Source: an uncultured Bacteroidales bacterium (GTDB lineage: Bacteria > Bacteroidota > Bacteroidia > Bacteroidales > Paludibacteraceae). From it: a DNA stretch of 64,000 bases. Both the position numbers and the translations under genes were made by a program. This document shows, piece by piece, positions 1 to 64,000 of the stretch. The notes under the pieces are model-generated. The model made no database searches and had not been told where the DNA came from. It was given only the letters and a program-made list of their open reading frames with translations. The stretch spans positions 1-64,000 of the forward strand of contig CADAZU010000012.1 of assembly GCA_902792535.1 (NCBI GenBank), in the 5' to 3' direction. Numbering within the stretch: the first letter of the stretch is position 1; the number at the start of each line of letters is the position of its first letter.

Positions 1-474
1 GAAACAATCCAGTCTGTTTGCCAATATACCTCCTATCAGCCGTGTGAAACCATTATAATGATTTAAGAGCGAGAAAGAGGAGCCTCTTTTGCCTGCCATA
101 TTGACGATTTGTTTGAATCCTAATATCGCCAGATTTGCGTCTTCTTTGTATTGTGCCACAATGCCTTTCAGCGAGATTTGTATAATTCTCACATCCGGAT
201 TCATGATCATGATAACAGGGGAAGAAGCATGACGGATACCGATGTTGTTTCCCTGACCGTAACCGCCGTTTTTGGAATTGCTCAGCACGACTACTTTCTT
301 GCCGTACAGCCGCGCTATCTCCTCCTTCATATGTAGAAAATCGCGGCTGTTATTATCCACCACAATCACCTCCAACGCATCGTCCAAATCATTATGTGCA
401 AAAAGCGCATCCAGACACCCGTAGATGTCCGGTTCGGAATTATACGTTACTATGATAACAGACAACTCTTTCAT
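1..474 (-). CDS. Family 2 glycosyltransferase, 3' end beyond the window
   Basis: The minus-strand frame opens with MKELSVIIVTYNSEPDIYGC, the usual beta-strand and nucleotide-binding start of GT-A family 2 glycosyltransferases. An NGGYGQGNNIG loop and a PDVR segment (the DxD-like region) follow. It would transfer a sugar from a nucleotide-sugar during surface polysaccharide synthesis at the cytoplasmic face of the membrane. The start ATG overlaps the stop of the upstream flippase as ATGA, so the two are probably translationally coupled. About 158 codons are visible and the rest lies left of base 1. Donor and acceptor cannot be predicted. Confidence 0.85.
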   Translation of the reverse strand, partial: MKELSVIIVTYNSEPDIYGCLDALFAHNDLDDALEVIVVDNNSRDFLHMKEEIARLYGKKVVVLSNSKNGGYGQGNNIGIRHASSPVIMIMNPDVRIIQISLKGIVAQYKEDANLAILGFKQIVNMAGKRGSSFSLLNHYNGFTRLIGGILANRLDCF

Positions 475-1826
475 TTGCCCCATAGTTCTTTGATCACCAC
501 GCTCGGCCATTTCCAGTTCTGGTATGCCAGCTGTGCGATACCCGGTGCCAGAATAAGTCCCCAGACACCCATTTGCAGCGGACTGAGGAAGAGCCACAGC
601 AATACAACCGTTGCGGCTCCGCTTGCCAGAGACGGAATAAAGAACGGAATCCGGTTATCTGCCATGATAAATCCGGCCGATTGCGCGTGGTTGTGCTCCA
701 AAAGGCTGATCAACAGCATTACGCATAACATCGCGGTTGGCAGGAAATGTGTTTGGCTATGAATTAGGTTCAAAGCCCAGTTGCCCAGGAATACCCACGC
801 CACACCGCCTGCTGTATACACAGCAATTAGACTACCCGTGCAGAGCAGGTAATAGCGTTTCAATCCCGCCAGATTATTCTCCGTGCGGCATTGAGCCAGT
901 TTCGGCAAGTATGATTGATAGAAGACTGTTGCGCATCTTGCCAGAATGTCCATCACCTGCAGCGTGATACCATAGCAAGCGACTTCCTCCAGCGTCAGAA
1001 ATGCCGATCCGATCAGCACGGAGGATTTGTTTACCAGAAATCCACCGGCTTGCGTCAGACCGATTTTAATGGCATTGGGCGTGATAGCGCTTAGTATGCG
1101 TTTGGGTTCTTGTGCCGCTGCGTCATCCAATTTGGCTTTCAACTCTTCCGTAAAAAATACGCGGTACGTTAGCACACGGCGGATGATTGTGGAAATCAGT
1201 TGTGAACCCACGATAGCGGTTAATCCGAAACCGGCATAAATCAGTCCGATCGCCAATCCCACATAAATCGCCTGACCAAAGATATTGATCTGTTGACTTT
1301 GGCGGATGTACCCTTTGCCCGTCAGTAGCGCGTCGTAATAGAACGTGTAGAGGTTGTAGCAGTTGATTCCGATTAGCAGCAGCCAAGCTATCATCGCATC
1401 TTGCCGGTCGCCGGAGTATTTTTGCAGAATATAGTAGAAATAAGCGGTTCCGGCAGTTGCCAACAGCCCAAAGACCGCCAAAGCCATCCACCGGTAGAAG
1501 CGCCGCATGGCAATCAGCGAACCTTTCAGCAGCCCGTAATCCACTTCGGCATCGCTGGTCGTGTGCTGCACGCCGTCGCGCTGAAGCGTCTTCACGCCCG
1601 AGAAGATATAACTGATGTTGCGCGCAAAAGTAGGACGGAAACCGAAATCAAGAAGCAATACCAACGCCGTAATGGTCTGAAAAATATTCCAGATTCCTAC
1701 GGTCTCCTGCGGCATTTTGTTCAATATGAAAGGCAGCAGAATGACCCCTGCTCCGATCATAAAAGCCGTTCCGGCATAGCTCCAGGCTATCTCCTTTTTG
1801 CCGATATGTTCTACCTTTTCAGACAT
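471..1826 (-). CDS. Polysaccharide flippase, Wzx/MATE-like
   Basis: A 451-residue multi-spanning membrane protein with about 12 hydrophobic segments. It begins with an IGKKEIAWSYAGTAFMIGAG segment, typical of Wzx-type O-antigen or capsule flippases of the MOP superfamily, which move lipid-linked oligosaccharides across the inner membrane. An in-frame start 57 bases upstream exists. The ATG at 1826 is preferred because it overlaps the stop of the dehydrogenase gene (TGATG) and removes a hydrophilic extension. It lies between the dehydrogenase that makes UDP-glucuronate and a glycosyltransferase, fitting a polysaccharide locus continuing left of the window. Confidence 0.85.
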   Translation of the reverse strand: MSEKVEHIGKKEIAWSYAGTAFMIGAGVILLPFILNKMPQETVGIWNIFQTITALVLLLDFGFRPTFARNISYIFSGVKTLQRDGVQHTTSDAEVDYGLLKGSLIAMRRFYRWMALAVFGLLATAGTAYFYYILQKYSGDRQDAMIAWLLLIGINCYNLYTFYYDALLTGKGYIRQSQQINIFGQAIYVGLAIGLIYAGFGLTAIVGSQLISTIIRRVLTYRVFFTEELKAKLDDAAAQEPKRILSAITPNAIKIGLTQAGGFLVNKSSVLIGSAFLTLEEVACYGITLQVMDILARCATVFYQSYLPKLAQCRTENNLAGLKRYYLLCTGSLIAVYTAGGVAWVFLGNWALNLIHSQTHFLPTAMLCVMLLISLLEHNHAQSAGFIMADNRIPFFIPSLASGAATVVLLWLFLSPLQMGVWGLILAPGIAQLAYQNWKWPSVVIKELWGK

Positions 1827-3103
1827 CAGTCCCTTCGGAAAATATCCCTCGTATAAACTTTTTCCTTCACGTCGTCCAGACACGCGTCATACCGGTTAGC
1901 GATGATGGCTTGGCTGCGAAGCTTGAATTTCTCCAGATCATTCACCACTTCGCTGCCGAAAAACGTCGTTCCGTCTTCCAGCGTCGGCTCATACACAATC
2001 ACCTTCGCGCCTTTCGCTTTCACGCGTTTCATGATACCCTGGATGCTGCTCTGACGGAAATTATCGCTGTTGGCTTTCATCGTCAGCCGATAAACGCCAA
2101 TCACGCACGGATGCTCGTTGGCGGCATCGAAATCGCCGCGCTGGTAGTAGTCGTAATAACCGGCCATCGCCAGAACACGGTCGGCAATAAAATCCTTCCG
2201 CGTCCGGTTGCTCTCCACAATCGCTTCAATCAGGTTCTCCGGCACGTCTTGATAATTCGCCAGCAACTGCTTCGTGTCTTTCGGCAGACAGTAACCGCCG
2301 TAACCGAAAGAAGGATTGTTGTAATGCGTGCCGATTCGCGGATCGAGACACACGCCGTCAATAATCGATTTGGTGTCCAAGCCTTTCATCTCGGCGTACG
2401 TGTCCAACTCGTTGAAATAGCTCACGCGGAGCGCCAGATACGTATTGGCAAACAGTTTGACTGCTTCCGCTTCCGTCAGACCCATTATGCGCACCTCGAC
2501 ATCCTCTTTGAGCGCACCTTCTTGCAGCAATCCGGCAAACAGCTCCGCTTTTGCCACCAGCTGCTCGTCGCTCAATACCGTTCCGACAATAATTCGGCTG
2601 GGGTAGAGGTTGTCTTCTAATGCTTTGCTCTCGCGCAGGAACTCCGGCGAAAAAAGGATATTCGCGCAATGGTATTTCTCCCGAACGGAAGCAGTATAGC
2701 CCACAGGAACGGTTGATTTGATCACCATGACGGCGTCCGGATTGACCCGCAAAACGGTCTCGATCACGTTTTCTACCGCCGAAGTGTCAAAATAATTGCG
2801 ATGCGGGTCATAGTTCGTCGGCGCAGCAATCACCACGAATGCCGCGTCCTTATAAGCCGCTTCTGCATCCAGCGTCGCCCTCAGATTCAAAAATGGCTGA
2901 CAGCTGACATCTGACAACTGACGGCTTTCTAAATCCTTGAGAAAGTATTTCTCGATGTACTCATCCTGAATAGGCGACTGCCGACGATTGATCATATCCA
3001 CTTTTTCGGGGATAATATCAACTGCCGTCACCTCATGGTGTTGAGCAAGCAAAGTTGCAATACTCAAACCCACATATCCCGTTCCTGCGATTGCTATCTT
3101 CAT
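1826..3103 (-). CDS. ugd: UDP-glucose 6-dehydrogenase with a repeat-encoded insertion
   Basis: 425 residues. The NAD-binding GTGYVGL motif lies at residues 7-13, then APTNYDP, the PEFLRE segment, and the catalytic cysteine in [10 protein letters not shown] near residue 272. It oxidises UDP-glucose to UDP-glucuronate for capsule or exopolysaccharide. Bacteroidales relatives are nearer 390-410 residues. The surplus lies around residues 59-71 ([12 protein letters not shown]), exactly where the DNA at 2898-2935 is a short tandem repeat built on CTGACA/CTGACG. The insertion is in frame and sits in a surface region before the APTNYDP strand, so the enzyme is probably still active. It is the first gene of the visible minus-strand polysaccharide set. 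Confidence 0.93.
2898..2935. repeat. Short tandem repeat inside ugd
   Basis: Degenerate units of CTGACA and CTGACG repeat here and are translated as an extra stretch in UDP-glucose dehydrogenase. The same repeat vocabulary appears between genes at 52143-52178 and inside another gene at 61130-61151. Confidence 0.75.
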
Positions 3104-3159
3104 TTTAAACTTGATATAACAATGTTTATTTATGTTTATAACAATGTTTATTTATGTTT

Positions 3160-3202
3160 ATTTTCTTTAAATTCTCAAATCTCAAATCTCAAATCTTAAA
3201 TA
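3160..3202. repeat. Tandem CTCAAAT repeat after a gene
   Basis: Three to four units of TCTCAAA/TCTTAAA run up to the stop codon of the short dehydrogenase. Similar AAATCTT-type repeats occur at 25999-26045 (inside recR), 27014-27043 and 45198-45248. Confidence 0.7.
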
Positions 3203-3951
3203 TGCTCTTCCACGCCTCTAAAGTGTACATTCAACTCATGCAAATGCTCCAGCAGCACACCCAGCGGCGTACCTTTGGTCATTTCTGCAAAAGCGTTCAC
3301 ATCTTTCGGGAAGCATTTTCCGCCGTAGCCGTACTTGCCGTCCGGTCCGGGAACATACGTGTGCGTGTCGTTGATGTAACCGGACAACAGAATGCCGGTG
3401 TGCACTTTGCGCCAATCAGCACCCATTTTCTCGCAATACTCGCGGCAGGCATTGAAATACGTCACTTTGTACGCGCCGAACACATTATGCATGTATTTGG
3501 TCAGCTCTGCCTCCAACGGAGTCATTACGGTAAATTTCTTGCCGACGAAGATTTTTGTCAGCAGCTCCTGCGCACCCGTGAAAACCATGGTCTGTTTGTT
3601 AAAGTCCTCGATGAACGTGCGTTCGGTCAAAAACTCAGGCATGTAGCATACCTGGTGACCCGTCTCGCGACTCAGCATCTCGCTCGTACCCGGCAAGATT
3701 GTAGTACGCACAAACACCGGCACGTCCGGCAGATTTTTGATCAGTTCTTTCATCAGCGTAAGATCCTGCGTGCCGTCTTCTTCGGTCGGCACGTGAATCT
3801 GCAGAAAAGCGATGTCAATACCGCTCAAATCGTCATTGTAGCCTTTGTAAGGATCGCTGATGAATAGTTTGCACTCGGGGTTGTTGTTCTCCAACCAGTT
3901 TTTCAGGGCTCCGCCTACGAAGCCGCATCCAATAATTCCAACGTTAATCAT
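3196..3951 (-). CDS. Short UDP-glucose/GDP-mannose dehydrogenase-like protein
   Basis: 251 residues with an N-terminal Rossmann motif (GIIGCGFVGGAL), a PEFLTERTF segment and the active-site cysteine in GYGGKCFPKD near residue 213. The protein ends about 40 residues after that cysteine. It therefore keeps the NAD-binding and central helical domains but lacks the C-terminal nucleotide-sugar-binding domain of full-length enzymes such as its neighbour. It could be a distinct short clade or act with a partner; the reaction cannot be assigned. An outward promoter at 4069-4100 probably drives it, with a leader of about 110 nt. Confidence 0.8.
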   Translation of the reverse strand: MINVGIIGCGFVGGALKNWLENNNPECKLFISDPYKGYNDDLSGIDIAFLQIHVPTEEDGTQDLTLMKELIKNLPDVPVFVRTTILPGTSEMLSRETGHQVCYMPEFLTERTFIEDFNKQTMVFTGAQELLTKIFVGKKFTVMTPLEAELTKYMHNVFGAYKVTYFNACREYCEKMGADWRKVHTGILLSGYINDTHTYVPGPDGKYGYGGKCFPKDVNAFAEMTKGTPLGVLLEHLHELNVHFRGVEEHI

Positions 3952-4068
3952 GTTTGTATTATTTTTATATTTTTTGTTTCTCCTTAATAGAGCGGAGTTC
4001 CTCTGAGTAATTACCGTTAAAACGGAGTTTTAGCGCATTACGAAGAGAGAACCCGCGTAAAAAAGCCC

Positions 4069-4100
4069 GCAAAGATACAACAAATTTTTCATATACGCAA
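4069..4100 (-). promoter_or_regulatory. Promoter for the short dehydrogenase gene
   Basis: On the minus strand a TTGCG -33 box (4096-4100) and TATCTTTGC -7 box (4069-4077) lie with first bases 23 nt apart, matching the Bacteroidetes primary sigma consensus TTTG/TANNTTTG. Confidence 0.75.
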
Positions 4101-4169
4101 GTGCGCGCGTACTTTTTATAAAAAAATAATTTTTTTCGCATTTTTATACCAAAAAACACCATCAAAAAG

Positions 4170-4194
4170 TGTATATATACATAGTATATATACA
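4170..4194. repeat. Perfect 11-bp-arm palindrome
   Basis: Arms TGTATATATAC and GTATATATACA flank a 3-base centre. The other copy of the element keeps both arms, while the centre reads inverted relative to this one. It could be a protein-binding or cruciform site. Confidence 0.75.
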
Positions 4195-4216
4195 GTAAAT
4201 GTCGGAAAATATACGT

Positions 4217-4271
4217 AGTGCGTGATTAGTGCGTGATAAGTGCGTGATAAGTGCGAGATAAGTGCGTCATA
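4217..4271. repeat. Five 11-bp iteron-like tandem repeats
   Basis: Five head-to-tail units AGTGCGTGATA with single-base variants fill 55 bp. The same count and phase recur at 63107-63161. Regular helical spacing suggests a binding array, but no protein is identified. Confidence 0.75.
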
Positions 4272-4318
4272 ATCGGGGTAACTTGCTATAACCTTGCTAT
4301 AATTTTGCACTCCCCGGC

Positions 4319-4350
4319 TTGCACATGTCAACTTTTTTTACTACCTTTGC
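4319..4350 (+). promoter_or_regulatory. Promoter for the DUF2723 gene
   Basis: TTGCACATGTC (4319-4329) and TACCTTTGC (4342-4350) with the standard 23-nt offset and a T-rich spacer. Confidence 0.8.
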
Positions 4351-4373
4351 GCCGATTTTGCCTAAATACGGCT

Positions 4374-4431
4374 TTTTTGACTAGATTAACTGGTTCTACT
4401 AGTTTGACTAGATAGACTGGTTCTACTATAA
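4374..4431. repeat. Direct 27-bp repeat in a leader
   Basis: Two near-identical units (TTTGACTAGAT, four or five bases, ACTGGTTCTACTA) lie in tandem in the leader of the DUF2723 gene. Function unknown. Confidence 0.65.
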
Positions 4432-4455
4432 AACAACTAAAATTAACAATAAACA

Positions 4456-7400
4456 ATGAAAAATTTCAAATTGTGGAATACGCTCTGCGGATGGGTGGTT
4501 TTTGCCATCGCGGCGGCAACGTATCTCCTTACAATGGAACCCACTGCCTCCTTCTGGGACTGCGGTGAGTTTATCTCCAGCGCTTGGAAGCTGGATGTTG
4601 GTCACCCGCCCGGAGCACCTTTCTTCATGCTCATGGGGCATTTCTTCAGTCTTTTTGCACCCGACACAGCCCATGTGGCGATGTGTGTGAACGCCCTTTC
4701 GGCGCTTGCAAGTGCCTTCACGATCCTGTTCCTTTTCTGGACGATCACAGCCCTTGCGAAGAAACTCGTCGAGCCGGACACGCTCTGGAAAGGCATTGCC
4801 TTACTCGGAGCAGGAGCAGTTGGTGCACTCGCTTACACTTTCTCCGACACCTTCTGGTTTTCGGCGGTGGAAGGCGAAGTGTATGCCTCTTCGTCCCTCT
4901 TCACGGCGGTCGTCTTCTGGCTTATCCTCAAATGGGATGAACAGGCAGACGAAGAAGGATCCGATCGTTGGCTCATCGCCATCGCATATCTTATGGGACT
5001 TTCCATCGGTGTCCACTTGCTGAACTTGCTGACCATTCCGGCAATCGGTTTAGTCTATTATTTCCGCAAGTATACCTTCTCGTGGAAAGGACTCATCTAT
5101 GCGTTCCTCGCTTCCTGTCTGGTCTTGCTGGTCATTCTGTATGGTATTATTCCGGGCTTCCCGACCGTAATCGGTTGGTTCGAACTCCTCTTCGTGAATG
5201 TCCTCGGCTGTCCGTTCAACACCGGTATGTGGATTTGTCTGGTACTCACCGTAGCACTCCTCACATGGGCGATTCTTTATACCAAGAAACGCTCGGACAA
5301 AGAGGCAGAGGAGCAACAAGGCAAAAACCTCTGGCGTTGGCTCAATACCGGCGTAGTGATGTTGACCGTCATTCTGATCGGTTATAGCTCTTATGCGGCG
5401 TTGGTGATCCGCTCTGCGGCAGACACGCCGATGGACCAGAACTCCCCGGACAATGTGTTCTCGCTCAAGTATTACTTGAATCGTGAGCAGTACGGCGATC
5501 GTCCGCTTTTCTACGGCCAGACTTACAATGCACCGGTTGAACTTCGTATAGAAGGCAACATGTGTGTCCCCGTGGAGAAAAAAGGACACGCGCAGTATGC
5601 TCCGGCTCCCAAAGTAGAAGGCGAAAAAGACCATTATGTCATCACCGGTTACAAGACCGACTACGCTTATATGAAGCAGTTCTGCATGCTCTTCCCGCGC
5701 ATGTATTCCTCGCAAGGAAGCCATGTCCAGGCATACAAAGAGTGGGCGGATGTCAAAGGAAAACGGGTTCGTTATGAGTACTGCGGACAGCAGAAAACGG
5801 ATTATTGTCCGACCTTCGGAGAAAACCTCCGTTTCTTCTTCCGCTACCAGGTCAACTTCATGTACTGGCGCTATTTCATGTGGAATTTCGCCGGACGCCA
5901 GAACGACTTGCAGTCCTATGGCGAGATCACGAAAGGCAACTGGATCTCCGGTATCTCGTTTATTGACAACGCCCTCTACGGCGATCAGGACTTGCTACCG
6001 ACGGAACTTAAGGAAAACAAAGGACACAACGTCTATTATTTCCTCCCGCTCTTGCTCGGTATCATCGGTATTGTATGGCAATGCGGCAAACGCGATAAAG
6101 AAGGAAATGCAACGGGTTGGAAGAATTTCACGCTGACCTTCTTGCTCTTCTTCTTAACGGGTTTGGCAATCGTCATGTACCTCAACCAAACACCTTATCA
6201 GCCGCGTGAACGGGACTATGCGTATGCCGGTTCGTTCTATGCGTTCTGTATCTGGATTGGTTTGGGTGTCCTCGCTCTCATCGACTGGATTAACACAGTC
6301 CTGAAGAGCGAAAATGGAAAAGCTGTTGTGGCAGTTTGCGCAAGCATCCTTTGCCTCCTCGTTCCGGCTCAAATGGCTTCCCAAAACTGGGATGACCACG
6401 ACCGTTCGCAGCGCTATTCATGCCGCGATTTCGGAGCGAACTATCTCAAATCCTGCGAGGACAACGCGATCCTCTTCTCTAACGGCGATAACGATACCTT
6501 CCCGCTTTGGTACAACCAAGAGGTGGAAGGTGAAGGAACAGACAAACGTGTCTGCAACCTCTCGTACCTCCAAACCGATTGGTACATCTCGCAAATGAAG
6601 CGTCCGTACTATGAGTCCGAAGCACTCCCGATCTCTTGGGAATACAAGGATTTCATGCCCGGCACGAACGAGATTGCGCGTGTGGATAACCGTCTCGGAC
6701 AGCCGATTTCGGTTGAGAAAGCATTCAATTTCCTGCGTTCCGACGATCCGCGAACCAAGTCTCGCGAGGGAGAGAACTACCTCCCGTCCGACCAACTCTA
6801 TGTGGAGACACCGGATGGCGAACAGATCTACTTCCAAAAGAAGCGGATGTACACGCGCTCGCAGATGATGATTATGGAAATGCTGTCCACCAACAAATGG
6901 CAACGTCCGATGTATTTCTGCGCAACGGTCGGAAACGACTACTATCTGGGGCTCGAACCGTGGATGGAACTCACCGGACTCGCATACCGCATTACCCCGA
7001 CTCGCAGCCGCGACGGACAGCCGCGTGTCAATTCCGAAGTGATGTACGAGAATATGATGCATAAGTTCAAATACGGAAACATGAATATCCCCGGCATCTA
7101 CATTGACGAGAACCTTATGCGCATGTGTCGCACCCACAGAATGATGTTTGCTCAGTTGGCGGAACAACTCTTGCGCGAGAACCAACGTGAGAAAGCGCTC
7201 GAAGTGCTGGATTACGCGGAGGAGCAACTTCCTGGATATAATATCTCGTATGACTACACTTCCGCTTCCATGGCTTCGATGTATTTCATGCTCGGCGAGA
7301 ACGACAAAGCGTTGGCAATCATGGACAAAGTGGCAAACAATAGTGTCGAGTACCTGCGTTTTGCGGCGTCTTTGGATCGTCAGCAACGTCGTGTCATGGA

Positions 7401-7521
7401 ATCGACTACCAACCGCGAAGCGGCAATCCTCTCCTATGTGCTCCAGACCTGCGAACGCTATAGACAAACAGAGTTAGTAGATAAATATTATCAAGATTAC
7501 GTATCGTATGTTAACGATTAA
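4456..7521 (+). CDS. DUF2723 (GT117) membrane glycosyltransferase
   Basis: 1021 residues. The opening membrane segment is followed by TASFWDCGEFISSAWKLDVG and then HPPGAPFFML, the hallmark of DUF2723 proteins, which are related to protein O-mannosyltransferases (GT-C fold, polyprenyl-phosphate-sugar donor, active site facing the periplasm). About ten membrane helices occupy the first 330 residues. A second helical membrane block lies near 530-650, then a soluble domain, and the C-terminus (about 890-1010) is helical and TPR-like. Such proteins are conserved in Bacteroidetes and are suspected to glycosylate exported proteins. The last 14 bases overlap the next gene. Confidence 0.85.
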   Translation: MKNFKLWNTLCGWVVFAIAAATYLLTMEPTASFWDCGEFISSAWKLDVGHPPGAPFFMLMGHFFSLFAPDTAHVAMCVNALSALASAFTILFLFWTITALAKKLVEPDTLWKGIALLGAGAVGALAYTFSDTFWFSAVEGEVYASSSLFTAVVFWLILKWDEQADEEGSDRWLIAIAYLMGLSIGVHLLNLLTIPAIGLVYYFRKYTFSWKGLIYAFLASCLVLLVILYGIIPGFPTVIGWFELLFVNVLGCPFNTGMWICLVLTVALLTWAILYTKKRSDKEAEEQQGKNLWRWLNTGVVMLTVILIGYSSYAALVIRSAADTPMDQNSPDNVFSLKYYLNREQYGDRPLFYGQTYNAPVELRIEGNMCVPVEKKGHAQYAPAPKVEGEKDHYVITGYKTDYAYMKQFCMLFPRMYSSQGSHVQAYKEWADVKGKRVRYEYCGQQKTDYCPTFGENLRFFFRYQVNFMYWRYFMWNFAGRQNDLQSYGEITKGNWISGISFIDNALYGDQDLLPTELKENKGHNVYYFLPLLLGIIGIVWQCGKRDKEGNATGWKNFTLTFLLFFLTGLAIVMYLNQTPYQPRERDYAYAGSFYAFCIWIGLGVLALIDWINTVLKSENGKAVVAVCASILCLLVPAQMASQNWDDHDRSQRYSCRDFGANYLKSCEDNAILFSNGDNDTFPLWYNQEVEGEGTDKRVCNLSYLQTDWYISQMKRPYYESEALPISWEYKDFMPGTNEIARVDNRLGQPISVEKAFNFLRSDDPRTKSREGENYLPSDQLYVETPDGEQIYFQKKRMYTRSQMMIMEMLSTNKWQRPMYFCATVGNDYYLGLEPWMELTGLAYRITPTRSRDGQPRVNSEVMYENMMHKFKYGNMNIPGIYIDENLMRMCRTHRMMFAQLAEQLLRENQREKALEVLDYAEEQLPGYNISYDYTSASMASMYFMLGENDKALAIMDKVANNSVEYLRFAASLDRQQRRVMESTTNREAAILSYVLQTCERYRQTELVDKYYQDYVSYVND

Positions 7522-8692
7522 TAAAATCCCTGTCTTGCTGCTTACCGGCTATCTCGGTAGCGGCAAGACAACACTTCTCAACCGTATTTTGACGAACAAC
7601 AAAGGCATTCGTTTTGCTGTCATCGTCAATGACATCGGAGAAGTCAATATTGACGCCTCGCTCATTCAGCAGGGCGGAGTAGTGAGCCAGAAAAACGATT
7701 CGCTCGTCGCGCTCCAGAACGGCTGTATCTGCTGTACGTTGCAGACCGACCTTATCAACCAACTGCATGAGCTGGTGGCTCAAAAAGCTTATGACTACAT
7801 CGTCATCGAAGCTTCCGGTATTTGCGAACCGGGACCGATAGCGCAAACCCTGTGCTCCTATGCACAGATGGTGCCGCAGTTCGCTCAGGATGGTCTGCCG
7901 ACGCTCGATTGTATCTGCTCTGTAGTGGATGCACTTCGTCTCCGCGACGAGTTCGAAAACGGCGATAAACTGCGCTATGTGACAAAGGAAGAAGACCTTG
8001 CTGCGCTGGTTACAGAGCAGATTGAGTTCTGCAATATTATCCTCTTGAATAAGGCTTCCGAAGTGAGCGAAGAAGAGCTGGCGCACGTCAAAGCAATCAT
8101 TCGCGCTATCCAGCCCACCGCAGAAATCATAGAAACGAACTACTGCGATGTGCCGTTCGAGAAGATCCTCAATACCGGATTGTTCGACTTTGACAAAGTC
8201 GCTACTTCGGCTACCTGGATTCAGGAAATAGAGGATGCCCGCCATCACCATGACGACGATGATGACGATGATGAGCATCATCATCACCACCACGATCATG
8301 AGCACGGCGAGCATGACCACCTCGCGGAATATGACATAGAGACCTTTGTATATTACGCGCGTAAGCCCTTCGACCTCGGTATGTTCGATGAGTTTGTCTC
8401 TGCGCATTGGCCTCAGAACGTCATTCGTTGCAAAGGTATGTGCTATTTTGCTGAAGAGTACGATATGTGCTACCTCTTTGAACAAGCGGGACGTCAATTC
8501 AACCTCCGTAAAGCGGGAGAGTGGTTTGCTACGATGCCTAAAGAGGAGTTGATGCAACTCATGGCGGACGATCCGCAGCTCCGCAAAGACTGGGATGACC
8601 AATACGGAGACAGAATGCAGAAACTGGTCTTCATCGGTCAGCATTTGGACAAAAAAGCCATTACGGACGCTCTGGATAACTGCCTGCAATAA
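7508..8692 (+). CDS. CobW/COG0523 GTP-dependent metallochaperone
   Basis: 394 residues. Walker A is TGYLGSGKT (13-21) and the metal-binding signature is NGCICC (71-76), both diagnostic for COG0523 GTPases. From about residue 246 a loop of alternating Asp and His (more than 12 His within 27 residues) forms a metal-binding tract. The C-terminal CobW domain follows. Members with a CxCC motif and a His-rich loop usually deliver zinc or another divalent metal to client enzymes under scarcity. The metal here is not determined. No Zur-like operator was recognised, and the gene is overlapped by the end of the DUF2723 gene, so it is likely co-transcribed. Confidence 0.9.
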   Translation: MLTINKIPVLLLTGYLGSGKTTLLNRILTNNKGIRFAVIVNDIGEVNIDASLIQQGGVVSQKNDSLVALQNGCICCTLQTDLINQLHELVAQKAYDYIVIEASGICEPGPIAQTLCSYAQMVPQFAQDGLPTLDCICSVVDALRLRDEFENGDKLRYVTKEEDLAALVTEQIEFCNIILLNKASEVSEEELAHVKAIIRAIQPTAEIIETNYCDVPFEKILNTGLFDFDKVATSATWIQEIEDARHHHDDDDDDDEHHHHHHDHEHGEHDHLAEYDIETFVYYARKPFDLGMFDEFVSAHWPQNVIRCKGMCYFAEEYDMCYLFEQAGRQFNLRKAGEWFATMPKEELMQLMADDPQLRKDWDDQYGDRMQKLVFIGQHLDKKAITDALDNCLQ

Positions 8693-8698
8693 TATCCC

Positions 8699-9961
8699 AT
8701 GAACCTGCTGATGCTCATATTATCGGTCGTTATGACTTGGACGGTGGATTCCAAAAGCTCTGTTTCTGGCGAAGGAACTTATCCTTCCTTGATGAACGTA
8801 TCGTATTCCTGTTCATACCAGAAAGGAACCGTGCGTGCCAACGATGAGGCAACGATCACTTTCTCTAATATGGGCGGAATGACGATAGATCAAATAGAGG
8901 TCTATCTGAAGTCCAATAAATCAGCAGGTTCAGGTATATTCTATGTCCATGCGAATGGCAACGCCGTGGCAACGATAGAGGGTTCTTTATGGGATTGGCT
9001 TGGGTTTTATGATAATAATCATTACCACCCATTTCCTTTGCTCCAAACCTCTATAAGTGACGTGCATGAACTTTCTATCACTCTGGAAGGAACGGTAAAC
9101 TCGCTCTACATTGAGAAATATGTCATTCAATACACACCCGCTTCAGTTAAATCCGTTACGCTGATGAAAGGCGATACCGAGTACACTACGTTAACGGAGA
9201 AATCAGCCGGAGCAGGTGTGATATTGCCTGACATGGCGGATGAAGGAAATTGGAAATTTGCCGCATGGTCAAGCAGCCATTTCCATCAGATCTATACTAT
9301 GCCTGATTCATGGATCATTCCCGGTAGATATTACCCGGCGGAGAAGGACACATTATGGGCTGTTTATTCCTATAATATACCTTATAAAAAAGCTTTTGCT
9401 TCATCTCTTTCCGATGGACTTTACCTATACGCGGATACAAGCCGAATGATAGCTATGAGAGGAGCGGTAGAAAATGGTTATGTAAGCAATGCACCGGTAA
9501 ATATCTCGGATATCTCGCAGGTCTATGATATTACTTTTGATGAGGCTTCCGAAACGGCAGTTATTTATCATCCTGCCTCCGAGACCCATATCGGTTACAA
9601 TGGTCTCGCACTCGCAGATGCAGCAACTCCGTGGCAAGTCTATCATAGCGGCAATAAGACGGTTTTTTACATACAATCCGGTAATAGGACTTACGTTCTT
9701 TGGCCGAATTACCTGAAACCAATCGCAGAAAAAGAGTATCTTAATTGCGCAGCTTTGATAGAGGCTGGGGATGTATCGATTGCTTCCACAGTCTTAATCT
9801 CGGCTGAGCCCTTAATGGAAGAGCCGGTATTCACCTGCTATCCGGAGCATGGAATGGGGATTGAAAATACCGTTTCTCTGCAGCAAAAGGAGTATGAGAT
9901 TTCGATAGGAAACTACCGCCTTATCATCCGTAACGGGCGTAAGATCATGCAGATACAATAA
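8699..9961 (+). CDS. Predicted exported protein of unknown function
   Basis: 420 residues starting with a short hydrophobic segment (MNLLMLILSVVMTW) that resembles a signal peptide. A beta-rich sequence follows, with many Ser, Thr, Tyr and Gly residues. The end (IGNYRLIIRNGRKIMQIQ) resembles the C-terminal beta-strand pairs common on Bacteroidales secreted proteins, but no clear sorting signal can be named. It lies 6 bases after the metallochaperone and 13 before the thioesterase, so it probably belongs to the same transcript. No family recognised. Confidence 0.6.
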   Translation: MNLLMLILSVVMTWTVDSKSSVSGEGTYPSLMNVSYSCSYQKGTVRANDEATITFSNMGGMTIDQIEVYLKSNKSAGSGIFYVHANGNAVATIEGSLWDWLGFYDNNHYHPFPLLQTSISDVHELSITLEGTVNSLYIEKYVIQYTPASVKSVTLMKGDTEYTTLTEKSAGAGVILPDMADEGNWKFAAWSSSHFHQIYTMPDSWIIPGRYYPAEKDTLWAVYSYNIPYKKAFASSLSDGLYLYADTSRMIAMRGAVENGYVSNAPVNISDISQVYDITFDEASETAVIYHPASETHIGYNGLALADAATPWQVYHSGNKTVFYIQSGNRTYVLWPNYLKPIAEKEYLNCAALIEAGDVSIASTVLISAEPLMEEPVFTCYPEHGMGIENTVSLQQKEYEISIGNYRLIIRNGRKIMQIQ

Positions 9962-9974
9962 ATTGTAATACCTA

Positions 9975-10478
9975 ATGAAAAGAATAATTAACCCTTGGAC
10001 AACTATGCCGGAATACAACTGTTACGGTTGCTGTCCGACAAACCCGATTGGAACGCAGATGCGCTTTTTCGAAGACGGAGAAGACATCGTTTCTATCTGG
10101 CGTCCCACCCAGAATCACCAATCCTGGATCAATACGCTCCATGGAGGTATTCAGGCTGTCCTCTTGGACGAAGTGTGCGGATGGGTGGTCTTTCACCAAC
10201 TGAAAACAGCCGGAGTGACGGCTAAAATGGAGATGCGATACCATAAACCCGTCTCTACGCTCCAAGATTATATCAAACTGCGCGCGTACCTCAAAGAAAT
10301 GCGCCGCAACATAGCGCTCGTGCAAGGCGAGATCTATTCCTCCGAAGGAGAACTCCTTTGCGAATGTACTTGTACCTATTTCACTTTCCCCCAAGATAAG
10401 GCAAAAGCGGAAATGGGCTATTTACCGTCTAATACCGAAGAAAAAGACTACACATGGGAAGAAGCATTGAATTTGTAA
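9975..10478 (+). CDS. PaaI/hotdog-fold thioesterase family protein
   Basis: 167 residues. NCYGCCPTNPIG near the start and HGGIQAVLLDEVCGW in the middle are typical of 4HBT hotdog-fold acyl-CoA thioesterases; the HGG turn and following acid form the substrate pocket. It probably hydrolyses a small acyl- or aryl-CoA; the substrate is unknown. Its last 25 bases overlap the start of patB, suggesting translational coupling. Confidence 0.8.
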   Translation: MKRIINPWTTMPEYNCYGCCPTNPIGTQMRFFEDGEDIVSIWRPTQNHQSWINTLHGGIQAVLLDEVCGWVVFHQLKTAGVTAKMEMRYHKPVSTLQDYIKLRAYLKEMRRNIALVQGEIYSSEGELLCECTCTYFTFPQDKAKAEMGYLPSNTEEKDYTWEEALNL

Positions 10479-11623
10479 ACCGTAGCGGTTCAGACTGCTA
10501 CAAATGGGATTCCGAGGAAGCCCAAGGAACGCTGCCGCTTTGGGTGGCAGACATGGATTTTAAAGCGGCAAAGCCGATCCGCGAGGCGATGCAGCGACGT
10601 TTGGATCATGGTGTGTTTGGCTATTCGATCGTGCCGCAGGCTAATTATGATGCCGTAGCTTCATGGTTCAGCCGCAGACATGGTTGGAACGGTATCAACC
10701 GAGACAATCTGCTTTACACGACCGCAGTTGTACCGGCTATTTCGGCGATTTTCAAAGCTCTGCAGGATCGTAAACAAAACCGTTGCACGCCTTTGCGCAT
10801 TCTGACTTTTACGCCGGCATACAACTGTTTCTTTGCCTGCATTGAGAATATGGGATGCACCTTGGTGCCTTCGCCGCTGGTAGTAAAGAACAACAAGTAT
10901 GAAATCGACTGGGAGGACGTGGCAGCAAAAGCCAAAGAAGCGGATGTCTTCTTGCTCTGCAATCCCCATAACCCCACCGGACGTGTGTGGAGCAGGGATG
11001 AGCTGGAGCGGATGGCGTCTATCATGCGCAGCGAGAACCTCTTCGTTCTCTCCGATGAGATCCATTGCGAGTTCGCTTTCCCCGGACATCCGTACACGCC
11101 TTTTGCTACGCTTGCGCATGACGACGCCGAGTATTGCGTCTGTATGTCTGCCAGCAAGGCATTTAATATCGCCGGACTGCTCTGCGCAACGATTTTTGTC
11201 CCTAATCCTGAGTTGCACGAGCAGATCAATCATGCCCTCGAAGTGCATGAAGTGAACGGACTTAATCCTTTTGGATTAGTAGCGCAAGTAGCGGCATACA
11301 ATGAATCGGAGGAGTGGCTGGACGAGCTGAATGAATATATCTATTCCAATTTCTGTTTCCTGCGCGATTTCTTGCACGAGAACCTGCCGATGTTGGTTCT
11401 CCATGAGACGGAAGGAACATACCTCGGATGGGTGAATATATCGGCTCTCGGCATGTCCTCGCAGATTTTCTGCGAGCGGCTCTCAAAAGAAGCGCACGTC
11501 CTTCTCAATCCGTCCGAGATGTACGGCGGCGAGAACTACGTGCGTATCAATCTGGCTACCTCGCATGAGGTCTTAGCCGAAGCCTTGCAAAGAATGGCGG
11601 ACTACATTCACACGCTTATTTGA
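10454..11623 (+). CDS. patB: PatB/MalY-type PLP C-S lyase (cystathionine beta-lyase)
   Basis: 389 residues. The N-terminus (FVNRSGSDCYKWD, then LPLWVADMDF) is characteristic of the PatB/MalY subgroup of fold-type I PLP enzymes. NPHNPTGRVW and the Schiff-base lysine in MSASKAFNIAGL (about residue 235) are present. It would cleave cystathionine or cysteine conjugates to homocysteine or thiol, pyruvate and ammonia. The start is fixed by family comparison even though it lies inside the thioesterase gene. The final codons lie in a 20-bp tandem duplication shared with the converging methyltransferase gene. Confidence 0.9.
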   Translation: MGRSIEFVNRSGSDCYKWDSEEAQGTLPLWVADMDFKAAKPIREAMQRRLDHGVFGYSIVPQANYDAVASWFSRRHGWNGINRDNLLYTTAVVPAISAIFKALQDRKQNRCTPLRILTFTPAYNCFFACIENMGCTLVPSPLVVKNNKYEIDWEDVAAKAKEADVFLLCNPHNPTGRVWSRDELERMASIMRSENLFVLSDEIHCEFAFPGHPYTPFATLAHDDAEYCVCMSASKAFNIAGLLCATIFVPNPELHEQINHALEVHEVNGLNPFGLVAQVAAYNESEEWLDELNEYIYSNFCFLRDFLHENLPMLVLHETEGTYLGWVNISALGMSSQIFCERLSKEAHVLLNPSEMYGGENYVRINLATSHEVLAEALQRMADYIHTLI

Positions 11624-11643
11624 TCATTCACACGCTTATTTGA
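11604..11643. repeat. 20-bp tandem duplication at converging gene ends
   Basis: The sequence CATTCACACGCTTATTTGAT occurs twice head to tail. The first copy supplies the end of patB and the second overlaps the stop of the O-methyltransferase, which looks like a recent slippage duplication. Confidence 0.8.
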
Positions 11644-12304
11644 TCTTGCGGATGATGGTTAATCCGTCTCGCAAAGGGAGGATGACTTGCTCAAAGCGGT
11701 CGTCCTCTTTTATTTTGTCATTGAATGCTCTCAGTCCTAGAGTTTGTTTGTCTTTGTCGTATGCCGGATCCACGATATGTCCATCCCAAAGGGTGTTATC
11801 CGCCAGAATAAATCCCCCCACAGGCACTAAGGGATAAACGGCATCAATATATGCGCAATATTCCCGTTTGTCCGCATCGATGAATACTAAGTCAAATTGA
11901 GAATTGAGAAATAATCGTGCCCCTGAGGGGCTAAGAATTGAGAGTTGAGAATTGAGAATATTTATTGCGTCTCCGATCACTAATTCAATCCGTTCGCCGA
12001 GAGGAGAACGCGCCAGATTGCGGCGAATGGTGTCTTCCAACTCGTCGTTATGCTCTATGGTAATCAGTCTGCCGCCTTTTGCCAATCCTTCAGCCAGACA
12101 GAGTGCGCTATAGCCGGTGAATGTACCGAGTTCCAAAATCCGTTTCGGGCGAATCATATAACTGATCATGCTCAATACGCGCCCCTGCACGTGCCCGCTC
12201 AACATGTGCGGGTTTAATATATGAACGTGCGTGTCGCGCGTGATAGACTCCAACGCCTCGTTCTCCGGCGTCGTGTGAACCGAAATATACTCCTCAAGTG
12301 TCAT
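11636..12304 (-). CDS. Class I SAM O-methyltransferase with an in-frame insertion
   Basis: 222 residues from the ATG at 12304. A longer frame exists, but its extra 24 codons lie over the promoter. The protein has the COMT-like order: ELGTFTGYSAL (SAM motif I), a glutamate after ITIEHN, FDLVFIDADKREY (metal and catalytic acids) and ILADNTLWDG. It methylates a small phenolic or catechol-type acceptor in related enzymes. Just before FDLVFID about 19 extra residues (NSQLSILSPSGARLFLNSQ) are encoded by repeat DNA at 11886-11957. Relatives normally run straight from the acidic loop into this strand. Divergent from the Lrp gene through a shared promoter region. Confidence 0.88.
   Translation of the reverse strand: MTLEEYISVHTTPENEALESITRDTHVHILNPHMLSGHVQGRVLSMISYMIRPKRILELGTFTGYSALCLAEGLAKGGRLITIEHNDELEDTIRRNLARSPLGERIELVIGDAINILNSQLSILSPSGARLFLNSQFDLVFIDADKREYCAYIDAVYPLVPVGGFILADNTLWDGHIVDPAYDKDKQTLGLRAFNDKIKEDDRFEQVILPLRDGLTIIRKIK
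11886..11957. repeat. ATTGAGA repeats flanking a dispersed 25-bp unit, inside a gene
   Basis: Tandem AATTGAGA units surround AATCGTGCCC...GGCTAAGAA (11913-11937). That unit also occurs at 29334-29356 and 42369-42391 between genes. Here the whole composite is translated within the methyltransferase. Confidence 0.8.
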
Positions 12305-12322
12305 TTTGTTACTAAATTTGCT

Positions 12323-12354
12323 GCAAAAGTACAAAAAAATTTGCATATGTCCAA
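12323..12354 (-). promoter_or_regulatory. Promoter for the O-methyltransferase
   Basis: Minus-strand TTGGACATATG and TACTTTTGC boxes with the 23-nt offset. Its -33 box is the reverse of the -33 box of the divergent Lrp promoter. Confidence 0.75.
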
Positions 12355-12372
12355 AAAATATTGTAATTTTGC
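12341..12372 (+). promoter_or_regulatory. Promoter for the Lrp-family regulator
   Basis: TTGCATATGTC and TAATTTTGC with the 23-nt offset. It shares its -33 sequence with the opposite-strand promoter, so both cannot easily be occupied at once. Confidence 0.8.
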
Positions 12373-12389
12373 ACACAATTTAAAATCAT

Positions 12390-12860
12390 TTGATGATAGA
12401 AATGGAAAAAATAGACGAGTTAGACCGCAAGATTCTAAAGATTATCACCCAGTCTGCGCGCATCCCGTTCAAGGATGTGGCGGAGCAATGCGGCGTGAGC
12501 CGTGCAGCGGTACACCAGCGCGTACAGAAGATGTTTGACAATGGTGTCATCACCGGCTCCAGCTATCATGTGCAGCCGAAGATGTTGGGTTACCAACTCT
12601 GTGTGTATATCGGTATCACTATGGAGAAAGCCTCGATGTACAACCAGGTCATTGCTGAACTCCAGCAGATTCCTGAGGTCGTGGAGGCGCAATATACGCT
12701 GGGCGCTTTTGGTATTCTTATCAAACTTTTCGCGCATGACAACGAGCACCTGCTTTCGCTCCTGAACACCAAGATTCAGGCAATCCCGGGTGTAGCAGAC
12801 ACTACTACTTTAACGGCACTCTCGCAGCCGATCTATCGTCAATTACCGATTGAGATTTAA
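12390..12860 (+). CDS. Lrp/AsnC-family transcriptional regulator
   Basis: 156 residues. The N-terminal helix-turn-helix (IDELDRKILKIITQSARIPF, then VAEQCGVSRAAVHQRVQKM) and C-terminal RAM domain (KASMYNQVIAEL..IPEVVEAQYTLGAFGIL) give the standard feast/famine regulator layout. It probably senses an amino acid and acts as an octamer. The ligand is unknown. The neighbouring tryptophanyl-tRNA synthetase begins one base after its stop codon, and the methyltransferase is divergent; either could be a target along with its own promoter. Confidence 0.92.
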   Translation: MMIEMEKIDELDRKILKIITQSARIPFKDVAEQCGVSRAAVHQRVQKMFDNGVITGSSYHVQPKMLGYQLCVYIGITMEKASMYNQVIAELQQIPEVVEAQYTLGAFGILIKLFAHDNEHLLSLLNTKIQAIPGVADTTTLTALSQPIYRQLPIEI

Positions 12861-12861
12861 T

Positions 12862-13851
12862 ATGGAAAGAGTTATTAGCGGAATACGCCCCACGGGCAAT
12901 TTGCACCTCGGTAATTATTTCGGGGCGGTGAAGAGTTTTGTAAAGATGCAGGACGAGTATGACTGCATGTTCTTTATTGCCGATTGGCATTCCCTTACGA
13001 CGCACCCGACGCCGGAGAATATACGCAATTCGGTTAAAACGATCCTCAGCGAGTATCTCGCGTGCGGTATTGATCCCGAGAAAGCGCCTATTTACGTGCA
13101 ATCGGATGTCAAGCAAGTGCTGGAGCTCTATTTGTATCTGAATATGAACGCTTATCTGGGTGAATTGGAACGCGTTACGTCCTTTAAGGAGAAAGTGCGC
13201 AAACAGCCGGATAATGTGAATGCAGGGTTGCTGACATATCCTTGCCTCATGGCAGCGGATATTCTGATGCACAAAGCGGACAAAGTGCCGGTGGGAAAAG
13301 ATCAGGAGCAGAATATGGAGATGGCGCGTCTCTTTGCCCGTCGGTTCAACCGAATCTACGGAGTAGAGTACTTCAAAGAACCCGCTTCTTTCCATTTTGC
13401 AGACAAAGCGGTCAAAGTGCCGGGACTCGACGGAACGGGCAAAATGGGTAAATCCGAAGGCAACTGTCTCTATCTCTGCGACGATGAGAAAACGGTGACC
13501 AAGAAAATTATGCGTGCGGTAACAGACCAAGGACCAACACAACTCAACCAAGAGAAACCGGAAGTGATCCAAAATCTCTTTACCCTCTGTGAGTTGCTTT
13601 GCGGACCCGAGGCAACAGAGTATTACAACGACCTCTACAACCGAATGGAGATCCGCTACGGCGATATGAAAAAGCAGATGGCGGCAGATGCAAACAAACT
13701 GTTAGCGCCGATTCGCGAGAAGATCAGCGCTTATTCGTCCGATGAGGCTTTGCTGGATCGTATCATGCGTCAAGGAGCCGAAGCGGCGTCTGCACGCGCA
13801 GAGAAAACAATAGAAGAAGTACGAGAGATTATCGGCTTTAGAAAGATTTGA
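12862..13851 (+). CDS. trpS: Tryptophanyl-tRNA synthetase
   Basis: 329 residues. SGIRPTGNLHLGNYFGA carries the HIGH-equivalent, GKMGKSEGN near residue 200 is the KMSKS-equivalent, and MAADILMHKADKVPVGKDQEQ is typical of class I TrpRS. It charges tRNA-Trp. The ATG at 12862 was chosen over an in-frame codon 12 bases earlier that overlaps the Lrp gene. The stop overlaps the next start (TGATG). Confidence 0.95.
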   Translation: MERVISGIRPTGNLHLGNYFGAVKSFVKMQDEYDCMFFIADWHSLTTHPTPENIRNSVKTILSEYLACGIDPEKAPIYVQSDVKQVLELYLYLNMNAYLGELERVTSFKEKVRKQPDNVNAGLLTYPCLMAADILMHKADKVPVGKDQEQNMEMARLFARRFNRIYGVEYFKEPASFHFADKAVKVPGLDGTGKMGKSEGNCLYLCDDEKTVTKKIMRAVTDQGPTQLNQEKPEVIQNLFTLCELLCGPEATEYYNDLYNRMEIRYGDMKKQMAADANKLLAPIREKISAYSSDEALLDRIMRQGAEAASARAEKTIEEVREIIGFRKI

Positions 13852-14063
13852 TGTCGAAGAAGTATTACATATTGTCCTTCGTTCTATGCCTCGCGGCATG
13901 CTCGTCCACTCAATTTACCGTGGATGACGCATACCATTGGGAGGATCGCTCTGCGGTCGCAACTACACCGGCTACGACGGAAACACCGTCTAGTTCTACT
14001 GGTCCGACGCTCGAATACACCAACGTTCAAGACACCACCATTACTGTCCGAATCAAACGATGA
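13851..14063 (+). CDS. Small predicted lipoprotein
   Basis: 70 residues. MSKKYYILSFVLCLAACSS is a clear lipoprotein signal with lipobox LAAC. The mature part is short, Thr/Ser-rich and probably disordered. It is coupled at both ends, overlapping trpS by one base and the following outer-membrane protein start (ATGA). It may act with that protein at the envelope; no family was recognised. Confidence 0.75.
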   Translation: MSKKYYILSFVLCLAACSSTQFTVDDAYHWEDRSAVATTPATTETPSSSTGPTLEYTNVQDTTITVRIKR

Positions 14064-15388
14064 GAAATATCCGGTACATATTAACCTTGGTACTTGGTAC
14101 TTTGTCCCTTTGTACTTGGTCTCAGGACTACGCTCGTCTCTCCGAGCGGACGATCATGGGAACGGCGCGCTATGTCGGTATGAGTGGAGCGATGACCGCA
14201 ATCGGAGGTGATCCTTCGTCTGTCTTGGACAATCCTGCCGGTTTGGGACTTTACCAACGGGCGGAAGCGATGGTCACTTTCGATGGCACGTTTGATTACA
14301 CGCGCCAAGTGGGAGAACACGATCGCGTCTATCGCGGATTATTCATGTGTCCGCAGGCTTCTCTGATCTTCCATTTGCCCACGTTTACGACCAGTACATC
14401 CGGTATTCAGGGACATAATTTCATGCTCAGTTACCATCGCTTGCACTCGTATTCCCGTACGTTCAACGGCTATGGAACGAATGAAGCCTCGCTGGGCTCT
14501 ATCATGCCGACGGATATCAAAGATATGATACCTTTCAATACAATGGATAGAGTGGAGTCCAATTCGTTGAACCTCCGTGAGAGCGGATATGTCAATAAAT
14601 ACAGCTTCAATTGGGCACTCAATATAGCGCATCAATGGTATGTCGGTTTGGGTCTGCATATCCAGGATTTCATAGTTATATCCGAAGCCAATTATGTAGA
14701 AACATTCAGCGGCAAAAACGCCGAAGGTGCAAAATACTATAACCAGAACCGTTCTTCGCTGCAATTTGCAGGCGTTGGTTTCTCGGCTTCAGCCGGATTG
14801 ATTTATCGTCCGTTGAAGTGGCTTAGAATGGGTTTGAGTGTCGAGGCTCCTTCGATTGGAAAACTGCGTACTTATACGTCCGGAACCTTCTCCGCTATGA
14901 CAGATACGTTGCGCGATTCGTTTGCTCCGAATTTGGCGAGTGATACAGCTTTCCATATGCCGCTACATGTCTCGTCCTCTGTCGCCTTCCAAATCGGCGC
15001 GTACGGCATGTTAAGTTTGCAGTATGATTACCTCAAACATTTGGATGAAATACCTGTTCATTCGTTGCGTGCGGGACTGGAAGTTATTCCTGTAATGGGC
15101 ATGTATATCAATGCCGGATATGCGTATGAGAGTACGTTCAAACCTGCAAATGCTCCTGTGGAATTAAATCCAAAATTCTACCGCCAGGATGCGTATTTCA
15201 TCCATCCGCGCAATACCCAATATGTCTCTGCGGCAGTGGGCTACCGCGGACCGAATGTGATCGTTCAGGCGGCGTACCAATACCGCTGGCAGAACATCAA
15301 CCTTTTTGCCCACGAAGCCGCAAACCCATACGACATACATACCGATACCCACCGCATAGTGGTAACTATCGGCTGGCATAGAAACTAA
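14060..15388 (+). CDS. FadL/OmpP1-like outer-membrane protein
   Basis: 442 residues with a signal peptide (MRNIRYILTLVLGTLSLCTWS). The signature SERTIMGTARYVGMSGAMTA followed by GGDPSSVLDNPAGLGLYQ is typical of the Bacteroidetes branch of the FadL/PorV-like beta-barrel family. Alternating beta-strand patterns run to the C-terminal residues. Such proteins transport hydrophobic molecules or serve as secretion-system partners. Which role applies here cannot be told. Confidence 0.75.
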   Translation: MRNIRYILTLVLGTLSLCTWSQDYARLSERTIMGTARYVGMSGAMTAIGGDPSSVLDNPAGLGLYQRAEAMVTFDGTFDYTRQVGEHDRVYRGLFMCPQASLIFHLPTFTTSTSGIQGHNFMLSYHRLHSYSRTFNGYGTNEASLGSIMPTDIKDMIPFNTMDRVESNSLNLRESGYVNKYSFNWALNIAHQWYVGLGLHIQDFIVISEANYVETFSGKNAEGAKYYNQNRSSLQFAGVGFSASAGLIYRPLKWLRMGLSVEAPSIGKLRTYTSGTFSAMTDTLRDSFAPNLASDTAFHMPLHVSSSVAFQIGAYGMLSLQYDYLKHLDEIPVHSLRAGLEVIPVMGMYINAGYAYESTFKPANAPVELNPKFYRQDAYFIHPRNTQYVSAAVGYRGPNVIVQAAYQYRWQNINLFAHEAANPYDIHTDTHRIVVTIGWHRN

Positions 15389-15414
15389 TGATTAAAGAAT
15401 AAAGAACGCGAGCG

Positions 15415-15651
15415 AGCGTCCGTATAACAAAATAGGAACCGGAAAACTCAACAAAAATTAATGTAACCGAGTGCAAATGCTTCACTGATGGCGTGCCGGT
15501 ACTCTACGCCGAGACCCCGTGCATTGGATTAGTTTACATTCCTAATCCCCGGGTAGCGATGAGGTGGCCGGATTACAAAGGAAAAAGCAGGCCTCAAATC
15601 CTATTCTCTGGAAGTTTTCTCGAGTGAAAAAGTTATACGGACGCTTTTTTT
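15415..15651 (+). ncRNA. Probable structured noncoding RNA, family not recognised
   Basis: The ends pair perfectly over 14 bp (AGCGTCCGTATAAC with GTTATACGGACGCT), followed by a T-run like an intrinsic terminator. Inside, GAAAACT pairs with AGTTTTC. Hairpins GGCGT/ACGCC and GGATTAG/CTAATCC are present, and the loop of the latter (TTTACATTC) is complementary to an upstream AATGTAA, which would give a 7-bp pseudoknot. There is no open reading frame. I saw no signature of RNase P RNA, tmRNA, SRP RNA or common riboswitches. 6S RNA or a lineage-specific RNA remains possible. No standard promoter lies just upstream, so it could be processed from the preceding transcript. Confidence 0.6.
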
Positions 15652-15839
15652 GTGCCTAAATCTTCTTAAATCTTAAAAATCGGAAATTTTTAAGGAGGAA
15701 AAGGGACGATTTCGGGTGGTCTATCGTCGGGTACGTGTCTCGTAGGTGTCTCGTACGCGGGTAGAACGCGTGCCGAAGCATGCAAAATCTTAATAATAGT
15801 ACATTCTATTTTATTTTGCAAAAAATATCACTCAAATAT
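15652..15839. other. Intergenic stretch after the structured RNA
   Basis: No gene seen. It holds a 9-bp hairpin (CTTAAAAAT...ATTTTTAAG, 15673-15694), short AAATCTT repeats and a GTCTCGTA-rich repeat around 15735-15765. Confidence 0.6.
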
Positions 15840-15871
15840 TTGCACATATCGAAAAAAAGTATTAACTTTGC
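15840..15871 (+). promoter_or_regulatory. Promoter for the YfgM-like gene
   Basis: TTGCACATATC and TAACTTTGC with the 23-nt offset and an A-rich spacer. The leader is about 90 nt. Confidence 0.8.
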
Positions 15872-15966
15872 AGCCGATTTGCGTGGGTACGCATAATTGC
15901 ATTGCGGAAACACTATTATTGAAAATAATAAAAGAAACAAAAGAAAATAATAAAACAACAAATAAA

Positions 15967-16650
15967 ATGGCAAAAAAGAAAGAAGAGTTCGTGAAACAAG
16001 ACGAACAGTTAGAAGAAGTAAATGAAGCGCTTACGGGCGCAGGTAAATGGATCGAGGATCATGCAAACCTCCTTACTTGGATCGTTTGCGGTATCGCAGT
16101 TGTTGTGATGGGCGTGATCGCAATCAACAACTACGTGATCAAACCGCACGCACAGGAAGCAAGCAACGAGAATGCAAAAGCTGCTGCTTACTTCATGGCA
16201 GGCGATTTCGACAAAGCGCTGAACGGCGATGACGCAGAGTGCATCGGTTTCGAGGCTATTGCAAACGAGTACAAGCACTATCAGCAGGGTGAGTTGGCAG
16301 CTCTGTATGCCGGTATCTGCTATTTCGAGAAAGGCGAGTACGAAGAGGCAGCCAAGTATCTGAAGCGTTTCGACGCAGACGATGTGAACATCGATCCGGC
16401 TGCTCACCAACTGCTCGGTGACGCTTATGTAGAGTTGAAGGAGTACGGCAAGGCTGCAAAAGCATTTGAGGCTGCTGCTGAATCCGGCAACGAGCTGATT
16501 GCTCCGATGAGCCTGAAGAAAGCAGGTCTCGTTTATATGCACGAGGGTCAGAACGCCAAGGCGCTCAAGGCTTTCAAAGCAATCAAAGAAAACTATCCTT
16601 CTTCCGCAGAAGCACAGGACATCGACAAATATATCGCTGTCGCTCAATAA
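15967..16650 (+). CDS. YfgM-like membrane-anchored TPR protein
   Basis: 227 residues from ATG 15967; an upstream in-frame extension lies in the leader. A charged N-terminus precedes one membrane helix (ANLLTWIVCGIAVVVMGVIA). Helical TPR repeats then run from about residue 70 (AAAYFMAGDFDKAL, AALYAGICYFEKGEYEEAAKYL, HQLLGDAYVELKEYGKAAKAFE, LKKAGLVYMHEGQNAKALKAF). YfgM-type proteins are ancillary SecYEG or periplasmic chaperone factors. It is 19 bases upstream of ribH and probably co-transcribed. Confidence 0.82.
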   Translation: MAKKKEEFVKQDEQLEEVNEALTGAGKWIEDHANLLTWIVCGIAVVVMGVIAINNYVIKPHAQEASNENAKAAAYFMAGDFDKALNGDDAECIGFEAIANEYKHYQQGELAALYAGICYFEKGEYEEAAKYLKRFDADDVNIDPAAHQLLGDAYVELKEYGKAAKAFEAAAESGNELIAPMSLKKAGLVYMHEGQNAKALKAFKAIKENYPSSAEAQDIDKYIAVAQ

Positions 16651-16669
16651 ATCTTAAATCGTACATTGT

Positions 16670-17146
16670 ATGACTACGGATTTATCAAAATATGATGCTT
16701 CCCAACTGCCTAGCGCTGATGTTCTCGAACGTCAGCGCTATGCGATTGTAGTGGCAGACTGGAACAGCGAAATCACGTACGCGATGGCGCAAGGTGCACT
16801 TGATACGTTTGTCAAACACGGTGTGCCGGAGGATAATATTGATATTATCCATGTGCCGGGAGCGGTGGAGCTGACGTACGGAGCTGCGCGTATAACCAAA
16901 GAGGAACGCGTGAATGCCGTGATTGTTATCGGCTGCGTGATCCAAGGCGACACACCGCATTTTGACTATGTGTGTCAGTCCGTGACGCAAGGCGTGGCAA
17001 TGCTGAATGCGCAAGGCAAAGTGCCTGTGATCTTCTCGGTTCTGACGACCCTGAACAAACAGCAGGCGTTGGATCGTTGCGGCGGCAAATTGGGCAACAA
17101 AGGAATCGAAGGCGCTTATACAGCGATTCGCATGGCGAACCTCTGA
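16670..17146 (+). CDS. ribH: 6,7-dimethyl-8-ribityllumazine synthase
   Basis: 158 residues. VADWNSEITYAMAQGA, HVPGAVELTYGA, VIGCVIQGDTPHFDYV and VPVIFSVLTTLN are the conserved lumazine-synthase segments, including the substrate-binding GDTPHFDYV with its catalytic histidine. It condenses the ribityl-pyrimidine with dihydroxybutanone phosphate in riboflavin synthesis, normally as a 60-mer or pentamer. No FMN riboswitch is visible. Transcription likely comes from the YfgM promoter. Confidence 0.96.
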   Translation: MTTDLSKYDASQLPSADVLERQRYAIVVADWNSEITYAMAQGALDTFVKHGVPEDNIDIIHVPGAVELTYGAARITKEERVNAVIVIGCVIQGDTPHFDYVCQSVTQGVAMLNAQGKVPVIFSVLTTLNKQQALDRCGGKLGNKGIEGAYTAIRMANL

Positions 17147-17160
17147 AAGGTGAAGGGGGA

Positions 17161-18420
17161 ATGGCTAAAGTCTATAAATTCGGCGGAGCATCGGTGAAGG
17201 ACGCAGAAGGCGTTCGGAACGTAGAGCGGATCGTGCGACTCGCTCTGCAGGACTCGTCGGACGGTCTGATGGTTGTTGTTTCGGCGATGGGGAAGACCAC
17301 AAACGCGTTAGAGCGCGTGGTGGCTTTTCTCGACGCGGGCAAAGAAGAAGAGGCTTTAGCACAATGGGTCGATATCATTGATTTCCATGTGGCGATCATG
17401 AAATCGCTGGGTCTGCAACCGGGTTCCGATATTCGTTTGCAGGGCGAGATACCATATGATCCCAAGTGTTCGTACGACGAGAACTACGACCAGATCGTTT
17501 CCTTGGGTGAGATCATGTCCACCCAGATTGTAGCGGTTTATCTGCTCAAACAAGGTCTGTCCGTCGAATGGTGGAACATGCCGAAACTGCTTCGTACGGA
17601 CGACACATGGCGCGAGGCGAAGGTTGATAACACCGCGAGCAGCGCAGTTATTCGCGCAGGGTGGGACAGACCCAGACGACCACAAGTGGTCGTGGCGCAA
17701 GGATTCATCGGCGGAACGGCAGACGGACGGCGTACAACCCTCGGACGCGAAGGCTCGGACTATACCGCTGCGCTTCTGGGAAACTATCTGGACGCCGAAT
17801 CGGTCACGATATGGAAAGATGTTCCGGGAATTCTCAATGCCGATCCGCGTATTGAGCCGGAGACGGTTTTGATACCTTCTTTGCGATACATGGACGCGGT
17901 GGAGTTGGCGAACTCCGGTGCGCAAGTGATGCACCCGAAGACCATCCGACCGCTGGAAAACAAACATATTCCGCTGCTGGTAAAGCCTTTCAGCGATCCC
18001 ACGGCGGAGGGTTCGCGCATAGCGGACGACGGAGTGGGACCGATCGGTGTGCCGGTTTATATCTGGCGCAAGAACCAGATCCTGATCACCATGAGAGCAA
18101 AGGATTTTGCCTTTGTGCTGGAGGAGAGCCTGAGTGAGATATTCGATATTATTCATCGTCATCGCCTCAAAGTGTCGCTTATCCAGTCCTCGGCGGTCAC
18201 AATCTCTGTATGCGTTGACAACACGCGTTTTGTGGCGGACGCAATCAAGGAATTGCAAGCACATTTTAACGTAACCTATAATGAAAACCTGTCGCTGCTG
18301 ACTATCCGCGGCACAACGCCGGAGATTCTGGCGCACGCGCAAGCCGGCAAGCAAATCATGCTGAGTCAAACCACCCGCCGCACGGCGAGGTTGGTAGTTG
18401 TTGAAAACCATGGAAAATAA
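17161..18420 (+). CDS. Aspartate kinase, monofunctional
   Basis: 419 residues from ATG 17161, which has a purine-rich GGGGGA just upstream. KFGGASVKDAEGV is the ATP/aspartate-binding start, and GREGSDYTAALLG and VPGILNADPR are kinase motifs. ACT-like regulatory segments follow from about residue 300 (LITMRAKDFAFVLEESLSEI). It makes aspartyl phosphate for lysine, threonine and methionine synthesis. There is no fused homoserine dehydrogenase domain. The stop overlaps the start of the YitT gene. Confidence 0.93.
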   Translation: MAKVYKFGGASVKDAEGVRNVERIVRLALQDSSDGLMVVVSAMGKTTNALERVVAFLDAGKEEEALAQWVDIIDFHVAIMKSLGLQPGSDIRLQGEIPYDPKCSYDENYDQIVSLGEIMSTQIVAVYLLKQGLSVEWWNMPKLLRTDDTWREAKVDNTASSAVIRAGWDRPRRPQVVVAQGFIGGTADGRRTTLGREGSDYTAALLGNYLDAESVTIWKDVPGILNADPRIEPETVLIPSLRYMDAVELANSGAQVMHPKTIRPLENKHIPLLVKPFSDPTAEGSRIADDGVGPIGVPVYIWRKNQILITMRAKDFAFVLEESLSEIFDIIHRHRLKVSLIQSSAVTISVCVDNTRFVADAIKELQAHFNVTYNENLSLLTIRGTTPEILAHAQAGKQIMLSQTTRRTARLVVVENHGK

Positions 18421-19528
18421 CACAAATTATCTGAGAACCTATTTCACGCTGGATTATTGGCGTGGTTTGTTGGTCGATTTTTGGCACGCAATGGGTACTC
18501 TTAAATTCTGGCGCGAATTGCTGATTATGACCGCCGGAATGAGCGTCGGAGCTGCCGCAGTGTATTATTTTTTGATGCCAAGCCATCTGATCGTGGGATC
18601 GATTTCCGGTCTCTCCATTGTGCTGAACACGATGATGGGTGGCAATGCAGACACCTTCTCCTATTGGGTGATGGGTATCAATGCCTTTCTGCTGTTGCTG
18701 GCGTTCATCCTGATCGGGAATGAGTTCGGCGCGAAAACGGTCTATACGGCAATGATCTTAGGTCCGTTGACCCAAGCCTGGGATCGCATTTATCCGAATG
18801 TCAATTTCACCCACCGTGTGATCGATGCGCCGGAGATCCTGTCGCAACTGCAAGCCGGACAGACCGTTCTGGACGCGCACGGCAATCCCTATATATTAAA
18901 TCGCGCGGGCGAGGTAATGGAGCGAGTGAAAGACAGCGTCATGAGCGGCGGTCTCGGAATGGGCGATATATGGTTCGACCTCATCTGTTTTGTGCTTATG
19001 CTTTCGATCTGCCAGGCACTCCTGTTCCGCATCAACGCTTCTACCGGAGGACTGGATATATTGGGCAAAATCGTGCATAAATACCTCCATTTCGACATCG
19101 GTACTTCGGTCGCTATAGGAGGGGTGATAATATGCTGTACATCGTTCTTTATCAATGACTTCCGCATGGTTGTGATTGGTATTCTGGGAACATGGATTAA
19201 CGGTCTGGCGATCGATTATTTCACCGCTTCGCTCAATAAGCGCAAACGCGTTTGTATCGTTTCCAACGAGCCGGAGCGGATTCGTGAGTATATAGTGAAA
19301 GACTTGGTTCGCGGCTGCTCGCTATACAAAGTGGAAGGCGGTTACAGCGGCGAGGAACATATTGAGATTCAGTCTCTTCTGACTCAAGAAGAGTTCTCGG
19401 ACGTGATGGCGTTTATCCGTAATAACAAGATCAAGGCGTTCATCACAGCCGGCAACTGCTCGGAGGTATATGGTCTTTGGATAAGACATAAGAAAATCAA
19501 CGGCAAAGTGCAAGCCGTTACCGAATGA
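18410..19528 (+). CDS. YitT-family membrane protein (DUF161/DUF2179)
   Basis: 372 residues. Six or so hydrophobic segments are followed by a C-terminal cytoplasmic DUF2179-like domain (IVSNEPERIREYIVKDLVRGC...EEFSDVMAFIRNNKIKAFIT). MPSHLIVGSISGLSIVLNT and STGGLDILGKIVHKY match the YitT repeat. Substrate and role are unknown in the family, although transport is likely. The ATG at 18410 lies 11 bases inside the aspartate kinase gene. Confidence 0.88.
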   Translation: MENNTNYLRTYFTLDYWRGLLVDFWHAMGTLKFWRELLIMTAGMSVGAAAVYYFLMPSHLIVGSISGLSIVLNTMMGGNADTFSYWVMGINAFLLLLAFILIGNEFGAKTVYTAMILGPLTQAWDRIYPNVNFTHRVIDAPEILSQLQAGQTVLDAHGNPYILNRAGEVMERVKDSVMSGGLGMGDIWFDLICFVLMLSICQALLFRINASTGGLDILGKIVHKYLHFDIGTSVAIGGVIICCTSFFINDFRMVVIGILGTWINGLAIDYFTASLNKRKRVCIVSNEPERIREYIVKDLVRGCSLYKVEGGYSGEEHIEIQSLLTQEEFSDVMAFIRNNKIKAFITAGNCSEVYGLWIRHKKINGKVQAVTE

Positions 19529-19566
19529 TCTTTAAAAAGTCAAATAATTAAATAAATACCTATATA

Positions 19567-20466
19567 ATGAAACCAACATTGTTTATTTTGGCTGCCGGAA
19601 TGGGTAGCCGTTACGGAGGTCTCAAGCAGATGGACGGTCTGGGACCGAATGGTGAAGCAATCCTTGACTACAGCGTGTATGACGCGCTGCGCGCAGGATT
19701 CGGAAAGATTGTGTTTGTGATCCGTAAGGATTTTGAGGAGGATTTCCGTCGTGTGGTATTGAGCAAGTATGAGGGCAAAGTGCAATGCGAGCTGTGCTTC
19801 CAGTCGGTGGACAAAGTGCCGGAAGGAGCTACTTACAACCCGGAGCGTACCAAACCTTGGGGTACGAACCACGCGCTGCTGATGGGTCGCGAGCTGATCC
19901 ATGAGCCGTTTGCAGTCATCAATGCAGACGATTTCTACGGCAAGGAGTCCTACCAAGTGCTGGCTGATTTCCTGCGTTCTGTAGAGGGCAAGAAAGGTCA
20001 GTATTGCATGGTCGGATACCGCGTTTGCAACACGCTGAGCGAGAATGGTTCGGTCAGCCGCGGCGTTTGTACGACCGATGCAGAGGGACATCTGACGGAC
20101 GTTGTAGAGCGCACGCAGATCGAGGACAAGAACGGTACGATTGTCTTCACCGTAGATGGCGTGGACACACCGCTTGATCCGCACACACCCGTTTCGATGA
20201 ACATGTGGGGCTTTACGCCGGAATATTTCCAATACAGCGAAGAGGCATTCCGCGTTTTCCTCGCCGAGCACGGTCAGGAGCTGAAATCGGAGTTCTATAT
20301 CCCGACGCTGGTAAACCAACTGATCGGCGAAGGCAAAGCTACCTGCAAAGTGCTGGATACACCGTCCAAATGGTTCGGCGTGACTTATTCGGAGGATCGC
20401 CCGCAAGTGGTAATGAAAATCAATCAATTAATCGCAAAAGGAGAATATCCCGCTAAATTGTTCTAA
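19567..20466 (+). CDS. Sugar-phosphate nucleotidyltransferase
   Basis: 299 residues. LFILAAGMGSRYGGLKQMD is the GxGxRxxxxK nucleotide-binding loop of the RmlA/GalU-type family, and FAVINADDFYG holds the metal-binding Asp. It would make an NDP-sugar from NTP and sugar 1-phosphate. Placement directly before galE and manA suggests UDP-glucose or a hexose route, but specificity is not settled. Confidence 0.85.
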   Translation: MKPTLFILAAGMGSRYGGLKQMDGLGPNGEAILDYSVYDALRAGFGKIVFVIRKDFEEDFRRVVLSKYEGKVQCELCFQSVDKVPEGATYNPERTKPWGTNHALLMGRELIHEPFAVINADDFYGKESYQVLADFLRSVEGKKGQYCMVGYRVCNTLSENGSVSRGVCTTDAEGHLTDVVERTQIEDKNGTIVFTVDGVDTPLDPHTPVSMNMWGFTPEYFQYSEEAFRVFLAEHGQELKSEFYIPTLVNQLIGEGKATCKVLDTPSKWFGVTYSEDRPQVVMKINQLIAKGEYPAKLF

Positions 20467-20468
20467 TT

Positions 20469-21500
20469 ATGGCAAGAATACTTGTTACCGGCGGAACCGG
20501 ATATATCGGCTCGCATACAACGGTTGAGTTGATGCAGCAAGGCTACGACGTGACCATCGTGGATAATTTGAGTAATTCATCTATTGATGTATTGGATGGT
20601 ATAGCAGCGATTGTAGGAAAAAAGCCGGATTTCGCCAATATTGACTGCGGCAATTTCATTGATTTGGACGCGGTATTCAAAGGCTATCCCGATATTGTCG
20701 GAGTGATCCATTTCGCTGCCAGCAAAGCGGTCGGTGAGTCGGTAGAGAAGCCGCTGCTCTATTACCGTAATAACTTAGGAAGCCTGGTTACATTGCTGGA
20801 AGTGATGAAACTGCACCGCGTGCAAAACCTCGTTTTCTCTTCTTCCTGCACGGTTTACGGCCAGCCGGACGCAGCGCATCTGCCTGTAGATGAGACCGCT
20901 CCGATCCAGAAAGCGCTCTCGCCATATGGCAATACCAAGCAGATCAACGAAGAGATCATCTGCGACGAAGCACATGCGGACAAGGAACTGCATGCTACGA
21001 TCCTGCGCTATTTCAATCCGATCGGAGCGCACCCGTCTGCATGTATCGGTGAACTGCCGAACGGTGTGCCGCAGAACTTGCTGCCGTTCATTACGCAGAC
21101 TGCAGCAGGACTGCGTCCGGAGCTGAAAGTGTTCGGCAACGACTACAATACGCCGGACGGCTCGTGCATACGCGATTATATCTATGTAGTGGATCTCGCG
21201 AAAGCACATGTGAAAGCCATCGACAGAATGCTGAATGCCAACGATCGCGAGCAAGTGGAGGTTTTCAACCTCGGTACAGGAACAGGTTTGAGCGTGCTGA
21301 CGCTGATCAAAGAGTTTGAGGCAGCGACAGGCGTTAAGATCCCTTATACGATCGTAGGCCGCCGCGAAGGCGATATTGAGCAAGTGTGGGCTGCACCGAA
21401 GAAAGCAAACGAAGTGTTGGGTTGGAAAGCCGAAACACCTATTCGTGACGTACTCGCGTCCGCTTGGAAATGGGAAAAGCACATACGGAATATCAAATAA
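20469..21500 (+). CDS. galE: UDP-glucose 4-epimerase
   Basis: 343 residues. It shows VTGGTGYIGSHTTVEL (NAD binding), the catalytic SSSCTVYG serine and YGNTKQINEEI (YxxxK), and RYFNPIGAHPS, all typical of GalE in the extended SDR family. It interconverts UDP-glucose and UDP-galactose for surface glycans and galactose use. It starts 2 bases after the nucleotidyltransferase stop. Confidence 0.95.
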   Translation: MARILVTGGTGYIGSHTTVELMQQGYDVTIVDNLSNSSIDVLDGIAAIVGKKPDFANIDCGNFIDLDAVFKGYPDIVGVIHFAASKAVGESVEKPLLYYRNNLGSLVTLLEVMKLHRVQNLVFSSSCTVYGQPDAAHLPVDETAPIQKALSPYGNTKQINEEIICDEAHADKELHATILRYFNPIGAHPSACIGELPNGVPQNLLPFITQTAAGLRPELKVFGNDYNTPDGSCIRDYIYVVDLAKAHVKAIDRMLNANDREQVEVFNLGTGTGLSVLTLIKEFEAATGVKIPYTIVGRREGDIEQVWAAPKKANEVLGWKAETPIRDVLASAWKWEKHIRNIK

Positions 21501-21537
21501 ATCGTACATCGTAAATTATTAAATCGTAAATAATTTA

Positions 21538-22557
21538 ATGCTGTATCCTTTTAAATTCACCCCGCAATTCTTCCACAAACTCTGGGGAGGACATACAATC
21601 GCAAAATGGTATGACGACGTGCCCGCTGACTATGAGAATGTCGGCGAGGCATGGGTCATATCGGATGTAGAGCGTTTTCCCACTATTGTGGCGAACGGTC
21701 CGCATGCCGGCGATTCACTGCAGGATCTGCTGGAGGTCTATATGGATGAATTGGTCGGGGGGAAGGTATATGAGGTCTTCGGAAATCATTTCCCGCTGCT
21801 GATGAAATTCATTGACGCGGTGGACGATCTGTCTATTCAGGTTCATCCGGATGACGAGTATGCGCTGGAGCATGAGAACTCGCTCGGCAAAACGGAGATG
21901 TGGTATGTGATGCCTGCTCCGGGTAAATCAGCTATTTATCTAGGCTGGGACAAGACCATGAATGCTTCGCTGATCCATGCTGCGATTTCGGATGGCACAC
22001 TGGCGAATTATCTGAAGCACTATGACGTGCAAGAGGGTGACGTGGCGTATATTCCAACGGGAACAGTACATGCCATGTGCCGCGATACCATCGTAGCGGA
22101 GATTCAGGAGAATTCGGATCTCACATATCGGCTCTACGACTATAACAGGGTGGGAAACGACGGTCGCATGAGACCGCTCAAACTGGACAAAGCGATGGAA
22201 GTAATGTCCTTTGAGCCGATGAAGGAAGCAACTGTCACTCATCCTGAACCGATAGAGAACGGAGCGGTGAACCTCAAGAAAACGCCGTTTTTCACGACCA
22301 ATATCCTGTCGCTCTCAACTCCTGTTCAGCGCGATTACATGCCGCTGGATTCGTTTGTCGCTTATATGTGCGTGGAGGGAGAATGCAGAGTGACCGCCCT
22401 GGATGGCGAAGCGCCGCAGAAAGATCTGTTTACCGGCAATGAGAATACCGTTTCCATGCGTGTCGGCGAAGCGGTTCTGATCCCGGCATCGCTCAACGAC
22501 ATTGTGATCCATCCGCAGGGACATTGCAAACTGCTGGAGATCTATGTGGAAATATAG
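21538..22557 (+). CDS. manA: Class I mannose-6-phosphate isomerase
   Basis: 339 residues. LWGGHTIAKWY near the start, the zinc-binding SIQVHPDDEYA and TEMWYVM, and YIPTGTVHAMC belong to type I phosphomannose isomerases. It interconverts fructose 6-phosphate and mannose 6-phosphate. It is the last gene of the sugar-nucleotide group and ends at a bidirectional terminator. Confidence 0.92.
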   Translation: MLYPFKFTPQFFHKLWGGHTIAKWYDDVPADYENVGEAWVISDVERFPTIVANGPHAGDSLQDLLEVYMDELVGGKVYEVFGNHFPLLMKFIDAVDDLSIQVHPDDEYALEHENSLGKTEMWYVMPAPGKSAIYLGWDKTMNASLIHAAISDGTLANYLKHYDVQEGDVAYIPTGTVHAMCRDTIVAEIQENSDLTYRLYDYNRVGNDGRMRPLKLDKAMEVMSFEPMKEATVTHPEPIENGAVNLKKTPFFTTNILSLSTPVQRDYMPLDSFVAYMCVEGECRVTALDGEAPQKDLFTGNENTVSMRVGEAVLIPASLNDIVIHPQGHCKLLEIYVEI

Positions 22558-22591
22558 GTTGTCCTAGGTAGTTCTAGGTAGTCCTAGTAAT

Positions 22592-22618
22592 AAAAAAGAG
22601 GCGTGTGCCTCTTTTTTT
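22592..22618. terminator. Bidirectional intrinsic terminator
   Basis: AAAAAAGAGGC pairs with GCCTCTTTTTTT around a GTGT loop. It serves the converging manA and rsmD genes; it also overlaps the rsmD stop codon. A TAGGTAG-type tandem repeat precedes it at 22558-22588. Confidence 0.9.
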
Positions 22619-23150
22619 ATTGGAAGAAACTGAAATGCACGCTGCCGTAGGTGCGCGTTTCTACATGTCGCGGGTGCGTGGTGAAATCCGTGTCTTTTCC
22701 ATGCTCGATCACCAACCATCCATCGGGTTTGAGGATGGAATCTGTTTTCAATATCACATCCGGCAGAGTGGGGAGTTGCTCTAAGGCATAAGGCGGATCG
22801 GCAAAGATCAGATCATATTTGGCTCTACAGGAAGAGAGGAATTTGAATACATCGCCCCGAATCAGACTCAGATTGCGGATGCCTAATTGCTTGCAGCAGG
22901 CGATAATCCAGTTCTGCTGGACATGCGCCAACTCCACAGCGGTCACTTCCCTCGCTCCGCGGCTGACGCACTCCAGACCTATTCCGCCTGTTCCGGCAAA
23001 GAGATCCAGCATGTCTATTCCCTCAAAATCCATCCGGTTATTGAGCAGATTGAACAGGCTCTCTTTCGCGAAATCAGTTGTAGGTCTCGCGGTGATATTT
23101 TTAGGGGGCGACAACCGCCGCCCCCTGTATGTTCCAGAGATAATCCGCAT
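22617..23150 (-). CDS. rsmD: 16S rRNA m2G966 methyltransferase
   Basis: 177 residues. MRIISGTYRGRRL, RPTTDFAKESLFNLL, LDLFAGTGGIGLECVSRGA (SAM motif I) and IFADPPYAL (DPPY catalytic motif) identify RsmD. It methylates G966 of 16S rRNA in assembled small subunits. It begins 28 bases after the stop of the upstream minus-strand gene. Confidence 0.94.
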   Translation of the reverse strand: MRIISGTYRGRRLSPPKNITARPTTDFAKESLFNLLNNRMDFEGIDMLDLFAGTGGIGLECVSRGAREVTAVELAHVQQNWIIACCKQLGIRNLSLIRGDVFKFLSSCRAKYDLIFADPPYALEQLPTLPDVILKTDSILKPDGWLVIEHGKDTDFTTHPRHVETRTYGSVHFSFFQ

Positions 23151-23177
23151 GGTTATCTTGCTCCGGTTCTTAACCGG

Positions 23178-23936
23178 TTACTCCCAGTTACCTGCGTTGT
23201 TGTTCGGCGCATAGATGTCACCGACTTTCAGACCGGTGTAGTGCTCCAATTTCTTCTCGCGGTCAATCAGGTTCACCAATTCCTGTTTGTTCAGGTCGCC
23301 CAGATAGCTCTCGAACGGAGCGCGTGCCTCAAACAGCGGAACGCGGATGCCCTGGCTGGTCTTGTAATCGTTGTTCACCTCGATCTCGAAACGCAGACCA
23401 TTGCTGTACGGAATCTCCACAATCCGGTCGATCGTTTTCTCGTCGTAAGCGCCTTTGTAGAGCGAGAGGATCATGTTCGACTCGATGGTATCACGGCGGA
23501 AACCAGCCAAACCATTGTTGATCACGTCCTTGTCGTTCTCCCAGATATAAGCGTACAACGCATCGTTGCTCTCAAACTGGTTCTTCTTCAGCGCTTTTTT
23601 CTTCGCCTCATCCAGGATCTTAACCGCTTTTGTCTCGGTCAGACCAGCCTCCAACTGCTTGTCGGTCAGACTTCCTTCCTTCAGCACCTCTTTCTTCGGA
23701 GCGGTCTTCAGGAACATCAGCAGTGTGTCATAACTGGCTGTAAATGAACCCTTTTGGTGGTTGTACTCCACCTCCGCCGTACGCAGATCAACCAGATGCT
23801 TGATCACGGCTACTTCGCGCTCTGCGCGCGTGTTCTCAAACTTAATAGGGGTTGTGACGCTCGTCACGCAGAAATAGCACATCACTACTGCTGCAACGCT
23901 CAGCGTACAAATCAGAATTAATCGTGTTGCTTTCAT
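23178..23936 (-). CDS. Conserved Bacteroidales protein with N-terminal membrane anchor
   Basis: 252 residues. One N-terminal membrane helix (LILICTLSVAAVVMCYFCV) is followed by a charged, helical exported region with the pilin-like string RTAEVEYNHQKGSFTASYDTLL. The rest is mixed alpha/beta. I recall similar uncharacterised proteins across Bacteroidales but no assigned function. It is driven by its own promoter, divergent from the Rel gene. Confidence 0.75.
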   Translation of the reverse strand: MKATRLILICTLSVAAVVMCYFCVTSVTTPIKFENTRAEREVAVIKHLVDLRTAEVEYNHQKGSFTASYDTLLMFLKTAPKKEVLKEGSLTDKQLEAGLTETKAVKILDEAKKKALKKNQFESNDALYAYIWENDKDVINNGLAGFRRDTIESNMILSLYKGAYDEKTIDRIVEIPYSNGLRFEIEVNNDYKTSQGIRVPLFEARAPFESYLGDLNKQELVNLIDREKKLEHYTGLKVGDIYAPNNNAGNWE

Positions 23937-23973
23937 TATAGCTTAAATTTAAATAGTTTGCACAAAAATCGCT

Positions 23974-24005
23974 GCAAAGGTACAAAAAAATTTGCATATG
24001 TGCAA
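23974..24005 (-). promoter_or_regulatory. Promoter for the anchored protein and rsmD
   Basis: Minus-strand TTGCACATATG and TACCTTTGC with the 23-nt offset. Its -33 region is the palindrome TTGCATATGTGCAA shared with the divergent promoter. Confidence 0.8.
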
Positions 24006-24023
24006 GAAAAATCGTAAATTTGC
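23992..24023 (+). promoter_or_regulatory. Promoter for the Rel synthetase
   Basis: TTGCATATGTG and TAAATTTGC with the 23-nt offset, overlapping the -33 palindrome of the opposite promoter. Confidence 0.8.
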
Positions 24024-24069
24024 AGCGTTTTTTACGTATTACTCCCCTTATGGGACAAAATGAAGGAAT

Positions 24070-25506
24070 ATGGAAGATAGCAATAAAGTCCTCTTTACGA
24101 TATTAAACGAACGTCTGGAATTGCTCCGCCAATTGGACAAAGAGGGTGATTCAGACCGCCGTCGTCATATAGCTCGCGAGACGCAGACGCTGCACGCGCC
24201 TATGGCGCACAGGCTGGGTCTATACCAGATCAAGACCGAGATGGAGGATCTTTCGTTAAAATTTCTGGAATACGATACCTATAAATATATCGCGCACGCG
24301 TTGAATGCGAAAAAAGCGGAGCGTGAAGAGTACATCGCCCGTTTCATTGCGCCGCTGGAGGAGAAACTGAAGGCGGAGGGATTTGTCTTTACCATTAAAG
24401 GCAGACCCAAGTCCATTCACTCGATCTACCATAAGATGCAAGCGCAGCATTGCGATGTGGACCATATCTACGACCTGTTCGCCATCCGAATCATTCTGGA
24501 CAGTCCGCCTGAGCGCGAGAAAAGCGACTGCTGGCAGGTTTATTCGCTTATCACCGACATCTTTCCGCCGAACCCGAAGCGTTTGCGCGACTGGCTTTCC
24601 GTACCGAAGGAGAACGGTTATGAGTCGCTGCATACGACGGTGCTGGGACCCGACAAACGATGGGTGGAAGTGCAGATCCGTACCAAACGAATGGACGAGA
24701 TTGCGGAGAAAGGAGTGGCTGCTCACTGGTCTTACAAAGGTGTCAAAGGGTCGATTGTACAGCACTCCGGCGATGTCTATGTCTTTACTCCGACGGGCGA
24801 TTTGAAGCGTCTTCCGGAGGGTGCAACGGTATTGGATTTTGCGTATTCGATACACAGCGAAGTCGGTTCGCATTGCGTCGGCGGTACAATTCGTAATCAA
24901 AACGTGTCTATCCGGCAGAAGCTGGAGAACGGCGACCAAGTGTCTATTTTGACCTCGCCGAACCAGCGCCCGAATGCCGACTGGCTGACGTTTGTTGCGT
25001 CCTCCAAAGCGAAGAACAAGATCCGTCAGGCGCTCAAAGAGATTGAATACAAGTCTGCGGCGGAAGGAAAGGAAATGATCGAGCGGCGGTTCAAGAACTG
25101 GAAACTCGAATACACCGAAGCGGACATCACCCGTATGGCGCTCAAACTGGGGTACAAGGAGGTGTCGGATATGTACCAATCGCTGGCAACCGGAAAGGAA
25201 GATATTCTTCATCTGCGCGAGGTGTTTCTGGAGAAAGACGAAGAGCCCGTTGCGCCGCGTGAACATACCGAGTATGTCGATAAAAGCGAGCTAAAGGGCT
25301 TGGCAATCGAGGTGGATATGAATGTAAAGAATGTGGACTACAACCTCTCGCGTTGCTGCAATCCAGAGCCCGGAGACCCGATTTTTGCGTTCGTTTCGGT
25401 CACCAAAGGAATCCGAATCCATAAATGCAACTGCCCGAACGCGGATAACATCCGCGAGCGCTATCCGTATCGTGTACTCCCTGCCCGCTGGGCCAAGAAA
25501 TCATGA
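24070..25506 (+). CDS. Rel-type (p)ppGpp synthetase lacking the HD hydrolase domain
   Basis: 478 residues against about 730-750 for bifunctional Rel. The sequence starts at the tail of the hydrolase region ([21 protein letters not shown]). It keeps the synthetase domain ([43 protein letters not shown]), the TGS domain ([24 protein letters not shown]), the helical region and the conserved-cysteine segment ([10 protein letters not shown]). The C-terminal ACT domain is also missing. The promoter lies about 45 nt upstream and there is no room for the HD domain, so the truncation is real. It is predicted to make but not degrade (p)ppGpp. Its stop overlaps recR. Confidence 0.88.
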
Positions 25507-26144
25507 GCGACTATCCATCCATATTATTAGAGCAAGCCGTTAACCAGATGGCATCGTTGCCCGGAGTAGGGCGGCGGACGGCATTGCGGCTTGTGCTGCA
25601 TCTGCTGCGTCAGTCCGACCAAGAGGTGGAAGCGTTCTCCAATGCTTTCTCGCGGCTCAAAAAAGAGGTCGTTTATTGCAAGGAATGTCATAATATCTCG
25701 GACACGGAGATATGTCCGATTTGTAGTTCGGCGCGCAGAGACCACTCGACGATCTGCGTGGTGGAGAACGTGCAGGACGTCATGTCCATCGAGAACACGG
25801 GACAGTATAACGGCGTCTATCATGTGCTGGGAGGGGTGATCTCGCCGATGGAAGGGATCGGACCGAAAGATATTGAGATTGACTCGCTCGTAGAGCGGGT
25901 GGCGAAAGGCGGAGTGGATGAGATCATTTTGGCGCTTCCGACCACGATGGAAGGAGACACCACCAATTTCTATATCTACAGGCGTTTGCAGAATGCACAA
26001 TCTTCAAATCCTCAAATCTTTGAATCTTCAAATCTTAAAATCACACAAATCGCCCGCGGTGTGGCGGTGGGCAACCAACTCGAATATACCGACGAGATCA
26101 CGCTCGGACGGTCGATTGTCAACAGAACGAATTTTAACGGATAA
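25503..26144 (+). CDS. recR: Recombination mediator RecR with an in-frame insertion
   Basis: 213 residues. It shows the helix-hairpin-helix ([20 protein letters not shown]), the four-cysteine zinc site ([16 protein letters not shown]), a Toprim domain ([28 protein letters not shown]) and the terminal [22 protein letters not shown]. It loads RecA with RecO/RecF at gaps. Between YIYRRL and ITQIARG there are about ten more residues than usual ([16 protein letters not shown]), encoded by AAATCTT-type tandem repeats at 25999-26045. ATGA overlap with the Rel gene. Confidence 0.94.
25999..26045. repeat. AAATCTT-type tandem repeat inside recR
   Basis: Units such as CTTCAAATC, CTCAAATC and CTTTGAATC repeat and are translated as [16 protein letters not shown]. 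The same repeat type is intergenic at 27014-27043 and 45198-45248. Confidence 0.78.
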
Positions 26145-26149
26145 ATACT

Positions 26150-26590
26150 ATGGAAGAAGAAAAAGTTATCAAAACTCTCAATCTCTATTATTACGGTATG
26201 ATGGTGCTTGCGCTCGTTATTCTGGGCGCAATGTATTACCTCACTTCCCGTCCGGATTTCGAGCCGGTAAGCCCGATGGAGCAGGTAGGAATGATCCTGC
26301 AATATGCGGCAATCGGACTGACGCTGGTGGCGATTCCCTTTGGCTTGTACCAAATCAAATGGCGCAAACCCGACACCTTGGAGAAATACAAAGAGGCGGC
26401 ATCTGTCCGTATCTGTATGGTCGGGATGACTATGCCGATGAATATAGCAATGTACTATCTTTTCGGCTGCTACAAACCGATGATGTGGCTGGCGGCAATG
26501 AGTGCCATCGCGTGGTATTTCACCAAGCCGACCCTCGGCAAGATGGAGCAGGAAATGAAACCCAAAGACCCCAATACCGAAGATTACTAA
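26150..26590 (+). CDS. Four-helix membrane protein, unknown function
   Basis: 146 residues with hydrophobic segments near 12-32, 48-68, 85-105 and 108-125, and a charged C-terminus (KMEQEMKPKDPNTEDY). No enzyme motif. It sits 5 bases after recR and one base before the HAD-like gene, so it is likely co-transcribed. Confidence 0.7.
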   Translation: MEEEKVIKTLNLYYYGMMVLALVILGAMYYLTSRPDFEPVSPMEQVGMILQYAAIGLTLVAIPFGLYQIKWRKPDTLEKYKEAASVRICMVGMTMPMNIAMYYLFGCYKPMMWLAAMSAIAWYFTKPTLGKMEQEMKPKDPNTEDY

Positions 26591-26591
26591 T

Positions 26592-27014
26592 ATGATTATA
26601 GCTTGTGATTTTGACGGTACGATCGTGACGCACGAGTACCCGAAAATAGGCAAACCCATTCCGTTTGCCATTCAGACCCTGAAGAAACTGCAAGAGGAGG
26701 ATCATCACCAGATCATCCTTTGGACTGTGCGGGAAGGTGAACTGCTGCAAGAGGCGTTAGATTACTGCAAGTCCAAAGGTCTGGAGTTCTATGCCGTCAA
26801 TTCCAATTATCCGGAGGAAGAGCCGGAGCATCACACGGCGCGTAAGCTGGTGGCGGATCTGTGGATTGATGACCGTAATTTAGGCGGTCTGCCGGATTGG
26901 GGTGTGATCTATAACATGATCCACACCGGACACCCGTTTGAGCCTGCGCCGCAAGGCAATATGGAGGATCTGAGCAAGAAGAAAAAAGGCTTCTTTGCCC
27001 GTTTGTTTGATTGA
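26592..27014 (+). CDS. Small HAD-like hydrolase (BT0820-type)
   Basis: 140 residues. MIIACDFDGTIVTHEYP carries the DxDGT nucleophile motif. ILWTVREGELLQEAL provides motif II, and ADLWIDDRNLGG the final acidic pair. The small capless form resembles the Bacteroides thetaiotaomicron BT0820 type. It probably acts on a phosphorylated metabolite; the substrate is unknown. Confidence 0.82.
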   Translation: MIIACDFDGTIVTHEYPKIGKPIPFAIQTLKKLQEEDHHQIILWTVREGELLQEALDYCKSKGLEFYAVNSNYPEEEPEHHTARKLVADLWIDDRNLGGLPDWGVIYNMIHTGHPFEPAPQGNMEDLSKKKKGFFARLFD

Positions 27015-27043
27015 ATCTTTGAATTTTGAATCTTTGAATTTCC
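27014..27043. repeat. GAATCTTTGAATTT tandem repeat
   Basis: Two units of GAATCTTTGAATTT fill the gap between the HAD-like and GNAT genes. Same family as the recR insertion. Confidence 0.7.
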
Positions 27044-27044
27044 C

Positions 27045-27533
27045 ATGTTGCGCCTTCGCAAAATAGAACCGACCGACCTGCCGTTTCTCTATCAATGGGA
27101 GAACGACGCGGCTTCGTGGGCAGACGGAGCGAACCATAACCCCTTGTCCCGGCAGGACTTGCGGGACTATATCGCTTCCACCACCGGCGACATCTACCGC
27201 GACGGTCAACTGCGGTTGATTATTGAATCTTCAAATCCTGCAACCCTCGGTTGCGTTGATCTTTTCGATTTTGACCCTCGCAACCGCCGTGCAGCGATCG
27301 GCATGTACATTGCGCCGGAGTACCGCGGCAAAGGAGTAGGGCACGAAGCCTTGAAACAGCTGGAGGATTATGCCTTTGGTTTTCTGCATCTGAGGTGCCT
27401 ATATGCCGTCATAGCCACGAAAAACAAGGCTTGTTCTGCGCTTTATGAGCATGCCGGCTATACGCCATCCTCTGTCCTTTCCGCATGGACATTGGAGTCC
27501 GACGCGGTTATATGGATAAAGACAAGATTATAA
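27045..27533 (+). CDS. GNAT N-acetyltransferase (RimJ/RimL type)
   Basis: 162 residues. MLRLRKIEPTDLPFLYQWEN opens the GNAT fold. IGMYIAPEYRGKGVGHEALKQL contains the acetyl-CoA binding Q/RxxGxG loop, and CSALYEHAGYTPS is the C-terminal helix. The segment IIESSNPATLGCVD is partly encoded by the CTTCAAATC repeat word. The acceptor is unknown. Confidence 0.85.
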   Translation: MLRLRKIEPTDLPFLYQWENDAASWADGANHNPLSRQDLRDYIASTTGDIYRDGQLRLIIESSNPATLGCVDLFDFDPRNRRAAIGMYIAPEYRGKGVGHEALKQLEDYAFGFLHLRCLYAVIATKNKACSALYEHAGYTPSSVLSAWTLESDAVIWIKTRL

Positions 27534-27542
27534 CATACTGCT

Positions 27543-28598
27543 ATGATTGATATTCTTAAAAAGTCAAGTTTACTCTTTTTGCTCGTGTTTGGCAGTTTGG
27601 TGGTCTCTGCTAAAAATGTGGAGGCCTACTATGAAGTAAGAGCAGATGTTCTAATTGGTCGTAAAGCTCCCAGTACAAATGCTGCCAAGGTGACGGAATA
27701 CCAAAAACGTAGTTATATTTTTATCACCGAACTTTCTCGGGATGAGAATTGGGGATATGTATTCAAAGACAAAGCATGGGTGAATATGTCCTATGTCAAG
27801 CCTCTTTCTAAACAAGAGGTGAGCAGGCATATTGGTTATCAGAAATTCTGGAGCATTACTCCGGATTCGGAATTGTGGGAATCAGTTCGACCTAAACCGA
27901 ATGGTTCAAAGCCATTGCGCATATTATTATGGATTTTTGTCGGGCTTGTTGTTATAGGAGCGGCAGTTATGTTTTTTACCGGTTATTCACGCGATGCGCT
28001 TAAAGCATATTTCGCTACCATCGCCCTCTGCTCTGTTTCATTAGTCGTAGTCCCCTATGCGCAGTATATTGTTAGTTGGGTGATTAAATTCCTCAGTTGG
28101 GTTGATTACTACATCCTGTTTGGATGGGCGCTGAATGATCTGGGGGGTATTTTGGCTATTATTTCTATTATTCAGGATTTGCCTACTTATGGTTTTTTCG
28201 GTTTAGTAGCCGGGATTGCGCCTGGCTTGCCTTTTTTTTTGATAACTGAAAAGTATAAAAACTTTAAATTTGTGCGATGGATAGCGTATGTTTTCCAGAT
28301 AGCTATGTTCCTTGCTGTCATGGTGATAGTGAACGAACAATGGTATGCATTTTTCAATTCTATTATGACTTTGGACGGAGTGCCGTCTATTCGTTCATTA
28401 GCCAAAGCCTGTGACTGGGGAGCATACGCTAGTTCCGTATTTGTTTGGGTGTTTTATATCAGTTTGGCTATTATGCTTTTCACTCCCTATTTTGAATGGA
28501 AATATAATAACGAAGTATGGATAGCTAAAATCTTTGGAATAATAGATAAAATCACTGATTGGACAGATAAAATCGCCGAATCAATATTTAATAAATAA
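27543..28598 (+). CDS. Membrane protein with N-terminal SH3-like domain
   Basis: 351 residues. A signal peptide or first helix (SSLLFLLVFGSLVVSAK) is followed by an SH3b-like region (YYEVRADVLIGRKAPSTNAAKV...GWGYVF-type core, here WGYVFKDKAWVNMSYVKPL). Five or six membrane helices follow from about residue 120. The domain order suggests envelope sensing or cell-wall binding, but no function is established. It is more AT-rich than its neighbours and ends the core region before the accessory island. Confidence 0.65.
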   Translation: MIDILKKSSLLFLLVFGSLVVSAKNVEAYYEVRADVLIGRKAPSTNAAKVTEYQKRSYIFITELSRDENWGYVFKDKAWVNMSYVKPLSKQEVSRHIGYQKFWSITPDSELWESVRPKPNGSKPLRILLWIFVGLVVIGAAVMFFTGYSRDALKAYFATIALCSVSLVVVPYAQYIVSWVIKFLSWVDYYILFGWALNDLGGILAIISIIQDLPTYGFFGLVAGIAPGLPFFLITEKYKNFKFVRWIAYVFQIAMFLAVMVIVNEQWYAFFNSIMTLDGVPSIRSLAKACDWGAYASSVFVWVFYISLAIMLFTPYFEWKYNNEVWIAKIFGIIDKITDWTDKIAESIFNK

Positions 28599-28669
28599 TC
28601 TATATATGGCACGAGTATTCATATTTTGATGCGCAGGTATAAATACGATCCTGATATATAAATAGTTAG

Positions 28670-28703
28670 AGTGGGGGGGGAGAAATCGTCCTCACTTTTT
28701 TTT
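28670..28703 (+). terminator. Probable intrinsic terminator
   Basis: AGTGGGG pairs with CCTCACT before a run of eight T; an eight-G run lies in the 5' arm. Confidence 0.7.
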
Positions 28704-28735
28704 ATGAGAGTGTTTGCACTTCAGACACAAAACAA

Positions 28736-28765
28736 GAGAGCCCGAGGATTTCTCCTCGAGCTCTC
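28736..28765 (-). terminator. Strong 13-bp hairpin, probable minus-strand terminator
   Basis: GAGAGCCCGAGGA and TCCTCGAGCTCTC pair with one mismatch around a 4-base loop. On the minus strand it is followed by TTGTTTTG and lies just after the short minus-strand reading frame. Confidence 0.6.
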
Positions 28766-28776
28766 GAAAGTGGCGA

Positions 28777-28959
28777 TTACCACGCAGTTCCTAACATACG
28801 TAAGTAACTCTTATATCTCCATTGTGCATTTTCTTGCGCTGCTGCAAACAATTCATCCGCTTCCGAAAAAGAGGCAGACGGGTGCGAAGAAGCCCTCTTA
28901 GGCGGAGGCCGCTTCTCCCGTTTGGCGGGAGAACGCTCCGCCCTACGCAGGCACGGCAC
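28777..28959 (-). pseudogene. Probable gene remnant carrying a palindromic element
   Basis: A 60-residue minus-strand frame ends in a protein-like stretch (FSEADELFAAAQENAQWRYK) and a stop just before a strong hairpin. Its first third is encoded by the palindromic element at 28893-28951. This looks like the 3' end of an older gene cut by the element. No parent family recognised. Confidence 0.35.
28893..28951. repeat. Palindromic element, intergenic copy
   Basis: The core TCTCCCG...CGGGAGA (written on the minus strand, loop CCAAA) is nested in GGCGGAG/CTCCGCC. A second copy lies at 41621-41674, inside the HNH gene in reverse orientation relative to this one, with matching flanks (CCGTGCC, GGAGCGT, GGCCTCCGCC, AGGGC). 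Confidence 0.8.
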
Positions 28960-29280
28960 AGAGTATGGGAAGCAATCTCACAAGGGATTATCCGTATATA
29001 ATAAAAGGGGCATCTATGCTCCTTGGATTTTTTACCTCTCTTTCTTATGTCAAACATGCCTTCGAAAATAAATCTGAGCGGAGCGAGATAATCGACAGAG
29101 CAAAGCGGCGGAGGGTAAACCAGCCGTGAGCGAAGCGGAACACCTTATGGGGAAAGAAAGATAAAAAGAATAAATGTTCGCGCGCAAACGCGAGAAAATA
29201 ATAAGGAGAAAAAATGGAAAAAGTAAGAAAAACTATTGATTTGGAGAAAAAATGAAGATTTTTGCATTTTTTTTGTTCTC
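28960..29280. other. Intergenic stretch with degenerate sequence
   Basis: No gene supported. It contains a unit ATAATCGACAGA...GGCGGAG (29086-29112) that recurs at 39340-39366 after the Fic gene, and purine-rich runs near 29150-29250. Confidence 0.55.
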
Positions 29281-29317
29281 ACTCCCGCGTTTTGGGAGTT
29301 TAAAACAGTAATTTTGC
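29281..29317 (+). promoter_or_regulatory. Promoter with ACTCCC/GGGAGT operator, copy 1
   Basis: The inverted repeat ACTCCCGCGTTTTGGGAGT (29281-29299) lies over the -33 position before TAATTTTGC (29309-29317). The same arrangement occurs at 40356-40392. There is no TTGCA -33 box, which suggests an activator or repressor site. Confidence 0.65.
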
Positions 29318-29333
29318 AGCGAAAAACGAAGTT

Positions 29334-29356
29334 AATCGTGCCCTCGTGGCTAAGAA
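29334..29356. repeat. Dispersed AATCGTGCCC...GGCTAAGAA unit
   Basis: Second copy of the unit also seen at 11913-11937 and 42369-42391. Here it lies in the leader of a possible small gene. Confidence 0.7.
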
Positions 29357-29369
29357 AATCAAAAATTAC

Positions 29370-29516
29370 ATGCTTATGTTAGTCTATAAACTTTTGAAAA
29401 TTGCGCCTGACGGTGGTGAATTTGCGAACACAACACTTGGATTGTTGTTTGGTTTGATGGAAGTGGGATTAGTGCTTTGGTTTTTGATAGAAATGATAGC
29501 AAACACTTGTTTTTAG
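29370..29516 (+). CDS. Possible 48-residue membrane protein
   Basis: An ATG-initiated frame encodes MLMLVYKLLKIAPDGGEF and then one hydrophobic helix (TTLGLLFGLMEVGLVLWFLI). It lies about 50 nt after the promoter-operator at 29281-29317. Small single-helix proteins of this kind occur as toxins or membrane modulators. Coding status is uncertain without homologues. Confidence 0.4.
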   Translation: MLMLVYKLLKIAPDGGEFANTTLGLLFGLMEVGLVLWFLIEMIANTCF

Positions 29517-29624
29517 TATAAATTTTCCGACAAAATTGAAAATAATCGTTCCAAAGGATAAGAATATGCAATTAAACGTCTCTGCCGCAAGGGCGCGATT
29601 ATTTTGATAAAAATTATCAAAATC

Positions 29625-29656
29625 TTGCATATGTCAGAAAAAAGTAGTACCTTTGC
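29625..29656 (+). promoter_or_regulatory. Promoter for the tRNA-like transcript and probably the restriction operon
   Basis: TTGCATATGTC and TACCTTTGC with the 23-nt offset. A perfect hairpin GCACGC/GCGTGC (29655-29673) lies at the predicted transcript start. No other standard promoter is seen before the hsdMS gene. Confidence 0.75.
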
Positions 29657-29684
29657 ACGCAAAATGTGCGTGCAGACGCATCTA

Positions 29685-29827
29685 GGGGTATTAGCTCATC
29701 CGGCTAGAGCATGAAGAAGCCAATTGACTTTTGGCTTCGACAATAAAGCCAGCGGGGAGCGACCACAGCTTTATTGATAGAATAAAAAGCAGTGTTGAGG
29801 TGAGCGGTTCGAGTCCGCTATACTCCA
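29685..29827 (+). ncRNA. tRNA-like RNA with the anticodon arm replaced
   Basis: GGGGTAT pairs with ATACTCC as an acceptor stem with discriminator A. AGCTC...GAGC forms a D arm and AGCGG TTCGAGT CCGCT a perfect T arm. Between the D and T arms there are about 90 nt instead of about 22, with hairpins GAAGCCAA/TTGGCTTC and CAATAAAGC/GCTTTATTG. A normal 5-bp anticodon stem cannot be drawn next to the variable loop. One hairpin could present a 7-base loop TTGACTT, but position 37 would be T. It may be a decayed tRNA with an insertion or a tRNA-like leader RNA. No CCA is encoded. Confidence 0.6.
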
Positions 29828-29843
29828 CAAAATTAAAAGCAAT

Positions 29844-30029
29844 ATGACAAGATATAGTTTTTCTGGGCACGAATCCTTTTATTGCAAGTCCTTGTGGCTG
29901 AAGAAAGGATATGATTTCCTGACGGAGGGACAACGCTGATATGAAAATACCACAATCCGAAATATTATCCACCGGAAGAACTTGCCCTTATTTATTGAGG
30001 ATTTTCGTAAGAGAGGTTTGATTAAATAA
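29844..30029 (+). pseudogene. Remnant of a DUF4007 gene
   Basis: The first 31 codons (MTRYSFSGHESFYCKSLWLK and then KGYDF) match the conserved start of DUF4007 proteins, which accompany DNA phosphorothioation and related defence loci. A stop follows at 29937. Downstream, frames read NPKYYPPEELALIY and, after a shift, EDFRKRGLIK with a stop, resembling a C-terminal piece. The middle is deleted and the frame broken, so this is a decayed gene just upstream of the restriction operon. Confidence 0.6.
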
Positions 30030-30050
30030 TACGACAAATAAGAGTAATCA

Positions 30051-33000
30051 ATGAATAAACAACAATTAGCAGCACGCATTTGGGCGTCGGCCAATAAAAT
30101 GCGGTCGAAGATAGAGGCCAGCGAGTACAAGGATTACATCCTCGGCTTCATCTTCTATAAATACCTCTCTGACAAAGAGGAAGCGTTTATGCTCCGCGAC
30201 GGCGGGATGACGCAAGACGAACTGGTCCAACTCCAGGAGCAAGACGACGAGATCGTACGTTTCTGCCAGACCAACATCGGCTATTTCATTGCGTACGACA
30301 ACCTCTTCTCCACGTGGCTCAAGATGGGCAATGATTTCAGCGTCCAAAACGTCACCATCGCACTCTCTGCATTCGAACGACTGATCAACGAGGACTACAA
30401 GAAGCTCTTCGAGAAAATCTTCTCTGCCCTCAGTTCCGGAATCGACAAACTCGGTTCTACAGCCGCTCAGCAATCGAAAGCCATCCTCGATCTGCTCTCG
30501 CTCATCAAAGACATCCCCACCGATGACCGTCAGGGTTATGACGTGCTCGGTTTCATCTATGAGTACCTTATCGGTCAGTTTGCTGCTAACGCCGGTAAGA
30601 AAGCAGGTGAGTTCTACACCCCGCATGAAGTGTCCGTACTGATGTCCGAGATCGTTGCCGGGTATCTACACGACCGCAAGACTATCTCTATTTACGACCC
30701 GACCAGCGGTTCCGGCTCGTTGCTGCTCAATATCGGTCGTGTCATCAGCAAGCACACCAACAACAAAGATAGCGTCCATTATTTCGCGCAAGAACTCAAA
30801 TCGGCTACGTTCAACCTCACCCGAATGAACCTCGTCATGCGAGGCATCAAACCGAGTAATATAGAGGTGCGCAACGCGGATACGCTGGAGCAAGACTGGC
30901 CGAAAGACGAACGCACCAATGCGCCTACGCTCTATCTCGATGCCGTGGTCAGCAACCCGCCGTACTCCCAACCGTGGAGTCCTGCCGGTAAGGAACTCGA
31001 CCCGCGTTACCGTTACGGCGTAGCGCCCAAAGGCAAAGCCGACTACGCTTTCCTGCTCCATGACCTCTACCACCTCAAGCCAGACGGCATCATGACCATT
31101 GTTCTGCCGCACGGTGTTCTCTTCCGTGGCGACCCTGCCAAAGAGGAAGCAGAAGGAGTAATCCGTAAGAACCTCATTGAGAACAACCATATCGATGCCA
31201 TCATCGGTCTGCCCGCAGACATCTTCTTCGGCACTCCTATTGCCACAATCATTATGGTGCTCCGCCAGAAACGTGACCGCGACGATGTCCTCTTCGTCGA
31301 TGCCAGCAAAGGCTTCATCAAGTCGGGCAAGAAGAACAAACTGCGAGCCTCCGATATTCGCCGTATTGTTGATACGTACGAGTCACGTCGGGACGCCGAC
31401 AAGTACGCACGCCACGTCAGCCGCGAAGAGATACGTGCGAACGGCTATAACCTCAATATCCCGCGTTATGTCGATTCGTCCGATGCCGCAGAGACATGGG
31501 ACCTCTATGCCACCATGTACGGCGCAATCCCGAATCGTGAGATAGACGCGTTGCCCTATTGGTCTTTCCTGCCTACGCTTCGTCAGTCGCTCTTCCAACC
31601 GATCAGCAGCACGCATAGCATACCGCGTGAGGACGACGAGATCCGCTATCTCATCAACTCCGACCGTAGTTACTGCAACCTGCGTGACGACTATACTCGC
31701 ACCATGGACGGTATCGACGCGTTCTTGCATCAGCAACTCCTCTCGTCTATCAACACCGTTCCGGTTAACCGCGAGGAAGATATCATCTCCGATGAACTAT
31801 TCGCACGTCTTGGCAAACATCCTATCTTCAACCCATACGATGTCTATCAACTGCTCGACGACTCGTGGCAGGTTATCGCAACCGACCTTGAAATCCTCCA
31901 GACCGAAGGATGGGACAAGGTGCGTGAAGTAGAACCGAACATGGTGCTCAAGAAGAAGAAAGACAAAGATTCCGGTGTGGAGACTGAGATCGAAGTGCAG
32001 GAAGGCTGGAGAGGACGTATTATGCCGTTCGAACTGGTACAAGAACTCTTCCTCCGCGAACTGCTCGACCATCGCGCTAATCTCCAAGCAGAAGCTGAAA
32101 GCTGTGCCAACGAGATTGATGATAAGATAAACGGATTAACAGAGGATAATCGCGAGAAATATATCGAAGAAGAATCCGATAAACTTGACACCAAACAACT
32201 CGCTGCCGATGTCAAGGCCATGCAGAAAGACCCGGATCTCAAAGACCCGGAACTGATGGAACTGCAACGGCTCCTCATTAAGCAGAAAGAGATTAACAAA
32301 GAACTCAAAGCACTCGAAGCAGCACTCATCGACAAGACCTGCTATACCATTGAGCATCTCACCGACGACGATGCTTATACGCTCTTGCGTGAGAAATGGA
32401 TTATGCCGCTCTGCGCGAAAATCCACTCGCTGCCTATCGAACTTCTCAACACCATCGAGACCGATGTCAACCGACTCATCAAGCGCTATGCCGATACGCT
32501 TCTGAACGTAGGCAACGAGATCGACAAAGCCGAATCCGAACTCGCTAATCTCTTAGGCGAACTGACAGGTGATGAGGCCAATATGCAAGCTATTCGAGAG
32601 ATATCAACGCTCAATAGAGGATTAGCCGTCGCAGAGAAATTATTCCCGCAGAAGGGCAATAAAGTGCCCGCAATCCGATTTAAGGGATTTGAAGGAGAAT
32701 GGGAAGAGCACTCATTGAATGAGTTCTTGATAGTATCAGGCGAGAAGAATGAAAACAATCATTATACAGCGCACGACATTCTATCTGTTTCTGGAGAGTA
32801 TGGAGTGGTGAATCAAATTGAATTCCAAGGTCGATCATTCGCAGGAGCCTCGCTTTTGAATTATCGTGTAATTCACAATGGAGAAATAGCATATACCAAA
32901 TCCCCGCTTAAATTAAATCCTTATGGTATTATAAAAGCCAATAAGGGAAAGACTGGTATAGTTTCTGCTCTATATGGCGTATATAAAATCGTAAATGCAA

Positions 33001-33272
33001 ATGCTGATTTTATTCAGTATTATTTCGACTTGACATCAAGGATAAATAGTTATTTAAGACCTCTTGTCAATAAAGGTCCTAAGAACACTTTGCTCATTAC
33101 AGATGAAGGAGCGTTAGCCGGAAAGGTTGTCTTCCCCAAAACTGATGAGCAGAAAAAGATAGCAGATTTTATAAGCTGCCTTACAAACTTGATTTTATTA
33201 CACGAGAAACAGTTATTACTTTTGAAACATTCCAAACAAGCCCTCCTGGAGCAAATGTTTGTAAACGAATGA
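30051..33272 (+). CDS. Type I restriction-modification HsdM-HsdS fusion
   Basis: 1073 residues. Residues 1-170 are the HsdM N-terminal helical domain (AARIWASANKMRSKIEASEY). The N6-adenine methylase follows with GEFYTPHEV, DPTSGSGSLLLNIG (about 216) and NPPYSQPW (about 302). A long helical region (560-860) leads into an HsdS-like domain starting at VPAIRFKGFEGEWEEHSLNE (about 870), which has one target-recognition region and ends with the usual LLLLKHSKQALLEQMF helix. Type I specificity subunits usually carry two target domains; one suggests that two protomers read a symmetrical bipartite site. Its stop overlaps the next gene as ATGA. Confidence 0.9.
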   Translation: MNKQQLAARIWASANKMRSKIEASEYKDYILGFIFYKYLSDKEEAFMLRDGGMTQDELVQLQEQDDEIVRFCQTNIGYFIAYDNLFSTWLKMGNDFSVQNVTIALSAFERLINEDYKKLFEKIFSALSSGIDKLGSTAAQQSKAILDLLSLIKDIPTDDRQGYDVLGFIYEYLIGQFAANAGKKAGEFYTPHEVSVLMSEIVAGYLHDRKTISIYDPTSGSGSLLLNIGRVISKHTNNKDSVHYFAQELKSATFNLTRMNLVMRGIKPSNIEVRNADTLEQDWPKDERTNAPTLYLDAVVSNPPYSQPWSPAGKELDPRYRYGVAPKGKADYAFLLHDLYHLKPDGIMTIVLPHGVLFRGDPAKEEAEGVIRKNLIENNHIDAIIGLPADIFFGTPIATIIMVLRQKRDRDDVLFVDASKGFIKSGKKNKLRASDIRRIVDTYESRRDADKYARHVSREEIRANGYNLNIPRYVDSSDAAETWDLYATMYGAIPNREIDALPYWSFLPTLRQSLFQPISSTHSIPREDDEIRYLINSDRSYCNLRDDYTRTMDGIDAFLHQQLLSSINTVPVNREEDIISDELFARLGKHPIFNPYDVYQLLDDSWQVIATDLEILQTEGWDKVREVEPNMVLKKKKDKDSGVETEIEVQEGWRGRIMPFELVQELFLRELLDHRANLQAEAESCANEIDDKINGLTEDNREKYIEEESDKLDTKQLAADVKAMQKDPDLKDPELMELQRLLIKQKEINKELKALEAALIDKTCYTIEHLTDDDAYTLLREKWIMPLCAKIHSLPIELLNTIETDVNRLIKRYADTLLNVGNEIDKAESELANLLGELTGDEANMQAIREISTLNRGLAVAEKLFPQKGNKVPAIRFKGFEGEWEEHSLNEFLIVSGEKNENNHYTAHDILSVSGEYGVVNQIEFQGRSFAGASLLNYRVIHNGEIAYTKSPLKLNPYGIIKANKGKTGIVSALYGVYKIVNANADFIQYYFDLTSRINSYLRPLVNKGPKNTLLITDEGALAGKVVFPKTDEQKKIADFISCLTNLILLHEKQLLLLKHSKQALLEQMFVNE

Positions 33273-34372
33273 CGAGCGAGCACGAAAAATGGCAATGGCA
33301 AGAACCCGGAGAGGCTTGGAAAGGCGCCGGGCTATACCATATCACGCTGACGATACCGTCGCGTGAGTCGTTGCTCGGTATGCTCATTATCCCTGATGAT
33401 GATCCCACGCAAGCTTTTGTCGAGCGCACTATTTTGGGTGATGTGCTTGTAGATAATCTGGTGAATCTCTATTTGTATCATCCAGATATCCAAGTCTTGC
33501 ATTTCTGCCTTATGCCAGATCATCTACATGCTATATGGTATGTGAAACGTACCATGCCCAAGGGCATTATGTCATCCATACGCGGCTTTTGGCAAGCCGC
33601 CAAGCAGCTTGGCAGGGCATATTCATATTTGTCTTCTTCTCTTTCCCTGAATGCCATTCAGGCTAACACTCAAGAAGCAAAAACCCGATTCCGCGAGATT
33701 GCAGACTCTCTCCGCCAACAGCTCGGCGATGATGCTTATTATCGTCTCCCGCCTGTCTTCACGGAGATGCCATTTGTCCGTCCAATGGGGCATCGGGATC
33801 AACTGCCCACTACTATCCACTATATAGACATGAACCCTCAGCGCCTCGCTACGAAAAAGCTCATGCCGGGATTCTTCCGAGTGCAAGAGGGCATAGAGAT
33901 AGCCGGTCGCACGTATAGCGGGATAGGCAATCTTAAACTACTTATGTACGACCGTTATATGCCTGTGCATGTCCGTAGCACGATGATAGACGAGGCGGCT
34001 CATGGCGATAACAAGCGCTTGCGCGATTATATGAACGGCTGTGTATTGGCTGCCCGTCAGGGCGCTGTGATGGTTTCGCCGTTCATCTCCGACAAAGAGA
34101 AAGAGGTGATGGTAGTGCTGCTGGCGGAGGAACATCCCATCATCTACATCGCGGATAATGGCTTCCGCGATTATTACAAGCCCAGCGACGGCTTGTTTGA
34201 TGCCGTCGCCGAAGGGCGCGTGCTCATTCTCTCCCCATGGGAGTACGACGCACACAAGCGCAATGTGACGCGCTCCGAGTGCGTGGCGATGAACCGGATG
34301 GCGGAGGAGATATGCACCATCGCTTCTTCCTTTTCCCTGAATGGCATTCAGGATAAAAACCAAGAAGATTAA
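33269..34372 (+). CDS. REP-associated (Y1/HUH) transposase fused to a Rossmann-like domain
   Basis: 367 residues. Residues 1-200 resemble the RAYT/IS200-like Y1 transposase: CLMPDHLHAIWYV gives the HUH-type HLH motif near residue 85, and HYIDMNPQRLATKKL carries the candidate catalytic Tyr near 185. The second half (GAVMVSPFISDKEKEVMVVL, IIYIADNGF, GRVLILSPW) looks like a DprA/LOG-type nucleotide-binding fold; I recall this pairing in Bacteroidetes. The coding sequence contains two copies of CCTGAATG-N-CATTCAGG, translated as SLSLNAIQANTQE and SFSLNGIQDKNQE. It lies between hsdMS and hsdR with a 4-base overlap, so it is read as part of the operon. Confidence 0.78.
   Translation: MTSEHEKWQWQEPGEAWKGAGLYHITLTIPSRESLLGMLIIPDDDPTQAFVERTILGDVLVDNLVNLYLYHPDIQVLHFCLMPDHLHAIWYVKRTMPKGIMSSIRGFWQAAKQLGRAYSYLSSSLSLNAIQANTQEAKTRFREIADSLRQQLGDDAYYRLPPVFTEMPFVRPMGHRDQLPTTIHYIDMNPQRLATKKLMPGFFRVQEGIEIAGRTYSGIGNLKLLMYDRYMPVHVRSTMIDEAAHGDNKRLRDYMNGCVLAARQGAVMVSPFISDKEKEVMVVLLAEEHPIIYIADNGFRDYYKPSDGLFDAVAEGRVLILSPWEYDAHKRNVTRSECVAMNRMAEEICTIASSFSLNGIQDKNQED
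33646..33662. repeat. REP-like palindrome inside the transposase gene, copy 1
   Basis: CCTGAATGCCATTCAGG: perfect 8-bp arms with one central base. The surrounding 45 bp also resemble copy 2. Confidence 0.85.
34336..34352. repeat. REP-like palindrome inside the transposase gene, copy 2
   Basis: CCTGAATGGCATTCAGG at the 3' end of the gene. The arms are identical to copy 1 and only the central base differs. Confidence 0.85.
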
Positions 34373-34397
34373 TGTGAATCAGCAAAATACATACACT

Positions 34398-37300
34398 ATG
34401 GATTACGATAGCGAACTGACTTTTGAACGCGACCTGATAGCCTTCCTAACCACAAAAGGTTGGAACAGCGGTGTCCTCAAGAACTGCACCGAGCAAGATC
34501 TGCTCGATAACTGGGCACATATCCTCTATCAGAACAATTCCGGTATCGACCAACTCAACGGAGTGCCGTTGACCGCTTCGGAGATGCAGCAGATAATTCA
34601 CCAAGTGAACACGCTGCACACACCTCTTGCGCTCAATGGTTTCATCAACGGTAAGACCGTCAATATCCGTCGCGACAACGAGGCTGACAAACTGCACTAT
34701 GGGCAGACCGTTTCCCTCTCGATCTATGACCGCAGTCAGATTGCTTCCGGCAGTAGTGTCTATCAGATTGCCGAGCAACCGAAGTTCCCTACCGCTCATC
34801 CTCTTGCCTCTGACAGACGAGGCGACTTGATGCTGCTTATCAACGGTATGCCCGTAATCCATATCGAACTCAAACGTTCGCACGTGGCAGTCTCGCAAGC
34901 CGTTAACCAAATACGCAAATACTACCACGAAGGTATCTTCTCGCAAGGCATCTTCTCGCTCGTGCAAGTGTTCGTGGCGATGAACCCTGACGAGACGATC
35001 TATTTTGCGAACCCGGGCAGTTACGAAGCCTTTTCTCCGCAATACCAGTTCCATTGGGCAGACTTTAACAACGAGCCTATCAATGACTGGAAATCGATTG
35101 CCACACATCTGCTCTCTATTCCCATGGCACATCAGATGATAGGTTTCTATACCGTTGCAGACAAACTCGCGGGCAACCTCAAGGTAATGCGCAGTTATCA
35201 GTACTACGCCGCGTCAGCGATTGCCGACCGTGTTGCCACCTGCCGTTGGGATGAACACGATCTGTTCGGTGGCTACATCTGGCATACTACCGGCTCAGGT
35301 AAGACCATGACTTCCTTCAAATCGGCTCAACTGATAGCCGATTCCGGCAAAGCGGACAAGGTGGTCTTTCTCATGGACCGAATCGAACTCGGTACGCAGA
35401 CTGCACTCGAATATCGAGGATTCAAGAACGAGATAGAAGAAGTGCAGGAGACCGACAACACCGATGATCTGATCTCCAAACTGGATAGTACCGACACACG
35501 CGATACCCTCATCGTCACCTCTATTCAGAAGATGAGCCGTATTGTGCCAGAGTCCAGCAACCGTCACCAACTCAACCGAATCAACCAGAAGCGACTCGTC
35601 ATTATCATCGACGAGTGCCACCGAGACGTGTTCGGAGATATGTTGGCAACGATTCGCGCCACCTTCACACGCGCTATCTTCTTCGGCTTCGCCGGCACTC
35701 CGATCCAAGAGGAGAACCGCAAGCTGCTCCAGACGACAACCAACGTCTTCGGTAATGAACTGCACCGTTACAGCATCGCCGATGGTATCCGCGACGAAAA
35801 CGTGCTGAAGTTCGACCCGGTAATGAAGATTGTCTTTCCTGATCAGAAACTCAAACACGAAGTGGCGCTCTTCAAGGCAAAAGCCAAGACCATGGAAGAA
35901 GCTCTTGCAGATGAGAAGAAGAAAGAGGTCTATTTCCATTATATGAACGACGTGCCCATGGCAGGTAAGACCGCCGAAGATGAAGGTATCGAGGACTATA
36001 TCCCGAAAGCACAATTCGAATCGGGTGAATACCAGCGTGCGGTTGTTAACGACATCAAGGCTTCTTTCCCGGCATTGAGTCTTGCTAACAAATATCACGC
36101 GATCTTTGCTACCTCGTCCATCCAAGAGGCGTTCGAGTACTACGTCTATATGCGTGCGTTTGCGCCGGAACTCAAAGTGACCTGTCTCGTGGATCCTTCC
36201 ATCGACAATGAAGGCAAAGGTGAGATCAAGGAAGACCTGCTCATCAAGATTGTCGGTGACTACAATGACCAATACGGCACGCACTTCACACTACCCAAAT
36301 ACGCTCTCTTCAAGAAAGATGTGGCGCTCCGTTTGGCGCACAAGGATATCTACAAAGGTATCGAGTCCAACCCTGCGCAGTGTCTTGACGTACTCATCGT
36401 CGTCAATCAGATGCTTACCGGCTTCGACTCCCATTGGGTCAACACCCTCTATCTCGACAAAGTGCTGTACAACGAGAACCTTATCCAAGCTTTCTCGCGT
36501 ACCAACCGTCTGAACGGACCCGACAAACCGCACGGCACGATTTGTTACTACCGCTATCCGCACACCATGAAGCGGAACATAGAAAACGCGATCCGCCTCT
36601 ATTCGGGACAACAACCGCTCGGTATCAAAGCCGACAAACTGGATGTGCATATCCGCGCGATTGAAGCCGCTTATGCACAGATACAATATCTCTTTCAGAT
36701 AGCAGGTGTTGAGGACTTCTCCAAACTGCCGGAAGATAAAGACCTTCGTGCCCAGTTCGCCAAGCATTTCCGCGAACTCAACCGCCACCTCAACGCGGCA
36801 CGTGTGCAGGGCTTCCAGTGGAACAAACTGCAAGAACCGACCCTGCCAACCGACGATACCGAAGAAGCGGAAGAGGTGACGCTGGCGATGAGTGCTCTCA
36901 CTATCGATGAGACCACCTATGGTGCACTCCTGCAACGTTACAAAGAGATCGAGCGTGGACCCAAAGGTACACCTACCGATGAGGTGACTTTTGACATCGA
37001 TCCCTATATCATATCTATCAACACCGGTGCGATTGATACCGATTACATGAACGCTCGTTTCCGTAAGTACCTGCGCACACTCAACTCCTCCGAGCAAGAG
37101 CAAGCGCAGGCTCTCGAAGAGCTGCACCGCTCTTTTGCCACCCTCACCCAAGAGGAACAGGACGTGGCAGGACGTTTCCTGCGGGACGTGCAACGAGGCA
37201 CTGTGCAAGTCGATGAAGCCAAACCGCTCCGCGATTATATCACCGAATACATGGCGCGCGAGAAGAACGATCGTATTCATCGTTTCGCACAAGCCTTCGG

Positions 37301-37520
37301 TCTCAACGAGAACCTGCTCCGCGAGATAATGAATAATTACATGCAGGGCGATATTATCCCGCAAGGACCACTCGACCAACTCAAAGAGTCCGTCGATAAA
37401 TCCCTTGCCAAGGCCTGGTTCGAGCAGCACGAAGGTGTGGCGATTCCTGCTTTCCGTATTAACATCCGTATTGACGCCCTCCTCCGCCAATTCATCGAAG
37501 ACGGTGGGTTTGAAATTTGA
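34398..37520 (+). CDS. hsdR: Type I restriction enzyme HsdR subunit
   Basis: 1040 residues from ATG 34398; the frame is open further upstream but that part overlaps the transposase gene. The N-terminal nuclease domain shows DLMLLING...IHIELKRS (the ExK of the PD-ExK fold, about residue 155). The translocase domain has WHTTGSGKTMTS (Walker A, about 298), DECHRDVFGDM (about 405), FGFAGTPIQEEN and LIQAFSRTNRLN. The C-terminal helical part binds the methylase. It cleaves unmodified DNA after ATP-driven translocation, together with the HsdM-HsdS fusion. Confidence 0.94.
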   Translation: MDYDSELTFERDLIAFLTTKGWNSGVLKNCTEQDLLDNWAHILYQNNSGIDQLNGVPLTASEMQQIIHQVNTLHTPLALNGFINGKTVNIRRDNEADKLHYGQTVSLSIYDRSQIASGSSVYQIAEQPKFPTAHPLASDRRGDLMLLINGMPVIHIELKRSHVAVSQAVNQIRKYYHEGIFSQGIFSLVQVFVAMNPDETIYFANPGSYEAFSPQYQFHWADFNNEPINDWKSIATHLLSIPMAHQMIGFYTVADKLAGNLKVMRSYQYYAASAIADRVATCRWDEHDLFGGYIWHTTGSGKTMTSFKSAQLIADSGKADKVVFLMDRIELGTQTALEYRGFKNEIEEVQETDNTDDLISKLDSTDTRDTLIVTSIQKMSRIVPESSNRHQLNRINQKRLVIIIDECHRDVFGDMLATIRATFTRAIFFGFAGTPIQEENRKLLQTTTNVFGNELHRYSIADGIRDENVLKFDPVMKIVFPDQKLKHEVALFKAKAKTMEEALADEKKKEVYFHYMNDVPMAGKTAEDEGIEDYIPKAQFESGEYQRAVVNDIKASFPALSLANKYHAIFATSSIQEAFEYYVYMRAFAPELKVTCLVDPSIDNEGKGEIKEDLLIKIVGDYNDQYGTHFTLPKYALFKKDVALRLAHKDIYKGIESNPAQCLDVLIVVNQMLTGFDSHWVNTLYLDKVLYNENLIQAFSRTNRLNGPDKPHGTICYYRYPHTMKRNIENAIRLYSGQQPLGIKADKLDVHIRAIEAAYAQIQYLFQIAGVEDFSKLPEDKDLRAQFAKHFRELNRHLNAARVQGFQWNKLQEPTLPTDDTEEAEEVTLAMSALTIDETTYGALLQRYKEIERGPKGTPTDEVTFDIDPYIISINTGAIDTDYMNARFRKYLRTLNSSEQEQAQALEELHRSFATLTQEEQDVAGRFLRDVQRGTVQVDEAKPLRDYITEYMAREKNDRIHRFAQAFGLNENLLREIMNNYMQGDIIPQGPLDQLKESVDKSLAKAWFEQHEGVAIPAFRINIRIDALLRQFIEDGGFEI

Positions 37521-37526
37521 TGAGCC

Positions 37527-38264
37527 ATGAGTTGGGAAAATATATCTAACATATTGATTCTAATCTTTACGTTTGTAGGGACATGCGGAACGGGATTTCT
37601 GGTATGGAAAGCATGCCAGAAGCCGAAGGCTATTTTGCGTTTTTCCGATGGAAAGAAGGAGAAAACTCTGTCTCCGCATTATTATACCGAGACATTAAAA
37701 TATTATGTAGTTCCATATCCGGAAATCTTTCAATTTGATAAATTTCATGACCTCGCAGAAAGATACCTGAAACTACACGAGAAAGACAATCGTTTTCTAT
37801 TAACGTTTAGGCTTTCTAATACGGGAGATTTTCAGTTGGAGAATTATCGCGTTGAAATAGATTATTATCCGGATCAATGCTCAGCATATCAAATTAAGGA
37901 GCATCGTCATGGAGAACCATTTGTAGACTTTCCCTCTTTTGATGGCGTCAATTTTAGTAAAGAAAAACCAATGGTTGTATTGGCTCCTGTTAATGTTATG
38001 TTTCCTCTGAATCAAAACGACTATGAGGACTACTCATTTCAGATTACACCTAAAATGGATGCAAATGAAATTGTGTTAAATTGGCGGATTATTGCAAAGG
38101 ACTTTTCAGATAATGGGAAATTCATTATTCATCTTCAACCTACTGTTACTAACTTCACTAACATAAAGCCGGTATACCGCGCTTGTGAAGTCCCCGAAGG
38201 TGCAGAAATAGTAGATGATCTCACGCCCTATATCAAAGAGTTTGAAGAACTTCTAAAACACTAA
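37527..38264 (+). CDS. Membrane-anchored protein of the restriction operon
   Basis: 245 residues. One N-terminal membrane helix (NILILIFTFVGTCGTGFLVW) is followed by a soluble, beta-rich domain (LLTFRLSNTGDFQLENYRVEIDYY) and no recognised catalytic motif. It starts 6 bases after hsdR and is clearly more AT-rich than the restriction genes. It may be an accessory defence component or a passenger. Confidence 0.65.
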   Translation: MSWENISNILILIFTFVGTCGTGFLVWKACQKPKAILRFSDGKKEKTLSPHYYTETLKYYVVPYPEIFQFDKFHDLAERYLKLHEKDNRFLLTFRLSNTGDFQLENYRVEIDYYPDQCSAYQIKEHRHGEPFVDFPSFDGVNFSKEKPMVVLAPVNVMFPLNQNDYEDYSFQITPKMDANEIVLNWRIIAKDFSDNGKFIIHLQPTVTNFTNIKPVYRACEVPEGAEIVDDLTPYIKEFEELLKH

Positions 38265-38269
38265 CCACA

Positions 38270-38416
38270 ATGACCTGTCCACATAATAATATCGATTGTC
38301 CCTGTACGAAAGAAGGATGTCCACGGCACGGAAAGTGCTGTGAGTGTGTTGCGCATCATAAAGAACACGGGAAGAAACTACCGGCGTGCTTGAGGGTGAT
38401 TGAATGGGAAGGGTAA
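38270..38416 (+). CDS. Cysteine-rich mini-protein (DUF6485-like)
   Basis: 48 residues. The pattern CPHNNIDCPCTKEGC, then HGKCCECVAHH and LPACL, has nine cysteines and matches a small family of probable zinc-binding proteins. It begins 5 bases after the previous stop. Function unknown. Confidence 0.7.
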   Translation: MTCPHNNIDCPCTKEGCPRHGKCCECVAHHKEHGKKLPACLRVIEWEG

Positions 38417-38456
38417 AGAGTGAAAGACTTAAAGAGTTAATGAGTGAAAGAATAGA

Positions 38457-39341
38457 ATGCCTATGAATACTAAAATCTCTATACGTTTTTATAAAGACCA
38501 CAAAGTGCGGGCGGTGTGGAGTGAGGAGCAGAACAAATGGTTCTTCTCCGTGCTGGATATTATTGGCGCTATCAATGAGCAAGATGACTACCAGAAGACT
38601 CGTAACTACTGGAAGTACCTCAAAGCAAAACTGCGTAAAGAGCAGAGTGAGGTGGTTAGTGCCACTACCCAACTGAAACTAATGGCGGCAGATGGTAAAC
38701 GGTACCTATCTGATGCGATTGACCAAGTCGGAGTGGAACTGCTTGCAAGGTCTGTTCACAACAGCAAAGCAATGGCTTTCCTTGATTGGTTCACCTTCTC
38801 CGACAACTCGATTGATGGTCAGAGCCGCAAGAAAGCCTACACATTCTGGGAAAGCAACGTGATAGCGGATGAGGAAATCGGCACAGTTAAGGCACTCCGG
38901 AAGATTCATGCGTATATCTTCGGAGGGTTATACGATTTTGCTGGACAGATACGCACCAAGACCATTTGGAAAGACGGTACGCTCTTCTGCCGTGCGGAGT
39001 ATCTGAAGGAGAGCCTGGAGCAGATAGAGCAGATGCCGGAAACGACTTTTGATGAGATTGTAGATAAATACGTAGAAATGAATATTGCGCACCCCTTCAT
39101 GGAAGGTAACGGTCGCAGTACCCGTATCTGGTTGGACTTGATTTTCAAGAAGAATCTCAAGCAATGTGTGGACTGGAGTAAGATTGACAAGAAAGCGTAC
39201 CTCAAAGCCATGCACGCCAGCACCACTGATGCCAAATACATCAAAGCATTGCTCAAAAGTGCGTTGACCGACCAGATTGATGACCGTGAGATATTTATGA
39301 AGGGTATCGACTATTCCTACTATTACGAACAGTCGGAGTAA
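38457..39341 (+). CDS. Fic-family AMP-transferase with N-terminal BRO-like domain
   Basis: 294 residues. Residues 1-100 look like a BRO-N/antirepressor domain (FFSVLDIIGAINEQDDYQKT...KLMAADGKRYLSDAID). The Fic core follows, with a target-loop segment (GQIRTKTIWKDG) and the full catalytic motif HPFMEGNGRSTR at about 212-223. Fic enzymes transfer AMP or a related group to hydroxyls on target proteins and can act as toxins or regulators. I do not see a clear (S/T)xxxE inhibitory helix or a separate antitoxin gene. A BRO domain suggests DNA contact. Confidence 0.85.
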   Translation: MPMNTKISIRFYKDHKVRAVWSEEQNKWFFSVLDIIGAINEQDDYQKTRNYWKYLKAKLRKEQSEVVSATTQLKLMAADGKRYLSDAIDQVGVELLARSVHNSKAMAFLDWFTFSDNSIDGQSRKKAYTFWESNVIADEEIGTVKALRKIHAYIFGGLYDFAGQIRTKTIWKDGTLFCRAEYLKESLEQIEQMPETTFDEIVDKYVEMNIAHPFMEGNGRSTRIWLDLIFKKNLKQCVDWSKIDKKAYLKAMHASTTDAKYIKALLKSALTDQIDDREIFMKGIDYSYYYEQSE

Positions 39342-39366
39342 TAATCGACAGAACGAAGTGGCGGAG
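39340..39366. repeat. ATAATCGACAGA...GGCGGAG unit, copy 2
   Basis: Similar to 29086-29112 at the other side of the restriction locus. Confidence 0.6.
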
Positions 39367-39383
39367 AACAACAAGACTAACCT

Positions 39384-40292
39384 ATGTCCGTAGTACAATA
39401 TAAGAAATACTTTTGGCTCGTAGATACGATCCGCAGTGCGGGGAAGATCACCAAGGAGCAGATAGACCGCAAGTGGTCCGGTTCACGGTACAATGACAGT
39501 CACGAGACATCTATCCCGGACACGTCGTTCTATCGTATCCGGCGTGACATTGAGGAACTTTTCGACATCGAGATCTTATGCGACCGGACTTCCGGTCAGT
39601 ACTACATCGATGATTCTGACCTCAATTCTCGCACCAAGCAATGGTTGCTCTCGCAGTTTGCCATGAGCCAGTCGCTTGATGCCAGTCGTGAACTGCGGGA
39701 TAACATCATCTACGAGTCCATTCCGGAAGGTACCCAATACCTCACGACCATTGTTACTGCCATCAGCGAGAGTAGAAACCTCCTTTGTACGCACAAGCGT
39801 TTTGATTCGGACGCTCCGCATGTGTTCTACCTCTCGCCGTTGTGCCTCAAGGTGTTCAAACAGCGGTGGTACGTGCTGGGTAACTGCACCGAACTTGACG
39901 GAACGATTGACCCCAAGAGTCCGAAGATGTATTCTCTTGACCGCATCGTTAGTCTGGAACTGCTGGAGAAGATTTTCAAACGTCCGAAGAACTTCAATGC
40001 ACGCGAGTATTTCGCTCCGTTCTATGGTGTGTTCTGCGGTAATGATCTGAAAGCGGAACTGGTGCGCGTGCGTGTTGAGTCGGAGAAAGATGCTATGTAC
40101 CTGCGTTCACTTCCGTTGCATGCATCGCAGAATGAGCCTGAACCCTGTGTGTTCGAGTGGCACGTGGCACCAACCTTCGATTTCGTTCAGCAGCTACGAA
40201 CATACGGTTCCAAACTCGAAGTGCTCGAACCTCAATCGTTGCGGGAGAAGTTTGCCGATGAAGCGAAAAAACTCGCAGCTTTATATAAGTAG
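39384..40292 (+). CDS. WYL-domain transcriptional regulator
   Basis: 302 residues. The N-terminal winged helix (WLVDTIRSAGKITKEQIDRK...SFYRIRRDIEELFDIEI) is followed by a WYL domain (YLSPLCLKVFKQRWYVLGNC, then YSLDRIVSLELLE) and the C-terminal WCX extension. WYL regulators commonly control defence islands in response to nucleic-acid or nucleotide ligands. The inverted repeat at 40356-40374 just downstream, also present upstream of the locus at 29281, is a candidate binding site. Confidence 0.88.
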   Translation: MSVVQYKKYFWLVDTIRSAGKITKEQIDRKWSGSRYNDSHETSIPDTSFYRIRRDIEELFDIEILCDRTSGQYYIDDSDLNSRTKQWLLSQFAMSQSLDASRELRDNIIYESIPEGTQYLTTIVTAISESRNLLCTHKRFDSDAPHVFYLSPLCLKVFKQRWYVLGNCTELDGTIDPKSPKMYSLDRIVSLELLEKIFKRPKNFNAREYFAPFYGVFCGNDLKAELVRVRVESEKDAMYLRSLPLHASQNEPEPCVFEWHVAPTFDFVQQLRTYGSKLEVLEPQSLREKFADEAKKLAALYK

Positions 40293-40355
40293 AAAAAAAC
40301 CTAAATAAACTATTTTGCACCTTCGGGTGCATTATTTTTGCACTTTTTTTTGTTC

Positions 40356-40392
40356 ACTCCCGTGTTTTGGGAGTTAAAAGCAGTATCTTTGC
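40356..40392 (+). promoter_or_regulatory. Promoter with ACTCCC/GGGAGT operator, copy 2
   Basis: ACTCCCGTGTTTTGGGAGT (40356-40374) over the -33 position, then TATCTTTGC (40384-40392). It matches copy 1 at 29281-29317 over about 45 bp. Confidence 0.65.
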
Positions 40393-40415
40393 GGTCGCTT
40401 TGACCGACCGCAAAG
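40387..40415. repeat. 11-bp inverted repeat at a predicted transcript start
   Basis: CTTTGCGGTCG and CGACCGCAAAG flank a 7-base loop and overlap the end of the -7 box. It could be an operator or a 5'-end hairpin. Confidence 0.7.
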
Positions 40416-40424
40416 ATACATAAG

Positions 40425-41099
40425 ATGCCACCGCCCGATTCACATAGGATTTTCGACCCATGGGAAGCCCTGCGTCGCGACCGCGACAGATGGGCACAAC
40501 TCGCTATGGATCAAGCGGAATACATCCGGCAGTTGGAACAAGAAGTAAAATACTATAAAACACAATTAGAAATGAAAGACAAGAATCAACAACCATCAGC
40601 ACCGGTCATTAACGTTGCCGGTGATTATATCGCGAACCAGCACAATGAGTACCACACGGATATACATGACAACACCAATTGTCCTATATACCTTACTCCG
40701 AATGCGGGGAAAGAACGGATGAACGAATCAACGAATGAAAGAGGGAACGATGCACGGACGAAACGGCTCTTTATGACGGACGGCATAGAAGATATGCAGC
40801 GGACGGAAGAGGAAAAGAACCGCTTTCGGAACTATCTGACGGATCATCATTTAGGGCAGCGGCAGTTAGATTGCTGTGCGGATAATCCTATCCACAAAGC
40901 GATTGTCTGCTTCTGCGTGAAGTGGAAGCGGCTCAAGTATATCGACAAACCCAGTCCCGCTGCGGTGCTTCGTTTCCTAACGGAGACATGCGGCATTTCG
41001 TGCGCTTCTGAGCCATCGGCACTCTGCACGCTCCTTGGACGGTTGTTCAAGAACGAGTACGACAAAGAGGTGTTTTTCGATGTGGAAGATTATTTTTAG
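40425..41099 (+). CDS. Coiled-coil protein of unknown function
   Basis: 224 residues. A helical region (DRWAQLAMDQAEYIRQLEQE, then VKYYKTQLEMK) is followed by a VINVAGDYIANQHNEYHTDI stretch and a C-terminal cysteine-containing helical domain (CFCVKWKRLKYIDKPSPAAV). The middle segment ERMNESTNERGND is encoded by a GAACGAAT-type tandem repeat, another case of repeat DNA read in frame. It follows the operator-type promoter and ends before an intrinsic terminator. Confidence 0.6.
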   Translation: MPPPDSHRIFDPWEALRRDRDRWAQLAMDQAEYIRQLEQEVKYYKTQLEMKDKNQQPSAPVINVAGDYIANQHNEYHTDIHDNTNCPIYLTPNAGKERMNESTNERGNDARTKRLFMTDGIEDMQRTEEEKNRFRNYLTDHHLGQRQLDCCADNPIHKAIVCFCVKWKRLKYIDKPSPAAVLRFLTETCGISCASEPSALCTLLGRLFKNEYDKEVFFDVEDYF

Positions 41100-41146
41100 A
41101 GCACACATCAGCATTTTTACATAACATAGCCTAAAGCCTTGAAAAG

Positions 41147-41174
41147 AAAGCAATCCGAGAGGGTTGCTTTTTTT
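41147..41174 (+). terminator. Intrinsic terminator
   Basis: AAAGCAATCC pairs with GGGTTGCTTT around GAGA, followed by a T-run; ten pairs including one wobble. Confidence 0.88.
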
Positions 41175-41226
41175 GTGGAAATGTGGTTCACATTATCCAC
41201 ATCGACCCACACCATCATAGAACGAG

Positions 41227-41235
41227 TACTTTTGC
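41227..41235 (+). promoter_or_regulatory. Weak -7 box before the HNH gene
   Basis: TACTTTTGC is present, but no TTG box is found at the usual 23-nt offset. Confidence 0.35.
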
Positions 41236-41300
41236 ATCGCCTTTCGGAAAACGGCAACTCCACACAGTGTGGAACCCGCATCCCTCCGACTGGCGATGTT

Positions 41301-41885
41301 ATGGTATCTGAATATCGATCAAAGATTCATCCTAAGCGCGATGTGCTACCGGATGGAACAGAAATCCGCCTCGTTCTACCTCTTGAACGTACCGGCAACC
41401 GACATCTTTATGTCACCGCAAGCGGACGAGCTTTCTCCCATGTTCGCGTAAAAGACAAGAAAACCGGCGTGATGCGTTGGATCTATCGCGAGCAAGTGTT
41501 ATTCACATTAACTCCCGGTAAGCTTTCCGTGAATGCGAACAGGAAGCAAAGGTATTACGTTATGCCTCATCATGGCGACATCTACCTTCACATTGCTGTC
41601 TGTCTGGCGTGGAATGGTCCGTGCCCCGGAACGTCCTCCCGACAAACGGGAGGAGTGGCCTCCGCCGAGAAGGGCGAAAGATGGGAGGTGGACCACCTCA
41701 ATGGAATCGTTTCCGACAATCGTGCGGAGAACCTGCAATGGGTCACACCGGCAGAGAACCGCAAACGAGCGAAACTATTGCGCGTGCTCCGTTCCATCGG
41801 GCGTGCCCCCAAGCAGATGAGCCGTGAAGAGCTCCTTTCAATCTTCAGCAAATACACATTTAACAACCTCAAAAACATCGACTAA
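41301..41885 (+). CDS. HNH endonuclease with an inserted palindromic element
   Basis: 194 residues from ATG 41301; an upstream in-frame extension uses a TTG and lies over the promoter region. An N-terminal region of about 80 residues precedes the HNH_3-type core WEVDHLNGIVSDNRAENLQW (about 127-146). It resembles phage or homing-type HNH nucleases. Residues 108-125 (CPGTSSRQTGGVASAEKGER) are translated from a palindromic element that also occurs between genes at 28893-28951. It falls right before the nuclease core and keeps the frame. Confidence 0.78.
   Translation: MVSEYRSKIHPKRDVLPDGTEIRLVLPLERTGNRHLYVTASGRAFSHVRVKDKKTGVMRWIYREQVLFTLTPGKLSVNANRKQRYYVMPHHGDIYLHIAVCLAWNGPCPGTSSRQTGGVASAEKGERWEVDHLNGIVSDNRAENLQWVTPAENRKRAKLLRVLRSIGRAPKQMSREELLSIFSKYTFNNLKNID
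41621..41674. repeat. Palindromic element inside the HNH gene
   Basis: CCTCCCG...CGGGAGG with loop ACAAA, flanked by CCGTGCC, GGAACGT and GGCCTCCGCC. The outer stem pair is C-G here and T-A in the other copy. Confidence 0.82.
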
Positions 41886-41887
41886 TT

Positions 41888-42262
41888 ATGGAAACCAATA
41901 AATTGAAAGAACTGCACGAGTTGCGCGAACAAGAGAAAGCAATCAAAGCACGTATTGACGAGATCAGCGATGAGGCTACACAAGAAGCGGTGGCTCTCGC
42001 GCCGGATGGCGGTGAGTTTGAGGTGGAAGGAATAGGTACGTTCCAACTTCAAATGACGGAAGTCATAGATATGATGAACTCCAGACGCTACAAGGGCGAG
42101 GACGCCAAGCGGTGGCGCGCGCTCGCCAGGCTGCGGGATTTTGCCAAGAAGACCGCTTCGGCGTACACCAAGGAGATGGCGGCGATCGTCAAAGCGTTTG
42201 TCGCTACGCACCCCGACTGGGAAGCAGATGAGGTCAAACTGACGGTGAAGGTCATTGAGTAA
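41888..42262 (+). CDS. Small helical protein of the accessory cassette
   Basis: 124 residues. The N-terminal coiled coil (LKELHELREQEKAIKARIDE) is followed by a short beta region and a basic helix (RRYKGEDAKRWRALARLRDF). It starts 2 bases after the HNH stop. It could be a nucleoid or phage-derived structural protein; no family named. Confidence 0.6.
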   Translation: METNKLKELHELREQEKAIKARIDEISDEATQEAVALAPDGGEFEVEGIGTFQLQMTEVIDMMNSRRYKGEDAKRWRALARLRDFAKKTASAYTKEMAAIVKAFVATHPDWEADEVKLTVKVIE

Positions 42263-42333
42263 AAGACAAAAAGAAAAGAAGCAAAAGAATAAAAAGAAAA
42301 AAAAGTTTCTTCTTCTTCACATTTAACTATGCA

Positions 42334-42391
42334 GATAGGAAGAAGATAGGAAGAAGATAGGAAGAAAGAATCGTGCCCTTGTGGCTAAGAA
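42334..42391. repeat. GATAGGAAGAA repeats plus a dispersed unit
   Basis: Three tandem AGATAGGAAGA units are followed by the third copy of AATCGTGCCC...GGCTAAGAA (42369-42391). Confidence 0.7.
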
Positions 42392-42403
42392 GAACAACCT
42401 TTT

Positions 42404-42733
42404 ATGAGTACGTTTGATTTTCTTTGGCAGTTGGTAGCGAATCACGGCGGCGTGGCGGAGCACTACAAAGCAGAATTGGCGCGGGTATGGGCGGAATACT
42501 CGTTGGAAGAACAACGGTTTATCTACCGCTCCATCCGCGACAAACTGCGGGCGGACAAGTTCGTCAACTACAACCCCGTCAAAGCCGTGCGGGAGAACGC
42601 ACCGAAAGCAAAACCGCCGCAAGTGCTTTCTTTCGCAGAGTATTACAAACGATACGGAACGACCGAGGAAAGCGGCGGATGGGTGCGAAAATACCTGCCG
42701 GAGAAACAAACGACCATCTACATTAAAAAGTAA
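42404..42733 (+). CDS. Small hypothetical protein
   Basis: 109 residues. Mostly helical and charged (HYKAELARVWAEYSLEEQRF), with a basic C-terminus ending GGWVRKYLPEKQTTIYIKK. It is the first gene of a three-gene run with gaps of 5 and 13 bases. No family recognised. Confidence 0.6.
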   Translation: MSTFDFLWQLVANHGGVAEHYKAELARVWAEYSLEEQRFIYRSIRDKLRADKFVNYNPVKAVRENAPKAKPPQVLSFAEYYKRYGTTEESGGWVRKYLPEKQTTIYIKK

Positions 42734-42738
42734 AGAAT

Positions 42739-43062
42739 ATGGCACAAGTGATTGAAATAAAGACAGTTCGCGGAGCGGAGATGATGCTGCGCGGGAAATT
42801 AGGAGACCAAGTTTTCCAAGTTCGGAACGGCAAGCAAATTGTGATGCAGATGCCGAGAAAACGCACCTCGCCACCGAGTCCCAAAGAGATTGAACACCGG
42901 GAGCGGTTTGCCACCTTGACGCAGGCTATCAACCGGCTAACGCCCGAACAATGGGAGTGGTTACGCAAGGAATGGAAAGCCGCAGGGTACAAGTTCAACG
43001 GCAAGAAATACTGCACGTTACGAGGGTTTGCTTTTGCACGGCTGTACAAGGAATGGATGTAA
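42739..43062 (+). CDS. Small DUF6266-like protein A
   Basis: 107 residues. LRGKLGDQVFQVRNGKQIVM, a basic linker and a helical tail ending CTLRGFAFARLYKEWM. It shares its layout with the proteins at 43768 and 44325 (GK-x2-4-V/I-F core, charged middle, LRGxxxAxxY end). This resembles the DUF6266 type common in Bacteroidetes phages and islands. Role unknown. Confidence 0.55.
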   Translation: MAQVIEIKTVRGAEMMLRGKLGDQVFQVRNGKQIVMQMPRKRTSPPSPKEIEHRERFATLTQAINRLTPEQWEWLRKEWKAAGYKFNGKKYCTLRGFAFARLYKEWM

Positions 43063-43075
43063 AAACGAGAAAAAT

Positions 43076-43366
43076 ATGGATTATCCTTTATATGACATCC
43101 CTTACCTCGTCCGCGACCCAAACGATTTCCGCATATCGAAGAAACGGCATCAGTTAGAAGTGCGCAACCAAGCGGTGGTGGACGACTACTTCCTCTCCCG
43201 TGCCAAAGGTGCTTCGGCACATGAGGCGCGAGAGGTCGTGGCGCAGAAGCACGGCATCACTCCGAAGCGAGTACAAACTATCATTGTTTGGTTCTTTAAT
43301 GAAGCCAAAAAACGAAAAAAGTACGATTTTTTGATAAAATTCGCACCTTTGGAGACACTAAAATGA
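43076..43366 (+). CDS. Small protein with a helix-turn-helix-like segment
   Basis: 96 residues from ATG 43076; an upstream in-frame start overlaps the previous gene. RAKGASAHEAREVVAQKHGI followed by TPKRVQTIIVWFFNEAKKRK resembles a DNA-binding helix pair. It ends before a hairpin with a T-run at 43384-43414. Confidence 0.55.
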   Translation: MDYPLYDIPYLVRDPNDFRISKKRHQLEVRNQAVVDDYFLSRAKGASAHEAREVVAQKHGITPKRVQTIIVWFFNEAKKRKKYDFLIKFAPLETLK

Positions 43367-43383
43367 ATATCGTATTATCTTTG

Positions 43384-43414
43384 CACCGTCTTTCAGTTGA
43401 GAGGCGGTGTTTTT
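43384..43414 (+). terminator. Hairpin with T-run after the small-gene run
   Basis: CACCGTC and GGCGGTG pair around TTTCAGTTGAGA (the pairs CACCG/CGGTG are certain), followed by TTTTT. A TATCTTTGC box overlaps its start, so it could instead be an attenuator. Confidence 0.55.
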
Positions 43415-43499
43415 GATGTCGCTATCGTCCCGTATCTCTCTCGTAAGCGGCTCGTAAAATGAAACCGCTCAAAAGTGCGCGAAACATAGACGCTAAAGA

Positions 43500-43760
43500 C
43501 CGACATCGGATGTCGGGGAAAAGAAGAAAGAGGAAAGCCCACAAACAATGCGGGGCTAAAGACCCGCGAAGCAAACGAAGAAAAGCCCGCATACAATGCG
43601 GAGGAAACGGACGCAGGACACCGGAATAGAATTCCGGGCTAATAGACAAAGAAAGATAGCCCGCATACAATGCGGGGAAATGAACATACATTATTAACCA
43701 GATCGCCCATATATGGTCGATACGAAAGTAGAGGACATATGGGCGGTCGCAAAAACAAAT
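43500..43760. repeat. Array of compact hairpins
   Basis: Self-complementary units with 7-bp arms and 3-base loops follow one another with different sequences: CCGACAT-CGG-ATGTCGG (43500), CCGGAAT-AGA-ATTCCGG (43621) and CCCGCAT-ACA-ATGCGGG (43660). Between them lies GCGGGGCTAAAGACCCGCG (43550), which recurs at 44239. No gene is contained. The 3' part is the leader of the gene at 43768. Confidence 0.7.
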
Positions 43761-43767
43761 CTTAACT

Positions 43768-44076
43768 ATGAGTAAAATCAATTTAGAAGCGCCGTTTACG
43801 GCTTTTCGAGGCAAGATCTGCAAGCACTCGAAAATCATCTTTGCCCAACGCGGGCAGACCCAGTACACCAGCCAGATTTGCAACCCACGAACCAAGGCTT
43901 ACAGCGAGGAAGAAATCGCCCGGCAGGGTAAGTTCAAACAGGCGGTGGTCAATGCTAATGCCGCTTTAGCGGACAGCACGCAGAAAGCTGCTTACGAGGC
44001 AGAGTACAAAGCGCAGAGCAAGTACAAGACGCTGCGCGGGTATGTGATTGCAAAAGAATATGCAAAGTTGGCGTGA
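43768..44076 (+). CDS. Small DUF6266-like protein B
   Basis: 102 residues. FRGKICKHSKIIFAQRGQTQ, CNPRTKAYSEEEIARQGKFK and the end YKTLRGYVIAKEYAKLA parallel proteins A and C. Its leader contains ATTAACC, a 9-bp hairpin with one mismatch and CTTAACTATG, the same plan as the leader of gene C. The stop overlaps the next start (TGATG). Confidence 0.55.
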   Translation: MSKINLEAPFTAFRGKICKHSKIIFAQRGQTQYTSQICNPRTKAYSEEEIARQGKFKQAVVNANAALADSTQKAAYEAEYKAQSKYKTLRGYVIAKEYAKLA

Positions 44077-44234
44077 TGAGGAAGATCATGATTATCGCAC
44101 TCGCCGGTGTAGCACTGGCGAGTTGCAACGTCACGCGGGTGATTACCAACGAGAGCCAGTACGTCCAGCGAGGTGACACATCGGTCGTCATTCAAACAAA
44201 GACCATCGAGACTTACGATGCTTCGAAGAAGTAA
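44076..44234 (+). CDS. Small predicted lipoprotein
   Basis: 52 residues. MRKIMIIALAGVALASCNVT is a lipoprotein signal with lipobox LASC. A short polar tail follows. Coupled to gene B by a one-base overlap. Confidence 0.6.
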   Translation: MRKIMIIALAGVALASCNVTRVITNESQYVQRGDTSVVIQTKTIETYDASKK

Positions 44235-44238
44235 AAAC

Positions 44239-44324
44239 GCGGGGCTAAAGACCCGCGAACAGAACGAACAATATTAACCCATCCGCCAAACTTGGCGGAT
44301 ACAAAACCTAAACCAACCTTAACT
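44239..44324 (+). promoter_or_regulatory. Structured leader of gene C
   Basis: CGCGGG/CCCGCG hairpin, ATTAACC, then ATCCGCCAA-AC-TTGGCGGAT (9 bp) and CTTAACTATG at the start codon. It mirrors the leader at 43691-43770 with different stem bases. Confidence 0.6.
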
Positions 44325-44649
44325 ATGGGAAAAGTATTTTTTGAAGACCCGATTCATCATATCTCGGGCAAGATCGCGAAGAAATTTCGCACCGTTTACA
44401 ACTACATGAAAGCTACCGGCTTGAAGTACACAGCGCAGCACGCAGCCGAGCACGAAGGAGTTGAAAGCACGTGAGCGGTTCACCGCCGTGGCAGCGATGG
44501 TTCGGGCACGAAAGATCGACCTGAGCAAGATCGTCATCGATCAAGAGAACTTCCTTGCGCAGAAAGACACCGCAACCGGGGCAAAGACCATGAAGGCGTA
44601 CCTGTGGAGGGTTTGCGGACAGGAGTACGACGAGCAGCATCAGGGCTAA
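44325..44649 (+). pseudogene. DUF6266-like gene C with a frameshift
   Basis: Frame 1 encodes MGKVFFEDPIHHISGKIAKK and continues to a stop at 44474. From about 44461 the +1 frame continues as KARERFTAVAAMVRARKIDL to a stop at 44649. Joined, the two match the layout of proteins A and B (GKIAKKF..., charged middle, helical end). A one-base deletion or programmed frameshift near 44455-44465 explains this. No slippery heptamer is obvious, so decay is more likely. Confidence 0.5.
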
Positions 44650-44655
44650 ATTTGG

Positions 44656-44684
44656 AAAAATCGTCCTTCGGGGCGATTTTTTTT
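44656..44684 (+). terminator. Intrinsic terminator with TTCG loop
   Basis: AAAATCGTCC pairs with GGGCGATTTT around TTCG, followed by a T-run. It ends the accessory island. Confidence 0.9.
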
Positions 44685-44692
44685 GTTTTTAT

Positions 44693-44724
44693 TTGCATAA
44701 ATGCAAAAAAAGTTGTATCTTTGC
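44693..44724 (+). promoter_or_regulatory. Promoter for the methylmalonyl-CoA operon
   Basis: TTGCATAAATG and TATCTTTGC with the 23-nt offset, starting nine bases after the upstream terminator. Confidence 0.82.
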
Positions 44725-44774
44725 GCGGAATTTTGAAAAAACCTTTTAATAAACACAAAATAACAAATTTCATT

Positions 44775-45188
44775 ATGAAACCTACGCACATTGAGCATTT
44801 AGGTATCGCAGTCACTTCGATCGAAGAAGCTGCACCTTTCTTTGAGTTCCTGACGGGGAACAAGTGTTATTCCATTGAGGTAGTGGAGGATCAGAAAGTC
44901 CGCACCGCATTCTTCAAAGTGGGGGAAGTTAAGATCGAGCTTCTGGAGCCGACGAGCCCTGAATCAACTATTGCTAAATTCATCGAGAAAAACGGTGGCC
45001 GCGGTGGTGTTCACCACGTGGCTTTCAACGTAGAGAACGTAGCCGAAGCCCTGGCAGAATGCGAAGCAGCCGGCATCCAACTGATCGACAAAGCTCCGCG
45101 CAAAGGTGCCGAGAACCTGATGATCGCATTCCTGCACCCGAAGAGCACCAAGGGCGTTCTCACCGAGCTCTGCCAGCAACCGAAGTAA
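44775..45188 (+). CDS. mce: Methylmalonyl-CoA epimerase
   Basis: 137 residues from ATG 44775; the longer frame lies over the promoter. HIEHLGIAVTSIEEAAPFFE carries the first metal His. VRTAFFKVGEVKIELLEP and GGVHHVAFNVENVAEAL hold the others of the VOC fold. It interconverts the R and S forms of methylmalonyl-CoA, linking the B12-dependent mutase to the decarboxylase encoded downstream in succinate-to-propionate fermentation. Confidence 0.94.
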   Translation: MKPTHIEHLGIAVTSIEEAAPFFEFLTGNKCYSIEVVEDQKVRTAFFKVGEVKIELLEPTSPESTIAKFIEKNGGRGGVHHVAFNVENVAEALAECEAAGIQLIDKAPRKGAENLMIAFLHPKSTKGVLTELCQQPK

Positions 45189-45197
45189 ACGAAGTTT

Positions 45198-45249
45198 ACT
45201 AATTCAAAGATTTAAAGATTTAAAGATTTGAAGATTAAGATTTGAGGAT
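45198..45249. repeat. AAAGATTT tandem repeat between operon genes
   Basis: About five units of (A)AAGATTT(G/A) fill the gap between mce and mmdA. Confidence 0.75.
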
Positions 45250-45250
45250 T

Positions 45251-46807
45251 ATGGATCAAGCAAAATTAGATAGATTAGTAGAGAACCGCGAGAAGGCGAT
45301 GGCAGGCGGTGGCGAAGCAGCCGTAGAAAAACACCACGCCAAGGGTTCTTATACCGCTCGTGAGCGTATCAATATGCTGCTGGACGAGGGTTCGTTTGAG
45401 GAAGTGAACATGTTCCTGACCCACCGCTGCCACGATTTCGGGATGGAGAAAAAAGTGTTCCTGGGTGACGGTGTAGCCGTCGGATCGGGTACTATCGACG
45501 GTCGTCTGGTGTTCGTTTTTGCACAGGACGCAACGGTGATCGGCGGTTCGCTGAGCGAGACGATGGCGCAGAAGATATGCAACGTGATGGATCAGGCGAT
45601 GAAACTGGGTGCACCGATCATCGGTCTGAACGATTCGGGTGGCGCGCGCATACAAGAAGGAGCGTGCGCGCTCGCGGGTTACGCGGAGATTTTCGAGCGT
45701 AATATCCTTGCTTCCGGCGTTGTTCCGCAGATCAGCGTGATCTTCGGTCCGTGCGCAGGCGGAGCAGTATATAGCCCGGCTCTGACCGACTTTATCATGA
45801 TGACCGAGCAGAACAGTTATATGTTCATCACCGGTCCGAAAGTAGTGAAATCCGTTACGGGTGAGGACGTGACCGTCGAGCAACTCGGCGGCGCAAAAAT
45901 CCACGCCACCAAATCGGGTGTGACCCATTTCGTTGCGGCAACCGAGGAAGAGGCATTGGCAGAAGTACGCCGTCTCGTTTCGTTCATTCCGCAGAACAAC
46001 ATGGAGGAGGCTCCGCTGGTAGAGTGCACCGACGACATCACGCGTGTGGACGACAACCTGAACGACATCGTTCCGGCAGATCCGAACAAGCCATACGACA
46101 TGCACGAGATCATCAACACGATCGTTGACAACGGCGATTTCATGGAGGTTCACAAGGATTTTGCCAAGAACGTGATCTGCGGTTTCGCCCGTTTCAACGG
46201 CCGTTCGACAGGTATCATTGCGAACCAGCCTTCATGGCTGGCAGGCGTTCTGGACTGCGACGCGAGCCGCAAAGCCGCGCGTTTCGTCCGTTTCTGCGAC
46301 GCCTTCAATATCCAGATTCTGACGCTTGTGGACGTACCGGGCTTCCTGTGCGGCACGGGACAAGAGTACGCAGGAATCATTGACCACGGCGCAAAGTTGA
46401 TGTTCGCTTACGGCGAAGCGACCGTTCCCAAGGTGACGATCACCGTCCGCAAGTCGTACGGCGGAAGCCATATCGTGATGAGCTGCAAGCAGTTACGCGG
46501 CGATATGTGCTACGCATGGCCGAACGCAGAGATCGCCGTGATGGGTGCGAGCGGTGCAGTAGGTGTGCTCCAAGCCAAGGCTATCAAAGCTATCGAGGAT
46601 CCGGAGGAGAAGAAGAAATTCATCGCCGAGAAAGAGGCGGAATACAAGGATCTGTTCGCTTCTCCGTATCAGGCAGCCAACCGTGGCTATATCGACGATG
46701 TGATCGAGCCGCGCTACACCCGCAGCCGTATCATCCGTGCGTTTGAGATGCTGCAGACCAAGCGTCTGACCAATCCGCTGAAGAAACACTCTAATATACC
46801 GTTGTAA
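45251..46807 (+). CDS. mmdA: Methylmalonyl-CoA decarboxylase alpha (carboxyltransferase) subunit
   Basis: 518 residues. The N-terminal crotonase-like half has GSYTARERINMLLDEGSFEE, and the C-terminal half has the oxyanion segments (SGGARIQEG, GPCAGGAVYSPAL, VDVPGFLCGTGQEY, MCYAWPNAEIAVMG). It moves the carboxyl group from methylmalonyl-CoA or related acyl-CoA to biotin. With the biotin carrier and a sodium-pump beta subunit following, decarboxylation coupled to Na+ export is more likely than propionyl-CoA carboxylation. Confidence 0.93.
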   Translation: MDQAKLDRLVENREKAMAGGGEAAVEKHHAKGSYTARERINMLLDEGSFEEVNMFLTHRCHDFGMEKKVFLGDGVAVGSGTIDGRLVFVFAQDATVIGGSLSETMAQKICNVMDQAMKLGAPIIGLNDSGGARIQEGACALAGYAEIFERNILASGVVPQISVIFGPCAGGAVYSPALTDFIMMTEQNSYMFITGPKVVKSVTGEDVTVEQLGGAKIHATKSGVTHFVAATEEEALAEVRRLVSFIPQNNMEEAPLVECTDDITRVDDNLNDIVPADPNKPYDMHEIINTIVDNGDFMEVHKDFAKNVICGFARFNGRSTGIIANQPSWLAGVLDCDASRKAARFVRFCDAFNIQILTLVDVPGFLCGTGQEYAGIIDHGAKLMFAYGEATVPKVTITVRKSYGGSHIVMSCKQLRGDMCYAWPNAEIAVMGASGAVGVLQAKAIKAIEDPEEKKKFIAEKEAEYKDLFASPYQAANRGYIDDVIEPRYTRSRIIRAFEMLQTKRLTNPLKKHSNIPL

Positions 46808-46809
46808 TT

Positions 46810-47208
46810 ATGATACTATTAGCAGTAACAGCAGAGACATGGATCGTGACCGGACTGGGCTTCGGCATCGTGCTGGTGTTGCTTTTCTGTCTGGTGTTCA
46901 TCCTCCAATTTTTCGGATGGATCATGCAGAAAGCGACCGCCCCGCGTGCTCCGAAAGCCGAACCGGCAGCTAAACCAGCTCCCGCACCGCAGGCTCAAAA
47001 AGCTGCGGGCGCACCTACAGAGGGAGAGAAGGCAGCAATCGCCATGGCAATCTCTGAGGCAAGCAATGATGATGTCGTTGCTGTCGCTTACGCGCTCTAT
47101 CTGGCGCAAAACAGGACACATGATATTCCGACCGCAATGATCTCGCTTAATCAACACGAGACGGCATGGAATACCAAATCAGTAGGAATGAACAATATAG
47201 GATTTTAA
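46810..47208 (+). CDS. Sodium-pump decarboxylase gamma/delta subunit (OadG-like)
   Basis: 132 residues. One membrane helix (WIVTGLGFGIVLVLLFCLVF), a Pro/Ala-rich linker and a C-terminal domain (EGEKAAIAMAISEASNDDVV) match OadG/MmdD-type small subunits that anchor and assemble the complex. It begins 2 bases after mmdA. Confidence 0.85.
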   Translation: MILLAVTAETWIVTGLGFGIVLVLLFCLVFILQFFGWIMQKATAPRAPKAEPAAKPAPAPQAQKAAGAPTEGEKAAIAMAISEASNDDVVAVAYALYLAQNRTHDIPTAMISLNQHETAWNTKSVGMNNIGF

Positions 47209-47209
47209 T

Positions 47210-47656
47210 ATGAAAGAGTTCACATTCAAAATTAACGGCGTAGAGTACAAATGCGCCGTAGAAGAAGTAGAAGCCGGCAAAACGAACGTAACCGTTAACG
47301 GCAAAGTATATACCGTAGAGACCGAGGTGGCCGCTCCGAAAGCCGCTCCGGCTCCGAAAGCAGCTCCAGCCCCTGCACCGAAACCGGCAGCTGCTCCCGC
47401 TCCGAAAGCAGAAGCACCGAAACCCGCCGCTCCCGCAGCAGGTGGCGTACAAGTAAAAAGCCCGCTGCCCGGAAGCGTAATCAAAGTGCTGGTGAGCGAA
47501 GGACAAGCTGTGAAGAAAGGCGACACGCTGCTGACGCTGGAGTCCATGAAAATGGAAAACGCCATCATGGCAGAGCAGGACGGAACCGTAAAACAGGTAG
47601 CCGTTACTCCGGGACAAAACGTAATGCAGGACGATCTGCTCATCGTGCTTGGCTAA
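47210..47656 (+). CDS. mmdC: Biotin carrier subunit of the decarboxylase
   Basis: 148 residues. The N-terminal segment (FTFKINGVEYKCAVEEVE) and a long Ala/Pro linker precede the biotinyl domain with LESMKMENAIM; the biotinylated Lys is near residue 114. It swings carboxybiotin from MmdA to the membrane subunit. It starts one base after the previous stop. Confidence 0.93.
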   Translation: MKEFTFKINGVEYKCAVEEVEAGKTNVTVNGKVYTVETEVAAPKAAPAPKAAPAPAPKPAAAPAPKAEAPKPAAPAAGGVQVKSPLPGSVIKVLVSEGQAVKKGDTLLTLESMKMENAIMAEQDGTVKQVAVTPGQNVMQDDLLIVLG

Positions 47657-47687
47657 GAACGGTTATTTGCAAATTTAAAATACAATT

Positions 47688-48863
47688 ATGAATATAATTG
47701 AGTTTTTTCAAGGCATGGGATTCATGCAGATGACATGGCAACAAGGCGTAATGCTGTTGGTGTCGTTCTTCCTGCTGTACCTTGCTATTCATAAGAAATA
47801 CGAGCCGCTTCTGTTGCTACCGATCGCATTCGGAATGCTGCTGACGAACTTGCCGGGAGCAGGTATGTTCCACGACGAGTTATGGACGGCATTCCTCGAT
47901 CCGAGCAGCCCTGCGTACCACTCTTACGGCGCGATTCTGAAGGGTGCCGGACTGCTGGATGTGCTCTATATCGGCGTCAAAGCCGGCGTTTATCCCTGTC
48001 TGATCTTCATCGGTGTGGGCGCGATGACGGATTTCGGACCGCTGATTGCGAACCCGAAATCGCTGATCCTCGGAGCTGCTGCGCAGATCGGTATTTTCGT
48101 TACGTTCCTGTGCGCTAACTGGATGGGCTTTACGCCAGCCGAAGCCGGTTCTATCGGTATCATCGGTGGCGCAGACGGTCCTACGTCTATCTTCCTGACG
48201 TCCAAGTTAGCACCTCATCTGCTGGGTCCGATCGCTATTGCGGCGTACAGCTACATGGCGCTCGTTCCGGTTATTCAGCCGCCGATCATGCGCGCGCTGA
48301 CGACCAAGAAAGAGCGTGCGATCAAGATGGGTCAGCTGCGTCCTGTCAGCAAGACGGAGAAGATCGTTTTCCCGATCATCATTACCGCTATCGTAGCCCT
48401 CATTCTGCCGGACGCAGCTCCGCTGATCGGCTGTCTGATGCTCGGTAACCTGATGAAAGAGTGCGGGGTAGTGGAGCGTCTGTCGAAGACCGCACAGAAC
48501 GAGCTGATGAACATTGTGGTCATCTTCCTTGGTCTGTCTGTGGGTGCAACGGCAACTGCCGGCAGTTTCCTGACGCTCAAGACCCTTGGTATTCTGACGA
48601 TGGGTATTGTAGCCTTCGGAATGGGAACCGCAGGCGGTGTGCTGCTGGCAAAGTTCATGAACCTCTTCCTGAAGGAGAAGATCAACCCGCTGATCGGTTC
48701 CGCCGGCGTTTCGGCAGTACCGATGGCAGCTCGTGTGAGCCAGACCGTGGGACAAGAAGAGAACCCGTCGAACTTCCTTCTCATGCACGCCATGGGTCCG
48801 AATGTAGCCGGTGTGATCGGTTCTGCAGTCGCAGCCGGTGTGCTCCTGACGATGCTCGGATAA
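47688..48863 (+). CDS. mmdB: Sodium-translocating decarboxylase beta subunit
   Basis: 391 residues, about eleven hydrophobic segments. [39 protein letters not shown] (the conserved Na+-site Asp in GGADGPT) and a terminal [20 protein letters not shown] are diagnostic of OadB/MmdB. It decarboxylates carboxybiotin and exports Na+, conserving energy from propionate formation. Confidence 0.95.
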
Positions 48864-48869
48864 CAGCTT

Positions 48870-50003
48870 ATGTCCAACAGACAAATAGGTACTTTAATAC
48901 TGGTAATAGCCATGATCATCGTGGCTATTTCCGTATTATTTACCAATAATCTGGCGCGATCGCTTCAGATCGAGGAGCAGAAGAATATGTCCGTCTGGGT
49001 CGCTGCAACCCAGCAACTGATCGTTGCGGAAGACGATGCCGATATAGATTTCGTATCTACGATCATCGAGAATAACACGACGATTCCGGTGTATATCTGC
49101 GACGAGGACGGACGTATCTTAGCGAGCCGTAATGTGGAAGACAAGAAACAGGCGGCAAACGACGTCCTGCTGACGGGTTCGCATCACGGACCGATAGAAC
49201 TGAAGATAGACGAGACCACAACGCAATATATCTATTGGGACGACAGCCGCCTGCTGACGAGCCTGCGCTACGTGCCCTATGCGCAGTTTGCGCTGATCTT
49301 CATCTTCATTGCGATCGCGGTGATCACCATGCTGACGGGGCAGAAAAGCGAGGAAAACCGGCTGTGGGTGGGTCTCTCCAAAGAGACTGCACACCAGTTA
49401 GGCACACCGATCTCATCGCTCAATGCATGGCAGCAACTGCTCTCGGACAAATATCCGGGGGATGAATATGTGCAGCAGATGAAGCGCGATATAGACCGTT
49501 TGCAGATGATCGCAGACCGCTTTCAGAAGATCGGTTCGGAGCCGTCTTTGCAACCGGAAGATTTCGTGCCGGTGATCCGGAATGCGGTGTCTTATATGCG
49601 CGTCAGGACGAGCAGCAGGGTAAGGATAGATGATTCGTCTTTGGTCGGCGTGAGTCGTGTGCTGATGCTCAATGCGCCGCTGATGCAATGGGTGGTGGAG
49701 AACCTGCTCAAGAACGCAGTTGACGCGATCTCCGGAGACGGTCAGATCGTTCTGCAACTGCATGAGAATGAACGCGATGTGATGCTGGACATTGCGGACA
49801 GCGGCAAAGGAATGGACACGCTGACCCAACGGCGGATTTTTGAGCCGGGTTACACCACGAAAGAAAGAGGATGGGGATTAGGCCTGCCACTCGCCAAACG
49901 TGTCGTCGAGCAGTATCATGGTGGCAAACTGCTGCTTAAGAGCTCGCAAGTCGGCGTCGGTACGACCTTCCGCATCGTTCTGAAAAAGCCCGAAGACCGT
50001 TGA
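48870..50003 (+). CDS. Membrane sensor histidine kinase
   Basis: 377 residues. Two membrane helices (about 7-28 and 145-165) flank a periplasmic sensor region. The H-box KETAHQLGTPISSLNAWQQL follows (His near 176), then the N-box WVVENLLKNAVDAI and the ATP lid DSGKGMDTLTQRRIFEPGYT and GWGLGLPLAKRVVEQYHGG. It is 6 bases after mmdB, so it may sense energy or envelope state. No response regulator is adjacent. The last 126 bases are also antisense coding sequence for IspE. Confidence 0.9.
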   Translation: MSNRQIGTLILVIAMIIVAISVLFTNNLARSLQIEEQKNMSVWVAATQQLIVAEDDADIDFVSTIIENNTTIPVYICDEDGRILASRNVEDKKQAANDVLLTGSHHGPIELKIDETTTQYIYWDDSRLLTSLRYVPYAQFALIFIFIAIAVITMLTGQKSEENRLWVGLSKETAHQLGTPISSLNAWQQLLSDKYPGDEYVQQMKRDIDRLQMIADRFQKIGSEPSLQPEDFVPVIRNAVSYMRVRTSSRVRIDDSSLVGVSRVLMLNAPLMQWVVENLLKNAVDAISGDGQIVLQLHENERDVMLDIADSGKGMDTLTQRRIFEPGYTTKERGWGLGLPLAKRVVEQYHGGKLLLKSSQVGVGTTFRIVLKKPEDR

Positions 50004-50747
50004 GCCGCTGCCACTCATACTTGCATAGAAAGCACCTGCGTCCAGCAGGTGTTTTTTGATCGCCGCAATCTGCGGATGAAGAGGGAAGACCGTCGCTTCA
50101 AAATCATTGACAAAGAGACCGCTTTCGCACAAAGTAGAAAGAGCGCTTCGCTGACGGAGCAAAGAGCGGATTTGTCCTGCCGCCTCCGGATGTTTTGTGA
50201 TGCCGGAGTATGCTTCTTTCGTACTCACCCCCTCATCGGGTTTAATCATGACGATACGAATCCCTTTGAGATCCAGATCAATCGGCGTCAAGACATCTCC
50301 GATACCCTCGGCATAGCAGGGCGTGTTGTAGATAAAGAACGGACAGTCCGCTCCGAGCGGTCGCACTTCTTGCGCCAGCTGCTCTTTGGTTAACCATAAA
50401 TTGAACAAGTCATTGAGCGCAATCGCCATGTGCGCAGCATCGCTGCTTCCGCCACCTAAACCTGCTCCGAAAGGGATGTTCTTCCGAAACCGAATAGAGA
50501 CTTTTCCGATCTGCGGATATTTCGCCGCCATCTGTTCATAGCACCGGATGATCAAGTTATCCTCCGGCTTGCAATCGACGGCTATGCCTTCTTGGGTGAA
50601 AGAAAACTGAGGGCAAGCAAGCACTTCGAGCTCATCGTGCAGCGGATAAACAGGCAAAAAGACGGTCTCCAAATCGTGGTAGCCGTCTTTGCGCTTACGT
50701 GTTACTCGTAGCCCAAAATTGATTTTACAATTAGGATAAAGTATCAT
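49878..50747 (-). CDS. ispE: 4-diphosphocytidyl-2-C-methyl-D-erythritol kinase
   Basis: 289 residues. CKINFGLRVTRKRKDGYHDL, IPFGAGLGGGSSDAAHMAIA (GHMP ATP-binding loop) and FYASMSGSGSTVFGLF define IspE, the ATP-dependent kinase of the MEP isoprenoid pathway. Its 3' end overlaps the converging histidine kinase gene by 126 bases, including codons just after its own GSGST motif. The promoter lies about 130 nt upstream and a hairpin lies in the leader. Confidence 0.94.
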   Translation of the reverse strand: MILYPNCKINFGLRVTRKRKDGYHDLETVFLPVYPLHDELEVLACPQFSFTQEGIAVDCKPEDNLIIRCYEQMAAKYPQIGKVSIRFRKNIPFGAGLGGGSSDAAHMAIALNDLFNLWLTKEQLAQEVRPLGADCPFFIYNTPCYAEGIGDVLTPIDLDLKGIRIVMIKPDEGVSTKEAYSGITKHPEAAGQIRSLLRQRSALSTLCESGLFVNDFEATVFPLHPQIAAIKKHLLDAGAFYASMSGSGSTVFGLFQNDAEGRTDADLRALKQQFATMILLDDTFGEWQA

Positions 50748-50761
50748 GTTCTCTCTTAAAA

Positions 50762-50798
50762 ACGAAAACAGTCGTCATCGCGACGCCTGTTTTTCTAA
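50762..50798 (-). terminator. Attenuator-like hairpin in the ispE leader
   Basis: On the minus strand AAAACAG and CGTC pair with GACG and CTGTTTT around GCGAT, followed by CGTTTTT. It lies between the promoter and the start codon, so it could limit read-through. Confidence 0.5.
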
Positions 50799-50873
50799 GG
50801 TATTAGTCTGTTTATTTAAGGTACAAAAAAGATTGGTCTTGTTCGTAGGATTTGTTTGTTTCTCAAATCCGTT

Positions 50874-50905
50874 GCAAAAGTACTGCTTTTTTTTGACATG
50901 ACCAA
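50874..50905 (-). promoter_or_regulatory. Promoter for ispE
   Basis: Minus-strand TTGGTCATGTC and TACTTTTGC with the 23-nt offset and an A-rich spacer. Confidence 0.75.
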
Positions 50906-50957
50906 ATTTTTTATTATGTTTTATAGCATATTTTGCTAAATTGACTTTACAAAATGG

Positions 50958-51479
50958 CTATATTCGTTCTAACTCGATCACTTCCAGATCTTTTATTGCG
51001 CTTCCGTCGATGGTAAAACGCAGTAAAGTCTGGCAGGGTTGCCATCCTTGTTTGCCTGCTGCTCCCGGGTTCATGGTCAGGAATTTATAGTGCGAGTCGT
51101 ATTGCACTTTCAGGATATGGCTGTGTCCGCAAACGAATAAATCAATCCGCTGATTCGGGTCGTCGTAGTGCTCCAAGGCTTTGCGAAACATAGGAAGAAG
51201 CCACGGATTATACTTGCCCGGATAACCGCCAATATGGGTCATCAGCACATTCACGTCCTCCACCCGAAAACGGTAGAACTCCGAGAGCGAATAGCGCACA
51301 TCGCCGCTGTCCATGTTGCCATACACCGCACGGGTGGGTTTGAACTCCCTTAGTTTGCGCAACACTTCCTCGGAACCGATGTCTCCGGCATGCCAGATCT
51401 CGTCCACATCTTTGAAATGAACCAGAACGCGCGGATCCAACAGCCCGTGAGTGTCGCTTAGTACTCCAATACGTGTCAT
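50958..51479 (-). CDS. YfcE/MJ0936-family metallophosphoesterase
   Basis: 173 residues from ATG 51479; the longer frame overlaps the upstream permease. GVLSDTHGLL, HAGDIGS, VYGNMDSGD, MTHIGGYPG and FVCGHSHILKVQ give the complete binuclear metal site of the small phosphodiesterase family. Its natural substrate is unknown. The start overlaps the permease stop as ATGA. Confidence 0.9.
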   Translation of the reverse strand: MTRIGVLSDTHGLLDPRVLVHFKDVDEIWHAGDIGSEEVLRKLREFKPTRAVYGNMDSGDVRYSLSEFYRFRVEDVNVLMTHIGGYPGKYNPWLLPMFRKALEHYDDPNQRIDLFVCGHSHILKVQYDSHYKFLTMNPGAAGKQGWQPCQTLLRFTIDGSAIKDLEVIELERI

Positions 51480-52141
51480 TTTCGGGTCAGACGATTGATT
51501 AGTAGAATAGCCGCAATAATCGAAACGACGGAGACAGTGATGAAAACCATCACGTCGCGCAGGTCGATCACGCCGCGCGAGATTGAGGAGTAGTGGTCCT
51601 GCAGCAATGCCCAGTAAAGCACAAAGCAACTCAGCGCGCCGGAGATAAAACAGACGATCTGGCTTTTGCTGAACGTGGCGCACAGCAAACCGATTGCCAT
51701 GAATGTACCGCTCAGCATGATCAGACCGAGGAACGAACCGATGAAAGCACCGCTGTCCAGATTACCCATCGGTTCCGCCATATAGGCTACGACAAAATAA
51801 TGTACGAAGCACGGCAGAAGACCGATTAGCACTAATGTCCATGCGGCAAAATACTTGCCGAGCATGATTCGGGTTAAGGAAATCGGTTTGGTACGAATGA
51901 GATCCCATATGCCGGACTGCCTTTCCTCCGACAGCAGCCGCATCGTCAGGGCAGGGCAGAGCAGCATAAAGAGCCACGGACTGAGTTGGAAGAGCCCGTC
52001 CACCTGAGCGTATCCCGAATCAATGATATTCCATTGACCCGGAATCACCCAGAGGAAAAGACTGATCGCCAATTGGTATAGCCCGATCACGATATAAGCA
52101 ATCGGCGTAGAGAAATAATATCGTAGTTCCTTGTGGTACAT
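51476..52141 (-). CDS. ABC-2 permease, GldF-like
   Basis: 221 residues with six hydrophobic segments. MYHKELRYYFSTPIAYIVIG opens as in GldF-type ABC-2 permeases, followed by MRLLSEERQSGIWDLIRTKP. GldF works with GldG and the ATPase GldA in gliding Bacteroidetes, but non-gliding species also keep homologues, so motility cannot be inferred. No ATPase gene is adjacent in the window. Confidence 0.8.
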   Translation of the reverse strand: MYHKELRYYFSTPIAYIVIGLYQLAISLFLWVIPGQWNIIDSGYAQVDGLFQLSPWLFMLLCPALTMRLLSEERQSGIWDLIRTKPISLTRIMLGKYFAAWTLVLIGLLPCFVHYFVVAYMAEPMGNLDSGAFIGSFLGLIMLSGTFMAIGLLCATFSKSQIVCFISGALSCFVLYWALLQDHYSSISRGVIDLRDVMVFITVSVVSIIAAILLINRLTRK

Positions 52142-52142
52142 A

Positions 52143-52178
52143 GCGTTCAGCCGTCAGCATTCAGCATTCAGCCGTCAA
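52143..52178. repeat. GACGGCTGAATG-type tandem repeat
   Basis: On the minus strand GACGGCTGAATG and CTGAATG/CTGACGG units repeat between the transporter and permease genes. The same 12-mer occurs inside the gene at 61130-61151. Confidence 0.75.
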
Positions 52179-52179
52179 A

Positions 52180-53478
52180 TTAGTGTTTTACCTCGATGTC
52201 TTTGTTAACCGGCGTTTTGGGGAAGAAAATCCAGAAGGAGACAGCCACCAGGAGGGCAAAGCCTGCAAAGATAAACCATGCTTCTTTCCATCCATCCCAG
52301 ATCGCCATCGGACCTTGCGCAACGACCTCTTCCGCCATAACCAGTTTATTGACAATCGCTTGTGCGGAGAGCGTACCGATGGTAGCACCTAATCCGTTGG
52401 TCATCATCATAAACAGACCCTGCGCGGAGGAGCGTTGTGCCGGTGCGGTCTCCTGATCCACATACAGCGCGCCGGAGATATTGAAGAAATCAAACGCAAA
52501 GCCATATACGATGCAGCTGAGAATGAACAGCAGCACGCCCGGGAAACCCGGGTTACCTGCTCCGAAGAAACCGAAACGGAGCACCCAAGCAAACATCGCC
52601 ATCAGCATCACATTCTTGATTCCGAAACGTTTCAGGAAGAACGGAATGGTGAGGATACAGAGCGCTTCGCAGATCTGGCTGATCGAAATCAGAATATTGG
52701 CGTGCTGTACACCGAAGGTGTTTGCAAACTCTTCAATCGCGCCAAACGAAGTGATGAACGGGTTGGCATACGAGTTCGTGACTTGCAGGCACATACCCAG
52801 CATCATTGAGAAGATGAAGAAGAGCGCCATTTTCTTCTGTCTGAAGAGCGCAAAGGCTTTGAGTCCCAGCGCTTCGACGAGATCGACATCGCCTTCTGTT
52901 TTCTTGATCTCGCAAGCCGGCAGGGTCAGCGAATAAGCCGCCAAGAGCAGCGAGAGACCGCCGCTGACAACAAACTGCCAAGGCGTAGCCTGGAATCCCA
53001 ACAGATCAATACACCACATCGTGGCGATAAATCCCACCGTTCCGAACACACGAATAGGCGGGAAATCTTTTACCGTATCCATTCCGGCTTTGATCAATGC
53101 ATTGAAAGCCACTGAGTTCGTCAGCGCAATCGTCGGCATGAAGAATGCCACCGAGATCGTGTACAGCGTGAAGAGGGTAGCGAATTGCACCTCTGCTGCC
53201 GTGTACGCATAGATACCTGCGGCGCACATGAAGAGACCTGCTAACGCGTGGCAAAGACTCAATGTCTTTTGCGCCTGAATCCAGCGGTCGGCAACGATAC
53301 CCATCAAAGCCGGCATAAAAAGGCTCACAATACCTTGGATGGAGTAGAACCATCCGATGTTCTGACCCATTCCCTGTTTGAACAGGTAAGTACCCATTGA
53401 GGTTAAGTACGCACCCCATACAGCGAACTCCAGAAAGTTCATCACAATGAGGCGAATTTGTAGTGATCTGTTTTTCAT
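52180..53478 (-). CDS. Nucleoside:H+ symporter-family MFS transporter
   Basis: 432 residues, twelve predicted helices. NFLEFAVWGAYLTSMGTYLF and FYSIQGIVSLFMPALMGIVADRWI match the NupG/XapB-type nucleoside symporters. It probably imports nucleosides; specificity is not visible. The following leader toward RF3 has GCGCGACGTCGG tandem repeats at 53535-53558. Confidence 0.85.
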   Translation of the reverse strand: MKNRSLQIRLIVMNFLEFAVWGAYLTSMGTYLFKQGMGQNIGWFYSIQGIVSLFMPALMGIVADRWIQAQKTLSLCHALAGLFMCAAGIYAYTAAEVQFATLFTLYTISVAFFMPTIALTNSVAFNALIKAGMDTVKDFPPIRVFGTVGFIATMWCIDLLGFQATPWQFVVSGGLSLLLAAYSLTLPACEIKKTEGDVDLVEALGLKAFALFRQKKMALFFIFSMMLGMCLQVTNSYANPFITSFGAIEEFANTFGVQHANILISISQICEALCILTIPFFLKRFGIKNVMLMAMFAWVLRFGFFGAGNPGFPGVLLFILSCIVYGFAFDFFNISGALYVDQETAPAQRSSAQGLFMMMTNGLGATIGTLSAQAIVNKLVMAEEVVAQGPMAIWDGWKEAWFIFAGFALLVAVSFWIFFPKTPVNKDIEVKH

Positions 53479-53560
53479 AATAGTATTGTTTTATAAATTA
53501 CGGTATCTCGTCGGTCTCCCGTCGGTGTTTCAGAGCAGCGCGACGTCGGCGCGACGTCGG
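53479..53560. repeat. Intergenic GTCGG-rich tandem repeats
   Basis: GCGCGACGTCGG occurs twice in tandem, and GTCGGTCTCC/GTCGGTG words precede it. No gene. Confidence 0.6.
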
Positions 53561-55057
53561 CTAAAACTCTGACGTGAAATGGAAGGTTATATGTTTGTAA
53601 TCCTGTTGCGCCATGGACAGTACATAAGCGCTATCCGCCATGAACACATCGCGACCTTCTTTGTCGGTAGCCATATACTGCGCCTTGCGTTTCTTGAACA
53701 TATCCAGCTCCGCTGCGTCGTCGCTTTCAATCCAGCAGGCTTTGTACATCTGCAAGGGTGTCCAGCGGCATTTGGCCTGATACTCATGCTCCAAACGGTA
53801 TTGGATGACCTCAAACTGCAGTTGTCCCACCGTTCCGATGATCTTACGACCGTTCAGTTGGCTCACAAACAGCTGCGCCACACCTTCGTCCATCAACTGG
53901 TTGATACCTTTCTCCAACTGTTTCTGCTTCATCGGATCGGCATTGTCAATGTATTTGAACATCTCCGGAGAGAAAGAAGGAAGTCCTTTGAAATGCAAGT
54001 GCTCGCCCGCCGTCAGCGTGTCTCCGATCTTGAAGTTTCCGGTGTCCGGCAGACCTACTATATCGCCTGCAAACGCTTCATCGACGGTCTCTTTCTTTTG
54101 CGCCATGAAGCAGGTCGGAGCGGCGAAACGCATCTGCTGGTCCTTGCGCACGTGATAATAATAGGTGTTGCGCAGGAACTTGCCGGAGCAGATTTTGAAG
54201 AACGCGATACACGAACGGTGGTTCGGGTCCATGTTGGCATGGATCTTAAAGCAGAACGCGGTGAACTTGTCCTCCATCGGTTCTACCTCTCTCTCTTCCG
54301 CCATAACGGGGCGAGGGGAGGGTGCATTTTCGACAAAGAAATTCAGCAACTCCTGCACACCGATGGTCTTGTACGCCGAGCCGAAGAACACAGGCGCCAA
54401 GTCTCCGCGTAGATACGCTTCCCGGTCAAACTCCGGGTACACACCGTCTATCATTTCCAAGTCTTCTTGCAGTTTCTCGGACAGTTCCGCAGGGCGGTTG
54501 TTGAGCGCGAAGACGGATTCGAATTTTAGACCCTGTCCGTTCGCCCATGTCACGGGCGTGCAATGAATGCCTAATTCTTTCTCCGCTTCGTCCATCAGAT
54601 CGAAGGGATCTTTACCCTCACGGTCCATCTTGTTCATGAACACCATGACGGGCGTTTTTCTCATCCGGCAGACCTCCATCAGCCGCCGTGTCTGGGTCTC
54701 GACACCCTTTGCGCTATCAATGACCACGATCGCACTGTCAACTGCTGTCAGCGTGCGGAAAGTGTCTTCCGCGAAGTCCTGGTGACCCGGTGTATCAAGG
54801 ATATTGATATGGTATCCGTCGTAGTCAAATCCCATGACGGAAGTAGCGACGGAGATACCACGCTGCTTCTCAATCTCCATCCAGTCGGAGGTAGCGGTCT
54901 TGCGGATTTTGTTGCTCTTTACCGCTCCGGCTACGTGGATAGCACCGCCGTAGAGCAGCAGTTTCTCGGTCAGCGTTGTTTTACCGGCATCCGGGTGCGA
55001 GATGATCGCAAACGTCCGGCGTCTTAATATCTCGTTCTGATCAGCGGAGGGTAGCAT
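53561..55057 (-). CDS. prfC: Peptide chain release factor 3
   Basis: 498 residues. G1 is [21 protein letters not shown]2 [11 protein letters not shown]3 DTPGHQDF and G4 NKMD. The RF3-specific C-terminal segments are [16 protein letters not shown] and [20 protein letters not shown]. It recycles RF1 and RF2 after termination. The start lies 17 bases inside pheT, so the two are coupled. Confidence 0.94.
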
Positions 55058-57506
55058 TGAATTTCTCTTCGAATGTTGCCTTAAGGCGGTTCATAACTGC
55101 TTCAATCTGGGTATCTTTGAGGGTGTTCTCCGGATCCTGCAGGATGAAGGAGAGCGCATAACTCTTCTTGCCTGCCTCCAAGTTCTTGCCCTCATATACA
55201 TCGAACAGGAACACATGCTTCAGCAGTTTGTGCTCCACAGCGAAAGCTGCGCGTGCGAGGTCTGCAAACTCTACGGATTTGTCCACCAGCAGCGCAAAAT
55301 CACGCTTCACCTCCGGATATTTCGGCAGGTCATTGATGACTACTTTGTATTGCTTGTTCAGCTTCAGCAGCTGGTTCCACTCCAAGTCGGCGTAATAGAC
55401 CTCTTGGTCGATGTCGAAACTCTTAAGCACTTTCGGAGCTACGATACCGATGTATCCGACGGCTTTGCCGTTAGCGGCTTTCAGCTCCAGTCCGTCTTGG
55501 AAGAGTTCGTTCACCAGCGGCTCGATATTGAGCGTGTCCACGTTCACACCAAGGCGGGTGAGGATATTATTGACATATGCGCGGAGTTGGAAGAACGATG
55601 TCTTCTCCTCTTTGCGCACCCAGCTCTGTGCGGTTTTGTTTCCTGTGATCCAAAGTCCCATATGCGGTTCTTCGGTGTAAGCCCGCAGCGGGTTCTCATC
55701 ATTTCCTTCGCGTACCGAAGCGGAGTAGTGGTAGCAGTTTCCGAACTCATAGAACATCAGATCCGAGTTCCGTCTGTTGGCATTGCGGGCGATGGACTCC
55801 AGTCCGCCGAAGAGCAGGGTCTGACGCAGCACACCTAAATCCGAACTCAGCGGGTTCATGATCTTGACGCATTTGTCCAGCGTCAGGTCGGTGAGCGGCG
55901 CATAATACGCCACTTTGGTCAACGAGTTATTGAGAATCTCGTTGAATCCCTGTGCGGTCAGTTGCTCCGCAATACGGCGGCGCAACTGCTCCGGATTCGG
56001 CTTCACGCCGTAGGCAAGGCTGGTATTCAGTTTCTCCGGGAACTCGATATTGTCATATCCGTAGATACGCAGGATATCTTCAACCACGTCGCACTCGCGC
56101 TGCACGTCCACGCGGTAGCGCGGCACTGCGAGTTGCCATACATCGCCGTTCTTGGACACGATCTCTATCTCCAATGCACGGAGGATACGCTCTATCGTCT
56201 CTTCTCCGATGGCTTTACCGATCAGGCTGTTGACGCGGCTGATCTCGATAGTCACGTGCCACGGCTCGAACTGCGTTTGTCCGCAATCGCTAACCTCCAT
56301 CGCTACTTTGCCTCCGGCTACTTCCTGAATCAGCAACGCTGCGCGTTGGAGCACGTAGAGCGTGTTATTCGGATCGCACCCGCGCTCGTAGCGGAAAGAA
56401 GCGTCGGTCTGCAGTTGATGGCGGCGGCTGGTCTTGCGGATCGTCACGGGGTCGAAATAAGCGGACTCAAGGAACACATTCTTGGTGTTCTCCGTCACGC
56501 CGCTCTCCAAACCTCCGAAGACGCCGGCAATACACATTGCTTCGCTCTCATTGGCAATCATCAGATCACGGCTGTCCATCTCGCGCTCTACGCCGTCCAG
56601 CGTAGTGAATTTCTCGTCTTGACGGGCATAGCGCACATGAATCTGACGACCCTTGATCTTGTCTGCGTCAAAAGCGTGCAGCGCTTGTCCGCACTCATGG
56701 AGCACAAAATTGGTGACATCCACTACGTTGTTAATCGGTCTGAGACCGATGGCGCTCAGGCTGTTCTTCAGCCAATCGGGGCTCTCTTTGATCTCCACGC
56801 CTTGAATGCTGACACCCGTGTATCGCGGACAAGCGTCCGGCGCATCAATATTGACCTTGATCTCCAGATCGTGGCTATCTACTTTGAACGCCTCTACGGA
56901 TGGTTTGGTCAATGTGACATTTTGCCCGTGCGACTTGTAATACGCATACAGATCGCGCGCTACGCCGAAATGCGAAGCAGCGTCCGAACGGTTCGGAGTA
57001 ATATCCACCTCAATGATGGTATCGTTCTCCAAATGGTAGTAGTCCGAGGCTTTCATACCCACCGGCGTATCGCCCGGGAGCACAATGATTCCTGCGTGAT
57101 CCGTTCCCACGCCGATCTCGTCCTCCGCGCAGAGCATACCGAACGAATCCTCGCCGCGCAGTTTGCCTTTCTTGATCGTGAAAGACTGATCGCCGTCATA
57201 CAGCACGGTTCCGATCGTAGCCACAATCACTTTCTGTCCCTCCGCTACGTTCGGAGCACCGCACACTATCGGCAGCGGTTCTCCCTCGCCGATGTTCACT
57301 TTGGTCAGATGCAAATGATCCGAATTAGGGTGGGGAACACAACTCAGCACTTCGCCCACTACGAGCCCTTTCAATCCTCCACGGATACTCTCTACCGTCT
57401 CTACGGTTCCAACCTCCAAACCGATAGAAGTTAAGATTTTCGCTACCTGCTCTGCATCGTCCGGCAGATTGATGTAGCGCTTCAACCAATTATACGAAAT
57501 ATTCAT
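55041..57506 (-). CDS. pheT: Phenylalanyl-tRNA synthetase beta subunit
   Basis: 821 residues. It begins [20 protein letters not shown]. The EMAP-like tRNA-binding domain ([20 protein letters not shown]) lies at about 40-150, the B3/B4 editing region follows, then RYERGCDPN and the B5 domain. The C-terminal ferredoxin-like anticodon-binding domain ends the protein ([20 protein letters not shown]). It pairs with PheS, which is not in this window. Confidence 0.96.
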
Positions 57507-57533
57507 GTTTTATATGTATTTTGCAATTTGGCT

Positions 57534-57565
57534 GCAAATTTACAAAAAAAATCCCACATACGCAA
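57534..57565 (-). promoter_or_regulatory. pheT promoter embedded in a terminator
   Basis: Minus-strand TTGCGTATGTG and TAAATTTGC with the 23-nt offset. The spacer GGGATTTTTTTT is the 3' arm and T-run of the upstream terminator. Confidence 0.8.
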
Positions 57566-57583
57566 GTGCACGCGGGATTTTTT
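57543..57583 (-). terminator. Terminator of the Omp28 operon
   Basis: On the minus strand AAAAAATCCC pairs with GGGATTTTTT, with the pheT -33 box in the loop. Confidence 0.8.
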
Positions 57584-57615
57584 GCAGAAAAAGATGCTAT
57601 TTTATAGCCAATTCC

Positions 57616-59442
57616 TTATTTTATCCGGTTACCGGTGGCGTCAAATAATTGTCCGTCCTGTGTTTTGATCATCAGTTTTCCGTTCTCCATGTACTTCACA
57701 TTTTGGACTTTTCCGCCGGAAACGGTCTCCACAGCCTGGTCTTCGGCGGAATTGGTGAGATGGATCTCCGCGCCGTTCATGGCATGTCCGTCCACTCTCC
57801 ATTTGTCGCCGTTAATTTTCAATGTACCGCTTACAATCAACCATTGTGCTGTAGGCACGAGATAGTTTTGGTTGAAATAGGCTCTGTTGATGAAATAGAA
57901 CTGGCTTCCTCCGATGTAAAATTCGCTGTCGTCGCGGAATCCGGCATAGGCTGTACCCGGTTGCTCGGAGGTGTTGAATTCATATATGCCGTCCGGGATG
58001 GTGGTCTCTGTCGTTTTGGTGAACAGATTGATTTGTACGAACGGGATAGAAATAGTTCTGTTTATCGTAACGGTCTCGTTTGCGTTATATGCCTGGATTG
58101 TCCAGAAATTGAATCCGTACGTCGGATAAGCCTGGTATGATTTGTTGGTGTTCGGCAGCAGTTCCGTCACTTGTTTGGTATAGGCAGCGGGACCATCTGT
58201 TGCGCTTGGCTCCGGATAGTAGTCTGCCACCGGAACAACTGTTATGCCGCCGTGCTCTATATCTGCACCGCCTTGCGTGCCCGATACCACAGGACGTTCT
58301 TCAGCCTGAACCACCGGCTTGAGACTTTCGCTCAGGAAAGCAACTACCATGCAGTTGTCCGCCACCCATTTGGTGTTCAGGGTAGTGGTGTATTCGGCTG
58401 TATAGACATGAGTTGCGCTGTCCAGATTCAAGGCGTTTCCGGTAGCGGAGGTAAGGAAAACACGTACCGCATTGGCATGACGGAATTCCTGCCAGCCTTC
58501 ATACGTGGCATAGAAATCTGCCTGCGTGTCGATCATGCCGGATTCCTTGACCAGCACGGTCAGAACGAGGTTGGACGGAATCTCTTCTTTTCCGATCACG
58601 CCGTTTATTGCCACTTTCAGTTCGCGCGTTTCGCTGTTGTACGTATTGCGGATATTGACCGAGGCATAGGTCTCTGTCTCAAACTGGCTCTTGTTCACGG
58701 TCGGAAGGTAGCCCGGATGGAAAACAATTTCGCTTTTGCTTGCGTTATTCTCCGTGTAAGTCGTTTTCGCGCGGTTGATACACGAACTCGGAGCGCCGTT
58801 CACGCCTAATCTATTGCAGATCGTTTTGCTGCCCGTTACGGTAAAATGGTCGTCGCTGTAACCCGCGTGGTGCAATACCAGAACCCAATTGGACTCATCG
58901 CCTATAAACTCGCTTACGGCATCCATCCCGTTCGGACAATAACCGCATCCTTGTCCGGTGAACTCCTCGATCAGATTTTTCTTGGGGAACGTAGCCGGAA
59001 TGGTGAACGGTGCTATGCCTCCGTTGTTATAGTGCACGGTGAGCGTGAGACTTTCCGTTCCTTCGGTGAAAGTGTAGGTAATGGTCTCATAGGATCCTTC
59101 CGCCGGTGTGTAATGGGCATACCATGTCGCTACGCCGGAGGGCGAGAAATTCAGGCTCTGCGTTTGCTCTCCGTTGCCGTTCATGCATTGCCCGCAGCAG
59201 AACTGGTCGGTCAGTTCCGTATTGGAACGGCTGATTTGTACACTCAGGGAACCATTGACGAGCAAGGTCCCGTTTACTTCCATCACCGGATCTCCGGTCA
59301 GAATATCTTCCTGAACCTCGCTGACGGTGATTTCCAATCCTTCGGTCGGAATTTCTCCGAAGCCTTCTACGTTCACAGTAAGGGCGTGAGCGCTACTCAT
59401 TACCAGCAGACATAGTGCTGCTAAAATCCATTTTCTTTTCAT
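57616..59442 (-). CDS. Large secreted Omp28-family protein
   Basis: 608 residues with a signal peptide (KWILAALCLLVMSSAHA). A beta-rich N-terminal domain contains CCGQC near residue 82. An Omp28/thioredoxin-like domain with LIEEFTGQGCGYCPNGMDAV (CxxC, about 160-175) follows, then a long beta region. The end (VKYMENGKLMIKTQDGQLFD followed by ATGNRIK) is typical of Bacteroidales secreted proteins with a C-terminal sorting-type strand. It is probably exported to the surface with redox or binding roles. The lipoprotein gene upstream overlaps its start by 50 bases. Confidence 0.82.
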   Translation of the reverse strand: MKRKWILAALCLLVMSSAHALTVNVEGFGEIPTEGLEITVSEVQEDILTGDPVMEVNGTLLVNGSLSVQISRSNTELTDQFCCGQCMNGNGEQTQSLNFSPSGVATWYAHYTPAEGSYETITYTFTEGTESLTLTVHYNNGGIAPFTIPATFPKKNLIEEFTGQGCGYCPNGMDAVSEFIGDESNWVLVLHHAGYSDDHFTVTGSKTICNRLGVNGAPSSCINRAKTTYTENNASKSEIVFHPGYLPTVNKSQFETETYASVNIRNTYNSETRELKVAINGVIGKEEIPSNLVLTVLVKESGMIDTQADFYATYEGWQEFRHANAVRVFLTSATGNALNLDSATHVYTAEYTTTLNTKWVADNCMVVAFLSESLKPVVQAEERPVVSGTQGGADIEHGGITVVPVADYYPEPSATDGPAAYTKQVTELLPNTNKSYQAYPTYGFNFWTIQAYNANETVTINRTISIPFVQINLFTKTTETTIPDGIYEFNTSEQPGTAYAGFRDDSEFYIGGSQFYFINRAYFNQNYLVPTAQWLIVSGTLKINGDKWRVDGHAMNGAEIHLTNSAEDQAVETVSGGKVQNVKYMENGKLMIKTQDGQLFDATGNRIK

Positions 59443-60100
59443 ATGCTTGTAAAATATGGTTGTCGTTGGGGTCGGAGAGGATTTTCAGTACAGTCAAGTG
59501 CGTGCTGTCCCATCCGGATTGTATTTCAAAATGCTCCTCTTTTTCGATAGCGCGCAGCACATGGCGGTGGTAATACTCTGTATTCACGGTGTTGTCCGGC
59601 ATGGCTTGAACGCCTTTTACGCTGTCCTCCACCAGCCAGTAAGACACGGTGGCGTCGGACAAAGGCGTTGTGTTGACGGAGTCTTTTATCGCCTGAAAAA
59701 GCGCTGTAGCCCATTCGCTCGGATCTATGAAATAGGAGTCTTTGTATTTCGTCATATTGATGTTTCCTGTCGGAAAAGGCGTGGAGGCATCGCCTCCCAT
59801 CAGACGATAGATGCTGTCTGCGGCAGGGCAGGTGTAGTCGTATCTGCCTTGCGTGAACGGGTTGGAAGCAGGGTGCATACTCACTACCACCAATTCCTCG
59901 CCGTATTGCTCTTTGAGAAGTTGCGCTTTCTCCGCCGCCGTTGGACAGTTCACACACCGGAAGCCCGTGAACTCGATGAGCACCTGCTTGCGCGTGCTGC
60001 CTGTTTCCCGTTCGAAGGGAATAAGACGGTCACTCTCCTGTATCACTTCGCAGCCGATACAAGAGAATACTATTACCATGTAAATGAATAACTTACGCAT
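59393..60100 (-). CDS. Omp28-like lipoprotein with CxxC motif
   Basis: 235 residues. The signal ends in lipobox SCIGC. The mature protein has a thioredoxin-like stretch (KQVLIEFTGFRCVNCPTAAE) with CVNC and VVVSMHPASNPFTQG. It resembles the Omp28 family in short form. Lipid anchoring plus a CxxC suggests a periplasm-facing redox partner for neighbours. It overlaps both flanking genes by 28 and 50 bases. Confidence 0.8.
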   Translation of the reverse strand: MRKLFIYMVIVFSCIGCEVIQESDRLIPFERETGSTRKQVLIEFTGFRCVNCPTAAEKAQLLKEQYGEELVVVSMHPASNPFTQGRYDYTCPAADSIYRLMGGDASTPFPTGNINMTKYKDSYFIDPSEWATALFQAIKDSVNTTPLSDATVSYWLVEDSVKGVQAMPDNTVNTEYYHRHVLRAIEKEEHFEIQSGWDSTHLTVLKILSDPNDNHILQAYEKKMDFSSTMSAGNE

Positions 60101-61722
60101 ACTCCTTCCATTTTAGGTACATATCGGCACACACCTCCTGAACAATTGAAGCCTTCGCGGGTTTTGGTGTAGCCTAAATTGGCTCGATGGGAACCGTAAT
60201 TGAAGGTCAGTCCAGCCGTGTAATAGTGTTCATTATTGGCTTCTGCGGCATGTCCGATATTGTACATCCATTGCCCGCTGAGGGTCCAATGCTTGTACAT
60301 ACTCAGTTCATAGAGCGCAAAGATCCATTGCCCCTGGTAGTGCGGGGTGTAGAGGTATTGTATCTCGCCGCGCATGGACACATTATTATTTACCTGCACG
60401 CGCGTGTCTATGACCGCAATGCCCGAACGCACTAATTCTCCGTGTCCCTCCATGATCTCGCGGTTGTAAGTCTGGTACATCAGCATTGCGTTGAGCCACC
60501 AGCGTTTGGTGATCCGTTTATTGAGCTCTATATTGACGTCCGTGTAGTATTCTCCTTTTTCGCTGGTGTCAATCGCCCAACTGCCTTCGGCAGCCAAGCC
60601 GCGGATGTGTGCGGCAGAGAGTTTGAACGACGTTCCGTATTTGCCACCCATCTTGGTTTTGCGTGCAAAGGTGTATCGCAGTTCCGCCTGAAACGACCAC
60701 TCGCCTCCGGCATACTGCGTGGCGTACGGGTAGAGTGCAGCCAGCGCATATGTGTGCTGCTGGGCAAACGCGGGCATGTGGTTGAGTCGCCCAGCAAGTC
60801 CGGTTCGAAGCCGCTCCGAACGGAAAGACATATTGTCGCTTCGTTTTATTTGCGTGAGTACTGCTAATCCTTTGCGGCTGTAACCCGCGCTGACAAAGAG
60901 CGCTTCGCCGTCACGGTAAGAGTAGTTATTTTCGGTCGAAGGATCATTGGCTTTTCGCGCATATTCGATGAGGAGATCAAAGCCTTTCACTCGCAGCTGG
61001 GTACGCACATCTCCGGCTCCAACCCATTTCGGGAAGCGGTAACGGTAATCGTTTTCGTCGATGCGTACCAAGATCGTGTCGTCCGCTTCGTATTTGGAGA
61101 CATAACTTCCGCCAATAGTCCAATTGACTTCTGACGGCTGACGGCTGAATGTTTCAAACAGGTCTATCTCGAAGTCTCCACCGAGCGCGGCATCTCTTTT
61201 GTAGTTCCAACCGAAAGCTTTGTCGGAATAGCAGTTCCAGTATCTTCTTTGCTTGCCTCCAAGGGCTGTAAGACGTATTCCGCGGTATGGTTCGACGCTG
61301 ATTTTTGCGCCACGAAGAGCGCCGTCAATGCCCAATGCGCGGTCTTCGTGCAGGTTAAGGATCAATCCACTACCGAATTGTCCATAGATGTCTCCGACCG
61401 TTATTTCGCCCCAAGTGAAGGACGCAGCCACGCTCAAATGGCTCATTCCGTAGCCACCGAAATCGTGCTCGTAACCCGGCATAGGCCATTTGGTTAGTTC
61501 CAAGCGGGTTGTGGCTCGCAGTTCACGGAACGTGCTTTTTTCCGCCTGCCAATGGACGCTCAGGTCCATGTAACTGTTGCTATGATACATCACCGGCGTC
61601 CAGTCCAAGAGTCCGTCGTGTTGCAACGCGCCGGAGACAAAGACCGTGTCGTTTGACCAAGCCGTAGTGCATAGCACAGAGGCAAGGAGACTAACGCAGA
61701 TATTTCTCAATTTCTGTTTCAC
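60073..61722 (-). CDS. DUF6029-like outer-membrane protein
   Basis: 549 residues if translation starts at the GTG at 61722; the open frame extends upstream inside the thioredoxin gene without a signal peptide. The chosen start gives a signal sequence (LRNICVSLLASVLCTTAWS). The body has alternating beta-strands (GGYGMSHLSVAASFTWGEIT, DIYGQFGSGLILNLHEDRAL) like porin-type barrels, and ends in aromatic VCVSYSFTW. I believe it is DUF6029, often near Omp28 genes. A short repeat at 61130-61151 encodes SRQPSEV in frame. Confidence 0.72.
   Translation of the reverse strand: MKQKLRNICVSLLASVLCTTAWSNDTVFVSGALQHDGLLDWTPVMYHSNSYMDLSVHWQAEKSTFRELRATTRLELTKWPMPGYEHDFGGYGMSHLSVAASFTWGEITVGDIYGQFGSGLILNLHEDRALGIDGALRGAKISVEPYRGIRLTALGGKQRRYWNCYSDKAFGWNYKRDAALGGDFEIDLFETFSRQPSEVNWTIGGSYVSKYEADDTILVRIDENDYRYRFPKWVGAGDVRTQLRVKGFDLLIEYARKANDPSTENNYSYRDGEALFVSAGYSRKGLAVLTQIKRSDNMSFRSERLRTGLAGRLNHMPAFAQQHTYALAALYPYATQYAGGEWSFQAELRYTFARKTKMGGKYGTSFKLSAAHIRGLAAEGSWAIDTSEKGEYYTDVNIELNKRITKRWWLNAMLMYQTYNREIMEGHGELVRSGIAVIDTRVQVNNNVSMRGEIQYLYTPHYQGQWIFALYELSMYKHWTLSGQWMYNIGHAAEANNEHYYTAGLTFNYGSHRANLGYTKTREGFNCSGGVCRYVPKMEGVCVSYSFTW
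61130..61151. repeat. CTGACGG repeat inside the outer-membrane gene
   Basis: TCTGACGGCTGACGGCTGAA and two more bases match the intergenic repeat at 52143-52178 and the ugd insertion. Confidence 0.7.
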
Positions 61723-62161
61723 AACCGTCTGTGTATCCGACGTGGTTATAAACCGTTTTGCCTTTGCTGTCCACCACAAAGAGATGCGGTATATTCTGGA
61801 CATTCATCGCCCGTTTGAGTGTTCCGTTAGGGTCGAGTAGGACTTTGTACTCCCAACCAAAACCGTTCACCATAGGCGCAACGCGTTGTGCGTCCTGACC
61901 TTCGTCCTCGGAAACGATGTAGATCTCCACACCCGTTTCGTCCTGCCAATCCGGATAGAGTTCGTGGATGGCTTTGAGTTCGCGGATGCAGGGTTTGCAC
62001 CAGGTCGAGAAGAACGAAATGATGATGGGTTTTCCGCTGCGGGAGAGGTCCGCAATCTTCACTTCTTTTCCGTTGATGTCTTTCAGCGTCACATCCGGCA
62101 AGGCCGCATAAGTGCTTAGCATAAATAGAGCCAGCAGAATGGTTATAATACCTCTTTTCAT
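61691..62161 (-). CDS. TlpA-like periplasmic thioredoxin
   Basis: 156 residues with a signal peptide (MKRGIITILLALFMLSTYAA). The fold shows IIISFFSTWCKPCIRELKAI (CxxC) and the cis-Pro strand NIPHLFVVDSKG. It reduces or isomerises disulfides in the periplasm. It is the first gene of a minus-strand run with the DUF6029-like protein and two Omp28 proteins, all but the barrel carrying CxxC, which suggests a shared redox or maturation path. Confidence 0.88.
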   Translation of the reverse strand: MKRGIITILLALFMLSTYAALPDVTLKDINGKEVKIADLSRSGKPIIISFFSTWCKPCIRELKAIHELYPDWQDETGVEIYIVSEDEGQDAQRVAPMVNGFGWEYKVLLDPNGTLKRAMNVQNIPHLFVVDSKGKTVYNHVGYTDGCETEIEKYLR

Positions 62162-62170
62162 TGTGTCAAT

Positions 62171-63010
62171 TTATTTATACAATTTACGTTTTCCCATGAG
62201 GCGCATCATTGCATCCCAGAGGCGGGTGGGGAGAAGCCAATGGAAGAAGACGATCGCGCCGGAGAGACGTCCGATGCGGTAGCGTGTACACGGACGGCGA
62301 GAATTGACCGCTTTGCAGATGGCTTTGCGGACGACTGCGGGATCGGACAGAGAAGGCGAGAGATACATGTTCCGCAAGTTATCCGCCATCATTTTGCCGG
62401 ATTCGGCATAGGGTGTACCTTCCGATGTCTCTGCCAGATGGTCTGCTGCGATAATTCCCCAGTTGGTTTTGATAGCTCCGGGTTCTATGATAATTACGTC
62501 TATTCCGAAGGGTTTGAGTTCCATACGAAGGGCATCGCTGAAGGCTTCTACTGCATACTTCGACACATGATACCAACCGCCATAATAGAGGACCGATTTG
62601 CCTGCAACAGAGGAAGTGTTGATGATTCGTCCGGAATGCTGTGCACGCATGGAAGGCAGGACTAACTGGCAGAGCCGAGCGAGACCGAAGATATTGACTT
62701 CCAATTGATTACGGGCATCGTCCATCGGTACATTTTCGATTGCTCCGAAATAGCCATATCCGGCATTGTTGATGAGGACATCGATGCGTCCTTCGTTGGA
62801 GAGGATCGTCTGCACGCCTTGCTGCATCGACTGCTCGTCGGTTACATCCATCCGAAGCGGGGTGATTCCGTATTGCCGAAGCGGTTCCATCCGTTCGATC
62901 CGGCGTGCCGCGGCATACACTTTGTGCCCCTGTTCCGCCAAGGCAATCGCTGTGTCATAACCTATTCCGCTACTGGCACCAGTGAGGAGAATAACTTGAG
63001 GAGTTTTCAT
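62171..63010 (-). CDS. Short-chain dehydrogenase/reductase
   Basis: 279 residues from ATG 63010; the longer frame lies over the promoter. ILLTGASSGIGYDTAIALAE (TGxxxGxG), NNAGYGYFGAIE (NNAG) and SSVAGKSVLYYGGWYHVSKYAVEA (catalytic S, YxxxK) define the classical SDR. The C-terminus is basic. NADP(H) use is likely from Arg at AARR. The substrate is unknown. Confidence 0.9.
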   Translation of the reverse strand: MKTPQVILLTGASSGIGYDTAIALAEQGHKVYAAARRIERMEPLRQYGITPLRMDVTDEQSMQQGVQTILSNEGRIDVLINNAGYGYFGAIENVPMDDARNQLEVNIFGLARLCQLVLPSMRAQHSGRIINTSSVAGKSVLYYGGWYHVSKYAVEAFSDALRMELKPFGIDVIIIEPGAIKTNWGIIAADHLAETSEGTPYAESGKMMADNLRNMYLSPSLSDPAVVRKAICKAVNSRRPCTRYRIGRLSGAIVFFHWLLPTRLWDAMMRLMGKRKLYK

Positions 63011-63028
63011 AACTATGCAAATTTGGGC

Positions 63029-63060
63029 GCAAAGGTAGTAAAAAAAAATGACATGTGCAA
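63029..63060 (-). promoter_or_regulatory. Promoter for the SDR gene
   Basis: Minus-strand TTGCACATGTC and TACCTTTGC with the 23-nt offset. Nearly identical to the plus-strand promoter at 4319-4350. Confidence 0.82.
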
Positions 63061-63106
63061 GCGGGGAGTGCAAAAAAATAGCAAAGTAATAGCAAGCTAC
63101 CCCGAT

Positions 63107-63161
63107 TATGACGCACTTATCTCACACTTATCACGCACTTATCACGCACTTATCACGCACT
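63107..63161. repeat. Five 11-bp tandem repeats, copy 2
   Basis: Units TATCACGCACT with two variants, the reverse complement of the array at 4217-4271. Confidence 0.78.
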
Positions 63162-63183
63162 ACGCACATTTTCCGACATTTAC

Positions 63184-63208
63184 TGTATATATACATAGTA
63201 TATATACA
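63184..63208. repeat. Palindrome, copy 2
   Basis: Arms TGTATATATAC and GTATATATACA around a 3-base centre, matching 4170-4194. Confidence 0.78.
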
Positions 63209-63277
63209 CTTTTTGAGGGTGTTTTTGGGTATAAAAATGAGAAAAAATGCTTTTTTTATAAAAAAGTACGCGCGCGC

Positions 63278-63309
63278 TTGCACATGTCAAAAAAAAGTTG
63301 TAAATTTGC
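63278..63309 (+). promoter_or_regulatory. Promoter for the small membrane protein and OmpH
   Basis: TTGCACATGTC and TAAATTTGC with the 23-nt offset and an A-run spacer. Confidence 0.82.
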
Positions 63310-63332
63310 AGCCAATTTGGAAAGAAAGAAGT

Positions 63333-63542
63333 ATGAAAGAGATTTTGATAGCTATAATTTTTCTGCTGGTAGCGATGGCGCTACTGAGTGTGGGGGTGAT
63401 ATTTCGCAAAGACCATAGTTTCCGGTCGCAACATATCCATGCCAACGAACGGATGAAAAAAGACGGCATCCATTGCTCGACCGCGCAGGACAAAGAGATG
63501 CGGAGGGCGAAAAAACATAAGATTGATGTTGGGGAATTGTAA
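63333..63542 (+). CDS. Conserved Bacteroidetes small membrane protein
   Basis: 69 residues from ATG 63333. One membrane helix (ILIAIIFLLVAMALLSVGVI) and a polar tail with HSFRSQHIHANERMKKDGIH and a CSTAQDKEMRR segment. I recall this small family in Bacteroidales with the same HxH...GIxC pattern. Function unknown. It probably shares a transcript with OmpH 70 bases downstream. Confidence 0.75.
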   Translation: MKEILIAIIFLLVAMALLSVGVIFRKDHSFRSQHIHANERMKKDGIHCSTAQDKEMRRAKKHKIDVGEL

Positions 63543-63612
63543 GAGAGTTGATAGTTAAAATTTGGATTGCTGATCAAATTTAGAGAAATAAATTTAAACA
63601 CATTATAACATT

Positions 63613-64000
63613 ATGAACAAAATTAGTATTATTGTTGAGTCGATTTTGGCAGCAGCTGTTGTTGCCTTGTTTATTCTTTTCTTTACGGTGACGCCGGGCA
63701 AGAAAAAGCCGGTGAGCCAGGATGTAGAAGCAGCAGGAGAAATGCTGCCGATCGCAATCATCAACACCGATTCGATCCTGAAACATTACACACTGGCAGT
63801 TGAGGCACAAGACCGATTGATGTCTCAATATGAGGAATCCACCGTGAAACTGGACACCAAAGCTAAAGCGCTTCAGAAAGAGGTAGAGACCTTCCAGAAA
63901 GATCTGCTGGATTTCCAGCGCAAAGTAGAGGCAGGTGCTTTTTTGAGCCGTGAGCGCGCAGAGAGCGAGCAAGCCAAACTGCAAAAGAAAGAGCAACAGC
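63613..64000 (+). CDS. OmpH/Skp-family periplasmic chaperone, 3' end beyond the window
   Basis: 129 codons are visible. The N-terminal membrane anchor or signal (IIVESILAAAVVALFILFFT) is followed by LPIAIINTDSILKHYTLAVE and a long coiled coil rich in Lys, Glu and Gln (LDTKAKALQKEVETFQKDLL), as in the tentacle-like arms of Skp. It would hold outer-membrane proteins in the periplasm. It continues right of base 64000. Confidence 0.85.
   Translation, partial: MNKISIIVESILAAAVVALFILFFTVTPGKKKPVSQDVEAAGEMLPIAIINTDSILKHYTLAVEAQDRLMSQYEESTVKLDTKAKALQKEVETFQKDLLDFQRKVEAGAFLSRERAESEQAKLQKKEQQ

Follow-up and report, generated by a model that had tools for sequence, protein, structure and literature searches.

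A dispersed intergenic element with a palindrome and an 11-bp repeat array in one Bacteroidales genus, possibly a portable control cassette

Results

Two inverted copies in the window

The window (the whole stretch of 64,000 nucleotides that was analysed) contains two copies of an intergenic element in inverted orientation. BLAST and alignment place copy 1 at 4069..4350 on the forward strand and copy 2 at 63029..63309 on the reverse strand. Both belong to a promoter-carrying subfamily that is distinguished by a 23-bp palindrome.

Copy 1 begins with a leftward outward promoter-like site (4070..4100, reverse strand; consensus CAAAnnTA...CAA) with a GC-alternating box just inside it. It is followed by a palindrome with 11-base arms and the 3-base centre ATA (4170..4194; 10-base core arms at 4171-4193 plus one flanking T-A pair), a spacer (4195..4216), an array of five 11-bp units with the word AGTGCGTGATA (4217..4271) and a tail of four degenerate units that keep the 11-bp phase, ATCGGGGTAAC TTGCTATAACC TTGCTATAATT TTGCACTCCCC (4272..4315), all three on the forward strand. 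The copy ends with a rightward outward promoter-like site (4319..4349, forward strand) directed toward a TMEM260-like gene at 4456-7521. Six imperfect 9-bp units (ACTRG/ACTAT at 4380, 4389, 4398, 4407, 4416 and 4425) were noticed by eye in the leader of this gene (window 4380-4429).

In copy 2 the same parts lie in the opposite order. An outward promoter-like site on the forward strand (63278..63308) faces a small ORF (ATG at 63333 by eye, stop at 63542). The palindrome with 11-base arms occupies 63184..63208 (10-base core arms at 63185-63207 plus a flanking T-A pair) and has the centre TAT in array orientation. The spacer (63162..63183), the five 11-bp units (63107..63161), the four degenerate 11-bp-phased units of the tail (63063..63106) and a second outward promoter-like site (63030..63060) are on the reverse strand, the last being directed toward a short-chain dehydrogenase gene (start ATG at 63010). 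The promoter-like sites of both copies are of the Bacteroidetes type, with the consensus TTG-N18..23-TAnnTTTG. These consensus sites face outward in both window copies, and promoter activity in both directions is putative.

The preliminary description of a near-identical inverted pair with two outward promoters, a palindrome with 11-base arms and five 11-bp units is borne out by the alignment, which has 253 identities in 284 aligned columns with 5 gap positions (BLAST: 89% identity, E 4.6e-99). Among the seven inverted repeats of at least 40 nt in the window this pair is the longest (257 nt, 86% complementary without gaps). Matches similar to GTGCGTGATAAGTGCG occur 8 times in the window vs 0.5 expected from shuffles. 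The palindrome centre had also been reported to read in opposite sense in the two copies. Indeed, the two inverted elements have palindromes that read alike on the forward strand, which means that the centre has opposite senses with respect to the array in the two copies; but this is not special to the window pair, since both senses are common among 75 copies (see below).

Two other points of that description are not borne out. An inversion of the 59-kb segment between the copies finds no support in the close relative G075, in which the copy-1 junction is continuous and uninverted (positions 134-3698 of L378 match window 3146-6671), or in G043, in which both flanks of copy 1 are conserved. For the same reasons a mis-assembly of copy 1 is unlikely; for copy 2 no corresponding locus was found in a relative. 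Nor is the 280-bp element a two-copy feature: the host genome contains 11 arrays with the same word.

Occurrence in the host genome and in relatives

The host genome is represented by 84 contigs with a total length of 2.37 Mb and is 82.65% complete. BLAST of the 282-bp sequence against it gave 27 matches. The array is present in 11 of them, and the other 16 are promoter-only or partial because promoter sequences alone recur in the genome. Pattern searches detected 11 arrays with AGTGCGTGATA (the GCG word), 10 with AGTGGGTGATT (the GGG word) and 2 AGTAGG-like arrays.

The preliminary description called for a search for further copies in the genome and its relatives; copies were found in both, and the case that none exist anywhere does not hold. 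Among the genomes sampled, the family is nearly restricted to one genus. An exact three-unit scan with one genome per species returned 62 stretches, every one with Bacteroidales or Paludibacteraceae in its title and many with titles that name ruminant samples. Matches were found in 7 of 41 genomes, the own genome included, and each of the seven is from the own genus. Of 247 genomes from the order, 4 were hit by a generic relaxed pattern. Two are of the genus (the own genome and another), and the two from outside it have a single, marginal match apiece with one mismatch. The generic pattern did not match the two other genera of the family that are among these 247 genomes. The covariance model R1 matched 36 of the 61 sampled genomes of the genus, some of them weakly and with other words. 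It also gave 36 matches within the single genome G043, a few of which are the palindrome read on the opposite strand; 23 array copies were examined in that genome.

The element is short, non-coding, dispersed and intergenic, as is expected of a MITE. The mean longest inverted match between flanks is 6.8 nt for own flanks, 6.5 nt for flanks of other copies and 6.2 nt for shuffled ones in 18 G043 copies, i.e., there are no terminal inverted repeats beyond the control. In the same 18 copies no k-mer offset exceeds that of shuffled pairs, as target-site duplication would require. Because both tests were negative, we do not file the element as a MITE.

Anatomy of the GCG-word element

The layout of the AGTGCGTGATA element is constant: the order in 71 distinct copies is palindrome, spacer, array, tail. 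We searched for the palindrome with the consensus GTATTATATAC-NNN-GTATATAATAC, or the 23-bp variant GTATATATAC-NNN-GTATATATAC, allowing three substitutions. By this search it is present in 55 of the 71 copies and absent in 16. The spacer is 22-24 bp long in 48 of the 55 palindrome-bearing copies. The array includes five units in 61 of the 71 copies (22 of 23 in G043), four units in 5 and six in 5. The fixed number of five holds for the GCG word only; in arrays with other words the number varies widely. The first two units are nearly invariant, and the later ones have position-specific variants.

The arms of the palindrome are perfect in all 75 distinct palindrome copies. The centre is ATA or GTA in 31 of them, TAT or TAC in 42 and different in 2. 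Both senses of the centre were found at a single locus in different, closely related species; this was observed at ybeY, at the window copy-1 locus and at pta.

The 11-bp phase continues beyond the array. Within 77 bp 3' of it the lag-11 identity in 70 copies is 0.388, compared with 0.274 (sd 0.007) in base shuffles, and no lag-11 peak was detected upstream of the palindrome in these copies. The phased tail consists of locus-specific words and fades after about 110 bp; in G043 it is absent. Three copies (L003, L029, L086) have an extra block of approximately 83 bp with inverted repeats between the palindrome and the array, and by eye L030 and L086 are apparently one locus without and with this block. 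Rfam gave no match for the block.

An RNA element of 5' leaders was considered and rejected: Rfam gave no matches at the gathering score in 6 loci, and arrays occur in all gene contexts.

Other words in related species

Arrays with other words are found in relatives of the host. A relaxed pattern matched 12 of 17 genomes of the genus, and one or two words prevail in each genome: AGTAGGTKATT in G060, AGTTAGTGATT in G063, AGTATGTGATT in G067 and G020 and, among the matches listed, mainly AGTGGGTKATT in G011. The word TATCCTATGGG was first read at ybeY in G003, G004 and G046, and then at other sites of these genomes and in G015. A search for it in nine genomes gave 23 matches in G004, 6 in G003, 8 in G046, 7 in G015 and none in the other five, while a backwards control pattern also matched (13, 2, 0 and 1 times, respectively). 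All 18 inspected copies of the TATCCTATGGG element have a palindrome that is separated by a spacer of about 33 bp from an array of four units. Arrays with GGG, AGG, TAG and ATG words occur without the palindrome of the GCG element, and the AGTAGG and AGTTAG words are mostly without a palindrome.

A genome-wide word was predicted for G002, and the prediction failed: AGCATAACATA, its word at ybeY, is found nowhere else in 400 kb of this genome. Thus an 11-bp array need not have a word that recurs across the genome.

Gain and loss at orthologous loci

Orthologous sites are occupied in some genomes and empty in others. We found ybeY in 29 of 30 genomes searched and read the gap upstream of it. The spmB-ybeY gap contains an 11-bp array in 12 of the 29 genomes, with five different words: the GCG word with the palindrome (5 genomes), TATCCTATGGG with a palindrome (3), AGG (2), a short TTAGTTAGATA-like array with a palindrome (1) and AGCATAACATA (1), which fills exactly 55 bp. 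The gap is only 1-5 bp in 4 genomes and otherwise short in 7; in the remaining 6, spmB upstream of ybeY was not detected by our script. Empty and filled gaps are interleaved on a rough two-gene tree with uneven support. Since the same gap holds five words in 12 genomes and only 1-5 bp in four, the sequences indicate that the elements are gained or lost at loci.

Comparisons of whole sets of sites are in agreement with this. Among the 13 sites of G075, 6 match the array regions fetched from G000 and 7 do not. Two of the seven were queried in G000: site L379 is empty there (80 bp vs 350 bp), and for L384 the end of the G000 contig was reached. In a flank comparison of nine genomes most sites are not shared. 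Both flanks are conserved in four locus groups, three of which have different words in different species; the link between L001 and L002 in this comparison stems from the element itself. The further arrays in the genome, together with occupied and empty orthologous sites, support the earlier suggestion of something other than ordinary regulatory conservation, here a dispersed element that is gained and lost.

The identity of spacer and array, calculated for 64 elements from 26 genomes, is 0.856 for pairs of loci within a genome (187 pairs, of which G043 contributes 153), 0.792 at one locus across genomes (51 pairs) and 0.745 otherwise (1778 pairs). The similarity within genomes fits putative species-wise bursts, mostly in G043.

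Promoters and gene context

A subfamily of the element carries promoter-like sites. An outward site is located within 140 bp left of the palindrome in 11 of 11 distinct copies of the 23-bp class vs 20 of 61 copies of the 25-bp class. The GC-alternating box is found in 9 of 11 and 1 of 61 copies, respectively. The 11 copies count as 7 loci, because five of them (L001, L033, L038, L066 and L272) represent the copy-1 locus, each in a different genome. Three unrelated loci have the rightward promoter: copy 1 with its orthologues, copy 2 and L003. Because of this recurrence and of the outward site in all 11 copies, the promoters appear to travel with the element in the window subfamily. In the window and in the genus, many promoter-like sites have an extended -33 box TTGCAYATRTC, in some cases after a GC-alternating GCGCGCGC stretch.

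Gene context was described for the 142 distinct sites at which an automatic ORF rule called both neighbouring genes. The gene on the palindrome side is transcribed away from the element at 95 of the 142 sites (75 of 119 without G043, 20 of 23 in G043). In G043 an outward promoter-like site lies on the palindrome side within 300 bp in 19 of 23 copies. Arrays also occur between convergent genes (16 of 142 sites) and in the gap between the co-directional genes spmB and ybeY, neither of which is predicted by a promoter-operator role.

As a guide to a possible replication-strand rule we used the GC skew in array orientation, which is negative at 112 of 159 distinct sites; in distinct-site counts L061 and L251, as well as L075 and L250 (all G043), are treated as one site each. 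Within G043 it is the coding strand, not replication, that the skew reflects, and in G000 the third-position skew agrees only in part.

A protein of 142-146 aa is encoded next to ten arrays (seven translated, three by eye), which represent several words and several species. It is encoded at 1012-1437 of L006 on the reverse strand, and also at L199, L210, L264, L034, L069, L077, L162, L163 and L168. It has 148 homologues; 120 of the 148 are listed at 63-88% identity. We rejected this neighbour as the cognate binding protein: it has no Pfam match, and its structural model (pLDDT 76.7) has no PDB fold match at E<=0.001. No protein that binds the array was found.

Discussion

The copies in the window belong to a dispersed, non-coding intergenic family of one Bacteroidales genus. 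In a typical member a short spacer separates a perfect, AT-rich palindrome from five 11-bp units. Members occur at some loci that are without them in related species. On balance, we regard it as somewhat probable that the family is a portable upstream control cassette. Judging from sequence comparison, the element is most likely a mobile non-coding cassette and the phased array its operator; the direct repeats spaced 11 bp agree with such an operator. With one unit per helical turn, a putative DNA-binding protein would bind as a row of about five protomers along the same side of the helix. Lying two to three turns from the array, the palindrome could be a second site or a supercoil-sensitive cruciform, and the bound cassette would tune a promoter beside or inside the element. 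The flipped centres and perfect arms may originate from polymerase template switching within the palindrome: switching between the arms homogenises them and inverts spacers, which would explain both features. Such switching at inverted repeats was reported for yeast coding genes (PMC8604942); homogenised arms and inverted spacers, which that report gives as its expected traces, are both seen in the palindrome studied here.

Tentatively, and with low confidence, we propose an extension of this scheme in which the 11-bp pitch and, in several sets of arrays, the palindrome layout are fixed, while the word would be rewritten genome-wide by species, and sometimes at one locus, together with a co-evolving DNA-binding protein. 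New words would then displace old ones and leave decayed 11-bp-phased tails.

It seems rather unlikely that the element is instead a non-autonomous one spread by a single-strand transposase (IS200/REP-like, Y1/HUH) that recognises the hairpin, the array being a passenger or a second recognition site. A perfect hairpin with a 3-base loop, no detected terminal inverted repeats or target-site duplications, a negative array-strand GC skew at 112 of 159 distinct sites and bursts, as in G043 with its 23 examined array copies, would all be natural for such spread. However, arrays with GGG, AGG, TAG and ATG words do without that palindrome, and the skew in G043 tracks the coding strand and not replication.

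Neutral minisatellites are a quite unlikely explanation, though part of the material may be of this kind. By this explanation, short tandem duplications arise easily in the genus; the 11-bp arrays would be the best preserved of the products, and recombination would have copied them to other places. We sampled 400 kb of G002 (L416-L435; 18 of the 20 stretches at contig starts and 2 around known sites) and found tandem repeats of at least three copies with periods 7 (28 repeats), 8 (16), 9 (5) and 11 (11), mostly with locus-specific words. In contrast, two other genera of the family, sampled over 388 kb, yielded only 6 tandem repeats with three or more copies, whatever the period; a single one has period 9, and periods 7, 8 and 11 are not represented. 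Judging by this difference, short tandem arrays seem to arise easily in the genus, and some of those with 11-bp units may be neutral. The constant number of units in GCG-word arrays and their unit variants tied to position, the conserved palindrome and spacer, and the occurrence of the same block at unrelated loci speak against this explanation.

Plasmid R1 parC has a five-plus-five layout of 11-bp repeats. A chromosome-organising or partition-like role, in which a protein forming filaments or patches binds 11-bp iteron arrays in about 10-30 intergenic regions, as at parC, would suit the five-unit count of the GCG word, the 11-bp phase beyond the array and the use of all gene contexts, but it is very unlikely, since sites differ between close species, words switch, and neither clustering nor a strand rule was established. 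ParR/parC plasmid centromeres share sets of five 11-bp direct repeats with the element, which, unlike them, is dispersed in the chromosome at many unrelated loci.

The preferred reading, a mobile cassette with an operator, can be compared with several described systems; a search of open-licence PMC papers found no description of the element itself. BrickBuilt is a minisatellite-bearing MITE of Porphyromonas gingivalis with reported bidirectional promoter activity (PMC4596501). As described in that report, it resembles our element in belonging to Bacteroidales, in having about 20 copies per genome in intergenic positions, in its tandem repeats flanked by a leader and a tail, and in a limited host range; its unit is 23 nt in 1-22.8 copies, and it has IS5-type terminal inverted repeats. 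Our element differs in its 11-bp unit, five in most GCG-word copies, a palindrome leader with a flipping centre, no terminal inverted repeat found and species-specific words. We therefore do not regard it as a BrickBuilt-type element: an 11-bp unit present five times in 61 of 71 GCG-word elements is not a 23-nt unit of variable copy number.

Operators of the OmpR/PhoB family match the element in spacing. ArcA sites, for example, are reported to be direct repeats with 11-bp centre-to-centre spacing and up to five elements per site (PMC3798270). Our element is unlike them in being a copied block gained and lost at loci of all gene contexts, and the suggested likeness is one of spacing. Arrays of the heptamer TAACTGA in Beggiatoaceae, Cyanobacteria and some Bacteroidetes (PMC4679880) are likewise reported as abundant intergenic direct repeats with a suggested regulatory role and a binder that is only putative; unlike our arrays, they have period 7 and one word, and the abstract of that paper mentions no palindrome. 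REP elements, as described in PMC3733652, are also dispersed palindromic repeats; the palindrome here is distinct in being joined to an array.

If the array is a protein-binding site, the genus supplies a set of natural variants in which the scaffold is shared and the words differ, and occupied, re-worded and empty states can be compared at loci. The co-evolution of a DNA-binding protein with dozens of its sites would then be directly testable, and promoter-carrying repeats would be seen to rewire genes in little-studied gut Bacteroidales. If words are indeed rewritten by species together with their protein, this would be a bacterial counterpart of fast-switching recognition systems.

There is also a practical warning, as MAG contigs of this genus often end at such arrays. 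In G067, G063, G042 and G060 several contig ends lie within a few hundred bases of an array, and array copy numbers may thus be underestimated. In G063 an insertion-sequence-like repeat with the ends TTTTCTCCTAATCAACACAGG...CAGTGAGCCA, which we presume to be ISL3-like, adjoins the array on its left at four contig ends (L214, L218, L220, L229), at three of them at a distance of about 25 bp from the array.
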